From the NCBI GenBank assembly GCA_007121025.1, contig SKMO01000131.1, positions 1-51,394 on the forward strand: a stretch of DNA of 51,394 bases, written 5' to 3'. The notes under the pieces are model-generated. The model was not told where the DNA came from, searched no databases, and saw only the letters and a program-made list of their open reading frames with translations. Shown here piece after piece: positions 1 through 51,394 of the stretch. The translations under genes and the position numbers were made by a program. The first letter of the stretch is position 1; every line of letters starts with the position of its first letter. The DNA is from Bacillota bacterium (GTDB lineage Bacteria; Bacillota; TC1; UBA5767).

Positions 1-304
1 CAGAAGACTGTTCGTCAATGGACGTCAGCACCGCACAGGTTGAGCTGTCAAAGCCGTATTTGGCTCTTGTGTACCCAATTTCCTCAATTGTACTGCGGAC
101 CACACGGGGAATATCCACGTAACAGTCTGTTGTGATCTCACCGCTCACCAGCACAAGTCCGGTGGTAACGCTGGTTTCGCAGGCCACCCGGGCATTGGGG
201 TCCTGTGCGAAGATCGCATCAAGTATGGCATCCGAAATCTGATCACAGACTTTATCGGGATGTCCTTCCGTCACTGATTCTGATGTGAAAAGCATTTTGT
301 TCAT
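1..304 (-). CDS. metK: S-adenosylmethionine synthetase, N-terminal part (cut by window edge)
   Basis: Makes S-adenosylmethionine from methionine and ATP. Only the first ~101 codons are visible; the rest lies beyond the left edge. The protein opens [18 protein letters not shown], the classic MetK N-terminus whose GHPDK segment contributes to ATP and methionine binding, followed by [10 protein letters not shown], also typical. The ATG at 302-304 has a good ribosome site (AGGAG, about 7 nt upstream). It follows coaBC by 38 nt on the same strand, so it is probably the last visible gene of the yicC-remA-gmk-rpoZ-coaBC run. The gap is too short for a SAM riboswitch. Confidence 0.96.
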
Positions 305-342
305 TTATGTTCTCCTTTGTCCTATGACTTGTTGGTTCCTCA

Positions 343-1596
343 CTATCGGGCAAGATTCCCAAACCGGGGATGTCGGATCACCTGAGCGATGATCTCCCGG
401 GCCAGGTCCTCTTTGCCCATGAGGTCGCAATCTACTGAACGGCCGTCAGCGAAATACAGCGTCGCTTTGTTGGTGTCCGTGCCAAATCCCGAGTCTTCAC
501 GGGAAACGTCATTGGCAACAATCAGATCAAGACCTTTCGATTTTAGCTTTGCCAGTGCATTTTCTTCCAGATGTTCCGTTTCTGCCGCAAAACCGACAAT
601 AATCTGCTCCCGTTTCCGGTCCACCAGATCCTTGAGAATATCTCTGGTTCGCTCCAGGGTGACATTCAGCCGGCCACTGTCTTTCTTGATTTTCTGTTCA
701 CTGGGATTCACCGGCGTATAGTCAGCCACCGCTGCTGCTTTGATGATGATGTCCTGATCCTCTGCAATCGCCATGACTTCCAGATACATGTCTTCGGCAC
801 TTTCCACGTTGACCAGGTGATCGACATCGGGGATCTGGTCCAGCTGGTGAGCGGCCATGACCAGTGTTACCTCGGCTCCCCGTGCTTTTGCTTCACGGGC
901 CAATGCCGCACCCATCTTTCCGGAAGATCGGTTGCCGATGTAGCGGACAGGATCCAGTGACTCCCGGGTCCCACCAGCCGTAATCAGCACTTTGAGCCCT
1001 CGTAAAGCCCCTTCTCCAAAAAGGAGGTATTCGATTTCTCCAAGGATCCGGCTGTTATCCGGATAGCGTCCTTTACCTGTCGTGCCACAGGCCAGCTTTC
1101 CTGAATCCGGCTCCATAACAGTACACCCTGACTGAGCAAGGGTGTGCAGATTCCGGACAGTGGACGGATGCCCATACATCTTATCGTTCATGGCTGGTAC
1201 GTAGAGCACCGGACTGGTCGCTGCCAGCAGCGTGGACGTCAGCAAATTATCGCCCAGACCGGACGCTCCTTTGGCCACCGTGTTGGCACTGGCCGGAGCC
1301 ACCACAATCAAATCTGCGGTTTCCGCCAGATGAATATGTGGAATCGGCGACAGATCCAGACAGTTTTCATCTGTCCAGACCGGATGCCCCGTGATGACCT
1401 CCATGGTCAGTGGGGTGATGAACTTGCGGGCATCGTTGGTGAGCACCACGTGCACGTCAATACCGTTCTTGGTCAGCGTGCTTGCCAGATCAATCGTCTT
1501 GTAAGCGGCAATGCCTCCGGTGACCCCCAATACGACCGATTTCTTTAACGGTGGTGATTTGTGTTTTCCTGTTTCATTCAAGTGTTTTGAATCCAT
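343..1596 (-). CDS. coaBC: Bifunctional phosphopantothenoylcysteine decarboxylase/synthetase
   Basis: Carries out two steps of coenzyme A synthesis: coupling cysteine to 4'-phosphopantothenate (CoaB) and decarboxylating the product (CoaC). At 417 aa it has the usual full length. The N-terminal flavodoxin-like CoaC half begins with LGVTGGIAAYK (about residues 23-33) and has the PASANT and PAMN motifs (about 102 and 135) and a flexible Cys-containing flap (ACGTTGKGR). The CoaB half starts near residue 205 (LITAGGTRE) and has NRSSGKMG, AAAVADY and the KIKK lysines. The chosen ATG directly follows the rpoZ stop (TAAATG); a GGAGG lies about 14 nt upstream, so a slightly later start is possible. 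It ends in TAG, which shows amber is an ordinary stop in this genome. Confidence 0.96.
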   Translation of the reverse strand: MDSKHLNETGKHKSPPLKKSVVLGVTGGIAAYKTIDLASTLTKNGIDVHVVLTNDARKFITPLTMEVITGHPVWTDENCLDLSPIPHIHLAETADLIVVAPASANTVAKGASGLGDNLLTSTLLAATSPVLYVPAMNDKMYGHPSTVRNLHTLAQSGCTVMEPDSGKLACGTTGKGRYPDNSRILGEIEYLLFGEGALRGLKVLITAGGTRESLDPVRYIGNRSSGKMGAALAREAKARGAEVTLVMAAHQLDQIPDVDHLVNVESAEDMYLEVMAIAEDQDIIIKAAAVADYTPVNPSEQKIKKDSGRLNVTLERTRDILKDLVDRKREQIIVGFAAETEHLEENALAKLKSKGLDLIVANDVSREDSGFGTDTNKATLYFADGRSVDCDLMGKEDLAREIIAQVIRHPRFGNLAR

Positions 1597-1809
1597 TTAA
1601 GAATCAATCGCCTCCACCTGTTCCATGTGGTATTCCACCTCACCGGCGGCAATTTCTTCCAGCGCCCGGATGATGGCTTTCTCCCCATGTTCAAAATCCA
1701 GATCCGGCATGTTTTTCAACTGCCGGGCCCGTTTCGCCGAAATGATCACCAGCGCATACTTGCTGGGAACGATTTCCGTCAATTGATCAATTGTCGGAAT
1801 TTTTGTCAT
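1597..1809 (-). CDS. rpoZ: DNA-directed RNA polymerase omega subunit
   Basis: Small RNA polymerase subunit that helps fold and hold the beta' subunit. The product is about 70 aa, normal for omega, and shows the family pattern IPTIDQLTE, then SKYALVIISAKRARQL (the conserved YxLVxxxAKRAR core), then KAIIRALEEIAAGEV. The ATG at 1807-1809 is preferred over an upstream in-frame start because GGAGGAAC lies just in front of it. It overlaps the end of gmk by 4 nt (ATGA), so the two are translationally coupled, the usual arrangement in Firmicutes. Confidence 0.95.
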   Translation of the reverse strand: MTKIPTIDQLTEIVPSKYALVIISAKRARQLKNMPDLDFEHGEKAIIRALEEIAAGEVEYHMEQVEAIDS

Positions 1810-2423
1810 CGCAGTTCCTCCTCGGAAAATTCGATATCGGATGCACTGATGTGTCTCGACCGGCATTTTTCAGCCAGAATGATCGCTTCCAGTTTATCCA
1901 CAGCGGTTTCAATCTTATCATTAATAATAACATAATCGTACTGATCAATGTAAGTCAGTTCTTTTTTGCTCTCACGAAGCCGACGTTCAATTTCTTCAAT
2001 CGACTCCCTGTCACGGTTCATGATCCGCTCCTTGAGAACCTGCATCGATGGTGGCACGATGAAAATAAACACGGCCTGGGAATAGGCCTTTTTGACCTGC
2101 ATGGCCCCCTGAATGTCGATTTCCAGAATCACATCCCTGTTCTCCTGAAGCTGCTCGAGAACCTTGTCCCGGGGCGTTCCATAGTATTGGTCAAACACTT
2201 GTGCATACTCAAGGAAGAGTCCCTCCCGAATCCGGGAGGCAAACTCTTCCTGTGAAATGTAATAATAGTTTTTTCCTTCGATCTCTCCTGCCCGCCGTTC
2301 CCGGGTGGTTGCAGAAACGGAAACCACGATCTCCGGCCGCCGTTGAAGCAACCTTGAACAAAGTGTCCCTTTCCCTGAACCGGACGGACCGGAAATCACC
2401 AATAACAGTCCTGGTTCCTTCAA
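1806..2423 (-). CDS. gmk: Guanylate kinase
   Basis: Phosphorylates GMP to GDP using ATP in the cytoplasm. At 205 aa it has the usual length. The P-loop GPSGSGKGT is near residue 12, followed by the GMP-binding region (SATTRERRAGEIEGKNYYY, about 38-56), LEIDIQGA (about 100) and the lid arginines (RRLRES). It lies between remA and rpoZ with essentially no gap, an arrangement conserved in Firmicutes. Confidence 0.96.
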   Translation of the reverse strand: MKEPGLLLVISGPSGSGKGTLCSRLLQRRPEIVVSVSATTRERRAGEIEGKNYYYISQEEFASRIREGLFLEYAQVFDQYYGTPRDKVLEQLQENRDVILEIDIQGAMQVKKAYSQAVFIFIVPPSMQVLKERIMNRDRESIEEIERRLRESKKELTYIDQYDYVIINDKIETAVDKLEAIILAEKCRSRHISASDIEFSEEELR

Positions 2424-2696
2424 TTATTCGCCCTCACTCACGTCTACAATTGTTTTACTGGAAGAAAGGCGGTTGGCGACAGTTTCCGGCTGGACAGCTG
2501 AAAGAATGACGTAATTGGAATCCGTCACGATCACTGCCCTGGTTCTCCGGCCATACGTGGCGTCCACAAGTTCGTCCCGATCTCTGGCATCCTGGACCAG
2601 CCGTTTGATGGGGGCTGAATCCGGACTCACAATGGCCACAATCCTGTTTGCGTTGACGATGTTCCCGAAGCCGATGTTCACAAGTTTAATGTCCAT
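2424..2696 (-). CDS. remA: RemA-like DNA-binding regulator (DUF370)
   Basis: Belongs to the RemA/DUF370 family. Bacillus subtilis RemA is a ring-forming DNA-binding protein that activates biofilm matrix and osmoprotection genes. The 90 aa product starts [29 protein letters not shown], almost the family consensus, followed by [41 protein letters not shown]. It sits between yicC and gmk, its conserved position. A good AGGAGG precedes the ATG. Family identity is clear; the regulated genes in this organism are unknown. Confidence 0.93.
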
Positions 2697-2713
2697 GACA
2701 ACCTCCTTACAGG

Positions 2714-3592
2714 TTACTCAATGTTCTGGACCTGTTCCCTGATTTTTTCCAGCTCGCTTTTCACATCCACAACTTTCTGACTGATCGATGTTCTGTTCGA
2801 TTTTGAACCGATGGTGTTGACTTCGCGGTTCATTTCCTGAACCAGAAAATCCAGTTTCCGCCCCACCGGATCCTGCTCTTCGAGGATCGTTTCCAGCTGA
2901 CCCAGATGACTGTTCAACCGGACAATTTCCTCTGTGATGTCAGATTTTTCTGCATAGATGGCCACTTCCAGGGCCAGTCGATCCTCATCCAGAGGGACGT
3001 CATCCACAATGGTGGCGATTCGGTCAAACAGGCGGTTGCGGTACTCTGCCGTGTTCTCTCTGGACTCAGCACCAATGGATGCTGCAATGTCCCGAATGGA
3101 CCCAAGCCTTTCCAAAATGTCACGCTTCAGATTCAGACCTTCATCTATTCTCATTGACTTCAGTTCGTTGATCGCATCATACAGGGCGATCTTGGTCAGA
3201 AGCCAGATTGCTTCCAGGTCGTGGGTGTCATCATTGACGTTGATCACTTCTGGAAATCTGGCAATGTCCACTGTTCCAGCCGTGTTCTGTATACCAATCG
3301 TTTCTGCCAGTTCTTCTAAAGATTTATAATAGGCCAACGCCAAACCTTTGTCAACATGAACGATTTTTTTCATGTCGCCTTTTTCCTGATAATCGATGTA
3401 GACTTCAAAGTATCCTCGGGCAAACTTTTCTTTGATTTTCCGGTTGATCTTCTCTTCAAAACTGCTGTAAAACCGGGGGAGTTTGGTACGGACTTCACAA
3501 AACCGGTGATTCACGCTCTTAAGTTCCACCTTCACAATGTGACCGTCACCCTGGGCTTCTCCGACACCAAATCCTGTCATACTGTTCACCAA
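2714..3592 (-). CDS. yicC: YicC-family endoribonuclease/RNase adaptor
   Basis: YicC/YloC family (DUF1732), linked in other bacteria to RNA decay. The N-terminus has the family hallmark SMTGFG, and the C-terminus has the conserved run [20 protein letters not shown] followed by the [16 protein letters not shown] tail. Start choice: the in-frame ATG at 3599-3601 directly abuts AGGAG with no spacer, which makes initiation there unlikely. A TTG at 3590-3592 lies 9 nt from the same AGGAG and gives a protein of about 292 aa starting (M)VNSMTGFG, close to homologues. It heads the remA-gmk-rpoZ-coaBC-metK run, with a 17 nt gap to remA. Confidence 0.9.
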
Positions 3593-3670
3593 ATCGATCA
3601 TCTCCTTTTCTTGTTGTAGAGTGCTGGATGTAACCTACTTCGCTCTGGGAAGAAACAATTCCTCCCGAAA

Positions 3671-3705
3671 TAAAGAAATGTTAGGCAGCCAGACGGCTGC
3701 CCAAC
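3671..3705 (-). terminator. Intrinsic terminator after dapL
   Basis: On the minus strand, just after the dapL stop, an 11 bp stem (GTTGGGCAGCC, loop GTCT, GGCTGCCTAAC, with one G-U pair) is followed by a T-rich run (ATTTCTTTATTT). It separates the dapF-dapL unit from yicC. Confidence 0.8.
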
Positions 3706-3707
3706 AT

Positions 3708-4880
3708 TTACAGTTCAATCTTACCCAGTCCATCTTTCATCCGCTTGAGTGCTTCTCTGATCCGTTCTTTGTCGATGCACAGAGAAATCCGGAAGTAACC
3801 CTCCCCGTACTGTCCGTATCCGTTACCGGGCGTGATGATGACGCCGGCCTTTTCCAGAACTGTTTCCGCAAACTCCGCAGAGGTATACCCTTTGGGGACT
3901 TTCACCCAGATGTAAAATGTTCCTTTTGGTTTTTCGAGGTTCCAGCCCAGTTCCCGCAGGCCTTCCACGCAAACGTCCATCCGCTCGCTGTAGACTTCCT
4001 GTGTTTTCCGTATCACATCATAGGATCCGTCCAACCCGGCTTTTGCTGCCAGTTGAACCGCCTGGAACGCACCCGAATCAATGTTTGACTTGATCCGGCC
4101 CAGCGCCTCCACCACATCCGCGCGGCCCACTGCCGCGGCAATCCGCCACCCGGTCATGTTGAACGGCTTGGACAGAGAGAAAAACTCTATACCCACATCC
4201 TTGGCACCCTCTGCTTCCATGAAGCTGGGGGCCACATATCCGTCGAAGGTCACCTCAGAATAAGCAGCATCTGAGCAGACAATCAGGTCGTACTTTTTAG
4301 CAAATGCAACAACGTCACGGTAAAAATCAAGCTCTGCTGTGGCGCCGGTCGGATTGTTGGGATAATTGATGAACATCAACTTTGCCTTCCGGGCCACTTC
4401 TTCGGGAATGGCCGTCAGATCCGGGAGAAATCCGTTTTCTTCTTTCAGGGGCATCAGGTAAGGTTCTCCCCCCGCCAGCAGGGTGCCGATGCCATACACT
4501 GGATACCCGGGATCCGGCACCAGATTAATGTCGCCCGGATCAATGTAGCAATAGCTGATGTTGGCGATCCCTTCCTTGGATCCAACCAGGGTGACAACCT
4601 CAGATTTCGGGTCCAGGTCCACATTGAAGCGTCTTTTGTAAAAATCAGCAACGCTTTTTCTGAACTCCAGCATTCCCACGGAAGACGGGTACTGATGATT
4701 GGTCGAATCCTCCGCAGCACGCTGCAGTGCCTCAATCACGTGGGAAGGCGATGGCTGATCAGGATCTCCGATTCCCAGCGAGATGATGTCCACGCCCTTT
4801 TCTTTGGCTTCCGCCACTTTCTGTTCGATTCTGGCAAACAGATACGGCGGCAGTTTTCTGATTCTTTCTGCTTGTTGCAT
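3708..4880 (-). CDS. dapL: LL-diaminopimelate aminotransferase
   Basis: PLP enzyme converting tetrahydrodipicolinate and glutamate directly to LL-diaminopimelate, a one-step shortcut in lysine and peptidoglycan synthesis found in many Clostridia. The 390 aa protein is a class I/II aminotransferase. Visible motifs are [12 protein letters not shown] (about 34-45), the NYPNNPTGA substrate and cofactor loop (about 172-180), a conserved aspartate and tyrosine in CSDAAYSEV (about 202-210), the PLP lysine in [12 protein letters not shown] (K238) and a C-terminal arginine in GYFRISL. It lies 18 nt downstream of dapF, which acts on its product; that context supports DapL over a generic aminotransferase. 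Confidence 0.9.
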
Positions 4881-4898
4881 ATTGATCTCCTCTCCTAA

Positions 4899-5735
4899 CT
4901 ATATGATGTATTCCCCATGGAACACATTTTCCGCAGGTCCTGTCATGTACACATGATTGTCCAACCGGTCCCAGCGGATCTCCAAGTCTCCCCCGGCCAG
5001 GTGCACTGTGGCATGACGGTGCGCCAGACCATTGAGATGAGCGGCGACAAGTGTGGCACATGCTCCCGTTCCGCAGGCCAGGGTTTCTGACGCCCCGCGC
5101 TCCCAGACCCTCATGATGAGGTCATGTTCATTCACCACCTGCACAAATTCCACATTCGTTTTTCTGGGGAAAAACGAATGGGTTTCCAGAAGTGGCCCCA
5201 GAACGGTGAGCGGCGCGTTGGCCGCGTCCTCCACCAGCACAATGCAGTGGGGGTTTCCCATGGAAACACAGGTCACCTCCACTTCTTCCCCGTCCACGTC
5301 AAGCTTTTCGGCGACAACCCTCTCCCGGTCAGAGTCCACCGGGATCTCACGGCCCGCTAAATGAGGCTCATTCATGTCCACGGTCACGCCGGTGATCCGC
5401 CCGTCTTCCACGTGGAGAACCGGCCCCATGTCTCCGGCCAGTGTTTCCACAGTCATTTCCGTTTTGGGAACCATCCCGTTTTCATAAACATACCTGGCAA
5501 AGCAACGAATGCCGTTACCGCACATCTCTGCTTCAGATCCGTCCGAGTTGATGATCCGCATCCGGATATCGGCATGCTGGCTGGGACAGGCGATGATCAG
5601 CCCATCGGCCCCGACACCAAAGTGCCTGTCACAGACCTGCACTGACAGATCGCTCAAACCAAGTCCAAGGGGCAGATCCTCCTCCCGGACCATGACAAAA
5701 TCATTGCCCAGGCCATGCATTTTTGTAAACTTCAT
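4899..5735 (-). CDS. dapF: Diaminopimelate epimerase
   Basis: Cofactor-free racemase turning LL-diaminopimelate into meso-diaminopimelate for lysine and cell-wall synthesis. The 278 aa length is typical. The N-terminus MKFTKMHGLGNDFV is diagnostic. The two catalytic cysteines are visible as C72 in MCGNGIRC and C221 in ACGTGAC. It is the promoter-proximal gene of a dapF-dapL pair and ends in TAG. Confidence 0.95.
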   Translation of the reverse strand: MKFTKMHGLGNDFVMVREEDLPLGLGLSDLSVQVCDRHFGVGADGLIIACPSQHADIRMRIINSDGSEAEMCGNGIRCFARYVYENGMVPKTEMTVETLAGDMGPVLHVEDGRITGVTVDMNEPHLAGREIPVDSDRERVVAEKLDVDGEEVEVTCVSMGNPHCIVLVEDAANAPLTVLGPLLETHSFFPRKTNVEFVQVVNEHDLIMRVWERGASETLACGTGACATLVAAHLNGLAHRHATVHLAGGDLEIRWDRLDNHVYMTGPAENVFHGEYII

Positions 5736-5773
5736 CCGGTGTCTCCCTTCAAATAACTGGTTGTTACCAAAAT

Positions 5774-5802
5774 ATTATAGCAGAACGGGACCGCAAGTGA
5801 CA
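5774..5802 (-). promoter_or_regulatory. Sigma-A promoter for dapF-dapL
   Basis: A perfect -10 TATAAT lies on the minus strand at 5774-5779, with a weak -35-like GTGTCA 18 bp further upstream. It is about 40 nt ahead of the dapF start. The -10 is clear, the -35 is not. Confidence 0.55.
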
Positions 5803-5904
5803 CCTTTTCAGCATCATCTCTCCGCCAGCAGCATTCATCCATCATTCATCAGCGGTTTCCTCGGCTTTGATCGGCTTTACGGGGCTTTTTCAAGAGGCCC
5901 AATA

Positions 5905-5913
5905 TGTTATAAT
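5905..5913 (+). promoter_or_regulatory. Extended -10 promoter for rqcH
   Basis: TGTTATAAT, a consensus extended -10, ends 25 nt before the rqcH ATG. There is no good -35 at the usual distance, as is common for extended -10 promoters. The same nine bases precede the DUF2791 gene at 43609-43617. Confidence 0.65.
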
Positions 5914-5938
5914 CGGCTCATGAAATGGAGTTGATGAT

Positions 5939-7693
5939 ATGCCGATGGACGGAGCAATGCTGCATGCCCTGGTGGACGAACTGAAGCCGGCCCTGACCGG
6001 GGGGCGTGTAGACAAAATTTATCAGATCAACGACACGGATCTTCTGCTCAAATTCCGTGTTCAAAGCCGCACCCGAAACCTGTTGGTGTCTGCCCATGCC
6101 ACAAAAGCACACCTGATGATGACTGACCAGCCCCCAACCGCCCCAACCAGTCCGCCTCTTCTGACCATGGTGTTGCGCAAACACCTTTCCGGAGGGCGTC
6201 TGACAGACATCGTGCAAGACGGCCTTGACCGGACCATCCACCTGCATTTCGAAGCAACGGATGACATCGGCGACCGGACCCGGCGAACGCTGGCCATCGA
6301 AATCATGGGTAAGCACTCCAACATCATTCTGTTCGACACGGACAGCCGGACAATCATTGATTCGCTGAAAAAAGTCAATCACCTGATCTCCCGGCACCGT
6401 GAAGTTCTTCCGGGCAGGCCATACATTTTGCCGCCCGGACAGAACCAGACAAACCTTCTGGACCTGGACCCGGAACAGGTGTCCGCGCTCTTGGTGGACC
6501 AGGACGGCGATCTGGCCAGCGTTCTGTCCCGAACCTTTGAGGGGATCTCCCGCAAAACCTTTGAATACCTTCTTCCCCGAAAAGGACTTGAGCATCAGCA
6601 GGTGGATGAGATGGGTGAATGGGAATACCAGCTTCTGGGTGAACTGCTGGACGAGTTTTCGAAAAGCCTGCAGAGCGGACAACACCAGCCCACGCTGGAA
6701 CAGACTGACCGGGGGACGCTGGACTGTTTTCTGTTTCCTTCTCCGGTCATCGAAAATCCGCTGACTTTTTCCACAACCAACGATATGATTGATGCCATGA
6801 TCCGCCGGCAAAGCCTGGTCGACGCGTTGGGGAAAACCCGCAACCAGCTGTCCCGTCAGATACGGGGATGGACCACAAAGCTGGAAAAGAAAGCATCCAT
6901 CCATGAAAAGAACCTCCAAAAAGCAGAGGAGACCCGCATCTGGCAGCTGCGGGGGGAGCTGCTCACCGTCAACCTGCATCAGGTTCGTCCGGGCATGAAA
7001 GAGCTCACTGTTTCCAATTATTACGACCCGGATCACAGCGACTTCACGATTCCGCTGGACCCGTCCCTGAGCCCGTCGGCCAACGCCAGCCGTTTTTTCA
7101 AAAAAGTCGGAAAAGTCCGTGAAGCTGCCAAAGTGTCCCGCCGGATGCTTGGAACCATACGGTCTGATTTGGATTACCTGGCATCCGTTGAGGATGCGGT
7201 CGGTCGGGCAGAAACACTGGCTGAACTGGATGAGATTACCGCTGAACTGGTCAAAACCGGTTTCCTTGCCCCGCCCCGCGGGAAACATAAGAAAAAACCG
7301 GCGCCGGGATCAACCCCACTGGTCTTTCGCTCAACAGGAGGATTCCTGATTTACGTCGGGAAAAACAACCGGCAAAATGACTGGCTGACCATGAAGCAGG
7401 CCGCCCCGGAAGACCTCTGGTTTCATGTCCGGCAGATGCCGGGTGCCCATGTGATCCTGAAAACCGGCGGACGTCAACCAGACGAACGCTCCCTTCTGGA
7501 AGCGGCGACACTGGCCGCCTGGTTTTCACGCGGTCAGAACAGCACGAAAGTCCCGGTGGACTATACCACCCGCAAACACCTGCGCAAGCCAAAAGGGGCC
7601 AAACCGGGCATGGTGATCTACGACACCTTTCAGACCCTGCTGACCGATCCGGATCCTGCCCTGCTGGACAAGCTGCGGGTCAGTGAGTCCTGA
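5939..7693 (+). CDS. rqcH: RqcH/NFACT ribosome quality-control factor
   Basis: NFACT protein (older name: fibronectin-binding protein FbpA). Bacterial RqcH binds stalled 50S subunits and adds alanine tails to unfinished peptides. The 584 aa length is normal. The N-terminal part opens MDGAMLHALVDELKPALTGGRVDKIYQ, the NFACT-N signature, followed by LRKHLSGGRLTDI. The middle (about 280-410) is rich in charged, helical sequence. The C-terminal NFACT-R domain has FRSTGGFLIYVGKNNRQND (about 462-480), DLWFHVRQMPGAHVIL and a late YTTRKHLRKPKGAKPGMV segment. GGAG lies 8 nt before the ATG. It is divergent from dapF. Confidence 0.95.
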   Translation: MPMDGAMLHALVDELKPALTGGRVDKIYQINDTDLLLKFRVQSRTRNLLVSAHATKAHLMMTDQPPTAPTSPPLLTMVLRKHLSGGRLTDIVQDGLDRTIHLHFEATDDIGDRTRRTLAIEIMGKHSNIILFDTDSRTIIDSLKKVNHLISRHREVLPGRPYILPPGQNQTNLLDLDPEQVSALLVDQDGDLASVLSRTFEGISRKTFEYLLPRKGLEHQQVDEMGEWEYQLLGELLDEFSKSLQSGQHQPTLEQTDRGTLDCFLFPSPVIENPLTFSTTNDMIDAMIRRQSLVDALGKTRNQLSRQIRGWTTKLEKKASIHEKNLQKAEETRIWQLRGELLTVNLHQVRPGMKELTVSNYYDPDHSDFTIPLDPSLSPSANASRFFKKVGKVREAAKVSRRMLGTIRSDLDYLASVEDAVGRAETLAELDEITAELVKTGFLAPPRGKHKKKPAPGSTPLVFRSTGGFLIYVGKNNRQNDWLTMKQAAPEDLWFHVRQMPGAHVILKTGGRQPDERSLLEAATLAAWFSRGQNSTKVPVDYTTRKHLRKPKGAKPGMVIYDTFQTLLTDPDPALLDKLRVSES

Positions 7694-8043
7694 CCAAATC
7701 ACCCGGTTTTTTATTGGTTTGCTGCAGCCCGGTTCCAAAACATGACCGAACGACTCTTCTATCGGCCGAAGGTGACTGGACATCCTGCGTTCGAAATCGA
7801 TGAGCTTTCGGCATCAATTCGATCGGTGAACAACACAGACCGGCCGGATCATCAATGTGCCCGTAGATTTCCTGAAGACTGCCAGGTACCATTCCGAGGC
7901 AAAAAAGCATCCCGGAATCCCGCAACCATCCGGTTACCGTGGCGCAATTGGCTGAACATGAAGAACCGCCGCCTCCAGCATGTGAGAGACGGCGGTTCTT
8001 CGTTTGCAGCCATCGAAATCATCTGTACACGAGACGACCACGG
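7694..8043. other. Intergenic region with one long hairpin
   Basis: No gene is recognisable in these 350 bases on either strand. The only structure I see is an inverted repeat at 7961-8000 (AAGAACCGCCG ... CGGCGGTTCTT, 11 bp arms, 18 nt loop). It lies between the convergent rqcH and yyaL and may terminate either, but the following bases are not a strong T run on either side. Confidence 0.5.
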
Positions 8044-10041
8044 TTAACGCTCCCGGGACGATATCAGCTTCTTGAACTCTGCCAGGCTCTCCACAGGAAC
8101 CGCACAACCTGCTTTGTCGCAAAGCTGGGCCCGAAAGCCTTCTTGACTGTCCTTCACTGGCTCCGCCAGCACAGTCCAGTGGGGGCGATACGCATCCAAC
8201 ACCATTGCTGCAGCATCCCCGCACTGCTTGGGATGGGCGGTTAATGTGACTGTGACCGCGCCGAGTTCTTCCAAACAATACACGGCCAGCGCCATGGAAC
8301 CTGCATGCGGAATATCCCGGATCGCTGCTGCCAGAAATGATTCCAGCCGGCCGTACCAATCCTCCCACAAAGGGTTTTCTTCCAGTTGCCGCAGGCGCCA
8401 GAGATTGAGAAGGGCCACGGCGTTTCCGGACGGGAGAGCCCCGTCATATGGCTCGACAGGACGAATCAATTGCTCTTCAGCATCCGATCCGTACAAGTGA
8501 AAACCTCCCGATCCGGCCGGAAACAGACGGATCGTTTCCTCCATCAGGCGGGCTGCGTCCTGAAGCCAGTTGACATCCAGCGTCGACATATACAGTTCCA
8601 AAAGCCCCCAGATCATATACTGATGGTCATCCAGGTACGCCGGAAAACGGGCCTGTCCCTCCCGGTACCGGGCCAGCAGCCGACCGTTTTTGTCCACCAG
8701 CCGGTCAAGCACGAATCCGGCTGCCCGCTGAGCGGCATCCAGGTAGCGTTTCTCACCGAGAACCCGGCCGCCCATGGCCAGAGCGGCAATGGCCAGACCG
8801 TTCCACCCGGTCAGAATCTTGTCGTCCCGAAACGGATGCTCCCGTTGGGCTCTGGTCCGAAACAGACGTCTTCGTTCCTGGTCCCAGTCATTGTCCGGCC
8901 GGCCGATATCGTCCAGCCGGTTTAGAATGTTCTTCCCCTCGAAATTCCCGGTCTGGGTCACTCCATAGGCCGTGCAAAACGCCTCTCCCCGTTCCTCACC
9001 CAGAACCTTTAACACCTCGTCTTTCGTCCATAGATAAAAGGTTCCTTCCTTTCCTTCAGTATCCGCGTCCAATGCGGAGTAAAACCCACCTTCCGGGTCG
9101 GTCATCTCCCTGAGGATCCAGTCCAGGGTCTTCCTGGCGGTCAACCAGAACGAGTGGTCTGCGGTGACCTGACCGCCCTCCAGATACGCCATGGCAAGAA
9201 GTGCATTGTCGTAGAGCATTTTCTCAAAATGTGGTGCCAGCCATCTTTCGTCAGTACTGTAGCGGCAAAACCCACCGCCCAGATGATCGTGAATCCCCCC
9301 CCGGGCCATCTGGTCGAGGGTCTTGTTCGTCATCTTCAGGGCTTCCTGATCACCGCTTAACCGGTGATAGCGAAGCAAAAACAAAAGATGCTGTGGTGTC
9401 GGAAACTTGGGAGCCGATCCAAATCCCCCATGCTCGGAATCAAAGGATGCGGACAGACTCTTGAACCCCAGATCCGGCAGAGCACGCGTTGAAGCCGGAC
9501 TCTTTGCGATCTGTTCAGCCTGGTTGCGCAGAGCCTCCAGAATGGACCCCCCCGCCTCATTGATTTTCTCCCGGTCATCATCCCAAAGTTGGCGGATCTC
9601 TGTGAGAATATCGTCAAGGCCGGGCATTCCCCGTTTTCGGGTGGGCGGGAAATACGTTCCCGCAAAAAATGGGACCCGTTCGGGTGTCATGACCAGAGTC
9701 AGGGGCCAGCCACCACTGCCGGTGAGCATCTGGCAGACACTCATGTATACCGCATCCACGTCCGGTCGCTCTTCCCGGTCCACTTTCACTGACACGTAAT
9801 GGGCATTCAGGATCCCGGCGATGTCACTGTTTTCAAACGACTCCCTCTCCATCACATGACACCAGTGACAGGTGGAATAGCCGATACTCAGAAACACCGG
9901 CTTGTCTTCGTCCCGGGCCTTGTCAAAGGCTTCCTCCCCCCAGGGATACCATTCCACCGGGTTATAAGCATGCTGAAGCAGATAAGGACTTTTCTCTTTC
10001 ACCAGGGCATTGGCCCTCTTTGGATCGATGTGTTGATTCAT
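8044..10041 (-). CDS. yyaL: YyaL-like thioredoxin-domain protein (DUF255)
   Basis: Family of large cytoplasmic proteins (DUF255; animal relative SPATA20) with an N-terminal thioredoxin-like domain and a C-terminal six-hairpin glycosidase-like domain; biochemical role unsettled. From the ATG at 10039-10041 (AGGAGGA 6 nt upstream) it is about 665 aa, full length. Visible are [22 protein letters not shown], the CHWC redox motif ([14 protein letters not shown], about residue 57), DREERPDVD and [12 protein letters not shown] in the first 120 residues, then the helical domain with [28 protein letters not shown] and [10 protein letters not shown]. The reading frame extends upstream, but without family-like sequence. 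Confidence 0.9.
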
Positions 10042-10144
10042 GCCAATCCTCCTCTGTGGTCTGAAACCCGCCCGGTTATCTGGCAACTGTCTTTACAGGT
10101 TCCTTTTCTACCGGGTCAGCAGTGTCATCACTGCTGTCCTGAGC

Positions 10145-10654
10145 TCAGCCAATCACCCGGTCTTCCTGCTCTGCCTTGAGATCCTTCGGTTTCCCGGCCA
10201 TTCGGGCCAACACCAGGCCAAAAGCATAACCGCCGACAAGACCCAGGAGAATACCAATGCCTATGCCCAGTGTCTGGGGCCCCGCGAAGATTCCGATCAT
10301 CAGCCCGGCCACCACCCCGATCCCCTGGTAGCGTGTATGGTGATGCCTGCGGGGAACAATTCCGTGTTCCTGTTCCAGATGCTTCAGGTTCCCATTCAAC
10401 CGGTTCTGCAGATGCTTCATTTCCTTCTGGCCACCGACGAACCCCCCTTCGTCCACCAGGGCCCCCAACATCTCCTCCAGTTCCTGAAACAGTTCCAGAC
10501 AAACGTCACACCGGTCACCCAATGTCTGCAGCCGTCTGATCACATCCGGCAGCAGATGCAGCCGGTACCTTCGGGCATCCCGGCTGTCCATGCCATCGAG
10601 AAACCAGGTCGCTTTTTGCAACAGGGCATCGGTTCGTTCCTGTGAAATATTCAT
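10145..10654 (-). CDS. Uncharacterised protein with CxxC motif and two membrane segments
   Basis: I do not recognise this 169 aa protein. The ATG at 10654 has GGAGGGAACT upstream, so the longer in-frame start is rejected. Residues 1-100 are charged and helical with one CDVC pair (C49, C52) and a Glu-rich stretch; a short basic stretch follows (PRRHHHTRYQ). Two glycine-rich hydrophobic segments (about 111-127 and 129-150) form a likely membrane hairpin, and the tail is charged. The layout suggests a cytoplasmic domain anchored by a C-terminal hairpin. It lies 103 nt upstream of yyaL on the same strand. The glycine-rich hairpin recalls small membrane-anchoring modules, but no function can be assigned. 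Confidence 0.7.
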   Translation of the reverse strand: MNISQERTDALLQKATWFLDGMDSRDARRYRLHLLPDVIRRLQTLGDRCDVCLELFQELEEMLGALVDEGGFVGGQKEMKHLQNRLNGNLKHLEQEHGIVPRRHHHTRYQGIGVVAGLMIGIFAGPQTLGIGIGILLGLVGGYAFGLVLARMAGKPKDLKAEQEDRVIG

Positions 10655-11166
10655 CAGTTCAGTTCCCTCCTCTGCCCGACGACACCCGCAAAGGACTGCG
10701 GGATCAGGCGTTTCTATCACAGCCATCCGTTCAAAAAACTGACTTCAGCGTCAACATGGCGCTTTTTCAGCACATGCCACCACTGGCTCATGACGAAAGC
10801 CACGAGAATGCATGGTGTCATTGTTCAAAAAACCTGCAGATTCACTTCCGGCATGTTTTCATGCTGCCCCGGAAACAGTCCCCTGCTCGCTCTCCAGTTG
10901 AACGTGAACCCGGGCCCCCAGCCAGGATTCAGTGCACGACGCTTCAACCTGACGTTCCTGGCATCCTTCCCGGACCCACAGAACACGCCTGACGCTGTTC
11001 TATTTTCCCGGAACAGCCTCAGGCAGTCATATCACACAATGACCACCCCAAGGAGCCAGAACATCTTCTTCATCAGGGCATCGGTCCGCTTGAGGAAAAC
11101 CTCATGGACATGGGGCTCCTTTTGCCGTATAACACCCTGTTGAACGAGAGATTAGACAGTCCAAGC
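10655..11166. other. Gene-poor, probably decayed stretch
   Basis: About 510 bases without a convincing intact gene. The forward open frames here lack ribosome sites and protein-like composition. The minus strand carries one short protein-like fragment (11032-11111, listed separately). Nothing else was recognised. Confidence 0.5.
11032..11111 (-). pseudogene. Possible frameshifted remnant of a small membrane protein gene
   Basis: On the minus strand an AGGAG lies 5 nt before an ATG at 11109-11111, but that frame stops after 12 codons. One frame over, the sequence reads protein-like (VHEVFLKRTDALMKKMFWLLGVVIV, then TGA at 11032-11034): a charged helix running into a hydrophobic segment. A one-base slip just after the ATG would join the start to this frame. 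It may be a decayed gene or a sequencing slip. No family identified. Confidence 0.3.
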
Positions 11167-11397
11167 TTAAGTCAATGCCGTTGGATCATATTGAAACACA
11201 ACGATCCCACAATCTGCACAGCGAAGGCCCGGCAATTTTTTGTGGAAAAACGTATAGTTTCTGACCAGGGTTTCGTCCCCCAGCAGGGTCAGTTTTGGCT
11301 CATCTGTTTCCGCCCACTTGATGGTCCTTTCAGTATACATGTAACCCCGTTCAAGTGGATTGTTACACTGGGGACAATAGATAAATTCTGTATGCAT
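11167..11397 (-). CDS. Small zinc-ribbon-like protein (PF20097/DUF6487-like)
   Basis: A 76 aa protein with two CxxC pairs: CPQC near residue 9 and CADC near residue 60, a likely zinc site. Between them is LERGYMYTERTIKWAETDEPK, the layout of small DUF6487-type proteins (a CPxCG start, a GYI or GYM segment, a W, then a C-terminal CxxC). GGAGGAAT lies upstream of the ATG. It is the last gene of the minus-strand methyltransferase cluster, after an 81 nt gap. Role unknown. Confidence 0.75.
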   Translation of the reverse strand: MHTEFIYCPQCNNPLERGYMYTERTIKWAETDEPKLTLLGDETLVRNYTFFHKKLPGLRCADCGIVVFQYDPTALT

Positions 11398-11478
11398 GAC
11401 GGGATTCCTCCTTTTCCGGCCTTGCTGCCGCTTCTTTGCAGTCAGGTGATGAATCAGCCCACACCCTGACCGTCACGT

Positions 11479-11790
11479 TTACGAATGTTTTTTGTACCGG
11501 TTTCCAGTGTTTGCATAGACCAGAAAGACCAGGATCGCCAGAACAAATCCGCCCCACCCGACTCGTGTCAGAAAGGGAACGCGCAGCCACTGACCCAGGG
11601 CGGAAACAACCATCAGTGCGGCCAGAACAAACATGGTATTGCCCACACCGCGGGTCAGCGCCTCCCGGTCGTATTGATCACGGGATTCTCTGGAAGACGT
11701 GTTGTATCCGGAAATCAGCCAGGCCCATTGTCTGAACCGGACCAGATAACCCAGCAGTACAAAAAGCAGTGCCATCACTCCGTGCACCAT
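11479..11790 (-). CDS. DUF3784-family small membrane protein
   Basis: About 103 aa with three hydrophobic segments (roughly residues 2-18, 51-67 and 75-92). The motif GYNTSSRESRDQYDREALTRGVGN after the first segment matches the DUF3784 pattern (AGYNT, then K/RxxYD). The ATG at 11790 is 8 nt from AGGAG; a GTG one codon earlier is also possible. Function unknown. It follows the 74 aa gene by 11 nt. Confidence 0.75.
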   Translation of the reverse strand: MVHGVMALLFVLLGYLVRFRQWAWLISGYNTSSRESRDQYDREALTRGVGNTMFVLAALMVVSALGQWLRVPFLTRVGWGGFVLAILVFLVYANTGNRYKKHS

Positions 11791-11801
11791 CACCCTATCT
11801 C

Positions 11802-12026
11802 CTATTCTCTTTCAATTTCGGCCATCAAAAGATAGCCGATACCCACCAGAAGCGCCACCACACTGAGCACTGTCAGCCGGTTGCCGACATAATACATCAT
11901 GGATGCAAACAGACTGTCACTCCAGGATTGCAAACCGGAGCCAAAGATTGCTGCCGCGATGTAGCGGGATGCAAACAGAAACGCAGCAATTGCACAAAAC
12001 CCCAATCCCGTTCCACGCTTATTCAT
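11802..12026 (-). CDS. Small two-helix membrane protein
   Basis: 74 aa, with two hydrophobic segments (about residues 7-26 and 47-66) and a short charged tail. The ATG at 12026 has AAGGAGGTGA upstream and overlaps the stop of the preceding gene by 8 nt (ATGAATAA), which indicates coupled translation. Family not recognised. Confidence 0.65.
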   Translation of the reverse strand: MNKRGTGLGFCAIAAFLFASRYIAAAIFGSGLQSWSDSLFASMMYYVGNRLTVLSVVALLVGIGYLLMAEIERE

Positions 12027-12618
12027 ACAAGTCACCTCCTTCAAATTCAACCTCAGTCCGGCCACCGTCCAGCTCACGCCCACTGCGGATCATGGTCCGC
12101 AAAATCAGGACCGTCAACACCACAGATCCAAACAACACACCAAGCAGATACACCACACCCAGGACCGGGATGAACACCACACCGAAAGCCGCCAGCGTGG
12201 CGATTTGCAATCCCACATACTGCAGGCCCCGGGTTCGGATTTCCTCTTCCAGATCCCTGTTTCCCTGCGCTTCGGCCATGCCCATGATGCCCTGGAACAA
12301 CTGATAGACCGTCCAGAGTGTCAGAACCAGATAGACGATTCCCAGCAGAATGCTCCACACTCCCAGCGGACCGGCAGGCCAGACTGTTCCCGGTTCTGCA
12401 GGCGGATTGTAGAGGGTCACCAGGGACAGCAGTGCCATGGGAATTGCCATGCGGCCGGCTTTTTGAAATGCATCCTTTTCCTCCCGCACCAGGGAAAGCC
12501 CGGAATACAACAGCAGCCAGCCAATCACATCGGGCAGCAGATCAAATCCGCCCAGCCGGAAATCCAACAGAATCAGCAACAGTCCCCAGGTAAACCTGCG
12601 GCAGGCCTCCCGGATCAT
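12019..12618 (-). CDS. Uncharacterised multi-pass membrane protein
   Basis: About 199 aa with four or five hydrophobic segments, including FTWGLLLILLDFRLGG near the start and VFIPVLGVVYLLGVLF near the end. The early phrase GGFDLLPDVIGWLLLYSGLSLV resembles small integral membrane proteins with an FDLLPDxIGY motif that are common in Bacilli and Clostridia; their function is unknown. The start at 12618 overlaps the methyltransferase stop by 4 nt (ATGA), with GGAGGTGATC as ribosome site. Confidence 0.7.
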   Translation of the reverse strand: MIREACRRFTWGLLLILLDFRLGGFDLLPDVIGWLLLYSGLSLVREEKDAFQKAGRMAIPMALLSLVTLYNPPAEPGTVWPAGPLGVWSILLGIVYLVLTLWTVYQLFQGIMGMAEAQGNRDLEEEIRTRGLQYVGLQIATLAAFGVVFIPVLGVVYLLGVLFGSVVLTVLILRTMIRSGRELDGGRTEVEFEGGDLYE

Positions 12619-13379
12619 CGGATCACCTCCGGCCCACTTGTGTTCCGGCAAAGAAACACCGTCAGAGGATAGGTTCCATCATTGAGCACAAAGCGATCGT
12701 AAGCCCTGTCGTGCCGTTTTTCGGTGGGGGTGGACAGGCCGGTCTCAGCAAACAGATCCAGCCACTGCTGGTGGGCAAAAAGTCCGCAGATGTGCACATC
12801 GGTCTCCACGGTCAGCTGCCCGTTTCTGCGGATCAGGTACACCAGAACCGCCTCATAGGTCTCTTCGGAAACCCGGTAATTGTTTTCCAGCAGTGTGATG
12901 TGCACATCCGGACCCTCTCCGGTGTAGGCAAAATTGTTTTCCCTGAATTCCTCCCGGGTGTGGGTCACAATAAGCAGCACCCCGCCTGGGTTCAGATGAG
13001 ACGCAGCCTGGCGGATCACCCGGCGGACATCATCGATGGTCGTCATATACATGACCGACTCGGGGATGACCACCACATCAAAGCGCCTGTTCAGATCCAG
13101 AACGCGCATATCTGCCAGCAGATACTCCACGTCCGGGTTCAGAGCCCGGGCCTGCTGCAGCATTCCCCCGCTGATGTCCACGCCGGTCACCTGGAAGTGT
13201 TCTTTGAAGTGCAGATCATGGTTTCCTGCACCGCTCCCCAGATGCAGAAGTGTCCGCGGATCACCCCGGTGTGCCTGCCTGATCGCCTCCACGAAGCCAT
13301 GAGCTTCCTCACGGTATTCTTCCGGACCAGCCAGATATTGGTCGGTCCAGGCCAGTTCTTCATAAGATTTCCAAGCCAT
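12615..13379 (-). CDS. Class I SAM-dependent methyltransferase
   Basis: 254 aa. Motif I is LLHLGSGAGNHDLHF (about residues 44-58), then VTGVDISGGMLQQAR (acidic residue for the SAM ribose), YLLADMRVLDL, and the DVVVIPESVMYMTTIDDV and LNPGGVLLIVTHT motifs of the Rossmann fold. The substrate cannot be told from sequence. It is the first gene of a minus-strand cluster of small membrane and zinc-ribbon proteins, with overlapping start and stop to the next gene, so the cluster is probably co-transcribed. GGAG precedes the ATG. Confidence 0.85.
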   Translation of the reverse strand: MAWKSYEELAWTDQYLAGPEEYREEAHGFVEAIRQAHRGDPRTLLHLGSGAGNHDLHFKEHFQVTGVDISGGMLQQARALNPDVEYLLADMRVLDLNRRFDVVVIPESVMYMTTIDDVRRVIRQAASHLNPGGVLLIVTHTREEFRENNFAYTGEGPDVHITLLENNYRVSEETYEAVLVYLIRRNGQLTVETDVHICGLFAHQQWLDLFAETGLSTPTEKRHDRAYDRFVLNDGTYPLTVFLCRNTSGPEVIR

Positions 13380-13683
13380 TGTTGTCTCCTTTCAACCAAA
13401 TTGCAATTTTTAAATGTCCCTTGCGGGCCGTTCTGATTTTCAGTCGCATTTTCTGCGCCAAATGTTCCTTGCGCAGCGGCGGTTTTCCTGAGCCAGACAA
13501 AAGTCCTGATCACTTCTTACAGAGCGCACGGACGATCGTCCCGGAATCTGTAGGCCATGCTCAAGGGCGCCTTCATTTTGATGCCCCTTGTGACGCCCCC
13601 TCCATTTCATTGCACCATAACACGTTTCTTCCCGTTTTTCTCATTATCCACAAACTACCGTTATCCGGAAAGTTTTTTTATGC
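13380..13683. other. Divergent intergenic region
   Basis: Lies between the methyltransferase (minus) and the carboxypeptidase (plus). The right end becomes AT-rich and holds the dacF promoter. I saw no convincing promoter for the minus-strand gene and no RNA gene. Confidence 0.4.
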
Positions 13684-13689
13684 TAAAAT
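13681..13689 (+). promoter_or_regulatory. Extended -10 promoter for the D-Ala-D-Ala carboxypeptidase
   Basis: TGCTAAAAT (TGn plus TAAAAT) lies 55 nt before the chosen start. A T-rich spacer precedes it; the -35 is weak. Confidence 0.5.
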
Positions 13690-13744
13690 CAATTTGTGAA
13701 CCGGCAACACACCGGACAATGATGCCATGACAGAGGAGACATCC

Positions 13745-15094
13745 ATGAAACCGATAAGCCCCATTCGCCGCCTGGCCACAGTCGTCACGACACTGACGGT
13801 TTCCGTTGGTATTCTTATGGTGGCCGCACCGGCCGCACTGGCCACCCCCCCGGACATTACGGCTCCCGGTGCTGTCCTGATTGAAATGGACACTGGCCGG
13901 GTTCTGTTCGATCAAAATGCCCATCAGCCGGCTTATCCGGCATCCACCACCAAAATCATGACGGCCCTGCTGGCCATTGAACACCTGGACATGGACCAGG
14001 TTATTCCTGTCCCTGAGGACATGGGTCCTGCAAACGGCGCAGCCATGTATCTGCTTCCCGGGGAATCGTTTACCGTCCGGGAACTGGTGGACTCCCTGAT
14101 GGTCAAATCGGCCAATGACGCGGCCGTTCTTCTGGCCAGAACCATTTCAGGAAGCGTGGAGTCGTTTGCGGAATTGATGAATCAACGGGCTGCAGAACTG
14201 GGTGCACGAAACACACACTTCACCAACCCCAACGGCCTTCCAGAGGACTCTCACATGACCACGCCATACGATCTGGCGGTGATTTCCCGGCATGCAATGC
14301 AGGATCCCCTCTTCCGGGAAATCGCAGCCCAGGTCCGGGTGACTCTGGATGAAACCGAGCAAACCCCCGAAAAACGGTACTTTCGCACCTCGAACCGGTT
14401 CATGTGGTCTCAGGCCCTGATTTCCTACCGGGATGAACTGATTCCCATCAAGTACGATGTGGTCGATGGAATCAAGACCGGATGGACCAGGCAGGCCAAC
14501 CAGTGCCTGGTGTCCAGTGGAGAAGTCGGCGGCATCCGGGTAATTGCCGTTGTTCTGGGTGCAGAGGGCTACAACATCTATGCGGACTCGAGAGCCCTTC
14601 TTGATTACGGTTTTGAACATTTTGAGCCGTACACACTTCTCGCCCCGGGAACCGTTTTGGGGGAGATGGAAATCCCCGGTTCCATTGAAGGAAGCATCCC
14701 TTATGGAGTCCGTGAAGAGTTTACGGCGCTTCGCCATCGCAGCGATCCGGACTTTTTCCAATACGAAACCCTTCTGAATCCGGATCCGCCCGAACCGCCC
14801 ATCCGGCTGGGGCAGGTCATTGGCACCCTGGAGGTCACGGACGGAGACTACAGGCACATCATGAATGTTCACGCGCTGGGAGAAGCAGAGTCAGTCTACG
14901 CGATGGTCTCGGCCAGCAGCAACGTGGGCAACCTCGGCTGGCAGGTGCTGCGCGCCACACTCTATGGCGGAGGACTGCTGCTTTTGCTGTTCGCCGCCTG
15001 GTTCGCCTGGAATGTGAAAAAGTCCGGGAAACGTTACCGCTTCAGGAGACGAACGAAGCGAACGTTCATCAGGCCAGCCAAAAAACACCGATGA
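13745..15094 (+). CDS. dacF: D-alanyl-D-alanine carboxypeptidase (DacF/PBP5 type)
   Basis: Secreted, membrane-anchored penicillin-binding protein that trims the terminal D-Ala from peptidoglycan stem peptides. The ATG at 13745 has GAGGAG 6 nt upstream; an earlier ATG at 13727 lacks a ribosome site. A signal peptide spans about residues 1-33. All three active-site motifs are present: STTK (S67-K70), SAN (122-124) and KTG (244-246). A beta-rich stalk follows. The C-terminus has a hydrophobic segment (about 410-427) and a very basic tail, so the protein is held by a transmembrane helix rather than the amphipathic helix of many PBP5 proteins. 449 aa. Confidence 0.92.
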   Translation: MKPISPIRRLATVVTTLTVSVGILMVAAPAALATPPDITAPGAVLIEMDTGRVLFDQNAHQPAYPASTTKIMTALLAIEHLDMDQVIPVPEDMGPANGAAMYLLPGESFTVRELVDSLMVKSANDAAVLLARTISGSVESFAELMNQRAAELGARNTHFTNPNGLPEDSHMTTPYDLAVISRHAMQDPLFREIAAQVRVTLDETEQTPEKRYFRTSNRFMWSQALISYRDELIPIKYDVVDGIKTGWTRQANQCLVSSGEVGGIRVIAVVLGAEGYNIYADSRALLDYGFEHFEPYTLLAPGTVLGEMEIPGSIEGSIPYGVREEFTALRHRSDPDFFQYETLLNPDPPEPPIRLGQVIGTLEVTDGDYRHIMNVHALGEAESVYAMVSASSNVGNLGWQVLRATLYGGGLLLLLFAAWFAWNVKKSGKRYRFRRRTKRTFIRPAKKHR

Positions 15095-15102
15095 TTTTCC
15101 TG

Positions 15103-15128
15103 AAAAAACCTGCTGCGGCAGGTTTTTT
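15103..15128 (+). terminator. Intrinsic terminator after dacF
   Basis: A 7 bp stem AACCTGC/GCAGGTT with a TGCG loop, followed by a T run, 9 nt after the dacF stop. The flanking A and T runs make it potentially bidirectional. Confidence 0.85.
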
Positions 15129-15204
15129 CTATGCAGAAAACACTCTCCCTAAGGTTCAGCCGCCCTTCACCGTCCCCGCGACATGTCCTGAAAAACACGG
15201 GCAC

Positions 15205-15241
15205 AAAAAAACCTCTGGAAGAATCACGACTCTTCCAGAGG
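15205..15241 (-). terminator. Intrinsic terminator overlapping the end of the CDF gene
   Basis: On the minus strand, CCTCTGGAAGA pairs with TCTTCCAGAGG and is followed by TTTTTTT. The first arm is inside the last codons of the transporter gene and the stop codon is in the loop, so the terminator is embedded in the coding end. Confidence 0.88.
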
Positions 15242-16126
15242 CTCCACATGAATGGTCACAATACTGTTCTTCCCAAAAATTTCCCGGATCCTGAGCTCGA
15301 TATCCGTGGCAATCCGGTGTGCACTGCGGATTCCCAGTCGGGGATCCACCAGTATATGAAACTCAATGGCCGCCCTGCGCCCAATCCGGCGGGTCCTCAG
15401 TTTGTGATAGGACTGAACGTCCGGATAGTCGACGAGAATCTGCTGGATCTGTTGAAGCTCACTGTCCTCCAGAGAGGATTCCAGCAATTCGTCAAGACTG
15501 GGTTTCAGGATGCCCGCAGCCACTTTGAAAATGAACAGGCTGACGACCACAGAGGCCACCGGATCCAGAATCACCCAGCGGGGGCCCAGAAACATGGCAC
15601 CAGCGATTCCGGCGAGCACCCCCAGTGAACTCAGGGCATCCGAACGCTGATGCCAGGCGTTGGCCCTGAGCACCGGGCTCTTGATGTTCCTGCTCACTCG
15701 GATGGTGTACTGGTAAAGAGCCTCCTTGACCGTGATAGACAGGACTGCCGCCCACAGAGCAATCATTCCGGGTCTGTCCAGGGGGGTTCCCCGCAAAACT
15801 GACAAAATGTTGCCAGAACCTGACTTCAGGATTTCAAATCCCACCAGAAACAGGAAAATCCCGATCACAAACGTTCCCAGAGTTTCATATTTGCCATGTC
15901 CGTAATTGTGTCCCTCATCTTCGGGGACTTCGGTCATCCGGATCCCGAACAGAACCACAACGTCCGAAAACAAATCGGAAAGCGAATGGGTTCCATCCGC
16001 GACCATGGCGGCACTCCGGCCCAGGATGCCCGCCGTCAGTTTGACAACCGCCAGCAGCCCGTTGACCGCAAACCCGGTATAAATGGCCCGGCGGGCAGGT
16101 GTGTTTTTCAGTGTTCGCTTGTCCAT
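15224..16126 (-). CDS. Cation diffusion facilitator (CDF) metal transporter
   Basis: CDF proteins are proton-coupled exporters of divalent metals (Zn, Co, Fe, Mn, Cd). The 300 aa protein has about six membrane segments. Metal-site residues are visible in TM2 (DGTHSLSD, about residue 44) and TM5 (HQRSDALSSLG, about 160), giving the HxxxD pattern on TM5. The C-terminal cytoplasmic dimer domain (about 215-300) ends in TIHVEPLE. The ATG at 16126 is 5 nt from AGGAG. The gene starts 50 nt after the mgtE remnant and shares its strand, so it lies downstream of the M-box leader. Metal specificity cannot be read from sequence. Confidence 0.9.
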   Translation of the reverse strand: MDKRTLKNTPARRAIYTGFAVNGLLAVVKLTAGILGRSAAMVADGTHSLSDLFSDVVVLFGIRMTEVPEDEGHNYGHGKYETLGTFVIGIFLFLVGFEILKSGSGNILSVLRGTPLDRPGMIALWAAVLSITVKEALYQYTIRVSRNIKSPVLRANAWHQRSDALSSLGVLAGIAGAMFLGPRWVILDPVASVVVSLFIFKVAAGILKPSLDELLESSLEDSELQQIQQILVDYPDVQSYHKLRTRRIGRRAAIEFHILVDPRLGIRSAHRIATDIELRIREIFGKNSIVTIHVEPLEES

Positions 16127-16138
16127 GTGCACTCCTTT

Positions 16139-16155
16139 GTCCGGACGTTCCGGAC
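16139..16155. promoter_or_regulatory. 17 bp inverted repeat just upstream of the CDF ribosome site
   Basis: GTCCGGA-ACG-TCCGGAC (minus-strand reading), 7 bp arms and a 3 bp spacer, a few bases upstream of the AGGAG. It could be a repressor operator or an mRNA hairpin. Confidence 0.4.
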
Positions 16156-16176
16156 TGCATTATGAGTGAATCCCAC

Positions 16177-16931
16177 TTACAGCATGCCTCCCACAAGGGT
16201 GATGGGCAGAAAAGGCAGCCGGACCTTCCAGGCATGAAACAGGGATCCATTCCACCAACAGCCCGCTGCAGGTGGTCTCTGCACGGGTCAGGTTCACCAG
16301 ACCGGCTTTGTCAAAGATGTCTTCGGTGGTCTCCTCATCCAGGATGTCCATGGCACCACCCACGGTAACGATGCCCACAAGTCGGACTTCCAAATCCACA
16401 ATGGGGACGGCATACCGGTCGGCATCCTGCAGAAGACGGGCCACATCTTTTTGGTCGGCTTTCGTCACCGCCTTGATGACGTCCGTGGACATCAACTGGC
16501 CGGTCTTTCCGTCCCGGTCTGCGATGCTCCGGTCCTTCAGCAAGACGACGCCCAACAGCCGCCTTGTGTCCCATCAGGGTGGTCGTCATCGGGGACAGAG
16601 ACTGTGGCGCCATTATTGGGCCACTTTTCCGGCTCTTCATCCAGCAGTCTGTCCCGGTCGTCCCGGTCCATGACTCGATCAGTTCCAGCGCCTTTTCTTC
16701 GGTAAACGACTGCAACAGATCTTCCTGCACATCGGCATCCGGCTGTTCAAACACCTGAAGAGCCCGCTCTTTGTCCAGCAGACGAAACCGTGCTGCCTGC
16801 TCCTCCTTGTTGTCCATCTGCCGCAGACTGACGATCAGCTGGACAGGGTCAGTGCCCTCAAGCATTGTTTTCAGTTCTTCCATCTGCCAGTTTTCTAAAT
16901 GCAGCATCAACTCTTTGGTCAGTATTGTCAT
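16177..16931 (-). pseudogene. mgtE: Disrupted mgtE magnesium transporter gene
   Basis: Pieces of MgtE in three reading frames. From 16931 the frame reads MTILTKELMLHLENWQ and onward, the MgtE N-terminal helical domain, up to about 16675. The match then shifts frame (MDRDDRDRLLDEEPEKW). From about 16555 a third frame gives the CBS region (GVVLLKDRSIADRD ... YAVPIVDLEVRLVGIVTV ... EEATED-like EETTEDIFDKAG). The spacing between the pieces is about 40 codons too short, so a deletion is also likely. A further shift gives VRLPFLPITLVGGML, the start of the first membrane helix, and then TAA at 16177. The rest of the pore domain is gone, so the gene cannot make a channel. Confidence 0.88.
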
Positions 16932-17045
16932 TGTCGGTCAGCTGCCGCAAAACGGACGCTGTTCCCTCATTCCCGCGATTCATGAGTAAGATAGAGGTTC
17001 AGTGTCCAGGGAAACTCCGAAAGTCGAAGACATACGAAGAAACGA

Positions 17046-17150
17046 TCAGTACAGGACAGGGTGAGACGGACTGTTCCTGATCATTTGTCCATTTGATTGT
17101 CCGTATCGCTTAGTGTTTCCGGTGTGTCTGTGCGGTTGTCCAGGATCCAT
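17046..17150 (-). CDS. 34-codon ORF at the old mgtE start position
   Basis: Directly after the M-box terminator, GGGGGAGGTGAGATC leads into an ATG (17148-17150) opening a 34-codon frame that ends in TGA. The peptide (MDPGQPHRHTGNTKRYGQ...) is polar and unlike MgtE. The ribosome site is the strongest in the region, and its position fits the original mgtE start or an N-terminal extension later cut off by a frameshift. It may also be a translated leader peptide. Low confidence that it makes a functional product. Confidence 0.35.
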   Translation of the reverse strand: MDPGQPHRHTGNTKRYGQSNGQMIRNSPSHPVLY

Positions 17151-17166
17151 GATCTCACCTCCCCCA

Positions 17167-17198
17167 TAATAAAATGCCCTGCCGGCGATGGCAAGGCA
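17167..17198 (-). terminator. M-box-linked intrinsic terminator
   Basis: On the minus strand, TGCCTTGCC pairs with GGCAGGGCA around a 6 nt loop (one G-U pair), followed by TTTTATTAT. It lies about 20 nt past the M-box and just before a strong ribosome site, the expected position for a riboswitch expression platform. Confidence 0.8.
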
Positions 17199-17217
17199 AC
17201 AACTGCTCATTGTCATC

Positions 17218-17359
17218 CCCGTTTGAGTTTTGGCTCTGCCGGGCAATGAAATTGAGTTAAGTGAGGCCTTCATGACCACACCTGCTGACCAGCGCAAAGT
17301 GTCTCCACTTTTTTGCGGCATCAACCCGTATCCCGACAGTAACCTCGCTTACCGAGGGT
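17218..17359 (-). ncRNA. M-box (ykoK) magnesium riboswitch
   Basis: Read on the minus strand, the element matches the M-box from end to end. The 5' part is GGTAAGCGAGGTT (consensus GUUAGGUGAGGCU). The core has TTGATGCC, a short hairpin (AAGTG GAGA CACTT) and GGTCAGCAGG (consensus GCUGCC ... GGUCAACAGG). The 3' part is CAGAGCCAAAACTC (consensus CAGUGCUAAAGCUC). The pairing GAG(G)UU/AACUC replaces GAG(G)CU/AGCUC with compensating changes, which supports the fold. The outer stem CCTCG/CGGGG also forms. M-boxes bind Mg2+ and turn off transport genes when Mg2+ is plentiful. It precedes the mgtE remnant, its usual partner. Recognised by eye; not scored with a covariance model. Confidence 0.8.
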
Positions 17360-17457
17360 CTTTGATTTCCTCTACCACAATAACGCGACTTCACTTTGCT
17401 GTCAAGCCGTCGGGTTCAAAATTGAACCAGTCGTCTGAAGTCGGCAGACAGCAGTGT

Positions 17458-18708
17458 TCAGATTGTTTTCATCAGCTTTCGGTACAGAGCACTGACGGTC
17501 AGCCCCTGCACCACAATGGAAAAGACCACCACCGCATAGATGACTGGCACCAGGAACTCCCCACCGATGGATGCTGGCAGGGTGACCGCCAGTGCCAGGG
17601 AAAGCGCCCCTTTCAGTCCACTCCAGGTCAAAAGGATCGCCGTTTTCTGGACACCCAGCTGAATCACATGATGGGGATCGAGAAGGACCAACGGAACCAG
17701 AAGGCTCAGGTAGCGGGACACCAGGCTGGCCCCGATGGCTATGCCCGCCGCTGAGAAAATGGCCAGGCTGAACCGGTCCACCGGCAAATGAAGACCAATC
17801 AGGACGAACAGCACGCTGACGAGGAGCTTGTCCACAATGGCCCAAAACGTATAGAATTCACCCTTGCGGTTTTGAAGGACCGTGATGTTCTGGTGTTGAT
17901 GCCCCACCATGAGACCCAGCACGATTGATGCCAGCGGACCGGAAAAATGGAACCGGTTGGCGAAAACCAGCAGAAGAGTAATGATGGAAATGGAAATCAT
18001 CACTGCTCCAGCGCCATCCCGGATAATCTTCAGCATGCGGATACAGACCAATCCGGTCAGCAAACCGGCCAAAATGCCTCCCAGAATTTCCAAAGACAGG
18101 ACCTCGACCACCGCCAGGGGATGAAGATCAATCTGAGCCTCTTTCAGGTTCCACAGTAAAATAAACAGTGTAAACCCGACGCCGTCATTGAGAAGCGACT
18201 CGCCGCTGATCAGTGTTTCCATTTTGATGGACAGGCCGACCTTTTTGAAAATGCTCATCACGGCGATCGGATCTGTGTTGGCCACAAGCGACCCCATGAT
18301 CAGCGCGGTCAGCCAGTCAATGGAAATACCGATGAACGGGAAGCTCAGCCACAGGATGGTCCCGTAAATCAGGGTCGTTAGAAACACCGTAATGGTGGTC
18401 AGGCCGAAAATCAGCAGTGATTCCTTGCGCAGGTAGGAACCGTTCACATGAAGGGAGGACGCAAACAACAGATAAATCAGGAATCCTTCCAAAAACACCC
18501 GGCTGAAAATATGTTCCGTCAGAAGGACCAATCCCAGACCGTGAAAATCCAGAATCCCCAGATAATCCAGTCCCAACGACAGAATGGACACGAAAATGGC
18601 CATCAGGGTAATCTCGATGGACTGAGGAATCCTGAAATACTTCTCATTGATGATGATAAAGACAGCAATCAGGAAAAACAGAATCCCGAAAAACTCCAGT
18701 ATGCCCAT
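17458..18708 (-). CDS. CPA1-family cation:proton antiporter
   Basis: Membrane Na+(K+)/H+ exchanger. From the ATG at 18708 (GGGAG 9 nt upstream; a GTG two codons earlier is possible) it is 416 aa with about 12 hydrophobic segments. The CPA1 signatures are visible: LVANTDPIAVMSIFKKVGL (about 143-162) and ESLLNDGVGFTLF (about 170-182), the latter with the ion-binding Asn-Asp pair, plus a conserved arginine in a late helix (SRYLSLLVPLV) and TWSGLKGALSLALAV (about 366-380), which resembles the WGGLRG box. No large cytoplasmic tail. It follows the HDOD gene by 34 nt and precedes the M-box region. Confidence 0.88.
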   Translation of the reverse strand: MGILEFFGILFFLIAVFIIINEKYFRIPQSIEITLMAIFVSILSLGLDYLGILDFHGLGLVLLTEHIFSRVFLEGFLIYLLFASSLHVNGSYLRKESLLIFGLTTITVFLTTLIYGTILWLSFPFIGISIDWLTALIMGSLVANTDPIAVMSIFKKVGLSIKMETLISGESLLNDGVGFTLFILLWNLKEAQIDLHPLAVVEVLSLEILGGILAGLLTGLVCIRMLKIIRDGAGAVMISISIITLLLVFANRFHFSGPLASIVLGLMVGHQHQNITVLQNRKGEFYTFWAIVDKLLVSVLFVLIGLHLPVDRFSLAIFSAAGIAIGASLVSRYLSLLVPLVLLDPHHVIQLGVQKTAILLTWSGLKGALSLALAVTLPASIGGEFLVPVIYAVVVFSIVVQGLTVSALYRKLMKTI

Positions 18709-18742
18709 CAGCACAGTCTCCCTTCAGGTCTCTCAACATGCA

Positions 18743-19912
18743 TTAACCGGCTTCAGCTTCAAAGTCTCCCAGGCTGGTGTAAAACCGTTCCGGTGTTACA
18801 CCAAGTTCTGTGAACACATCTTTGTCGAACCTGTCCGGATGGGGGATCTGGTGCCGCTCGTCGGCTGTTTTACTGGCCACATGAAGCGCACAGATCAATT
18901 CCTGGTGGCGAACATCCGGATGAAACGGTTCCAGCGTGTACCGGGCTCCTTCAGAAATCTCTTCAGAAAAGCCCCAGTGTGCCAGAAGCGCGCTTCCTGC
19001 CTCCGGATGCGACAGGCCAAACGTCTCCTTTTCCATCTCTACAAGCGGCTTATGGTCTGTCCAGGATCGTTTGATCATGGATAGGTACTCTTCACTTCGG
19101 AAGCGCAGGAAGTAGATGATCCCGATCCGATGCAGAAGACCTGCCGGCATGGCCCGTTCCGGAACCGGCCGGCCCAGATGGTGTTCGTAAAGAAACACCA
19201 GCAACCGGTTGGTCAGATACGCCTGATCCCAGAGGCGGACGAGCACATCATTGGATTCTCCGTCTAGAGTCTGGATGATCCCCACAGACAGGACCAGATT
19301 CAGTGTCTGTCGAAGCCCGATGTAATTGATGGCTCTCTGGATGGATGTCGTCCGGATCCCGTAATAGGCCGTATTCATCAGGTGCAGGATCTGCGCGGCC
19401 ACCGATTGGTCCCGTTCAATTTCTGCGGCAATCTCACTGATGCTGGCGTCGCGGTAAATCAGATTGACAATGTTCATATACCGTTCTTCAATGGTGGGCA
19501 ATTCCCCTGCTTCACCAATCATCTGACGAAGCTCGGGCGTGTCCTGCGGACACTGTTCTCTGAAGAGTCGGTCAAGCCGTTCAAGAAGACTGGAACCACT
19601 CCAGGGTTTCGTCAGAAACCCGCAGGCAATGCCCTGTCTCAGACAGAGTGCGACGTCTTCTTTTTCCCGGTCTTCACAGGCCAGTACCCGCAGCACATCC
19701 GGATGGTCGAGACGTACCCGCTGCAGAAAACGGGTCCCGTCCATCTTAGGCATCTGCAGATCGCTGATCACCAGGTCCACCTGGTGATGTCCCAGAAGTT
19801 TCAGCGCCGACTCTCCGTTGTCCGCCGTCAGAATTCTGTATTTTTTTCTGACCAGTTCATGGACCCGTCTCAACTGATCTCTGTCGTCATCCACGTACAG
19901 GATGGTATTCAT
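18743..19912 (-). CDS. Response regulator with HDOD output domain
   Basis: 389 aa signalling protein. The receiver domain (about 1-120) has the acidic pair in YVDDDRD, the phosphoacceptor D51 in VISDLQMPKMDG and K102 in LTKPW. An HDOD domain fills about 135-340 (DASISEIAAEIERDQSVAAQILHLMNTAYYG, then IGLRQTLNLVLSVGI). HDOD domains resemble HD phosphodiesterases but usually lack the metal-binding residues, as seems true here. The ATG at 19912 has GGGAGA upstream. The gene starts 11 nt after the FtsA-like gene. No histidine kinase is nearby, so the input is unknown. Confidence 0.88.
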   Translation of the reverse strand: MNTILYVDDDRDQLRRVHELVRKKYRILTADNGESALKLLGHHQVDLVISDLQMPKMDGTRFLQRVRLDHPDVLRVLACEDREKEDVALCLRQGIACGFLTKPWSGSSLLERLDRLFREQCPQDTPELRQMIGEAGELPTIEERYMNIVNLIYRDASISEIAAEIERDQSVAAQILHLMNTAYYGIRTTSIQRAINYIGLRQTLNLVLSVGIIQTLDGESNDVLVRLWDQAYLTNRLLVFLYEHHLGRPVPERAMPAGLLHRIGIIYFLRFRSEEYLSMIKRSWTDHKPLVEMEKETFGLSHPEAGSALLAHWGFSEEISEGARYTLEPFHPDVRHQELICALHVASKTADERHQIPHPDRFDKDVFTELGVTPERFYTSLGDFEAEAG

Positions 19913-19923
19913 GGTTTCTCCCT

Positions 19924-21993
19924 TCATTTTTCCCAGTACACCTGAATGGCATCCCCTTCACAGATGGGATCTGTGTACGCAGCTTTATATCCGTTGAGCT
20001 TGAGAACAATGCGACCCTGGGGCTTTTTCAGATCAAATGGAATATGATCAAACACATCAACAAAAAGATACTCCGTTTTGTCCCCGTCAATGCGCACCGG
20101 CTGACCATTGACGGTTACCGTCAACGGCCAGTCGTGTTCAGGATGAAACACATCTTCCGGCTCCAAGCGTTCCGGCACCGGAACGCTCAACCCACTTTGG
20201 GATTCTGTCTCGATCCGGTCCCCGTCACGCAGGATCCAATCGGCCGGGGCCACTGATCCGTTGACAAGAAAGCGTTGACCAGGCAGATGAACTTCGTGCA
20301 GCTCCAAAAAGGCCTCCAGCCGGACTTCCCGTTCCACCTGAACCTGATCTGCCTGTTCCACCCAGTCATCTGCCACCGCCAAACGACCGTTGATCCTGAT
20401 TTCCGGCCAAAGCTCCACCTCAGTGCCATTCAGGCTGACGGTTCCGGTTTCTGGAAATCCGGGAAGATCCCTGACTCTGTGCAACGCGTCCGTTCCCCGC
20501 CGGGCCGGCTGGAGGCTCACCACGGCCCCTTCCTCCAGCTCGGTATCCAAATGGGCCAGCTCTTTATTGACCAGAATCCTAGCCGGTTCTCCGGGCGTTC
20601 CCCGCAGAACCAGTTCGTTTCCGTTGTATTCTATCCTGCAGGATTTCCCGGAGCGGGCAATCAATTCATCCGTGGCACTGCCCACCATGATCAGAGCATC
20701 AGACACGGTGATCCGGTTGCCGCTCCGGAAGAGCCGGGCTTTCCTGTCGTTGACAGTGACGGTCATGAAATCTTTCCGGCTGTCCTGCAGGCTGTAGACC
20801 GCGATTCCCAGGGGAGTTACTGCTTCCGGACCGGACAGCGTCCGTTCCTTCATCCGGACGTTTCGAAGCATCTTCCGGGACTGGACCGCCACACGACCCG
20901 GGTCCAGTCCCAAAGACACCGCCAATGCTTCGGTGAGCCCTGGAATCTGACTGCCTCCACCCACCAGAAAGACCGCGTTGGGGCTCTTTGCGTTCTGTTC
21001 TGTAATGGCCCTTGCCAGTCGGCCAGCCAGCCGTTCCACTTCCGGTCCCAGCAGCTCGGCAATGGCCTGTCGGCTGACAGAACGGCGAAGTCCCAAAATA
21101 TCTGTCACCGCAATCGCCTTTCGTTTGGTGCTCAGCAAACGTTTCATTTTTTCAGCGGTCTCAAATGACACGATGAATTCCCGGCTGATGGCTTCGGTCA
21201 GCTCATCACCGGCGACCGGAACCATAGCATACGCCACCACGCTTCCCTCCCGGGTGATTGCAATGTCCGATGTTCCCGCACCGACGTCAATCAGCGCCAG
21301 GTTCAAAAGCCTCAATTCTCTGGGAATGGTGACATGAATGGCCGCAATGGGTTCCAGGGTCAGGCTGCTGGCTTGCAAACCGCTTAATTCCAGAGCGCTG
21401 TGAAGGCTATCCACCACAATCTGGGGCAAAAACGTGGCCAGCAGGTCCAGTCCCAGGACACGACCCTTATGCCCCAGAGGGTTGGCGATCGTATAACCGT
21501 TCAAGGATGTCCGGGTCACCGAGTGCCCCACACAGTAAAAGTCCAGGTCCGGCTCGCCCATCTCTTCCATCAACTGTTTCAGTTCTTCCTGCGCAAGACC
21601 AATTCCCTCAATCTCCAGGGCCTGCAACAGGGCTTCATTCACCGGTGCGGCCGGATCAATCTCCTGGCTGATCTTGACCGACCGGGTTTTCAGGACCCGG
21701 CCAGCTGCGGCAATGCAGGCCCGTTCCAACGGCATGCCCAGCTGCGTTTCCAGTGTCTGCTTCACTGACCGGATGACCCGGGCCACTTCGTCAATGTCGT
21801 GGATCTGGCCGTCCAGCATGGACCGGGTGCGGTGCTCTTCCACGGCGGTACCCAGAACGTGAAACGTCTGTCCTTCGCTGACCCCCACCACCCCGATGAC
21901 TGAGCGGGTCCCAATATCCAGTGCAAACACCGGTGTTTTGTCCCAAGGAATCTTCTCGGACTCGCTGTTCTGTATTGTGTTTGTTTTGCTCAT
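19924..21993 (-). CDS. Long FtsA-like actin-fold ATPase
   Basis: Actin/Hsp70-fold protein of the FtsA/PilM type. From the ATG at 21993 (AGGAGGAAC 6 nt upstream) it is 689 aa, much longer than cell-division FtsA (about 410-440). Phosphate-binding loops are ALDIGTRSVIGVVG (about 23-36) and ALIDVGAGTSDIAI (about 229-242); the adenosine motif is VFLVGGGSQIPGL (about 345-357). The extra C-terminal ~270 residues are beta-rich and look like several small modules (VTVNDRKARLF, TVSLNGTEVEL, TVTVNGQPVRI). There is no amphipathic membrane-targeting helix at the end. It lies between an alcohol dehydrogenase and a receiver-HDOD gene, not with ftsZ. Long FtsA-like proteins of this sort occur in other Clostridia; their role is unclear. 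Confidence 0.8.
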   Translation of the reverse strand: MSKTNTIQNSESEKIPWDKTPVFALDIGTRSVIGVVGVSEGQTFHVLGTAVEEHRTRSMLDGQIHDIDEVARVIRSVKQTLETQLGMPLERACIAAAGRVLKTRSVKISQEIDPAAPVNEALLQALEIEGIGLAQEELKQLMEEMGEPDLDFYCVGHSVTRTSLNGYTIANPLGHKGRVLGLDLLATFLPQIVVDSLHSALELSGLQASSLTLEPIAAIHVTIPRELRLLNLALIDVGAGTSDIAITREGSVVAYAMVPVAGDELTEAISREFIVSFETAEKMKRLLSTKRKAIAVTDILGLRRSVSRQAIAELLGPEVERLAGRLARAITEQNAKSPNAVFLVGGGSQIPGLTEALAVSLGLDPGRVAVQSRKMLRNVRMKERTLSGPEAVTPLGIAVYSLQDSRKDFMTVTVNDRKARLFRSGNRITVSDALIMVGSATDELIARSGKSCRIEYNGNELVLRGTPGEPARILVNKELAHLDTELEEGAVVSLQPARRGTDALHRVRDLPGFPETGTVSLNGTEVELWPEIRINGRLAVADDWVEQADQVQVEREVRLEAFLELHEVHLPGQRFLVNGSVAPADWILRDGDRIETESQSGLSVPVPERLEPEDVFHPEHDWPLTVTVNGQPVRIDGDKTEYLFVDVFDHIPFDLKKPQGRIVLKLNGYKAAYTDPICEGDAIQVYWEK

Positions 21994-22012
21994 GAATCGT
22001 TCCTCCTGTGCG

Positions 22013-23119
22013 CTACGGGTCTTCTCTGGTGGCCTCCCGATACATTGCTTCAAGATCGCCGGCGGTCACCGGCCCGGGATGGTTGGCCAGTTTTTGCCCA
22101 TTGTTCATCAGCTCCGCTGCGTATGACTTCAGGAGTTCAGACGGGAGTTCCAACCGAACCGGACCGGCAAGTTCACGGACTGTTTCCCGGAAGTCCTCAA
22201 CCGCTGCCATTCCCAGAATGGCCAGCAGCCGGCCCACCTTCTGCTGATCCGGATGGATCTGCAGCCAAACCGGAGCTGTCAGAGCGGTGGCCCGACCGTG
22301 TTCCAGACCATGGCGCACCGTCAGGAGATAGCCCGCTCCGTGGGGAAGCGTCGTTCCTGTCTGCGCAATGCTCATGCCACCCAACACTGATGATGCGGCC
22401 AGCGACTCCCACTGCTGTTCGTCCAGGCGGTTCTGCCTGAGAACCGGCAACAGCGGGGCGACCAATTCCAGGCCTTTTTCCGCATAAGCGTCAGACAAAA
22501 ACGAGGCTCTTGACGACAGGGCGCTTTCCATCAGATGCAAGAGCCCGTCCAGACATGTTGCGCACCGAACACCGGGTGGCATGCTGTGCAGATAGCGGGT
22601 GTCCACATAGGACAACGCCGGCCAGATGCTGCACTTCAGAGAGCTTTTCGTCTGTAACCCTTCCAGCGTCAGGATGGCATATGGGGTAACTTCACTTCCT
22701 GTTCCTGCTGTCGACGGAATGCAGACAACCGGCAGGTGAGTCCTCTTTTGAGGAAACAACAGTTCTTCCACGGCCAGGCCGGGATTCCCGGCCAGAACAG
22801 CAATCGCCTTGGCCGCATCCATGGGTGAGCCCCCGCCGGCTCCAATGATTATATCGGCATTAAACCGTCCGGCGTAAAGGGCTCCCCGGGCAACAACATC
22901 AAATCCCGGGTTTTCCTCAACCCCGTCGAAGATTTCCCACTGAACCGCATGGTTATTGAGGCTTTCCGTCAGTTCGTTCAGGATGCCCGAAGCCCGGGCA
23001 GATGTCCTGCCGGTAACGATCAGCGCCCTTGATCCCAGAGTACGAATCCGGCCAGCCTGATCGGTCAGCACACCCTGTCCAAACAGAAGCTCAACCGGAT
23101 TGGAGTGGGTAAAACGCAT
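22013..23119 (-). CDS. Iron-containing alcohol dehydrogenase family protein
   Basis: Group III (iron-dependent) dehydrogenase, about 368 aa. The NAD(P)-binding GGGSPMDAAKAIAVL is near residue 93, followed by PSTAGTGSEVTPYA (about 134-147). The metal site would be an Asp in the CLDGLLHLMES helix with His residues in that helix and in HGAGYLLTVRHGLEHG. The ATG at 23119 is 8 nt from GGAGG; an in-frame ATG at 23134 is rejected because the ribosome site is inside its codons. It is the first gene of a probable operon with the FtsA-like, HDOD and antiporter genes. The substrate is not predictable. Confidence 0.85.
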   Translation of the reverse strand: MRFTHSNPVELLFGQGVLTDQAGRIRTLGSRALIVTGRTSARASGILNELTESLNNHAVQWEIFDGVEENPGFDVVARGALYAGRFNADIIIGAGGGSPMDAAKAIAVLAGNPGLAVEELLFPQKRTHLPVVCIPSTAGTGSEVTPYAILTLEGLQTKSSLKCSIWPALSYVDTRYLHSMPPGVRCATCLDGLLHLMESALSSRASFLSDAYAEKGLELVAPLLPVLRQNRLDEQQWESLAASSVLGGMSIAQTGTTLPHGAGYLLTVRHGLEHGRATALTAPVWLQIHPDQQKVGRLLAILGMAAVEDFRETVRELAGPVRLELPSELLKSYAAELMNNGQKLANHPGPVTAGDLEAMYREATREDP

Positions 23120-23608
23120 ATGCCTGTCCTCCATGCTTTTCTTTCATTGCATCTATACTACTATCACTATTCCCTTTCACGCAACAATCTCCTGCCCTGG
23201 ACCAAAAACTGTGCTCCTTTCAAGGAAACCACAGGCATCCGGATGTCCAACCGCACTGATCAAATCTTCTTATGCGTTTATGCGTATCACTTATGAATCA
23301 CGCCCCTGATCGCCCTTCGAATAATTACCAACAACAGCCCATAAGTCCTCTGAGCTCTTCCGTAAAAATTGCCAGTTTTGAAACAGATTCACACCTGATT
23401 TCCAGGTTCGTGCCATATGGTGCAAGCGTCTGTTCCTTTTCCGATGAAAACGCTCTCTTCCTGCCATTTTGGATTTTTATCCATATGTCTGTATATATAT
23501 AAGAATTGAGGGCAACTTATACTCCTCCTTTTGATCGTTCAGTCGCCTGCTTCACCACAATAAACCGCCTTTCGTATGACTATACCGTTTTCATTTTGCT
23601 GTAATCAT
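23120..23608. other. AT-rich divergent intergenic region
   Basis: About 490 bases between the alcohol dehydrogenase and the permease promoter. It is clearly richer in A+T than the genes around it. No ORF with a ribosome site, no purine riboswitch motif and no tRNA was found. It probably holds the promoter of the minus-strand operon, but I cannot place one reliably. Confidence 0.45.
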
Positions 23609-23637
23609 TTGAATTCGCTCTGCCGCTGTGATAAAAT
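23609..23637 (+). promoter_or_regulatory. Sigma-A promoter for the NCS2 permease
   Basis: TTGAAT at 23609-23614, a 17 bp spacer, then TAAAAT at 23632-23637 preceded by TGA (extended -10). It gives a leader of about 110 nt. A small hairpin GTTCTTC-GCCG-GAAGAAC (about 23654-23671) lies in that leader, without a T run. Confidence 0.7.
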
Positions 23638-23753
23638 TTCATCAAATTAATCTTTGTTCTTCGCCGGAAGAACCAACGATCATTTTATACAATTTCATAC
23701 GGTTTTTCCACGTTGGATGCGGATTGATTTAATTCAATCAAAGGAGTGGTTCA

Positions 23754-25289
23754 ATGTCTACAGAAGTGCATTACCCGTGGTTTAAGAAGGCGGACATCGA
23801 CGGATTTTTCGCGTTGTTCCAGAACAACTTGGCCAACTTCGTGCTGATTGCGATCATCATGCTTGGTCAGGGGTTCCCTGCAAACATCGTGTATGGTCGG
23901 GTCATCCCAGGTGCTGCCATTGCCGTTCTGATCGGAAACTTCTACTATGCGTACATGGCTGGAAAACTGGCCAAGAAGACCGGCAGAACTGACATCACGG
24001 CACTGGCGTACGGAATCAGTACCCCTGTTATGTTTATCTATTTATTTGGTGTTTTAGGGCCCGCACTTGCTCTGACTGGAGATCCTGAAATGGCTTGGAG
24101 AATCGGGGTTGCCGGTTGTTTCCTGGGTGGTTTCATCGAAGCCCTCGGAAGCATCATCGGTGGCTGGGTCCGCAGAAATGTGCCCCGCGCGGCCATGCTG
24201 GGCGCCCTGGCCGGGGTTGCCTTTACCTTTATCGGCGGGGAACTTCTGTTCCGTGTCTATGAAATGCCGGTTGTTGGCATCATCGTTCTGGCCATCATCC
24301 TGATCGGCCTGATCTCCAGAAAGCCAATGCCGTTCCGGATTCCAACAGCACTGTTTGCCATCGTGATTGGTACGGTGCTTGCTTACGTACTGGGACAGGC
24401 TGATCCTGCCCGGATCACCGGCGCCATGCAAAACGTTGGCTTCTTCCCACCACTGCCAAGCTTTGGTTTTGTGGAAGGATTCGGATACCTGTTTGGCCCG
24501 CTGATCGGACTTCTGGCGTCCATCGTTCCCATCGCCATCTACAACTTTGTTGAGACCATGAACAACGTTGAAGCCATGGCTTGCTGCGGCGACGACTACA
24601 ACGTGCAGGAAGCACAGCTGGTCGACGGAATCGGCACCATGCTGGGTTCCGTGTTCGGCGGCGTGTTCCCGACAACGGTTTACATCGCATCCGTAGGTTC
24701 CAAGTGGATGGGTGCAGGACGTGGTTACTCCATCCTTAACGGGATTGTCTTTATCCTGGCCTCCACCTTTGGCATCATTGGGGTTCTGGGCGGAATCATT
24801 CCGGTTCCGGTTATCGCGCCGATTCTGGTATACGTCGGAATCTCCATGGTCTCGCAGACCTTCTCTTCCACGAAGGAGAGTCACTACCCTGCGGCAGTGT
24901 TGGCCATGTTCCCCTACTTTGCCAACTACATCATGACCCGTTTCAATGTTGATGCTCCGGAAGCTGTCCTTGCAAGAACAGGAAGCGGAACCGTTCCCCT
25001 GGGTCAAGGGGCCATGTTCACCGCTCTTCTCTGGGGAGCCATCCTGGCGTTCATCATTGATGAAGATTACATTAAAGCGACTGTGACCTCTCTGATCGCC
25101 GCGGCACTGGCCTTTATCGGCCTGATCCACGCCCCACGGCTTTCGCTTGACATCACCAGCCCATTTGGGATCGGATACCTGGTGATGGCGATTCTCTTCA
25201 TCGTCTTCAGCTGGATGTACAAGAATGAAAAAGTTGCAGAAAAACTGCACACTGACAAGCCTGAAGATGAACCCATGAAGCCTTACTAA
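23754..25289 (+). CDS. NCS2-family nucleobase permease
   Basis: 511 aa membrane protein with about 12-14 hydrophobic segments, most like the purine/xanthine/uracil (NCS2, AzgA-like) permeases. Visible are ITALAYGISTPVMFIYLFGVLGPAL (about 83-107), NFVETMNNVEAMACCGDDYN (about 264-283; the acidic NxxET-type site) and FGGVFPTTVYIASVGSKWMGAGRGYS (about 300-325). AGGAGTGG lies upstream of the ATG. It is convergent with pyrE. The location suggests pyrimidine or purine salvage, but the substrate cannot be assigned. Confidence 0.85.
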   Translation: MSTEVHYPWFKKADIDGFFALFQNNLANFVLIAIIMLGQGFPANIVYGRVIPGAAIAVLIGNFYYAYMAGKLAKKTGRTDITALAYGISTPVMFIYLFGVLGPALALTGDPEMAWRIGVAGCFLGGFIEALGSIIGGWVRRNVPRAAMLGALAGVAFTFIGGELLFRVYEMPVVGIIVLAIILIGLISRKPMPFRIPTALFAIVIGTVLAYVLGQADPARITGAMQNVGFFPPLPSFGFVEGFGYLFGPLIGLLASIVPIAIYNFVETMNNVEAMACCGDDYNVQEAQLVDGIGTMLGSVFGGVFPTTVYIASVGSKWMGAGRGYSILNGIVFILASTFGIIGVLGGIIPVPVIAPILVYVGISMVSQTFSSTKESHYPAAVLAMFPYFANYIMTRFNVDAPEAVLARTGSGTVPLGQGAMFTALLWGAILAFIIDEDYIKATVTSLIAAALAFIGLIHAPRLSLDITSPFGIGYLVMAILFIVFSWMYKNEKVAEKLHTDKPEDEPMKPY

Positions 25290-25303
25290 GAATCATTAAA
25301 GGT

Positions 25304-25335
25304 GGCCGCCGGCAAACGCCGGCGGCCTCTTTTTG
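25304..25335 (+). terminator. Strong intrinsic terminator after the permease
   Basis: A perfect 10 bp GC stem (GGCCGCCGGC/GCCGGCGGCC) with an AAAC loop, then TCTTTTT. Confidence 0.95.
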
Positions 25336-25360
25336 CGACACATCCTTCCATCACCAGACA

Positions 25361-25410
25361 AAAAAACCGGCCCTTATGACAGTACCGAACTGTCTGGGGC
25401 CGGCTTTTTT
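25361..25410 (-). terminator. Terminator at the end of the lspA-pyrE operon
   Basis: Nested hairpin: outer GCCGGCCC/GGGCCGGT, inner GACAGT/ACTGTC, flanked by A and T runs on both sides. It can act after pyrE on the minus strand and as a back-up for the permease on the plus strand. Confidence 0.85.
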
Positions 25411-25439
25411 CATCCTGTCTTTTGTTCGGTGTGGCGGTC

Positions 25440-26018
25440 CTATTCTTTGCGGCTCCCCGGTTTAACCACAGGTTGTCCTTCCCTGCACATGGGACAGTCC
25501 TGTGGGTCGTACGCCACAACATTCAGGGTCAGGGCACTGATCTGTTTGGGAACGCCCAGATCCAGGGAACCACCTGAACGGTCCACCAGAACAGCCGTGC
25601 CAACCACTTCACCACCGGCCTGACGCACCAGATCGACCACCTCAAGAACAGATCCGCCGGTGGTCGTCACGTCTTCGGTCACCAGAACCCGGGCCCCTTC
25701 CGGGATGTGGAAGTTTCTGCGCAGGGCCATCCGGTTGTCCACCCGTTCTGTGAACAGACTGGGGGTTCCCAGCTGCCGGGCCATTTCATAGGAGAGCGTC
25801 ACCCCGCCCATGGCCGGCCCAATCACAAGGTCCACGCCGTCGTCACGGAAAGACTCCGCCATGTGTCCACAAAGCTGTTCTGTGTACTGCGGGTACTGCA
25901 GAACCTGTGCACACTGAACGTACTGATCGCTGTGTTTCCCGGATGTGAGCTTGAAATGCCCGGTGAGAAGTGCTTCGGATTCTTTGAAAATCTCCAGTAT
26001 TTCATTTTGTGTCAGCAT
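25440..26018 (-). CDS. pyrE: Orotate phosphoribosyltransferase
   Basis: Joins orotate to PRPP to give OMP. From the ATG at 26018 (GGAGG upstream, inside the end of pyrF) it is 192 aa. The phosphoribosyltransferase PRPP loop is VLVTEDVTTTGGSVLEVVD (about 111-129). LLTGHFKLTSGKHSDQYVQ (about 17-35) and GPAMGGVTLSYEMA (about 68-81) are the substrate regions. The C-terminus has an extra CPMC pair (DCPMCREGQPVVKPGSRKE), seen in some clostridial PyrE. Last gene of the operon; overlaps pyrF by 17 nt; ends in TAG. Confidence 0.94.
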   Translation of the reverse strand: MLTQNEILEIFKESEALLTGHFKLTSGKHSDQYVQCAQVLQYPQYTEQLCGHMAESFRDDGVDLVIGPAMGGVTLSYEMARQLGTPSLFTERVDNRMALRRNFHIPEGARVLVTEDVTTTGGSVLEVVDLVRQAGGEVVGTAVLVDRSGGSLDLGVPKQISALTLNVVAYDPQDCPMCREGQPVVKPGSRKE

Positions 26019-26730
26019 GTGTTGCTTCCTCCATTTCCTTGACGATCGCCTGAGCCGCCTCCCGGGGATCGGCAGCACCCGTGATGGGTCGACCCACCAC
26101 CAGATAGTGTGACCCCGATTCAATGGCCCGCCCGGGCGTCATGATCCGCTTCTGATCCCCCACCTGTGCCGTCGCCGGCCGGACCCCGGGGGTCACCGTC
26201 ACAAAATCCGGACCGCACTGTTCCCGGACCAGAGAGGCTTCCAGCGGTGAACACACCACCCCGTCCATTCCGGCCTCTTTGGCCAGCGTGGCCAGCCGCC
26301 GCACCATGTCCTGAGGCTTGCCGCCATATCCGATGTCTGCCATGTCCTCTTCTCCCAGACTGGTGAGAATGGTCACCGCAATCACCAGGGGCGGACGGAT
26401 GTCCAATTTGACTGCTTCCTCAGCCGCTGCCCTTGAGGCCTCTTCCATCATGGCCCGTCCCCCGGACGCGTGGACATTGATGATGTCCACCCCCAGCCGG
26501 GTCAAAACCCGGACCGTCTGGGCCACGGTGTTTGGGATGTCATGGAGTTTGAGGTCAAGAAAAATACCCCCTCCGGCGTCCTTCACCCGGCTGATCACAC
26601 CGGATCCCAGGCTGTTGTAGACCTGCATGCCGATTTTGAACATGCCCACATCATCCTTCAGAAGTCCCACCAGCCGGTCCACCTCGTCCATGGTGTCTAC
26701 ATCCAGAGCCACAATCAGTTTGTCTTTCAT
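26002..26730 (-). CDS. pyrF: Orotidine 5'-phosphate decarboxylase
   Basis: Makes UMP from OMP. 242 aa. LIVALDVDTMDEV opens the barrel, followed by the catalytic DLKLHDIPNTV (about 59-69). The phosphate-binding end has VTPGVRP and SHYLVVGRPITGA. Order here is pyrD-pyrF-pyrE, with pyrE coupled by overlap. Confidence 0.95.
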   Translation of the reverse strand: MKDKLIVALDVDTMDEVDRLVGLLKDDVGMFKIGMQVYNSLGSGVISRVKDAGGGIFLDLKLHDIPNTVAQTVRVLTRLGVDIINVHASGGRAMMEEASRAAAEEAVKLDIRPPLVIAVTILTSLGEEDMADIGYGGKPQDMVRRLATLAKEAGMDGVVCSPLEASLVREQCGPDFVTVTPGVRPATAQVGDQKRIMTPGRAIESGSHYLVVGRPITGAADPREAAQAIVKEMEEATHADTK

Positions 26731-26746
26731 TTGTCCGCCTCCTTAA

Positions 26747-27652
26747 TCAGTGGGCTGCCCCCACCAGTTGTGAAATGTTGTCGATTCCCTGTTGTTCGCA
26801 GTATTGTTCCAGTTCCTCAACGATGTGCAGTGCGGCCATCGGGTTGACCAGATTGGCGGTTCCCACCTGAATGGCACTGGCTCCTGCCATGATGTACTCC
26901 AGGGCGTCCAGTCCGGTCATGATCCCCCCCAGTCCAATGATGGGAATCCGGACTTTCTGATAGACCTGGTAAACCATGCGAAGACCCACCGGCTTGACCG
27001 CCGGACCGGACAGTCCGGCAAAGGTGTTGCTCAGAAGAGGTCTGCGGTTTTCCACATCAATGGCCATCCCCAGCAGAGTGTTGATCAGGCTGATCCCGTC
27101 TGCACCCCCCTCTTCCACCGCCAGCGCTATTTCTGTGATGTCTGTCACGTTGGGTGAAAGCTTGACGAAAAACGGCTTTTCGGTGGCCTGGCGGACCGCC
27201 CTGGTCACCTGGAAAGCATCTTCTGCAACGGTTCCAAAGGCAAGACCCCCGTGCTTGACATTTGGGCAGCTGATGTTGACTTCAATGGCGTCCACAGAAT
27301 CCACATTGAGCTTGTCCGTCAGCAAGGCGTAATCATCAGTGGTGTTTCCGGAAATGTTGACCACAAAACGGGTGTCCACATTGCGGATTTCCGGCAAAAC
27401 CACCTCCAGGAGATGATCCACCCCGCCGTTTTGCAGTCCGATGCAGTTGAGCAGTCCTGCCGGGGTTTCCACCACCCGCCCCGGGGGATTTCCGTCTCTG
27501 GGTTCCAGGGTGGTTCCCTTGACCACCACACCTCCCAGAAGGGAAATGTCATAGTACGGCGAAAATTCCAGTCCCGACCCGAAGGTGCCAGAGGCAGTCA
27601 GCACCGGATTTTTCCAGTCCAGACCCATGAGGCGTGTTTTCAGTCTATTCAT
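26747..27652 (-). CDS. pyrD: Dihydroorotate dehydrogenase, class IB catalytic subunit
   Basis: FMN enzyme oxidising dihydroorotate to orotate. 301 aa. Class IB signs are the catalytic Cys in VNISCPN and the partner PyrK encoded just upstream. Also visible are NPVLTASGTFGSG (about 16-28), GLQNGGVD and the FMN-binding IIGLGGIMTGLDALEYIMAGASAIQVGTA. The ATG overlaps the pyrK stop by 8 nt (ATGAATAG), with GGAGG upstream. Electrons go through PyrK to NAD+. Confidence 0.95.
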   Translation of the reverse strand: MNRLKTRLMGLDWKNPVLTASGTFGSGLEFSPYYDISLLGGVVVKGTTLEPRDGNPPGRVVETPAGLLNCIGLQNGGVDHLLEVVLPEIRNVDTRFVVNISGNTTDDYALLTDKLNVDSVDAIEVNISCPNVKHGGLAFGTVAEDAFQVTRAVRQATEKPFFVKLSPNVTDITEIALAVEEGGADGISLINTLLGMAIDVENRRPLLSNTFAGLSGPAVKPVGLRMVYQVYQKVRIPIIGLGGIMTGLDALEYIMAGASAIQVGTANLVNPMAALHIVEELEQYCEQQGIDNISQLVGAAH

Positions 27653-28439
27653 CAAAGGCCACCTCCCGACTGTCTAACACCGGGCCTTCGACACAGACTC
27701 TCTGGTACAGTTCACCCGGCCGTCCACCATCTTTTCTGCAGACACAGCCCAGACAGACCCCGATGCCACAGGCCATGTAGGCCTCCAGGGACAACTGACA
27801 GGGAACACCCACTTCCTCGGTCAAGCCCTTGACCGCCCGAAGCATGGGCTCCGGGCCACAGGCATACACCCCGTCATAATCAGAAAGCTTCAGTTCCCGC
27901 TCCAGGGGAACGCAGGCATGCCCGCCAATCCCACAGGTGCCGTCCATGCTGGTGATGAGCACACGGTCAGACACAGCCTGAAAATCGCTGTCCAGGATCA
28001 CCTCCGAAGCCGTGTTGAACCCCAGGATCACGTCCACTGAAACACCGGCTTTCTGCAGAGCATCCGCCAATGCCCACAACGGGGCAATCCCGATGCCGCC
28101 TCCCAGCAGAAGTGCCCGTTTCCCGGCTTCCATCAACCGAAATCCCGTCCCCAGCGGGCCCACAACGGACAGGGATTGTCCGGTCTCCAACCCGGCCAGC
28201 AGGGCCGTTCCTTTTCCCCTGACCTGATAGACCAGAGTCACAGTCCCGGTTTCAGGATTAATCCCGGAAAGACTCAGAGGCTTTCGCAGGAGCGGGTCTG
28301 TTCCCGTTGCACACTGGACCTGGACAAACTGACCGGGAACTGCTTCCCGGGACAACTCCTGACACCGGATGACCATCCGGTAGAACCCCGGAATCAACGG
28401 GACATGTTCGATGATGTTGCCTTCTGTGACGCTTGGCAT
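27645..28439 (-). CDS. pyrK: Dihydroorotate dehydrogenase electron transfer subunit
   Basis: FAD and 2Fe-2S subunit passing electrons from PyrD to NAD+. From the ATG at 28439 (AGGAGGTCACCG) it is 264 aa. The FAD region has PLLRKPLSLSGI, the NAD-binding region LLLGGGIGIAPLWALADAL, and the cluster cysteines lie in CGIGVCLGCVCRKDGG with a further C in RVCVEGPV. It lies 10 nt after pyrC. Confidence 0.94.
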   Translation of the reverse strand: MPSVTEGNIIEHVPLIPGFYRMVIRCQELSREAVPGQFVQVQCATGTDPLLRKPLSLSGINPETGTVTLVYQVRGKGTALLAGLETGQSLSVVGPLGTGFRLMEAGKRALLLGGGIGIAPLWALADALQKAGVSVDVILGFNTASEVILDSDFQAVSDRVLITSMDGTCGIGGHACVPLERELKLSDYDGVYACGPEPMLRAVKGLTEEVGVPCQLSLEAYMACGIGVCLGCVCRKDGGRPGELYQRVCVEGPVLDSREVAFDE

Positions 28440-28449
28440 CGGTGACCTC

Positions 28450-29736
28450 CTAGAAAAAGACATTGTTGTTTTCCATGGCCTTGCGGCCGCCAATGACCGT
28501 CATGATCGGCCGGCCCTTCAGGGTCATGCCAATAAACGGTGAATTCGAGCCTTTAGAATGAAACTCGGTGGGATCCACCTTCCAGATCAGTTCCGGATCG
28601 ATCAGCACCAGATCTGCCGACTCCCCTTTGGCAATCCGCCCCCCGGGAAGACCAAAAATCTGCGCCGGCTTCCAGGTCATGGCCCCGATGGCCTCCAGAA
28701 GTCCCATCACCCCCGTCTGGATCAAGCGGGTGAACACCAGTCCCACAGCCGTTTCCAGGCCAACCATTCCGTTGGGTGCCTGATCCAGGGGCCGGTTTTT
28801 TTCTTCGGCCGTGTGGGGGGCATGGTCCGTGGCAATGATATCAAGGGTGCCATCCGCAAGGCCGGCCAGCACTGCCTCCCGGTCCTCTTCTTCCCGAAGA
28901 GGCGGGCTGACCCGTGCATTGGTGTTTCCATTCAGCAGTGCATCATCCGTCAGCGAAAAATGATGGGGCGCTGCCTCTCCGGTCACCCGAACGCCATCGG
29001 CTTTTGCCTGTCGAATCAGTTCCACTGATGTGCGGGTGCTGACATGGCAGATGTGGACCGGCAGATTGTACTCCCGGGCCAGCAGGATGTCACGGGCTGT
29101 CATGATGTCCTCTGCTGCCTTTGGTATTCCGGGAAGGCCCAGTTTCTCCGAATTTGCCCCCCGGTTCATCACACCGCCCCGGGACAGCGAATGGTCCTCA
29201 CAGTGATCCACCACAATCCGGTCCAGTCTGTGGGCCCATTCCATCGCCCTGTACATCATGGCTGAATCCGGGACAGGCATGCCGTCATCCGAAAACGCGC
29301 AGGCTCCGGCGTTTTTCAGTGCGTCGAGATCCGTCGGTTCCCTGCCCTCCAGTCCAAACGAAAGCGCCCCGATGGGATGTACATGAACCATCCCGGCGGA
29401 CGCCCGATCCCTGACCCGCTCCAATGTTTCCGGCGTATCCAGAGCCGGGCTGGTGTTGGGCATGGCTGCGATCCGGGTGAATCCTCCGGCAGCGGCCGCC
29501 CGCATCCCGGTCAGAATGGTCTCCTTGTGTTCAAACCCTGGTTCCCGCAGGTGCACGTGCATATCGATCAGACCGGGCGCCAGAATCTTTCCGGTTCCGT
29601 CAATCACTTCGAAGCCTTCTTGCGCCAGTTCCGTTCCGATGTCGTCCACCAGTCCTTCGCGGACCGACAGGTCGGTGATCCGGTCTGTCCCGCTGGCCGG
29701 ATCGACCAGCCGGACGTTTCGAAACAATATTCCCAT
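28450..29736 (-). CDS. pyrC: Dihydroorotase
   Basis: Zinc amidohydrolase closing carbamoyl-aspartate to dihydroorotate. From the ATG at 29736 (GGAAGG upstream) it is 428 aa, class I size; the upstream extension lacks family sequence. Metal ligands are in DMHVHLREPG (about 58-67), the lysine region NTSPALDTPE, later histidines (VVDHCED, HICHVST) and the ATDHAPHT aspartate motif. No pyrB is visible, so carbamoyl-aspartate formation must be encoded elsewhere. Confidence 0.95.
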   Translation of the reverse strand: MGILFRNVRLVDPASGTDRITDLSVREGLVDDIGTELAQEGFEVIDGTGKILAPGLIDMHVHLREPGFEHKETILTGMRAAAAGGFTRIAAMPNTSPALDTPETLERVRDRASAGMVHVHPIGALSFGLEGREPTDLDALKNAGACAFSDDGMPVPDSAMMYRAMEWAHRLDRIVVDHCEDHSLSRGGVMNRGANSEKLGLPGIPKAAEDIMTARDILLAREYNLPVHICHVSTRTSVELIRQAKADGVRVTGEAAPHHFSLTDDALLNGNTNARVSPPLREEEDREAVLAGLADGTLDIIATDHAPHTAEEKNRPLDQAPNGMVGLETAVGLVFTRLIQTGVMGLLEAIGAMTWKPAQIFGLPGGRIAKGESADLVLIDPELIWKVDPTEFHSKGSNSPFIGMTLKGRPIMTVIGGRKAMENNNVFF

Positions 29737-29753
29737 GGCAACCTTCCTTTCCG

Positions 29754-31517
29754 TTAAAACATAATGGCATCCATAAATGTGCTGTGAAAATCCGGATCCA
29801 CAGACAGCTCCAGATAACCGGCCTGTTGGGAAATCTTCAGGGCCCTGGCTCGCTGTTTGGCACTGCCCAGACACAGGGCTGCTCCCCAGCCGGCAGCGTT
29901 GCCCACCGGTTTGATCGTCTTTCGGGAGAATTCCGGCAGCATCCGTATTCCCAGTGCACTGTCCGGGCTGATGTAGTTTCCAAACGCTCCGGCCAGCACC
30001 ACCTTGTCCACATCCTCCGGAGCCAGTCCGGCCATCTTCATCAGCCGGCTCACCCCCGCCAAAATGGCGGCCTTGCCCAGCTGCAGTTCACGGATGTCTG
30101 ACTGGGTCAACCAGATATCTGTTTGTGCACCTTTTGCCTCCGCAGCCACCAGGATAGCCGGCAGGTTGTTCCAGGTCCCAATCCGCTCCACGAGAAACGC
30201 AGATTCTGGGGGCACCAGATCCGGCTTGACAATTTTACCCCGGGCATCGATCAGTCCGGTCTGCCGGAAATGAGACACGGCATCGATCAGTCCGGACCCG
30301 CAGAGTCCCGACGCCGGTGCCTTTCCAATCGTCTCTAGACGGTACGTCCCCGGTCCGATGTGCACCCGTTCAATGGCCCCTTCGTCCGCCCGCATGCCAA
30401 ATTCAATGACAGCTCCTTCAAACGCCGGGCCTGCGGCCGTTGAACAGGTGTACAACTCCCGCTTATGGGCCAGGACGATCTCTCCGTTCGTGCCAATGTC
30501 CACAGCCAGCACGGTCTTTTTCGTCCGGTCCAATCCCAGGGAGAGAATCATGGCTGTGGTGTCTCCTCCGACATAGCCGGCGATGCTCGGAAGCAGATGC
30601 ACCCGTGCATCCGGACAGATGGCCAGTCCCAGTTCTTTTGCTCTGAAGGGACCCGCGGAACGCATCGGGGGAACATAGGGCGCATGCGCAATCTGCCGGG
30701 CGTCCAGACCAAGAAACAGGTGAAGCATCACCGTGTTCCCGCAAAACACCGCCTTGAAGACCCGATCACTGGTTATGCCTGCTTCCCGGACAAGCCGTCC
30801 CGTCATGGCATTCACGGTCTCCAGGATCATGTCCTGCAGTTCTGTGCTGTTTGCGGGGTCCTCCGCCTGGTAGCCAACCCGGCTGATCACATCGGCCCCG
30901 GTTTCGCCCTGGGGATTGCTGTCCGAGCATACCCCCACCATCGCTCCATTGTCAAGGTCAATCAGTTGACACACCACGGTTGTGGTGCCGATGTCGACGG
31001 CGATTCCATACCTTCCGCCGGTCTGGGGAAACAGCCCCAGCAAGCGCTTGTGTTCCCACACGGCCTGCAGTTGGGCGCCCTTGCTGTCGACCAGGGAGGG
31101 AATGCGCTTCAACAGCTCAAGAGAGACTTTTTTTTCGCCACCTAAAGCCTCCAGCAACCGGTCCAGGGACGCACTTTTCTCCCCGTTGGCAACCGGGGGA
31201 ACCTGAATGTCTTTTGCCCGAACCGTGCCGTCCACAGGAATCGTGTTCGCGTTGTTGAGGGTTGATTTGCGATCCGCAAACAGATGTTGATCAGAGTCCA
31301 CCCGGACCACCAAATCCTCCCGGACCTTCACCTGGCACGAAAGGACTTTTCTGAACACTGTTCCGTCAAGTATTTCGACCTTACACTTTTTACAGGTCCC
31401 TTTTCCCCCACAGGGGCTTTTCACCCGCACGCCATTTTTCTGAAGGGCTTTCATCAGGTTGGTTCCGGCTTTGACCTCCAGCACACGGCCTTCCGGTTGA
31501 AGCTCAATCTTGATCAT
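29754..31517 (-). CDS. RACo-like protein: 2Fe-2S ferredoxin fused to ASKHA ATPase (DUF4445)
   Basis: 587 aa. The N-terminal ferredoxin domain has C36, C42, C45 (CGGKGTCKKC) and C61. A linker follows, then the actin/Hsp70-like (DUF4445) part: YGIAVDIGTTTVVCQLIDL (about 171), VGGDTTAMIL, VLAVDIGTNGEI (about 333), ASGLCGSGLIDAV and VVLAGAFGNYI (about 520). Relatives reduce and reactivate corrinoid proteins of methyl transfer and acetogenesis using ATP. No corrinoid or methyltransferase gene is near it; it lies between hslO (1 nt overlap) and pyrC (17 nt). Family membership is firm; the corrinoid role is inferred and untested here. Confidence 0.88.
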   Translation of the reverse strand: MIKIELQPEGRVLEVKAGTNLMKALQKNGVRVKSPCGGKGTCKKCKVEILDGTVFRKVLSCQVKVREDLVVRVDSDQHLFADRKSTLNNANTIPVDGTVRAKDIQVPPVANGEKSASLDRLLEALGGEKKVSLELLKRIPSLVDSKGAQLQAVWEHKRLLGLFPQTGGRYGIAVDIGTTTVVCQLIDLDNGAMVGVCSDSNPQGETGADVISRVGYQAEDPANSTELQDMILETVNAMTGRLVREAGITSDRVFKAVFCGNTVMLHLFLGLDARQIAHAPYVPPMRSAGPFRAKELGLAICPDARVHLLPSIAGYVGGDTTAMILSLGLDRTKKTVLAVDIGTNGEIVLAHKRELYTCSTAAGPAFEGAVIEFGMRADEGAIERVHIGPGTYRLETIGKAPASGLCGSGLIDAVSHFRQTGLIDARGKIVKPDLVPPESAFLVERIGTWNNLPAILVAAEAKGAQTDIWLTQSDIRELQLGKAAILAGVSRLMKMAGLAPEDVDKVVLAGAFGNYISPDSALGIRMLPEFSRKTIKPVGNAAGWGAALCLGSAKQRARALKISQQAGYLELSVDPDFHSTFMDAIMF

Positions 31518-32410
31518 CAGTGGGTTTCTCCTTTGTCCAGTTCTTCAAGCAGCTGTTCCAAATCATCCTTCAAAAAGTAATACACATCCCCGCAAAAATG
31601 GCAGCTGACCTCCGCCTGTCCCTGGGTTTCCAGGATGTCCTCCAGTTCCCCCCGGCCCAGTGAACGCAGCAGTTCTTCCAGTTTCTCCCGACTGCAGTTG
31701 CACTGATAGCGGACGGGCTGTTCCCGATGAATGGCCCAGTCAAACCCCTTCAGCAGGGTTTTGAGCATCTCCTGTGGTGTCGTGCCTTCATCCAGCAGTC
31801 CGCTGACGCCCCCCATGGCCTCCAGATTCTTTTCAAGTTGAATGGCCACCTGTTCGTCGGTTCCCGGGAGAAGCTGGATGAGAAAACCGCCGGCCTGACT
31901 GACCGTTCCATCCCTGTCCACCATAACCGCAAGACCACAGGCAGACGGAGTCTGTTCACTGCTCATGTAATATTCACTGATGTCTCCACTGATTTCCCCG
32001 GAGACCAGGGGAATACTGCCCGTATACGGTTCCTTCAGGCCCATGTCCATGGTGACATGGAGCGCCCCCATCCCGACAGCATTGGCAAATGCGTACTTGC
32101 CATGCTGGCTGGCCGGCATGTAAATATTGGGGTTCTGGACGTAACCGCGTACCTCCGACCGGTTGTTTCCCACCGCAACAATCGCCCCCAGAGGACCATC
32201 TCCCATCACCCGGAGGGTTACCGTGTCGTCCTCGTGTTTCAGTGTCATGCCCATCAGCGCTGTGGCCGTCAGCACCCGCCCCAGAGCGTCTGCCGATGTG
32301 GGAAGGAGACTGTGCCGTTTTCTGGCCTCTTCCACCGTATGGGTGGTCTGGGCCACAAACACACGGATTTGGTCATTGGCTCCGGTTGCCCTGATCATGA
32401 TGTCTTTCAT
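31517..32410 (-). CDS. hslO: Redox-regulated chaperone Hsp33
   Basis: Cytoplasmic holdase turned on by oxidation of a zinc-bound cysteine set. 297 aa, normal length. The four zinc cysteines are present at C237, C239 (CNC) and C270, C273 (CHFC). The core has RVMGDGPLGAIVAVGN and GYVQNP. It overlaps rluD by 4 nt and the RACo-like gene by 1 nt. Its operon neighbour is an iron-sulfur ATPase. Confidence 0.95.
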   Translation of the reverse strand: MKDIMIRATGANDQIRVFVAQTTHTVEEARKRHSLLPTSADALGRVLTATALMGMTLKHEDDTVTLRVMGDGPLGAIVAVGNNRSEVRGYVQNPNIYMPASQHGKYAFANAVGMGALHVTMDMGLKEPYTGSIPLVSGEISGDISEYYMSSEQTPSACGLAVMVDRDGTVSQAGGFLIQLLPGTDEQVAIQLEKNLEAMGGVSGLLDEGTTPQEMLKTLLKGFDWAIHREQPVRYQCNCSREKLEELLRSLGRGELEDILETQGQAEVSCHFCGDVYYFLKDDLEQLLEELDKGETH

Positions 32411-33378
32411 TTTGGGCTCCTTTCCTGCGTCCGGTCTGCCGATCCTCTCCCTGGCTCCAACGTATCCAGCACATCTTGGAAGTAGGCCGGCAATGGGCTC
32501 TGAAACCGCATGATCTGACCGGTCCTTGGGTGTTCAAAACCCAGCGCACCTGCATGAAGCATCTGCCCGGACACCCCAAACGGGTTCTTCCGGTTGGTGT
32601 ATTTCTCATCCCCGACCAGGGGATGATCAAGCAGTTTCATGTGTACCCGAATCTGATGGGTGCGTCCTGTTTCCAGTCTGAGCTCCACCAGGGAGTAACC
32701 GGGAAACCGTTCCAGGACCCTGTACCGGGTCAAGGCGTCCTTTCCATGCTGCCCGTTGACTGCCATCCGTTTGCGGTCCCGGGGATCACGGCCAATGGGC
32801 GCCTCGACCTCTCCGGCCGCTTCTTGAATCTGTCCATGGACCAGCGCCAGATAGACCCGCTCAATGGTATGCTCTTTAAACTGACGGGCCAGTTCACTGT
32901 GAGCCCGGTCGTTTTTGGCCACCACCAGGAGCCCGGACGTGTCTTTGTCAATCCGGTGGACAATTCCCGGCCGCAGGACCCCGTTGATCCCGGACAGATC
33001 CCGGCAGTGGGCCAGCAGCCCGTTGACCAGAGTCCCCTCCAGATTCCCGGGCGCCGGATGGACCACCAAACCCTTCTGCTTATCGACAACCACCAAATCC
33101 TCGTCTTCGTACAGGATTGACAGATCCATGGGCTGCGGACGGATTTGCACCGGCTGTGGGGCGGGCACTTCAAGCACCACCTGGTCTCCCGGCTGAAGCC
33201 TGTGGTTTTTCTTCACGGTTTCCCCGTTGACCGTAACCCGGCCTTCGCCAATCAGGCCGGCCAGGTATTCTCTGGAGAATTCTTCCGTTGCATCCGCCAG
33301 AAAGCGGTCCACCCGCGACTTGTCTTCCTGTTCTTCAACGGTCCACTCCATGCGTTCCGCCATTTCCATTGCTTCCAT
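32407..33378 (-). CDS. rluD: 23S rRNA pseudouridine synthase, RluD type
   Basis: RluA-family pseudouridine synthase. An N-terminal S4 domain (RVDRFLADATEEFSREYLAGLI, about 19-40; VTVNGETVKKNHRLQPGD) is followed by the catalytic motif GIVHRIDKDTSGLLVVAKN with the active Asp (about 140-158), and later GRTHQIRVHMK. The start overlaps lspA by 44 nt. Several in-frame ATGs lie in the first ten codons (33378, 33366, 33351) and I cannot decide among them; GGGAAG upstream of the first favours it. In Firmicutes lspA-rluD is a standard pair ahead of pyr genes. Confidence 0.93.
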   Translation of the reverse strand: MEAMEMAERMEWTVEEQEDKSRVDRFLADATEEFSREYLAGLIGEGRVTVNGETVKKNHRLQPGDQVVLEVPAPQPVQIRPQPMDLSILYEDEDLVVVDKQKGLVVHPAPGNLEGTLVNGLLAHCRDLSGINGVLRPGIVHRIDKDTSGLLVVAKNDRAHSELARQFKEHTIERVYLALVHGQIQEAAGEVEAPIGRDPRDRKRMAVNGQHGKDALTRYRVLERFPGYSLVELRLETGRTHQIRVHMKLLDHPLVGDEKYTNRKNPFGVSGQMLHAGALGFEHPRTGQIMRFQSPLPAYFQDVLDTLEPGRGSADRTQERSPK

Positions 33379-33817
33379 TTTCGTCTTCCCTTTCCAGCCA
33401 GATCACACGGACAGCCAAAAGCACCATGCCTGCCACGATGGCCATATCGGCCACATTGAAGATTGGCCACACCCTGAAGTCCAGAAAGTCCCGGACATAT
33501 CCGTAAGTCAGTCGGTCGTACAGATTTCCCAACGCCCCGCTGATGGCCACCACGGCACCCAAGTAGGCCAGCCGGTCCATTCTGAACCGCCAGGCAAATC
33601 CCACCAGAAGGCCCAGCGCCAACAGGCTGAATCCAATCAGAAAGAGCGTCTGTCCCTGCAGAATGCTAAACGCCGCACCCTCGTTTCGGGCGTACGTAAT
33701 ATGAAATATGTTTTCCATCACCGGCACCGATTCGCCCAGAACCAGAGAGCGGTCCACCCAATACTTGGTCAGAACGTCTGCCGCCAGGATGGTCAGGCCT
33801 GCCAAAATAGTTTTCAA
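33335..33817 (-). CDS. lspA: Lipoprotein signal peptidase
   Basis: Membrane aspartyl protease cutting prolipoprotein signal peptides. 160 aa with four hydrophobic segments. The catalytic aspartates are in GALGNLYDRL (about 114) and FNVADMAI (about 133), and NEGAAFSIL (about 45-53) is conserved. The start is TTG at 33817 with GGAGG 7 nt upstream. It is the promoter-proximal gene of the operon through pyrE. The polar C-terminal tail (EREDENGSNGNGG) overlaps rluD. Confidence 0.93.
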   Translation of the reverse strand: MKTILAGLTILAADVLTKYWVDRSLVLGESVPVMENIFHITYARNEGAAFSILQGQTLFLIGFSLLALGLLVGFAWRFRMDRLAYLGAVVAISGALGNLYDRLTYGYVRDFLDFRVWPIFNVADMAIVAGMVLLAVRVIWLEREDENGSNGNGGTHGVDR

Positions 33818-33849
33818 TACACGACCTCCAATTTTTGCTTTATCATATT

Positions 33850-33858
33850 ATTTTACCA
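33850..33858 (-). promoter_or_regulatory. Extended -10 promoter of the lspA-pyrE operon
   Basis: TGGTAAAAT on the minus strand, 33 nt before the lspA start; no strong -35. The short leader leaves no room for a PyrR-type attenuator. Confidence 0.45.
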
Positions 33859-33923
33859 CAGGAACCTTCCACAAAACACGATTGACTCGGCCTTTGTCAA
33901 ACTTTCATGCAAACCTTGAATCG

Positions 33924-33957
33924 AAAACACAGCTCTGGCAAGCCAGAGCTGTGTTTT
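33924..33957. terminator. 34 bp near-perfect palindrome, bidirectional terminator
   Basis: Two 16 bp arms (AAAACACAGCTCTGGC and its complement) around 2 bases. The arms end in A and T runs, giving a terminator after the cytochrome b gene on the minus strand; it also isolates the lspA operon from upstream transcription. Confidence 0.85.
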
Positions 33958-33972
33958 CGATATTGGATTAAA

Positions 33973-34353
33973 TCAGATTACGGGACCGGGCATCAGGTAA
34001 TGATAAAAAAACGAAACCACCACCATCAGGGCCATGAACTTATGGATCTTAAACACTGTCCGGTTTTTGGACATTGCATACGTTCCCCCGAACACGCCGG
34101 TAATGATCAGCACGCCCCAGAGCAGGGTCCCTGTGGTGTTCAGCCTCAGGATGCCCCCAAGGGCCAGATAGCCGTGCGTTCCCCCGACGATCAACACCAG
34201 GGCTCCCAGGGGTCTGTGAATGGTTCTAAAGGCCTTCAGGGCCTTCCTGAACCCATTCTTCTTCATTTGCGATTTGCCCAGCTTTTTCATCAGATAAGGC
34301 ATCAGCATGACCGCGATAAAGGCAACATTAAACCAGGCTAAAACTACATACAT
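33973..34353 (-). CDS. Four-helix membrane protein, predicted two-haem cytochrome b
   Basis: 126 aa with four hydrophobic segments (about 2-20, 49-66, 76-93, 105-121). Helix 2 holds H46 and H60 and helix 4 holds H104 and H118. Both pairs are 14 apart, the spacing with which ferric-reductase and NADPH-oxidase type cytochromes bind two stacked haems between two helices. This is my inference; no other part of a reductase (FAD/NAD domain) is present. It follows the cytochrome b5-like lipoprotein gene by 11 nt, so the two are probably one operon. A four-helix cytochrome of this size would be a minimal transmembrane electron wire. Confidence 0.7.
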   Translation of the reverse strand: MYVVLAWFNVAFIAVMLMPYLMKKLGKSQMKKNGFRKALKAFRTIHRPLGALVLIVGGTHGYLALGGILRLNTTGTLLWGVLIITGVFGGTYAMSKNRTVFKIHKFMALMVVVSFFYHYLMPGPVI

Positions 34354-34364
34354 GTCAACACTCC

Positions 34365-34709
34365 TTAATCCACAATCCGGCCGATTTCAGGAACCCGGCT
34401 CAGATTCCCAACCCCATGGGGTGAATCGTTTTGAATGGCTTCAGTCAGATCCTGCCCGGCCTGAAATCCATTGTGATTTCCGCCCGGCCAGGAACGGGAG
34501 TTGCTCATGTCATAGATGATGCCATCAACCGCCACGTAGGCAGGCCGTCCTTCCAGCCCGTCAAACGCAGCCAGTTCTTCCAGTGTCAGTTCCACCGGTT
34601 CTGCAGGCCCTTCACCATTGTCATCCACGACGGCTGCGTTTCCGCAACCGGCAGCCAGCATCAGCATCAGAACCAGCACGATCCCCAGGCAGGTCAGTTT
34701 CGTTTTCAT
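34365..34709 (-). CDS. Cytochrome b5-like haem-binding lipoprotein
   Basis: 114 aa. A lipoprotein signal ends LMLAAGC (C22), so the mature protein should be anchored on the outer face of the membrane. After a short acidic linker comes a b5-type domain: LTLEELAAFDGLEGRPAYVAVDGIIYDMSNS (about 41-71), then GGNHNGFQAGQDLTEAI (H79) and NDSPHG (H98). The two histidines are at the positions used as haem ligands in bacterial single-domain b5 proteins of this subtype, which lack the classical HPGG. GGGAGAA lies upstream of the ATG. Probable electron partner of the adjacent membrane cytochrome. Confidence 0.82.
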   Translation of the reverse strand: MKTKLTCLGIVLVLMLMLAAGCGNAAVVDDNGEGPAEPVELTLEELAAFDGLEGRPAYVAVDGIIYDMSNSRSWPGGNHNGFQAGQDLTEAIQNDSPHGVGNLSRVPEIGRIVD

Positions 34710-34759
34710 GTAATTGTTCTCCCTTCATTCCGGCAATACACCGCATCTGTCCTGAATTC

Positions 34760-34788
34760 ATTGTAATGGATGCATATTGCCTTGTCCA
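34760..34788 (-). promoter_or_regulatory. Sigma-A promoter for the cytochrome b5/b pair
   Basis: TGGACA (-35, 34783-34788), 17 bp, TACAAT (-10, 34760-34765), each 5 of 6 to consensus. Leader about 45 nt. Confidence 0.7.
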
Positions 34789-34872
34789 TACGTGGTTTGG
34801 TTTTCTTCAGCGGCATCTTGCCGCACCTTAACCCGTCGGTCATCCGGATATTGACGATCCTTCCACACAACA

Positions 34873-34900
34873 AATGGGTCCGAAAACCAACGGACCCATT
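34873..34900. terminator. Hairpin downstream of the leucine-rich-repeat gene
   Basis: AATGGGTCCG/CGGACCCATT, 10 bp stem with an 8 nt loop; on the minus strand followed by TGTTGTGT, a weak T-rich tail. Probably terminates the LRR gene. The rest of 34901-34966 holds nothing I recognise. Confidence 0.6.
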
Positions 34901-34966
34901 CATATGAACATCGCTTGACCGCACACCACTTTGGGAAAGTCAGTCATGTATCAATCACACTGCATC

Positions 34967-36334
34967 CTACAGATCGGCCCCCAGATCGCGCAGAAACGTC
35001 ACGACTGCACGAATGTATGCCTGCCTGTCTGTTTTGCTCACGCCCATGAAATCGGTTCCCCGCATTTGACGGGCCACTTCGGAAATGTAATTTCCGTAAA
35101 TCTCACGGCCGTTTCGGTGGAAGGTGCCTGTGGGATAGCGGTTCCCGAGGTTGTTTTCCCGAAGAATCCGGTTGGCAATGGCCGGAGCCGCCGGAAAGCC
35201 ATCCTCTCTGCCGGGCAGTGCGATCACAGAATCTTCAATGGACTCAAACACCACCCGGACGATGACAGGATCCTGCAGATCGTTCCAGGAAAAGCTCCTG
35301 GCTGTTTCCTCTTCCAGGATGGTTCCGTTCAGGCGCCACTGCTTCACCCGGTAGCCATCGTCGGGCCGGGCCCAAAATGCCACGTCTTTTCCGGCGGACA
35401 CTGCGTCCCCGGTACGGATGGACTCCCCATCAACCCTGGCGGTCAGGGTTCCGTTCCCCCCAAGCACCGCGAAGGTCACCACATATGCATTCAAATCATA
35501 AAGGGCCACGATGTCCAGGTCTTCTTCAACGTTGAGGAATCCAGTATCCCAGCCGGAGAAACTGCGTCCGTCCTGTTCGGGAGGAGCCGGCGCGGTGGCA
35601 TCCCGACCGGCAGGAACCAGATCCATGCCCAGCAGGGTTTCCTCTTCATCATCGTCCAGAAAGCGGACTTCGTAATACAGGGCAAAGGCATGTCCGTATT
35701 CCCCGGCATAGTCCTCGGCCGTGGAATCCTCCCGCCCAAAAATGGTCAGATCTACCGATTCTTCCTGATTATCCTGAAACACTTCGGCCCCCATCTCCGT
35801 GACACTGTCAGGGACCAGCGCCTCAGTCAGTTCGTTGTCTGCAAACGCTGCCTGTCCGATGTTTTGGATCCCCCAGGGCAGGCTCAGCGCTGTCAGTTCG
35901 TTTCCCCGGAACGCTTCATCCCCGATGGACTCCAGCCCACTGCCCAGGGTCAGATCGTTCAGGCTGTTTCCGGAAAACGCCCGGGCTCCGATGTCGGACA
36001 CACTGTCCGGCAGAACAAGGGCTTCCAAGAGATTGTCCGCAAAAGCCGACGGCCCAATGCGTTCCAGCCCGTCCGGAAGGCTGACCAAGACCAGTCCTTT
36101 GTCTGCGAAAGCCTCTTCGTCGATGCCAATCACAGGGTTACCGTCCAGTGTCCCGGGGACGACCACCATCGTACCGCCAGCCACAACGTCATAATCGGTG
36201 ACTGTGGCCTTTCCATCTGACAGAGTGAACGAAAAAGCGCCATCGACCTCTTCAGCCAGAACACCGGCAGGCACCATCACTCCCAGGATCAGCATCACGG
36301 TCAGAATCACAGCCAGATGTTTATGCATTGTCAT
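34967..36334 (-). CDS. Secreted leucine-rich-repeat (LRR_5/BspA-like) protein
   Basis: 455 aa with a signal peptide (about 1-28, cut after VLA). After a short beta strip, about five repeats of 22-23 residues (IGxxAFxxNxLxxLxLPxxVxxI, about 68-195) form a BspA-type LRR solenoid. Then come one Listeria-Bacteroides repeat-like module (RSFSGWDTGFLNVEEDLDIVALYD, about 255-280) and a glycine/tryptophan repeat (GYRVKQWRLNGT). The last ~70 residues (YPTGTFHRNGREIYGNYISEVARQM ... AVVTFLRDLGADL) are a separate helical piece I do not recognise. No LPXTG motif or membrane anchor. Likely a surface or secreted binding protein. GGGGGAACG precedes the ATG. Confidence 0.82.
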   Translation of the reverse strand: MTMHKHLAVILTVMLILGVMVPAGVLAEEVDGAFSFTLSDGKATVTDYDVVAGGTMVVVPGTLDGNPVIGIDEEAFADKGLVLVSLPDGLERIGPSAFADNLLEALVLPDSVSDIGARAFSGNSLNDLTLGSGLESIGDEAFRGNELTALSLPWGIQNIGQAAFADNELTEALVPDSVTEMGAEVFQDNQEESVDLTIFGREDSTAEDYAGEYGHAFALYYEVRFLDDDEEETLLGMDLVPAGRDATAPAPPEQDGRSFSGWDTGFLNVEEDLDIVALYDLNAYVVTFAVLGGNGTLTARVDGESIRTGDAVSAGKDVAFWARPDDGYRVKQWRLNGTILEEETARSFSWNDLQDPVIVRVVFESIEDSVIALPGREDGFPAAPAIANRILRENNLGNRYPTGTFHRNGREIYGNYISEVARQMRGTDFMGVSKTDRQAYIRAVVTFLRDLGADL

Positions 36335-36422
36335 CCTCGTTCCCCCTTTTTGACCACACCATCAGCCGGATACCAGCATTCCCGCCGGTCCAGCTCCAAA
36401 AATCTGTTGCATTGTTACCCCC

Positions 36423-36450
36423 ATTGTACTCTTCCATCAGCGAGTCGCAA
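36423..36450 (-). promoter_or_regulatory. Sigma-A promoter for the LRR protein gene
   Basis: TTGCGA, 16 bp, TACAAT on the minus strand; about 80 nt of leader. Confidence 0.55.
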
Positions 36451-36644
36451 TCATCCCAAGCGGTTTCATTCGCCCATAGAGCAGTAAAGAAAAATCTTTC
36501 AGCGCCGAACGCATGTCATTTCTTTCAAATCCGCTGTCTGGATGCCACATTCGGTCCTGTACGAGCTTTTTCGGGTGGTGCCATTAAACATTTGCTCCCG
36601 TGTGTCCCATTGCTTGTTGGTAAAGCCTCAAACAACATCCGGCA

Positions 36645-36695
36645 GAAGAAGAGACAGACTCCCAGCATAAACGCCCGGGAGTCTGTCTCTTCTTC
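36645..36695. terminator. Long hairpin downstream of the beta-helix gene
   Basis: 19 bp perfect arms (GAAGAAGAGACAGACTCCC and its complement) around 13 nt, 38 nt past the stop of the giant gene. The 3' arm is itself pyrimidine-rich. No clear T run follows, so termination is inferred. The region between here and the LRR promoter (about 36451-36644) shows nothing else recognisable. Confidence 0.6.
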
Positions 36696-36733
36696 GAAGC
36701 TTGTCAAACGGGTCGGTTCTTCCGGTTTTCCCG

Positions 36734-39700
36734 TTAACGAACGATGGTGATTTCCTGATCTGATTCCTTCCAGTGCACCGCTGCACCGAGCATTTCTCCC
36801 ACAAAGCGCAGAGGAACGAACGTCCGTCCTTCCCGGATCATCACAGGACTGTCGAGGGCAACCAGCCTGCCGTTCACGGTCCCATAAGGGGATCCGACCG
36901 TCAGTTGAATCCGATCATCCTGTCTGCGGATGATCACCTGCCGGGTCTGCTGGTGCCAGGTCACCTCGGCTCCCATCCATTCACTGATCCGTCTGACCGG
37001 CACCATCGTCCTTCCGGTCTGCCGGTTGAGGAAGGGGCTTGTATCCATCTGTGTCCGCTCGTTGTTCACTGTGACGTCCAGACTGCCAATATGCATCCGG
37101 ATCCACACCTCGGGGTCTGGTTCATCAGCCGTGTCCTGTCCAAACACGGCTGTGATCTGCCGGTCCTGGTCCATGGTGACGGTGATGGACACCGCTTCGG
37201 TCTCGTCCAGGTCTCCACGCCAACCCAGAAATGTCCAGCCTTCTGCCGCACTGGCCCGAAGTTCCACCACCTGTCCGTCTCTCATCTGATGGGCTCCCGG
37301 TTCCGGGGTCACACTTCCGTCTCCGTCCACCCGGACAGTCAGCGTTCGTTGGACGGGGTCCGGTGCCATGCCTCCGGTTGACCCGGATCGAACCGGGAGA
37401 AAGGCTGCAGTGAGATGAGCATCCGCTCCCGGCATGGTGAGAAGGGTCTCCGCCTGATCGGAAAGACTTCCGGTTTGCGAAGAAACTGTCCATTTCCCAA
37501 ACCGGTAACCGGGGGCTGCTGTGGCGCGGATGGTCACCTGTTCCCCTTCCGGATAGTACCCTGCCCCTTCCAGGGTTCCTCCCTGAACGGGATCAGCTGC
37601 CATGGACAATCTGTGCACGTACTGCTGTGGCTCGTTGTCCAGGATCACACCCTCACTGGCAAGATAAGCCCCGTCAATCCGATCGGCACCTGTTACGGTC
37701 ACCGGAGCTTCAAAGACAGCGGTCTCCACACCCCCCTCGATGATGATGTTCAGATCATCACCGCTCCGCAGGACTGTGAGGGTTCTGACCGTCCCCCGGA
37801 TGACGATCGTCTTCCCATTTTGGATCATGTCAATCAGCAGATCGTTGCCGTCTGCCCGTTCATCCCAGGTGTTCCCTGCAATGTCATGTATGATGACTGT
37901 CCCGCCTACCGCGACATCATTGACGACCGTGGCGTTGGCCGCCTCCACAATCAGATTGCCTGAGATGGCCGGATTGGCGCTGCCGTCAAAACCCGCAAGC
38001 CCGGCTTCTGCCGTTTCCATCCAGACGTTTCCCGTCAGGGTGTGTGTCCCCAGATCGACGTTGATCAGGCGCTTTGCATCGATGTCTGCGGTGATGCTGT
38101 CCGCAAAACGGATCGTCCGGACAAACGGATCTGCAACGGCCGCAGCCAGTTCACCGGCTGTCCCGACGGTTGCCAATCCTGCCGGTTCCGTCTGAAACTC
38201 ATAGGGGCCCATGTCCATGAATTCACCGACCAGTCTCGGGTGACCGTCCAGGTCCGTGACCACTCCATGGGCAATTCCTCCCGCCTCATAAGGGCTGTTG
38301 ATTCCGGCACCGATGGCGGGAGAATCCCCGGTCAGGCGGTAATCGCCGGCCACACTGCCCGCTGTGGAAAAGGACGTCCGACCGTCAACAAACTGCGGAT
38401 CCAGGTCCAGATTGCCACCACTGTCCGCCCCGAAGTCTTCGTTCCAACCGTTGCTGCCACCGGACCCCTTGATGATGCTGTTGCGGAAAACCGGTACTGC
38501 ATTGTCGTTGTAGATTTCGTTGGTTCCGGGATTCACGGCGGCCATGTGGTGCCAGATGATGCTGTTGATCAGCACCGGATGGCTGTTGTTTCTGTTAAAG
38601 AGTCCTCCCCCGTAGGCCCAGGCGTAATTGTTGCTGAAGGTGACATTGACCAGCGTGGGGCTGCTGCTGCTGTTGTACAGTCCGCCGCCCCTCTGTCCTG
38701 TGGCATTGCCGCTGAACAGCACATTGATCAGTGTGGGATGGCTGTTGGAGAAGTTGCACATGCCTCCTCCCTCGGCTCTGGAATAGTTGCCGCGGAAGGT
38801 GACACCGATCAGCAGAGGATCGCTGTTCGAATTGTTCATTCCACCCCCGTAGCCGGGCAACTGAGAGGCAAAGTGACCGTTTGCCGTGAAGTTCACCTGG
38901 CGCAGAGTGGGGTGACTGTAGGAATTATGCATGCCACCTCCAAATTCATCCCCGCGGTTGTGTTCGATGTCCACCCGGGTCAGGACCGGATGGCTGTATT
39001 CATTGCGCATTCCTGTTCCATGGTTCCAGGAGATGATCACATCTTCCAGGACCGGGTGGCTTTCACGGTTGTACATCCCCCCGCCAACCGAACCGGTCAG
39101 GACCAGGTGTCTGAGCGTCGGGGAACTGTCGGTCAGGCAGATGGCTCCCCCGAAACGCTGTTCGAGAGGATCCTCAGATGCACCGTCCGCCTTTCCGGCT
39201 GTCACTGTCAGCCCGTCCAGGATGGTCTGTCCGCCCACATCGATTCCGGTGACCACCGTATAGGCGTTGTCTCCGGCAATGCCATCGGGATTGGTCACCG
39301 CGCCGTCCGGTCCGGTTTCATCGTTTCCGTCCAGGTCTCCGCTCAGGACGGTGGCATTTGCCCTCCAGTCCCGGGCATGTCTGGAGACTTCCGAACCGTC
39401 AAACCCCCCGTAGACCGCCACACCATCGGTGAGCAGAAACGTGGCTGTCCGCGGGTCTTCCGGATCAAGGCGGTGGGTCGGAAGGTAAACCCCTGCGGCC
39501 ACCCAGATCTCCATCCCCGCCCTGGCATCGTTTAATGCATCCTGCACGTCTGTGTAGGCATCGGTCCAGGAGGTTCCGTCCTCAAGTCCGGTGGCATTGG
39601 CTTTCACAAACAAAACCGCCGGTCTGTAATCACCCTCAATGCTGACAGCCCCTCCTTTGACGATGGTCACCTCCCGATCCGGCGGCGCATTCCAACCGTC

Positions 39701-41692
39701 CAGGCTGTTGAATTCAACCACCGTGACGCCCGGATCCAGTGCAAGGGTCGTCCCGCTTTCATACCAGACTGCGGCTCCGACCGGTCGCCAGCGGGCACCT
39801 TCCGCACGGACTGACTCCGGCAGGATCGTCACGGTCAGTGTTCCAGTGTCCACCCCGTCATCCATCAGCTCATAGGCGCCCATGTCCACGGCACTGCCGA
39901 TGATCCGGCTGTTTCCATCCAGATCAACCGCCACTGATGAAGCTGCACCCCCCGGTGCAAACGGGGTGTCCGTTCCGGCATCCACCGCCGGCGATCCCGG
40001 CTGGAGCCGGTAGTTGCCTGCCGTAGTGGGAGCCTGGTCAGCGCCGACTGGATCCTCAAACAGCGGATCTGTATCCAGATTGTTCCCACCGTCGATTCCC
40101 AGTACACCGGCCCAGTCCGTTCCGCTGGCCCCGGATCCCTGAATAAGGCTGTAAGCGATATCCGGCTTCCCGTCGGCATGCAGATTATGGATCTGGTCAC
40201 TTCCGTCCGAAACATTTCCCCAAAGAACACAGTTGATCAGTGTGGGCCGGGTTGCAGTGCCTGTGTTTGCATTGTATATTGCCCCGCCCTGGTTCATGGT
40301 GAATATCGTCCCTCTGGTCCGGTTCCCACTCAGGGTGGTGTTGATCAGGCTCAGATGATCCAGATTATTGTATATGGCGCCTCCCATGCCTTCATTGCTC
40401 TGGGTGATTTCGAACGCCTCATTGCCATGAAACAGGCCGTTGACCATCGTCAGTGAATCGTCGTCTGTCCCTTCAACAGACAGGCCGCCCCCCTGCCGGG
40501 CACTGTTCCCCCGGAACACCGTATTGACCAGCTCCAGATCTGCACTGTCCAATCCAAAACGCACGTTAACCAATAGCCCCCCTCCTCGGGATGCAGAGGT
40601 TCCGTCTGCCGTATTGTTCCTGAACTCCACACCCTGCATGGTGGCCGATCCATCCGAGTGATGCATTCCGCCACCATAGGGGGCAACATTGCCGTCAAAC
40701 ACCACCCGATGGAGCTCAATCGGGGTCTCATTGGTTCGGCTGGACAGCCCGCCCCCATACTGCTCTTCTGCCTCATTGTCGGTAAACGTAACATCCGTCA
40801 GCCGGATCCGGTCTCCGGATGTCTGAGCCAATCTGGCGCCCCCGCCCGAGACCGTGGCCTGATTGCCTTCAAAACGGACCCGTTCCAGGATCACGTCTCT
40901 GGTATCCCCGGAGGTTTTATCGTAGTACAGACCCCCTCCAGTGCCTGCGGCATTATTGAAGAATTCCACATCTGTGAGGACCACATTCATCCTGTGGTAT
41001 CTGACATACAGACCGCCACCATGGGATCGGGCTCTGTTGCCAACAAACCGGGTGTTTCGGATCTCCAGAGCATTGCCCGTATGCGGATCTGATCCTCCTA
41101 TCACATAGAGGCCTCCTCCGTGGTTATCCCATGAATCCCCGTTCCGGACATCCGCGTCACCCCCGGTGATGATCAGACCGTCCAGCTGGTACCACACCTG
41201 TCCAGAGCCACTGGCTGTCACCACGTGGTAGGCATTGTCCCCGTATATGTGGTTGCTGGCTGTGACGACGCCATCGGCGTCGGTTTGATCGTTGCGGTCC
41301 AGGTCTGCGCTGAGAACCGTCGGATTTGCCTTCCAGTCTCGGCCGTTCCTGTCGGTTTCATTGCCCTGAAAACCTCCATAGATGGCCACGCCACTGACCA
41401 ATTGAAAGGTGGCACTCCGGTCCGGGCTTTCTCCCTCTCCGGGCTCCGGTGCCGGATAGTACACGCCTCGGGCCACCCAGATTTCATCTCCGGACTGGGC
41501 TGCTTCCAGGGCGTCCTGCAGATCAGTGTATGCATCTTCCCAGGACGTTCCGTCGTCTGCTCCTGCTGCCGCACTCCGGACGTAAAGCACGCGGGCTCCC
41601 TGCGCCAGAGATTGCTGCAGACCCGTCACAGCGGTAAACAGCAGCATGAAGGCCACAATGACGGCTCCGATTTTTCGTTTAGACCGGTTCAT
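36734..41692 (-). CDS. Giant secreted beta-helix repeat protein with C-terminal copper amine oxidase-like domain
   Basis: 1652 aa from the ATG at 41692. A signal peptide (about 1-31) is followed by a first parallel beta-helix module (about 35-625) opening VLYVRSAAAGADDGTSWEDAYTDLQDAL. A second, related module opens VLFVKANATGLEDGTSWTDAYTDVQDAL (about 705-1180). Each runs through many NxxxxGGG(M/L)YN turns and ends near MG(A/P)YE, so the gene carries an internal duplication. A third repeat-poor beta region (about 1190-1380) follows, then two bacterial repeat modules (GYRFGKWTV, GWTFLGWRGD) and a copper amine oxidase N-terminal-like domain (about 1545-1652: VNNERTQMDTSPF, RTMVPVRRISEWMGAEVTW, RTFVPLRFVGEMLGAAVHW). 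The last domain is common at the ends of clostridial surface proteins. No catalytic residues assigned; probable adhesin or polysaccharide-binding protein. Confidence 0.85.
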   Translation of the reverse strand: MNRSKRKIGAVIVAFMLLFTAVTGLQQSLAQGARVLYVRSAAAGADDGTSWEDAYTDLQDALEAAQSGDEIWVARGVYYPAPEPGEGESPDRSATFQLVSGVAIYGGFQGNETDRNGRDWKANPTVLSADLDRNDQTDADGVVTASNHIYGDNAYHVVTASGSGQVWYQLDGLIITGGDADVRNGDSWDNHGGGLYVIGGSDPHTGNALEIRNTRFVGNRARSHGGGLYVRYHRMNVVLTDVEFFNNAAGTGGGLYYDKTSGDTRDVILERVRFEGNQATVSGGGARLAQTSGDRIRLTDVTFTDNEAEEQYGGGLSSRTNETPIELHRVVFDGNVAPYGGGMHHSDGSATMQGVEFRNNTADGTSASRGGGLLVNVRFGLDSADLELVNTVFRGNSARQGGGLSVEGTDDDSLTMVNGLFHGNEAFEITQSNEGMGGAIYNNLDHLSLINTTLSGNRTRGTIFTMNQGGAIYNANTGTATRPTLINCVLWGNVSDGSDQIHNLHADGKPDIAYSLIQGSGASGTDWAGVLGIDGGNNLDTDPLFEDPVGADQAPTTAGNYRLQPGSPAVDAGTDTPFAPGGAASSVAVDLDGNSRIIGSAVDMGAYELMDDGVDTGTLTVTILPESVRAEGARWRPVGAAVWYESGTTLALDPGVTVVEFNSLDGWNAPPDREVTIVKGGAVSIEGDYRPAVLFVKANATGLEDGTSWTDAYTDVQDALNDARAGMEIWVAAGVYLPTHRLDPEDPRTATFLLTDGVAVYGGFDGSEVSRHARDWRANATVLSGDLDGNDETGPDGAVTNPDGIAGDNAYTVVTGIDVGGQTILDGLTVTAGKADGASEDPLEQRFGGAICLTDSSPTLRHLVLTGSVGGGMYNRESHPVLEDVIISWNHGTGMRNEYSHPVLTRVDIEHNRGDEFGGGMHNSYSHPTLRQVNFTANGHFASQLPGYGGGMNNSNSDPLLIGVTFRGNYSRAEGGGMCNFSNSHPTLINVLFSGNATGQRGGGLYNSSSSPTLVNVTFSNNYAWAYGGGLFNRNNSHPVLINSIIWHHMAAVNPGTNEIYNDNAVPVFRNSIIKGSGGSNGWNEDFGADSGGNLDLDPQFVDGRTSFSTAGSVAGDYRLTGDSPAIGAGINSPYEAGGIAHGVVTDLDGHPRLVGEFMDMGPYEFQTEPAGLATVGTAGELAAAVADPFVRTIRFADSITADIDAKRLINVDLGTHTLTGNVWMETAEAGLAGFDGSANPAISGNLIVEAANATVVNDVAVGGTVIIHDIAGNTWDERADGNDLLIDMIQNGKTIVIRGTVRTLTVLRSGDDLNIIIEGGVETAVFEAPVTVTGADRIDGAYLASEGVILDNEPQQYVHRLSMAADPVQGGTLEGAGYYPEGEQVTIRATAAPGYRFGKWTVSSQTGSLSDQAETLLTMPGADAHLTAAFLPVRSGSTGGMAPDPVQRTLTVRVDGDGSVTPEPGAHQMRDGQVVELRASAAEGWTFLGWRGDLDETEAVSITVTMDQDRQITAVFGQDTADEPDPEVWIRMHIGSLDVTVNNERTQMDTSPFLNRQTGRTMVPVRRISEWMGAEVTWHQQTRQVIIRRQDDRIQLTVGSPYGTVNGRLVALDSPVMIREGRTFVPLRFVGEMLGAAVHWKESDQEITIVR

Positions 41693-41855
41693 CAACACAC
41701 ATCCCCTCTCCTGTTTCACAATCAATTTGCGTCTCTTCCAACCACTGGATCACCCCACAAAGACTCAGCATCCGGGCCTGTCTTCGGCCCTTCATATCGG
41801 TAGTCAACCGACGAATCGTGCTGCCAAGTCATACATTTAGCTTACAGGATCTACA

Positions 41856-41890
41856 CCAAAAAGAATCACCCCCGGGGTGATTCTTTTTGG
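41856..41890. terminator. Near-perfect palindromic terminator after the LuxR-type gene
   Basis: 17 bp arms (CCAAAAAGAATCACCCC and its complement) around one base. T-rich on both outgoing sides. It lies 26 nt past the LuxR-type stop and before the upstream region of the beta-helix gene. The rest of 41693-41855 shows no certain promoter. Confidence 0.85.
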
Positions 41891-41916
41891 ATTTTCATTG
41901 TTCACTAACCACTTTT

Positions 41917-43410
41917 TCAATCCTGACTGGTCCCAATTCCATACTGTTTTGCCAGGACAAACAACAGTTCACTGCGGTTGCTGACCTCTGCTTTCCGGTA
42001 AATGTTTCGAATATGGGTCTTGATTGTATTCCGGCTGATCCCCATTGTTTCGGCAATCAGCTCATTGGAGTGCCCGGCGATCATCAGGTAGACCACTTCC
42101 TTTTCCTTCCGGGTAAACCGGTCCATGGCGACATCAGGATGGACCTCAATTTTTTCGATCTCCTCTTCCAGAATATCCGTCACAGCCATCCTCTTTTGCC
42201 CGGTCAATTGGAGATTCCGAAGACTCAGGGCGGGAAGCACACCGAGAAACAGAAGAATGCCGGCTGCCAAAGACAGTTCCTGGTAAGGAGCGGATGCAAA
42301 ATCAACGTTCATCAGAAGACTCAGAACGATTCCAGCAAACAGAAAGATCACATTCAGAAGCAGGCCCGTTGCGAAATACCAGCGCGGATCGCCCTGATTC
42401 ACATGGCAGAAATACGCCAGTGAAACCCAGACGAACAGATCGATCAGACCGTAACTGCTTTCCAGAAGAAAATACAATGGCCACAGCACTCCTGCATCCA
42501 ACGCCAGTGGAAGCAGAAGAAAACTGCATCCGAGTGCAACCAAACCAAAGATCGCCGTAACGTCAACCCGGCTTTTCCGGTCAACGTAGAGCGCGGCACA
42601 CAGAATCGTGACTGCGTAAATGACCTGTCCGACAACCGGCGAGAGTACACCATCTGTCCGGATCACTGCAAAGATCAGTTCATGGGCCGGGAAAGACACA
42701 ATGTAAAAACAAAGGACAACCAGAGAAAACGGCAACCAAAAATGTTTCAGGGGATGAGAGCGGAAAGACTCTGCTTCCGGAACGATAAGCCACTCTCTCT
42801 TCAGCCCTGCATCCTGCGAATGGTCCCTGGGAAAGGTCAGGAGAGATGAGATGAGCACGGCAGGGATCAGCAAAAACAGCCCGGATAGAACAATCCCCGC
42901 CAGAGGAAACACCCTGTAGACCAGAATCAGGACCGTGTAAAGCGCTGTTGCTGACAGAACCATGGAAGCCATGAACCGCCCCCGGATTTCCCCGGAAACA
43001 TAATAGAGGGTTGTTCCCCAGGCCGCAAAATAGATGGCCGCAAAAAACCCGGTAATCGCCGGCATCAGTACGAACAGTACCAAAGAGGCTGTTGTCCATC
43101 CCATGCTCATGTCCAGAGGGACAGACCCGATGGCAAACGCAATGAGCATCGTCAAAACAGCAGTCACCAGTGGGGCACATCGCACCAGCCGCTCTTCGGA
43201 ACGATGGGTGTGCAACCGAAAGAGGATAAACGCAAATCCCAGAATTTTCGAAGAAAAGAATACCAGATTGAACACCAGAACTTTTTGCCCAAGGTTTTGA
43301 AATGACGCCTGCACGATTCCAAACAGCGGGAAAAACCACAACCAGGCCACGTAGGCCCCCATGGACAGCAGTACGTTTTTATCATTCCACCAGATTTCCG
43401 GGAGTCTCAT
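41917..43410 (-). CDS. Membrane-anchored LuxR-type transcription regulator with MFS-like domain
   Basis: 497 aa from the ATG at 43410 (GAGAGGA upstream). Residues about 10-410 hold roughly 12 hydrophobic segments in a major-facilitator-like layout. The C-terminus is a LuxR/GerE DNA-binding domain (about 432-490): FTRKEKEVVYLMIAGHSNELIAETMGISRNTIKTHIRNIYRKAEVSNRSELL, with the recognition helix near ISRNTIKTHIRNI. There is no receiver domain. Regulators with 12 membrane segments and a LuxR tail are known by annotation in gut Actinobacteria and some Firmicutes; their ligand is unknown. It lies next to large surface-protein genes and is divergent from the DUF2791 gene. An inverted repeat lies at its promoter. 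Confidence 0.85.
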   Translation of the reverse strand: MRLPEIWWNDKNVLLSMGAYVAWLWFFPLFGIVQASFQNLGQKVLVFNLVFFSSKILGFAFILFRLHTHRSEERLVRCAPLVTAVLTMLIAFAIGSVPLDMSMGWTTASLVLFVLMPAITGFFAAIYFAAWGTTLYYVSGEIRGRFMASMVLSATALYTVLILVYRVFPLAGIVLSGLFLLIPAVLISSLLTFPRDHSQDAGLKREWLIVPEAESFRSHPLKHFWLPFSLVVLCFYIVSFPAHELIFAVIRTDGVLSPVVGQVIYAVTILCAALYVDRKSRVDVTAIFGLVALGCSFLLLPLALDAGVLWPLYFLLESSYGLIDLFVWVSLAYFCHVNQGDPRWYFATGLLLNVIFLFAGIVLSLLMNVDFASAPYQELSLAAGILLFLGVLPALSLRNLQLTGQKRMAVTDILEEEIEKIEVHPDVAMDRFTRKEKEVVYLMIAGHSNELIAETMGISRNTIKTHIRNIYRKAEVSNRSELLFVLAKQYGIGTSQD

Positions 43411-43432
43411 GATCGATCCTCTCTTATTTAAA

Positions 43433-43450
43433 CAGCAACCAACGTTGCTG
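43433..43450. promoter_or_regulatory. Inverted repeat at the LuxR-type promoter, possible operator
   Basis: CAGCAAC-CAAC-GTTGCTG, 7 bp arms and 4 bp spacer. It starts about 23 nt upstream of the regulator ATG and abuts a TGTTTAAAT extended -10-like sequence on the minus strand (about 43427-43435). A dyad of this size overlapping a promoter is typical of autoregulation. Confidence 0.45.
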
Positions 43451-43608
43451 TACACTTCTACATTCAGCCTCTAAAATCCCCCCATCCGGAATTGATCCTG
43501 TTGGAATTGTTCCGCGTCTTCCTTAACCGGTTTTCGTCCCGCACTGAAGAACAGCGTCAGGATCCGTTTTCTGCTCTCAAAGCGTTCTGTGACCGTGGAG
43601 TGGAACAG

Positions 43609-43617
43609 TGTTATAAT
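43609..43617 (+). promoter_or_regulatory. Extended -10 promoter for the DUF2791 gene
   Basis: TGTTATAAT, a consensus extended -10. Transcription would start near 43624, downstream of an in-frame ATG at 43619, so that ATG cannot be the start of a transcript from this promoter. Confidence 0.65.
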
Positions 43618-43672
43618 AATGACCAAAGTCGTCTGTGAGCCAGAGCAGACGAACCGACTGGGGGGAATCGTT

Positions 43673-44929
43673 TTGGAGCAGACCGGCAGTGCAGCAGACC
43701 GCACTCTTTATCACCTGAAAAACGGCGTCGTGCCGTCATCGACCGATGGCTGGCCTTACGTGGGCCGGCAGGCTGAGCGTCATGAAATGGAACGGCTGCT
43801 TCATCTGACGTCCTCCGGACAGGGCTCCGTCAAATTCATCTCCGGTGACTACGGTTCCGGAAAAACGGTGTTCTCCCGCTCCGTTGAAGCAAACGCCCTC
43901 CAACAGGGGTTTGTGGTCTCCCGGATCCAGCTGAACAAAAGCTGTCTGATCAACAACTGGGAAACGTTCTACGCCCAGCTGATGCACCACCTGATGTTCG
44001 AAGAAGACGGGCAGCTCTGCCGGGACTTCGAACACCTCTTTGATGCCTGGATCCGCCGCCTTCGACAGAACAGCGACAGGACACAGGCCGCCGGTGAACT
44101 GCAGCGGGTCATCGACCGGATGCATGGCTTTCACCATGGGTTTGCCAGAGCGTTTCTGACCTATATCCAGGCCCGGATCCGCAACGACCGGGAGCTGGCT
44201 TACAACGCTGCCTCCTGGATCAAGGGGGAACAGAACATCCCTGCATCCCTTAAGGCCACATTCGGAGTCAAAGGATCAGTCGGCCGGAACAGTTCCATGG
44301 ATTTTCTCAAAGCCTTTGTCCACCTGCTTCAGCTGCTCTCTTACAGGGGACTTCTCATCGTGGTCGATGAACTGGATCTGATCCGTACGGTCCGTTCGGA
44401 TATCCGCCGAACCTGTTATGAAAATGTACGATTCCTGTATGATGGCATCGTTCAGGGAGATTTCGGTCCCTGTGCGGGCCTGTTTCTGGCGACGCCCCAT
44501 CTGTTTTCCGATCATGAAAAGGGCATTCCCAGCCATCCCCCACTGGACGGACGACTGGGATACCCCGGTCGGACGGCCGGACCGGAACCGGCTGATCTGC
44601 GCCGGCCGGTCCTTCACTTCTCCGCCCTGGGGGAAGAAGAGCTCAACCGCCTGACCCGGCAGGTAATCCGCCTTTACCAGAAGGCCTATGATTACACGCC
44701 GCGGATCAGTCCTGAAGGCATCCGGAACTGGGCGCTTTTGAGCCTGCATCAGTCCAGTCGGATCAAATTGGGCGTCAACACCCGCTCCTACCTGATCCAT
44801 CTGGTGGGCATTCTGGACACCATGCAGCAGCATCCCGGACGTCACCGGTTCCACAGTGAACTGAAGCTGGTTGAACAGGATGGCGTCTATGGCCTGGTCG
44901 ACGCCAGTTACTCAAAACCGAATGAATAA
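43673..44929 (+). CDS. Orphan BREX-type ATPase (DUF2791 family)
   Basis: P-loop ATPase of the DUF2791/PF10923 family, called BREX ATP-binding (BrxD-like) in annotations. From a TTG at 43673, 8 nt from GGGGGG and downstream of the promoter, it is 418 aa. LKNGVVPSSTDGWPYVGRQAE (about 15-35) and the Walker A GDYGSGKT (58-65) match the family start (GxPP...VGRxxE, then GDYGSGKT); Walker B is IVVDELD (229-235). The C-terminal part has FSALGEEELNRLTRQVIRLY and GVNTRSYLIHLV. No other BREX gene (PglZ, methylase, BrxL, helicase) is within the window. Divergent from the membrane LuxR-type regulator. Earlier ATG starts at 43589 and 43619 lie upstream of or at the predicted transcription start. Confidence 0.8.
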   Translation: MEQTGSAADRTLYHLKNGVVPSSTDGWPYVGRQAERHEMERLLHLTSSGQGSVKFISGDYGSGKTVFSRSVEANALQQGFVVSRIQLNKSCLINNWETFYAQLMHHLMFEEDGQLCRDFEHLFDAWIRRLRQNSDRTQAAGELQRVIDRMHGFHHGFARAFLTYIQARIRNDRELAYNAASWIKGEQNIPASLKATFGVKGSVGRNSSMDFLKAFVHLLQLLSYRGLLIVVDELDLIRTVRSDIRRTCYENVRFLYDGIVQGDFGPCAGLFLATPHLFSDHEKGIPSHPPLDGRLGYPGRTAGPEPADLRRPVLHFSALGEEELNRLTRQVIRLYQKAYDYTPRISPEGIRNWALLSLHQSSRIKLGVNTRSYLIHLVGILDTMQQHPGRHRFHSELKLVEQDGVYGLVDASYSKPNE

Positions 44930-44930
44930 A

Positions 44931-44955
44931 CCCCCGGAATCCGGGGGTTTTCTTC
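44931..44955 (+). terminator. Intrinsic terminator between the DUF2791 gene and ileS
   Basis: CCCCCGG-AAT-CCGGGGG then TTTTCTTC, directly after the stop. The A run on its other side lets it serve ileS weakly too. Confidence 0.88.
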
Positions 44956-44970
44956 GTTCGATGACGCTGA

Positions 44971-47751
44971 CTACAGGCGGTTGACCACCTGCGTGCAGCG
45001 GGGGCAAAGCGTTGGATGGTTCTCATCGGTCCCCAATGCTTCACTGTAGATCCAGCAACGTTCACACTTTTCACCACCGGCTTTTTCCACCAGGATCGTC
45101 ACCCCGTCCAGATCAACGGCAGCCACTGCCTCACTGTCCGCCTCTTCCAACGGCCGGACAGCCGTCTGGGAAACGATCAGCCAGGTGGCCAGATCCGCGC
45201 CCTCATTGCGCAGGAACTCACTCCATTCACCGGCGGCGTAAAAGACCACACGCGCTTCCAGAGCGTTGCCGATCAGTTTGCGGTTCCGGGCTGCTTCCAG
45301 AACCCGGTTGGCTTCCTCTTTCACGGCCAGCAGCTTTTCGAATTTTCTCTCCAGATCGCTGTCTTCAAAGGCCGGGTTCAGTTTGGGCCACTCGCACAGC
45401 TGCACGCTCTCCGGGTCTGCATCGGTTTTCGGAATAAATTTCCAGATTTCTTCACTGGTAAACGCCAGCAAGGGGGCCAACAGAATGTCCAAATTGTAGA
45501 CAATGTCGTAGAGTACTGTCTGTGCGGCCCGTCGCTCCCGGTCGCCGGGATGAGACGAGTAAACCCGGTCTTTGATGATGTCCATGTAGAGAGCACTCAA
45601 ATCCAGAACGCAGTAATTGTGGATGCTCTGCAGCGCCAGATAAAAGTCGAATTTGTCGAATGCCCGGGTGGTCTTGTCCACCAGCCTGTTCAACCGCATC
45701 AGGGCAAAGCGGTCAACACCCAGCAGGTCTCCGTATGCAACCCGGTGCCGGGCCGGATCGTAATCATTCAGATTGCCCAGTGCAAACCGGACTGTATTGC
45801 GGATTTTCCGGTACGTTTCGGTCATTTGCTTGAAGATCTCGTCAGAGGCCGAAATGTCTTTTTTATAGTCGGCTGAAGCCGCCCACAACCGGATGATGTC
45901 CGCCCCCATTTTTTTGATGACATCCTTGGGATCCACACCGTTGCCCAGAGATTTTGACATTTTCCGCCCTTTACCGTCCACCACATAACCGTGGGTCAAT
46001 ACCGTCCGGTATGGGGCTTCATTGGTCACCGCAATGGCTGTGGACAGCGATGAATTAAACCATCCACGGTGTTGGTCACTGCCTTCCAGGTAGAGGTCCG
46101 CCGGGCGGGTCAGGTCCGGATGGTTGGCACAGACCGCCTCATGGCTGGATCCGGAGTCAAACCAGACATCCATGATGTCCGACTCCTTGCGAAAAGAAGT
46201 CCCGCCACAGGAACAGGTCAATCCTTCAGGAACCAGATCCGCGGCGTCCCGGTCAAACCAGACGTTGGAACCATGTTCACTGAACAGTTCTTCCACATGA
46301 CGGATCACATCCCGCTGCAGGATGGCCTCCCCGCAGTCTTCGCAGTAGAAAATGGGGATGGGAACTCCCCACACCCGCTGCCGGGAAATGCACCAGTCGG
46401 AACGGTCCGCCACCATGTTGTGGATCCGTTCCCGTCCCCATGCAGGAATCCACTGGACCTCATGGTCAATGGCCTCCAGGGCCCGCTCCCTGAACCCCTG
46501 GATCGACGCAAACCACTGCTCGGTGGCCCGGTACATCAGGGGCGCCTTGCAGCGCCAGCAGTGGGCGTACTGGTGTTTAATGAACGTCAGGTGCAGAAGA
46601 ACCCCACGCCGGTCCAGTTCCATGGTCACTTCTTTGTTGGCGTCCTCCGCTTTCATGCCGGCAAACTGTCCGCCTTCCTCAGTGAAAACCCCTTTGCCGT
46701 CCAGCGGGGAAATGATCGGCAGTTCCGGGTAGTTCCGGGCCACCTCATAGTCTTCGATTCCATGTCCCGGTGCGGTGTGAACACAACCCGTCCCGGCTTC
46801 CAGTGTCACGTGATCTCCCAGAATCACCAGGGAATCGCGGTCCATCAGGGGGTTGGTGGTCACCACCCGGTCCAGTTCACTGCCCCTGTATTCCCCCACA
46901 ACCTGTCCGCCAGTCAGGTCGCAGTCTGTTTCCACAGCCTCCCGCAGTTCTTTGGCCAGCAGCAGTCTGTCTTCTCCATACTGAATCAACTGGTATTCAA
47001 ACTCAGGATGCAGAGAGATGGCCACATTGGCCGGAAGGGTCCAGGGAGTGGTCGTCCAGATCACCACAAACGTGTTGTCTTCAGGAAGAATGCCCCGGCC
47101 GTCTTTCACCGGGAACTTCACATAAATGGACGGCGACTTTTTATCCAGATACTCTGTCTCCGCTTCCGCCAGTGCTGTTTCACAGCTTGCACACCAATAC
47201 ACCGGTTTCAGTCCTTTGTAAATATAGCCCTTTTCAGCCATATCACCAAAAACTTTCACCTGGGCCGCTTCGTATTTTTTGTCCAGCGTCAGATAGGGGT
47301 TTTCCCAGTCCCCCCGCACACCAAGACGCTTGAAGGAGTTGCGCTGAACATCGACAAATTTCATGGCGTATTCCGCGCAATAATCCCTGTAACGGACCAC
47401 ACCGACTTCATGGCGGTCAATCTTCCACTTGCTGGCCACCTGCCGGTCAATCGGCAAACCGTGAGTGTCCCACCCCGGGACATAAGGAGCATCAAACCCG
47501 TTCATGGATTTATACTTCACAATGATATCCTTGAGAATTTTATTCAAGGTTGTGCCCAGGTGAATGTCCCCGTTGGCATAGGGCGGACCGTCGTGTAGCA
47601 CATATTTCTGTCGTCCCCTGTTTTTATCCTGCACTTTTCTATAAATGTCTACCTCTTCCCACCAGCTCTGAATCTCCGGTTCCCGCTGAGGCAAATTGCC
47701 CCGCATCGGAAACTCCGTTTTGGGCAGGTTCATCGTCTTATCGTATTCCAT
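44971..47751 (-). CDS. ileS: Isoleucyl-tRNA synthetase
   Basis: 926 aa, full length. Class I signatures are HLGTTLNK (HIGH region, about 64-71) and KMSKSLGNG (KMSKS). The editing domain has [10 protein letters not shown] (about 228) and [14 protein letters not shown]-terminal zinc finger is present (CERCW about 893, CPRC about 917). GGAG precedes the ATG at 47751. It is controlled by a T-box leader and follows divIVA, as in most Firmicutes; the amino-acid identity is set both by the protein and by the specifier codon. Confidence 0.97.
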
Positions 47752-47793
47752 GGTCTGACTCCTTTCAGTATTGTATATCTGATTTCAACTCAT

Positions 47794-47819
47794 AAAAAAA
47801 CTCGCCCTTCAAGGACGAG
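47794..47819 (-). terminator. T-box terminator of ileS
   Basis: CTCGTCC-TTGAA-GGGCGAG followed by TTTTTTT on the minus strand; competes with the antiterminator formed with the T-box sequence. Confidence 0.88.
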
Positions 47820-48015
47820 ACTGAAATGCCCGCTATACCACCTTAGATCGTGTATGCATCGCGATAACGGTACGACCGGGGTTTCCTACTGTGCGTTCAG
47901 AACCCGACTCCGAAGTGATTTCCGCTTCAATGTCTGTTTCCGGCTTCCACCATCCCGGATTCGCTGTACAGAGGGAATGAAGTTTCCTCTTCATCATCGT
48001 CTTTTCTCTATATCG
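47820..48015 (-). ncRNA. T-box leader, isoleucine-specific
   Basis: Reads uncharged tRNA-Ile to control ileS. On the minus strand the stem I signature GGATGGTGGAAGCCGG is at 47940-47955. The likely specifier ATC (isoleucine), followed by the usual purine, is at 47917-47919 in GGAAATCACTTC. The T-box sequence AAGGTGGTATAGCGGG is at 47829-47844, a variant of the AGGGUGGNACCGCG consensus. The terminator follows. Order and spacing are complete. Confidence 0.88.
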
Positions 48016-48021
48016 GATAGA

Positions 48022-48049
48022 ATTATACCACAACCATCAGTGTTGTCAA
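48022..48049 (-). promoter_or_regulatory. Consensus sigma-A promoter of the ileS T-box leader
   Basis: TTGACA, 16 bp, TATAAT with TGG in front of the -10. Both hexamers are perfect; the best promoter in the window. Confidence 0.88.
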
Positions 48050-48181
48050 CACACGAGACTGTTCCGGCCCGGCCCCACAATAATGACCTGTGCGGCACCG
48101 GGCTCCGCCGGCAAGAACATCTCCGAAAGGCACACCGGTGCCCTCTGCGCCCAAGGGAAGCAGCACACAGCGGACAGCTCC

Positions 48182-48640
48182 CTACTCTTCTTCTGTTTCC
48201 TCTTCGTTGATCATGTCAAGCAGCATATTCAAATCAGCTTTGATCTTGGCCCGGTAGTTCGTGTATTTGCGGTGAAGGCTGTGGTACCGGTCCTGCATCT
48301 CGTCAATTTTCTTTTGACCTTCTGTCAGGATCTGCTCCACCTTGATCTCGTTTTCCTTGATCAGCATTTCACTTTCCTACACAGCGTTTTCCCGGATTTC
48401 CCCGGCAGACTGCTGAGCCAGAATAAACGTGTTTTTCAGGTCTTCTTCCATGTTGCGGTAATTGTCGATGCGCTGGGCCTGTTCCTGCAGGTCGCTCTTC
48501 AGATCATCGATTTCCCGCCAGAGGCCCTGCACTGCAACGGCCATTTCATCCAGGTACTGGTCCACTTCTTCTTTGCTGTACCCGAACGCTGCCTTGTGGA
48601 AGGTGACGTTCTGTACATCCTGCGGCTTGATCAAATTCAT
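48182..48640 (-). pseudogene. divIVA: divIVA interrupted by an in-frame amber codon
   Basis: DivIVA is a coiled-coil membrane-curvature protein organising division sites and poles. The ATG at 48640 (AGGAGGGG upstream) starts MNLIKPQDVQNVTFHKAAFGYSKEEVDQYLDEM, the family N-terminus. The frame reaches a TAG at 48377-48379 after 87 codons. The same frame then continues GAA-AGT-GAA-ATG and 61 codons of matching coiled-coil to 48182 (KIDEMQDRYHSLHRKYTNYRAKIKADLNMLLDM). The expected residue at the stop is probably Lys (AAG to TAG, one change). TAGGAAAG also makes a ribosome-site-like sequence just before the ATG at 48365-48367, so the second half could be translated by reinitiation. TAG ends normal genes here, so recoding is unlikely. 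Mutation, assembly error or a working split gene are all possible. Confidence 0.82.
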
Positions 48641-48656
48641 TTCGCCCCTCCTGAGG

Positions 48657-49430
48657 TTAAAGATATTTTCTGATTGCAATACGGTGTTTGCCCTTCTTGC
48701 TCATTCCAATCATCCGGAGGACCCTGAACCGCCCAAAACCACGACAGGACACCAGGTCTCCTTCCGTTACCGACACATCGGGCCGACGCTCGACTTTCCA
48801 GTTCAGCTGAACCCGGTCATTGCGGATCAGTTTTTCCGCTTCGTTGCGGCTCAGCGAACAACCTCTCGACAGGAGAGTGTCCAAACGGAGACTGCTCACC
48901 GTGATGGTCAGGTCCTCTGTCGGTCCGTCGCCTTCCGGTACGGACTCTGCAGCCACCACCTTCAGGCGGATCCGGCCTGCCTGACGCAGTTCGTTCTGCA
49001 GAAAGGTTTCCAGGGCTTGTTCCACCACCACAGTGGCCCCCCGGCCCTCCAACACAATGTCCCCGATGCGTTCCCGGTCAAGACCCAGACCCAGAATGGC
49101 ACCCAGGACGTCTCTGTGTGAAAACGTGCCGTCAGACACCGGTTCAAGACGCAGAAACGCAAGCTCAAAATCAGGTTTTTCTGTCGCATAGTCTGGCATG
49201 GTGATCAGACGCTTTCGTTCGGCTTCCGGATAACCCCCGTCTGCAATCCATCGGACGTCCCGCATTCCCCGGAGAACCCCTTCTGCCAGAAGGAGGATTC
49301 TGGGGGAGCAAAATCCTGACAGGCAAACGTCCTTGACACGAGCAGAACGATCCGCCAGATCGAGGATCCTGGCGACCTGCAACCGTTCATCCGGGTCCGT
49401 CAGGTGAGACAGTCTTCGGTCTGCAGGCAT
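48657..49430 (-). CDS. ylmH: YlmH-family S4 RNA-binding protein
   Basis: 257 aa. The C-terminal S4 domain (about 180-240) reads SSLRLDTLLSRGCSLSRNEAEKLIRNDRVQLNWK. The N-terminal part includes FSHRDVLGAILGLGLDRERIGDIVLEGRGATVVVEQ (about 104-139), the YlmH signature. YlmH rescues stalled ribosomes or nascent-chain-tRNA complexes in Bacillus, so it is functionally related to rqcH elsewhere in this window. Conserved position between yggT and divIVA. Confidence 0.93.
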   Translation of the reverse strand: MPADRRLSHLTDPDERLQVARILDLADRSARVKDVCLSGFCSPRILLLAEGVLRGMRDVRWIADGGYPEAERKRLITMPDYATEKPDFELAFLRLEPVSDGTFSHRDVLGAILGLGLDRERIGDIVLEGRGATVVVEQALETFLQNELRQAGRIRLKVVAAESVPEGDGPTEDLTITVSSLRLDTLLSRGCSLSRNEAEKLIRNDRVQLNWKVERRPDVSVTEGDLVSCRGFGRFRVLRMIGMSKKGKHRIAIRKYL

Positions 49431-49431
49431 C

Positions 49432-49686
49432 TCAGAGAATCCCCATGATCACACTTTCCAGCACCCGGAGCAGAAAAAACGTCACCAGAGGAGCAATGTC
49501 AATCATGCCTCCGCTCTGGGGAAGCACCCGGCGCACCGGCGCAATAAACACTTCTGTCATTTCCATCAGCATGTGGTACATACGGTTTTGCCGCATGGCC
49601 GGAATCCAGCTGAGAATGGCCCGGATGATGATCAGCCAGCTCAGGACCCGAAATCCGAACCCGATAAACTCTTTAACCAGTTCCAT
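49432..49686 (-). CDS. yggT: YggT-family membrane protein
   Basis: 84 aa with two hydrophobic segments and the family phrase ILSWIPAMRQNRMYHMLMEMTEVFIAPVRRVLPQSGGMIDIAPLVTFFLLRVLE (YlmG/YggT consensus: P(I/V)RR.(I/L)P..G..D.(S/A)P). Part of the division cluster; relatives are linked to septum and osmotic functions. It follows proC by 9 nt. Confidence 0.93.
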   Translation of the reverse strand: MELVKEFIGFGFRVLSWLIIIRAILSWIPAMRQNRMYHMLMEMTEVFIAPVRRVLPQSGGMIDIAPLVTFFLLRVLESVIMGIL

Positions 49687-49695
49687 AAAACACCC

Positions 49696-50484
49696 CTAAC
49701 TTCCAAGCTCTTTGGATCGTTTTGCTGCTGCTCCCACTGCCTTGTACACGGCGTTGGCAAACCCGTTTTCCTCCAGAGCCTCCAGGGCCCGGATGGTGGT
49801 TCCCCCCGGAGAGGTGACCATGTTCTTCAGTTCGCCGGGATGACTGCCTGTCTCCCGGACCATCAGGGCGCTGCCCACCACGGTGTCTACCGCCAGTTCC
49901 CTGGCCAGAGACCGGGGAAGACCTTCGTTAACCCCGGCATTTTCCAGCGCTTCGATAAAATGATAGACGTAGGCCGGGCCACTTCCTGAAACCCCGGTGA
50001 CCCCGTCAAAATAACGTTCTTCCACCCAGTGAACCGTTCCGATGGACTGAAAAATGGTTTCGCCCCGCTCTTTTTCTTGCACCGTCAGCTGATCGCCCCA
50101 CAGACAGGACACACCCTGGCCGATCAGCCCGGGCGTGTTGGGCATCACCCGGATCAGCTGGCACTGGGGGATCCACTGCCGAATCTGCCCAAGACTTAAG
50201 CCCGCCGCGATGGACATGACCAATTGCCCGGCCGGCAGGTCGGCCCCAACTTCCCCCAGAAGTTCCGGGAGCACCTGAGGCTTGACGGCCAAAATCAGGT
50301 CCACCTCCGGACGGAACAGTTCCTGGGGGCCGGACAGCGCCCGGACCCCAAAGCGCTGGGCCAACTCTGTCAACCGTTTCCGGTCAATGTCATACACCAA
50401 AATGGCCTCATCCGGGTTGTCTTTTCGAAGGCCGGCAATGATGGCTTCCGCCATCTTTCCGCCCCCAAGGAAACCGATGCTCAT
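49696..50484 (-). CDS. proC: Pyrroline-5-carboxylate reductase
   Basis: Last step of proline synthesis. 262 aa. The NAD(P)-binding start is IGFLGGGKMAEAIIAGL (about 3-19), then ILAVKPQVLPELL (about 69) and the C-terminal GVTGVSGSGPAYVYHFIEAL with TVVGSALMV and HPGELKNMVTSPGGTTIRALEALE. Insertion of proC between sepF and yggT is known in some Clostridia. Confidence 0.94.
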   Translation of the reverse strand: MSIGFLGGGKMAEAIIAGLRKDNPDEAILVYDIDRKRLTELAQRFGVRALSGPQELFRPEVDLILAVKPQVLPELLGEVGADLPAGQLVMSIAAGLSLGQIRQWIPQCQLIRVMPNTPGLIGQGVSCLWGDQLTVQEKERGETIFQSIGTVHWVEERYFDGVTGVSGSGPAYVYHFIEALENAGVNEGLPRSLARELAVDTVVGSALMVRETGSHPGELKNMVTSPGGTTIRALEALEENGFANAVYKAVGAAAKRSKELGS

Positions 50485-50493
50485 GAAACCCTC

Positions 50494-51054
50494 CTATCTG
50501 TCCAGCATGTAGTCCGGACTGTCTCCGTCGGCTTCCCCCTTGGGACGCTTCTCAAAGCTCTCCGATGTTTTTTCCCGCTTCTTTTTCATGTTGTCCACTT
50601 CCAGTGTGTCCGGAGCAAACAGGATGATGCCGGAACTGATTTTGTGGACGGTGCCGCCCAGGGCGTAAATATTGCCAGACAGAAAATCAATGATTTTCCG
50701 GGCGTCTTCATACTCCACCTCTTCAAGATTGACAATCACACCTTTTTTCTCCCGGAGCAGATCGGCAATCTCCCGGACCTGATCGAAATTTGCCGGTTCC
50801 ACGATGAACATTTTCATCATGGCGATTTTCTTTCTGGAGCCATCCTGGAAAAACGCCTGAGACGGGTTGTCGTAAGGTTCCGCACCCTTTTTGCGTTCCG
50901 GGGCGTCCGGTTGGGATTTTCGCTTGCTGCTTTTGGGCTCCACCACTTTCACGTCGCCGTAAATGCTGTCTTCCATTTCATCACGCTCCAGATCATCATC
51001 TTCAACAACTTCCATCCCAATGGCTTCCATTGCTTTACCAAACAGTTTAGACAT
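50494..51054 (-). CDS. sepF: Cell division protein SepF
   Basis: Z-ring membrane anchor that binds FtsZ. 186 aa. An N-terminal amphipathic helix (MSKLFGKAMEAIGM) is followed by an acidic and basic linker (about 15-85) and the SepF core (about 90-160: VEPANFDQVREIADLLREKKGVIVNLEEVEYEDARKIIDFLSGNIYALGGTVHKISSGIILFAP). AGGAGGAG precedes the ATG. Confidence 0.95.
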   Translation of the reverse strand: MSKLFGKAMEAIGMEVVEDDDLERDEMEDSIYGDVKVVEPKSSKRKSQPDAPERKKGAEPYDNPSQAFFQDGSRKKIAMMKMFIVEPANFDQVREIADLLREKKGVIVNLEEVEYEDARKIIDFLSGNIYALGGTVHKISSGIILFAPDTLEVDNMKKKREKTSESFEKRPKGEADGDSPDYMLDR

Positions 51055-51065
51055 CGTTTCTCCTC

Positions 51066-51394
51066 CTATTGGTTGTAATCTCTCGCTCCGAAAATGGCGG
51101 TTCCCACCCGGACATGGGTGGCTCCCTCTTCCACAGCAATTTCATAATCATTGGTCATTCCCATGGACAGGACATCCAGGCCATAGCCCTGGTTCACCAG
51201 AGACTCCTGCAGTTCCCGCAGCGCCCGGAAGACCGGACGGGTCTGCTCTGGATCCTCCATGCAGGGCGCCATGGTCATGAGTCCCTGAAACCGGATGCCC
51301 GGGAGATCCTTCACTTTTTCAAGAAACGGCTGCACGTCGTCAGGGGCAAGTCCATGTTTCGTCTCTTCCCCGGAAACATTCACCTCCACCAGCG
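51066..51394 (-). CDS. yggS: YggS/PLPBP pyridoxal-phosphate homeostasis protein, C-terminal part (cut by window edge)
   Basis: The visible ~109 codons carry the alanine-racemase-like barrel end: [51 protein letters not shown]. The PLP-lysine region lies beyond the right edge. Its position upstream of sepF is conserved (ylmE in Bacillus). Confidence 0.94.

Follow-up and report, generated by a model that had tools for sequence, protein, structure and literature searches.

The gene pair and its transcription unit

The window, i.e. the whole stretch of DNA analysed here, comprises 51,394 nucleotides of contig SKMO01000131.1 from a Bacillota bacterium (GCA_007121025.1). Two short open reading frames on its minus strand encode a cytochrome b5-domain lipoprotein and a four-helix integral membrane protein (Table 1), where a preliminary description of the sequence had placed such a pair (33973-34709). 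The lipoprotein gene comes first, the gap between both genes is 11 bases, and both have good ribosome-binding sites (AAGGGAG for the lipoprotein, AAGGAG for the membrane protein). Directly 3' of the stop codon of the membrane protein lies a stable inverted repeat (-32.8 kcal/mol, z -8.5 against shuffles, 0 of 200 shuffles as stable), a predicted intrinsic, bidirectional terminator between the pair and lspA. One promoter-like site was found, about 50 bases before the lipoprotein gene; it is weak evidence, because 1.8 sites are expected by chance in the region. The terminator-like repeat, the promoter-like site and the ribosome-binding sites together suggest that the genes probably form a single small transcription unit. 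Past the terminator, the next gene downstream on the minus strand (33335-33817) resembles lspA, the gene for the lipoprotein signal peptidase, as named by sequence reading. Elsewhere on this strand (36734-41725) a secreted protein of 1663 aa is encoded; judged by eye, it has repeats like those of the polymorphic outer-membrane type and, in its C-terminal part, a stretch resembling a copper amine oxidase N-terminal-like domain.

Table 1. Coordinates of the paired genes and of the flanking signals in the window
Feature	Position	Strand	Description
Cytochrome b5-domain lipoprotein gene	34365..34709	minus	ORF, 114 aa
Four-helix integral membrane protein gene	33973..34353	minus	ORF, 126 aa (14.1 kDa)
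Inverted repeat	33923..33961	.	~19 bp, perfect, A/T runs on both sides; coordinates by eye
Promoter-like site TGGACA-17-TACAAT, 5' of the b5 gene	34760..34788	minus	10/12 consensus positions

The membrane protein

Only four histidines are present in the membrane protein, at positions 46, 60, 104 and 118. An AlphaFold2 model based on a 45-row alignment presented a four-helix bundle with a mean pLDDT of 94.8 (helices 2-25, 33-64, 74-95 and 98-120), and the pairs H46-X13-H60 and H104-X13-H118, each 14 positions apart, fall in helices 2 and 4, as had been read from the 126 residues before. The preliminary description would have been abandoned on finding homologues devoid of the four histidines, but conservation is strict: His46, His60 and His104 were kept in 45 of 45 aligned homologues and His118 in 44, the remaining one having a gap. 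Two H-X13-H motifs occurred in 53 of 54 distinct family members, with a truncated sequence as lone exception, versus one of 99 unrelated multi-helix ORFs of a comparison set and 0.2 % of composition shuffles of the protein; thus the double motif is not due to chance, and the two stacked haem sites predicted earlier gained support. The mean number of lysine and arginine residues in the family was 7.3 and 4.0 for loops 1-2 and 3-4, respectively, and 1.1 and 0.3 outside. This positive-inside bias assigns loops 1-2 and 3-4 to the cytosol and therefore His46 and His104 to the inner, His60 and His118 to the outer side. By inference, two candidate haem sites are arranged in series across the membrane, one per face. 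We regard the protein as very probably a minimal two-haem cytochrome b, with a predicted mass of 7.0 kDa per haem if both sites are filled.

PHROGs and NCBIfam gave no family for the window protein, and it matched no Pfam family above threshold. Ferric_reduct (PF01794) proper was rejected with 13.8 bits versus a curated cut-off of 28, and DUF4405 (PF14358) proper was rejected for lack of any match at its curated cut-off. A flavocytochrome of the NOX or ferric reductase type was rejected as well, the FAD and NAD(P)H domains being absent from the 126-aa protein and from the adjacent genes. Among the 45 family members, sub-threshold matches were obtained to Ferric_reduct (30 members), Ni_hydr_CYTB (16) and DUF4405 (13, at E up to 0.1), which are related two-haem cytochrome families; the best E values ranged from 2e-5 to 7e-5, the lowest being that of a Ferric_reduct match. 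In a profile-profile alignment, MsrQ- and NOX-like sequences were matched with an E value of 9.4e-5 and a probability of 59 %; of the four histidines, three were aligned. The family has the trait of the two-haem superfamily, namely two helices of a bundle that each carry a pair of histidines spaced by about 14 positions. The membrane protein is probably a divergent member of this superfamily and would function like the other members. The gene pair is a variation within the two-haem cytochromes, near DUF4405 and MsrQ-like proteins, and no separate category. A Foldseek search of the PDB with the model gave no significant match; the top matches, 8ccr (a designed four-helix protein with two haems, E 0.62) and STEAP1, were below significance and suggestive only, so fold likeness was not used as proof. 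Sequence searches of solved structures, even with the 45-row profile, returned no match to the membrane protein.

The b5 lipoprotein

The partner has a signal peptide that ends in the lipobox cysteine (MKTKLTCLGIVLVLMLMLAAGC), with Cys22 as predicted lipidation site, followed by a b5 domain at about residues 40-111 (Pfam PF00173, 28.3 bits versus a cut-off of 23.7). Its only two histidines, His79 and His98, were invariant in 33 aligned lipoproteins together with Cys22 and Trp74, and a simple lipobox pattern was found in 32 of 37 sequences. The canonical ligand motif HPGG is absent; the sequence is W-P-G-G-N-H instead, in which His79 sits in GNH, five residues past the Trp of WPGG, and is the candidate first ligand, as in the archaeal proteins 6NZX (Hadesarchaea) and 6VZ6 (Methanococcoides burtonii). 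Both histidines align with histidines of these proteins, and the fold is shared: an AlphaFold model superposed on 6NZX with a TM score of 0.90 (rmsd 1.4) and on 6VZ6 with 0.88 (target-normalised), and the PDB fold matches were mostly b5 structures. Plant MAPR-like proteins were among the weaker matches by structure and sequence. 6NZX is included among the haem-containing b-type cytochrome structures (PMC7096707). In contrast to both archaeal domains, the window protein is a signal-peptide lipoprotein and is paired with a predicted di-haem membrane protein. It is very probably an outward-facing lipoprotein with two conserved candidate haem ligands, much as first described.

Exported proteins with tandem b5 domains, two, three or up to six each, were observed in other loci (L059:5911-6681, L060:195-920, L079:5839-6681, L096:577-2175) and possibly represent a multi-haem b5 wire.

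Conservation of the pair and exchange of partners

In 45 of 80 genome loci seeded with the b5 gene, the membrane gene was adjacent, with the b5 gene first in 41 and the membrane gene first in four; spacings were mostly 0-90 bp. Several of the 35 unpaired loci end too near the b5 gene to reveal a partner. The hosts were mostly Clostridia-type bacteria, and one record was labelled Anaerolineaceae. The conserved co-occurrence that the preliminary description had proposed to look for thus exists, and the pair is a real, conserved and recurrent two-gene module. Seeded with the membrane gene, the association was looser: a phylum sample of 399 genomes gave 15 genomes with matches, of which three had an adjacent b5 gene, three had a fusion to FMN_bind and most others had the gene standing alone; genomes with the membrane protein and without a b5 gene include G001, G006, G201, G038 and G383. 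The mirror-tree correlation of the two proteins (r 0.65, above all 2000 permutations) is consistent with co-evolution and also with a shared species tree.

Partners are exchanged on both sides. FMN_bind was fused C-terminally to four-helix relatives in three loci (L012:9018-9755, L018:1447-2310, L019:1483-2373), so that the earlier remark on a missing flavin domain is true of the window locus but not general. On the other side, b5 lipoprotein genes of records named Acholeplasmataceae, Izimaplasma and Mollicutes immediately precede genes for PF01794 proteins of the MsrQ-like or full NOX-like kind, which replace the four-helix protein (L087:5288-5959, L098:4335-4985, L125:6401-7723). As read from the sequences, a predicted two-haem membrane cytochrome is always combined with an outside electron carrier, and this exchange is the strongest argument for electron transfer. 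Some further arrangements were noted. Genome G003 holds both an FMN_bind fusion and a b5-paired version, and the fusion in L018 comes after DmsB/DmsC-like genes. In L134 (6001-7020) the b5 lipoprotein is followed by a 202-aa multi-helix protein without Pfam match, possibly a further alternative membrane partner.

Genomic neighbourhood

Most loci, the window included, have no redox gene beside the pair, the neighbours being housekeeping genes. Clustering of the neighbours in 47 loci revealed no general operon partner recurring beyond close relatives; the exceptions were rnf genes in Lacrimispora, where the pair directly follows the rnf operon, and a divergent ferredoxin gene in five loci. In two loci (L112, L129) a gene for an FAD_binding_2 protein ends 2-11 bases upstream of the pair. 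This redox context, i.e. rnf, FAD_binding_2, the FMN_bind fusions and the PF01794 neighbours, supports the electron-transfer reading. Flavinylation-based extracytosolic electron transfer was rejected for the window locus, which has no flavinylated domain; FMN_bind genes are present at other places in the host genome.

In other Bacillota, b5-domain proteins of another group are encoded directly beside genes resembling the small subunit of NiFe-hydrogenases (L029, L034, L039, L041, L046, L135); these b5 proteins are mostly without evident lipoprotein signal, and the Pfam check covers L029 only.

The direction of electron flow has to be weighed here. The lipoprotein might take up electrons from outside, the membrane cytochrome then passing them inward or reporting the redox state. 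Sequence does not fix the direction, the proteins being symmetric in principle, and hydrogenases, next to which the different b5 proteins are encoded, are electron-donating enzymes. However, the hosts are apparently mostly fermentative anaerobes with an excess of reductant, to judge from taxonomy and missing genes, and the functional neighbours of the pair, Rnf and FAD_binding_2 reductase-like proteins, suit an export better. Import or sensing is therefore considered quite improbable.

Haem supply

A ferrochelatase was detected in none of 36 genomes, nearly all of them pair hosts (four of the window's family, of which G001 lacks the b5 gene, and 32 of pair loci), versus 27 of 150 genomes of a phylum sample above cut-off. 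The host genomes are not independent samples, and several are incomplete. AhbD, the enzyme of haem synthesis by the siroheme route, was not found above cut-off in the searched genomes; the candidate matches in Lacrimispora reached about 328 bits versus a cut-off of 500. By these gene contents the hosts apparently cannot make haem themselves, and the haem of the pair is probably scavenged or imported, which had been overlooked in the preliminary description. Without terminal haem synthesis, a haem-based electron carrier needs an external source of haem. Cytochrome c maturation was absent from 33 of the 36 genomes, in line with the earlier claim that the pair could operate without it, and a cytochrome c assembly protein (PF01578) was present in three.

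The missing haem synthesis also has a bearing on whether haem is bound at all. The four histidines could bind another metal or be structural, and the b5 domain could bind another small molecule, as MAPR-type relatives do; the lack of HPGG and the MAPR-like proteins among the weaker matches would fit. We consider this very improbable, since the spacing, helix placement and strict conservation of the histidines match the two-haem superfamily, and the b5 structure nearest to the partner, a haem-containing one, has both histidines in common. The DUF4405 family, related by its sub-threshold matches, includes a haem b binder (PMC10979944).

The main rival to an electron relay is haem handling: the lipoprotein would be a surface haem receptor for acquisition or buffering, the four-helix protein would take, move or hold the haem, and redox chemistry would be secondary. 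A need for outside haem follows from the gene contents above, such a supply would be in keeping with a haem-pocket lipoprotein at the surface, and some relatives have two, three or six tandem b5 domains. Yet no ABC- or ECF-type haem transporter and no haem oxygenase was recognised recurrently beside the pair. The classic design for electron transfer is a four-helix bundle with two bis-histidine sites stacked toward opposite faces, bis-histidine b5 sites are typical of electron transfer, and in relatives the b5 partner is replaced by FMN_bind, an electron carrier rather than a haem binder. Haem acquisition is hence an unlikely main role.

Comparison with known systems

DUF4405 proteins and FezC are among the nearest described systems. 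These membrane cytochromes are likewise small, conserve four histidines, are predicted to have two haem sites and are associated with extracytosolic electron transfer (PMC10979944, PMC11334425); a DUF4405 protein has been purified with haem b, and the group was proposed as flavinylation-associated cytochromes (PMC10979944). Thirteen of the 45 family members match DUF4405, as given above. The published proteins are described as having six helices and are partnered with ApbE and flavinylated proteins, whereas the 126-aa window protein has four, is paired with a b5 lipoprotein and does not itself match DUF4405. A close precedent is the DUF4405-cytochrome b5 fusion of Thermococcus barophilus, proposed for electron transfer, in which a cytochrome b-like membrane domain is joined to a b5 domain; it is archaeal, a single polypeptide, and has 2-3 helices, about half of b561 (PMC5898192). 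The window pair, in contrast, consists of two genes, with four helices, two complete histidine pairs and an exported lipoprotein. A search of the open-access literature revealed no description of a four-helix protein paired with a b5 lipoprotein; the earlier statement that no such system is described holds for exactly this pair, but has to be read beside the Thermococcus fusion.

MsrQ-like and Ferric_reduct (PF01794) proteins, NOX and STEAP likewise hold two bis-histidine haems between two helices with pairs of the H-X13-H type, but are larger, with six helices and often FAD/NAD domains. Cytochrome b561 and the superoxide oxidase CybB (PF01292), to which 16 of 45 members have a sub-threshold match, have four helices and two haems; their ligand placement differs from that of the window protein. 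With 11.1 kDa per haem, CybB is given as the smallest di-haem b-type structure (PMC7096707). The described extracellular electron transfer of Gram-positive bacteria is dominated by covalent flavins, and in systems of the FMN_bind, Rnf and PplA type electrons of the cytosolic side reach a carrier outside the cytosol (PMC8238504), as proposed for the pair; FMN_bind fusions occur in its relatives. In the window pair the outside carrier is a predicted haem protein and not a covalent flavin.

Proposed function

Taken together, the pair is likely an outward transmembrane electron-transfer module that uses b-type haem only, at the candidate sites described. The conservation of six histidines, the gene pairing, the topology bias and the fold were observed; haem occupancy, direction, donor and acceptor are inferred from them. 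In the four-helix protein, each of two haems would have bis-histidine ligation by one residue of helix 2 and one of helix 4: the inner haem, on the cytosolic side, by His46/His104 and the outer haem, towards the outside, by His60/His118. A donor encoded elsewhere would supply electrons to the inner side by a ferredoxin, NADH or quinol route, with Rnf as best-hinted source in Lacrimispora. Having crossed the membrane via both haems, the electrons would pass to the cytochrome b5 haem (His79/His98) of the lipid-anchored partner, which would deliver them to an extracytosolic acceptor, e.g., a soluble oxidant or an FAD-dependent reductase that is exported. In hosts without ferrochelatase, the haem would probably be scavenged.

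Only tentatively, and with some doubt, can this be extended to an undescribed and widespread haem-only outward relay of Gram-positive-type anaerobes, in which the smallest natural di-haem cytochrome b, at about 7 kDa per haem, reduces a b5 lipoprotein, and in which haem scavenged from the environment conditionally switches on an extracellular electron outlet in bacteria that do not make it. If so, a relay without need for ApbE or cytochrome c maturation would be a separate and very small solution, occurring across fermentative Clostridia and their relatives. The presence of the pair in genomes without ferrochelatase raises the testable question whether scavenged haem serves as an optional electron outlet, and the module is easy to test because it consists of two short genes. 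Designed four-helix di-haem proteins would, moreover, have a natural equivalent in the 126-residue protein, which would be of use in the design of membrane electron transfer.
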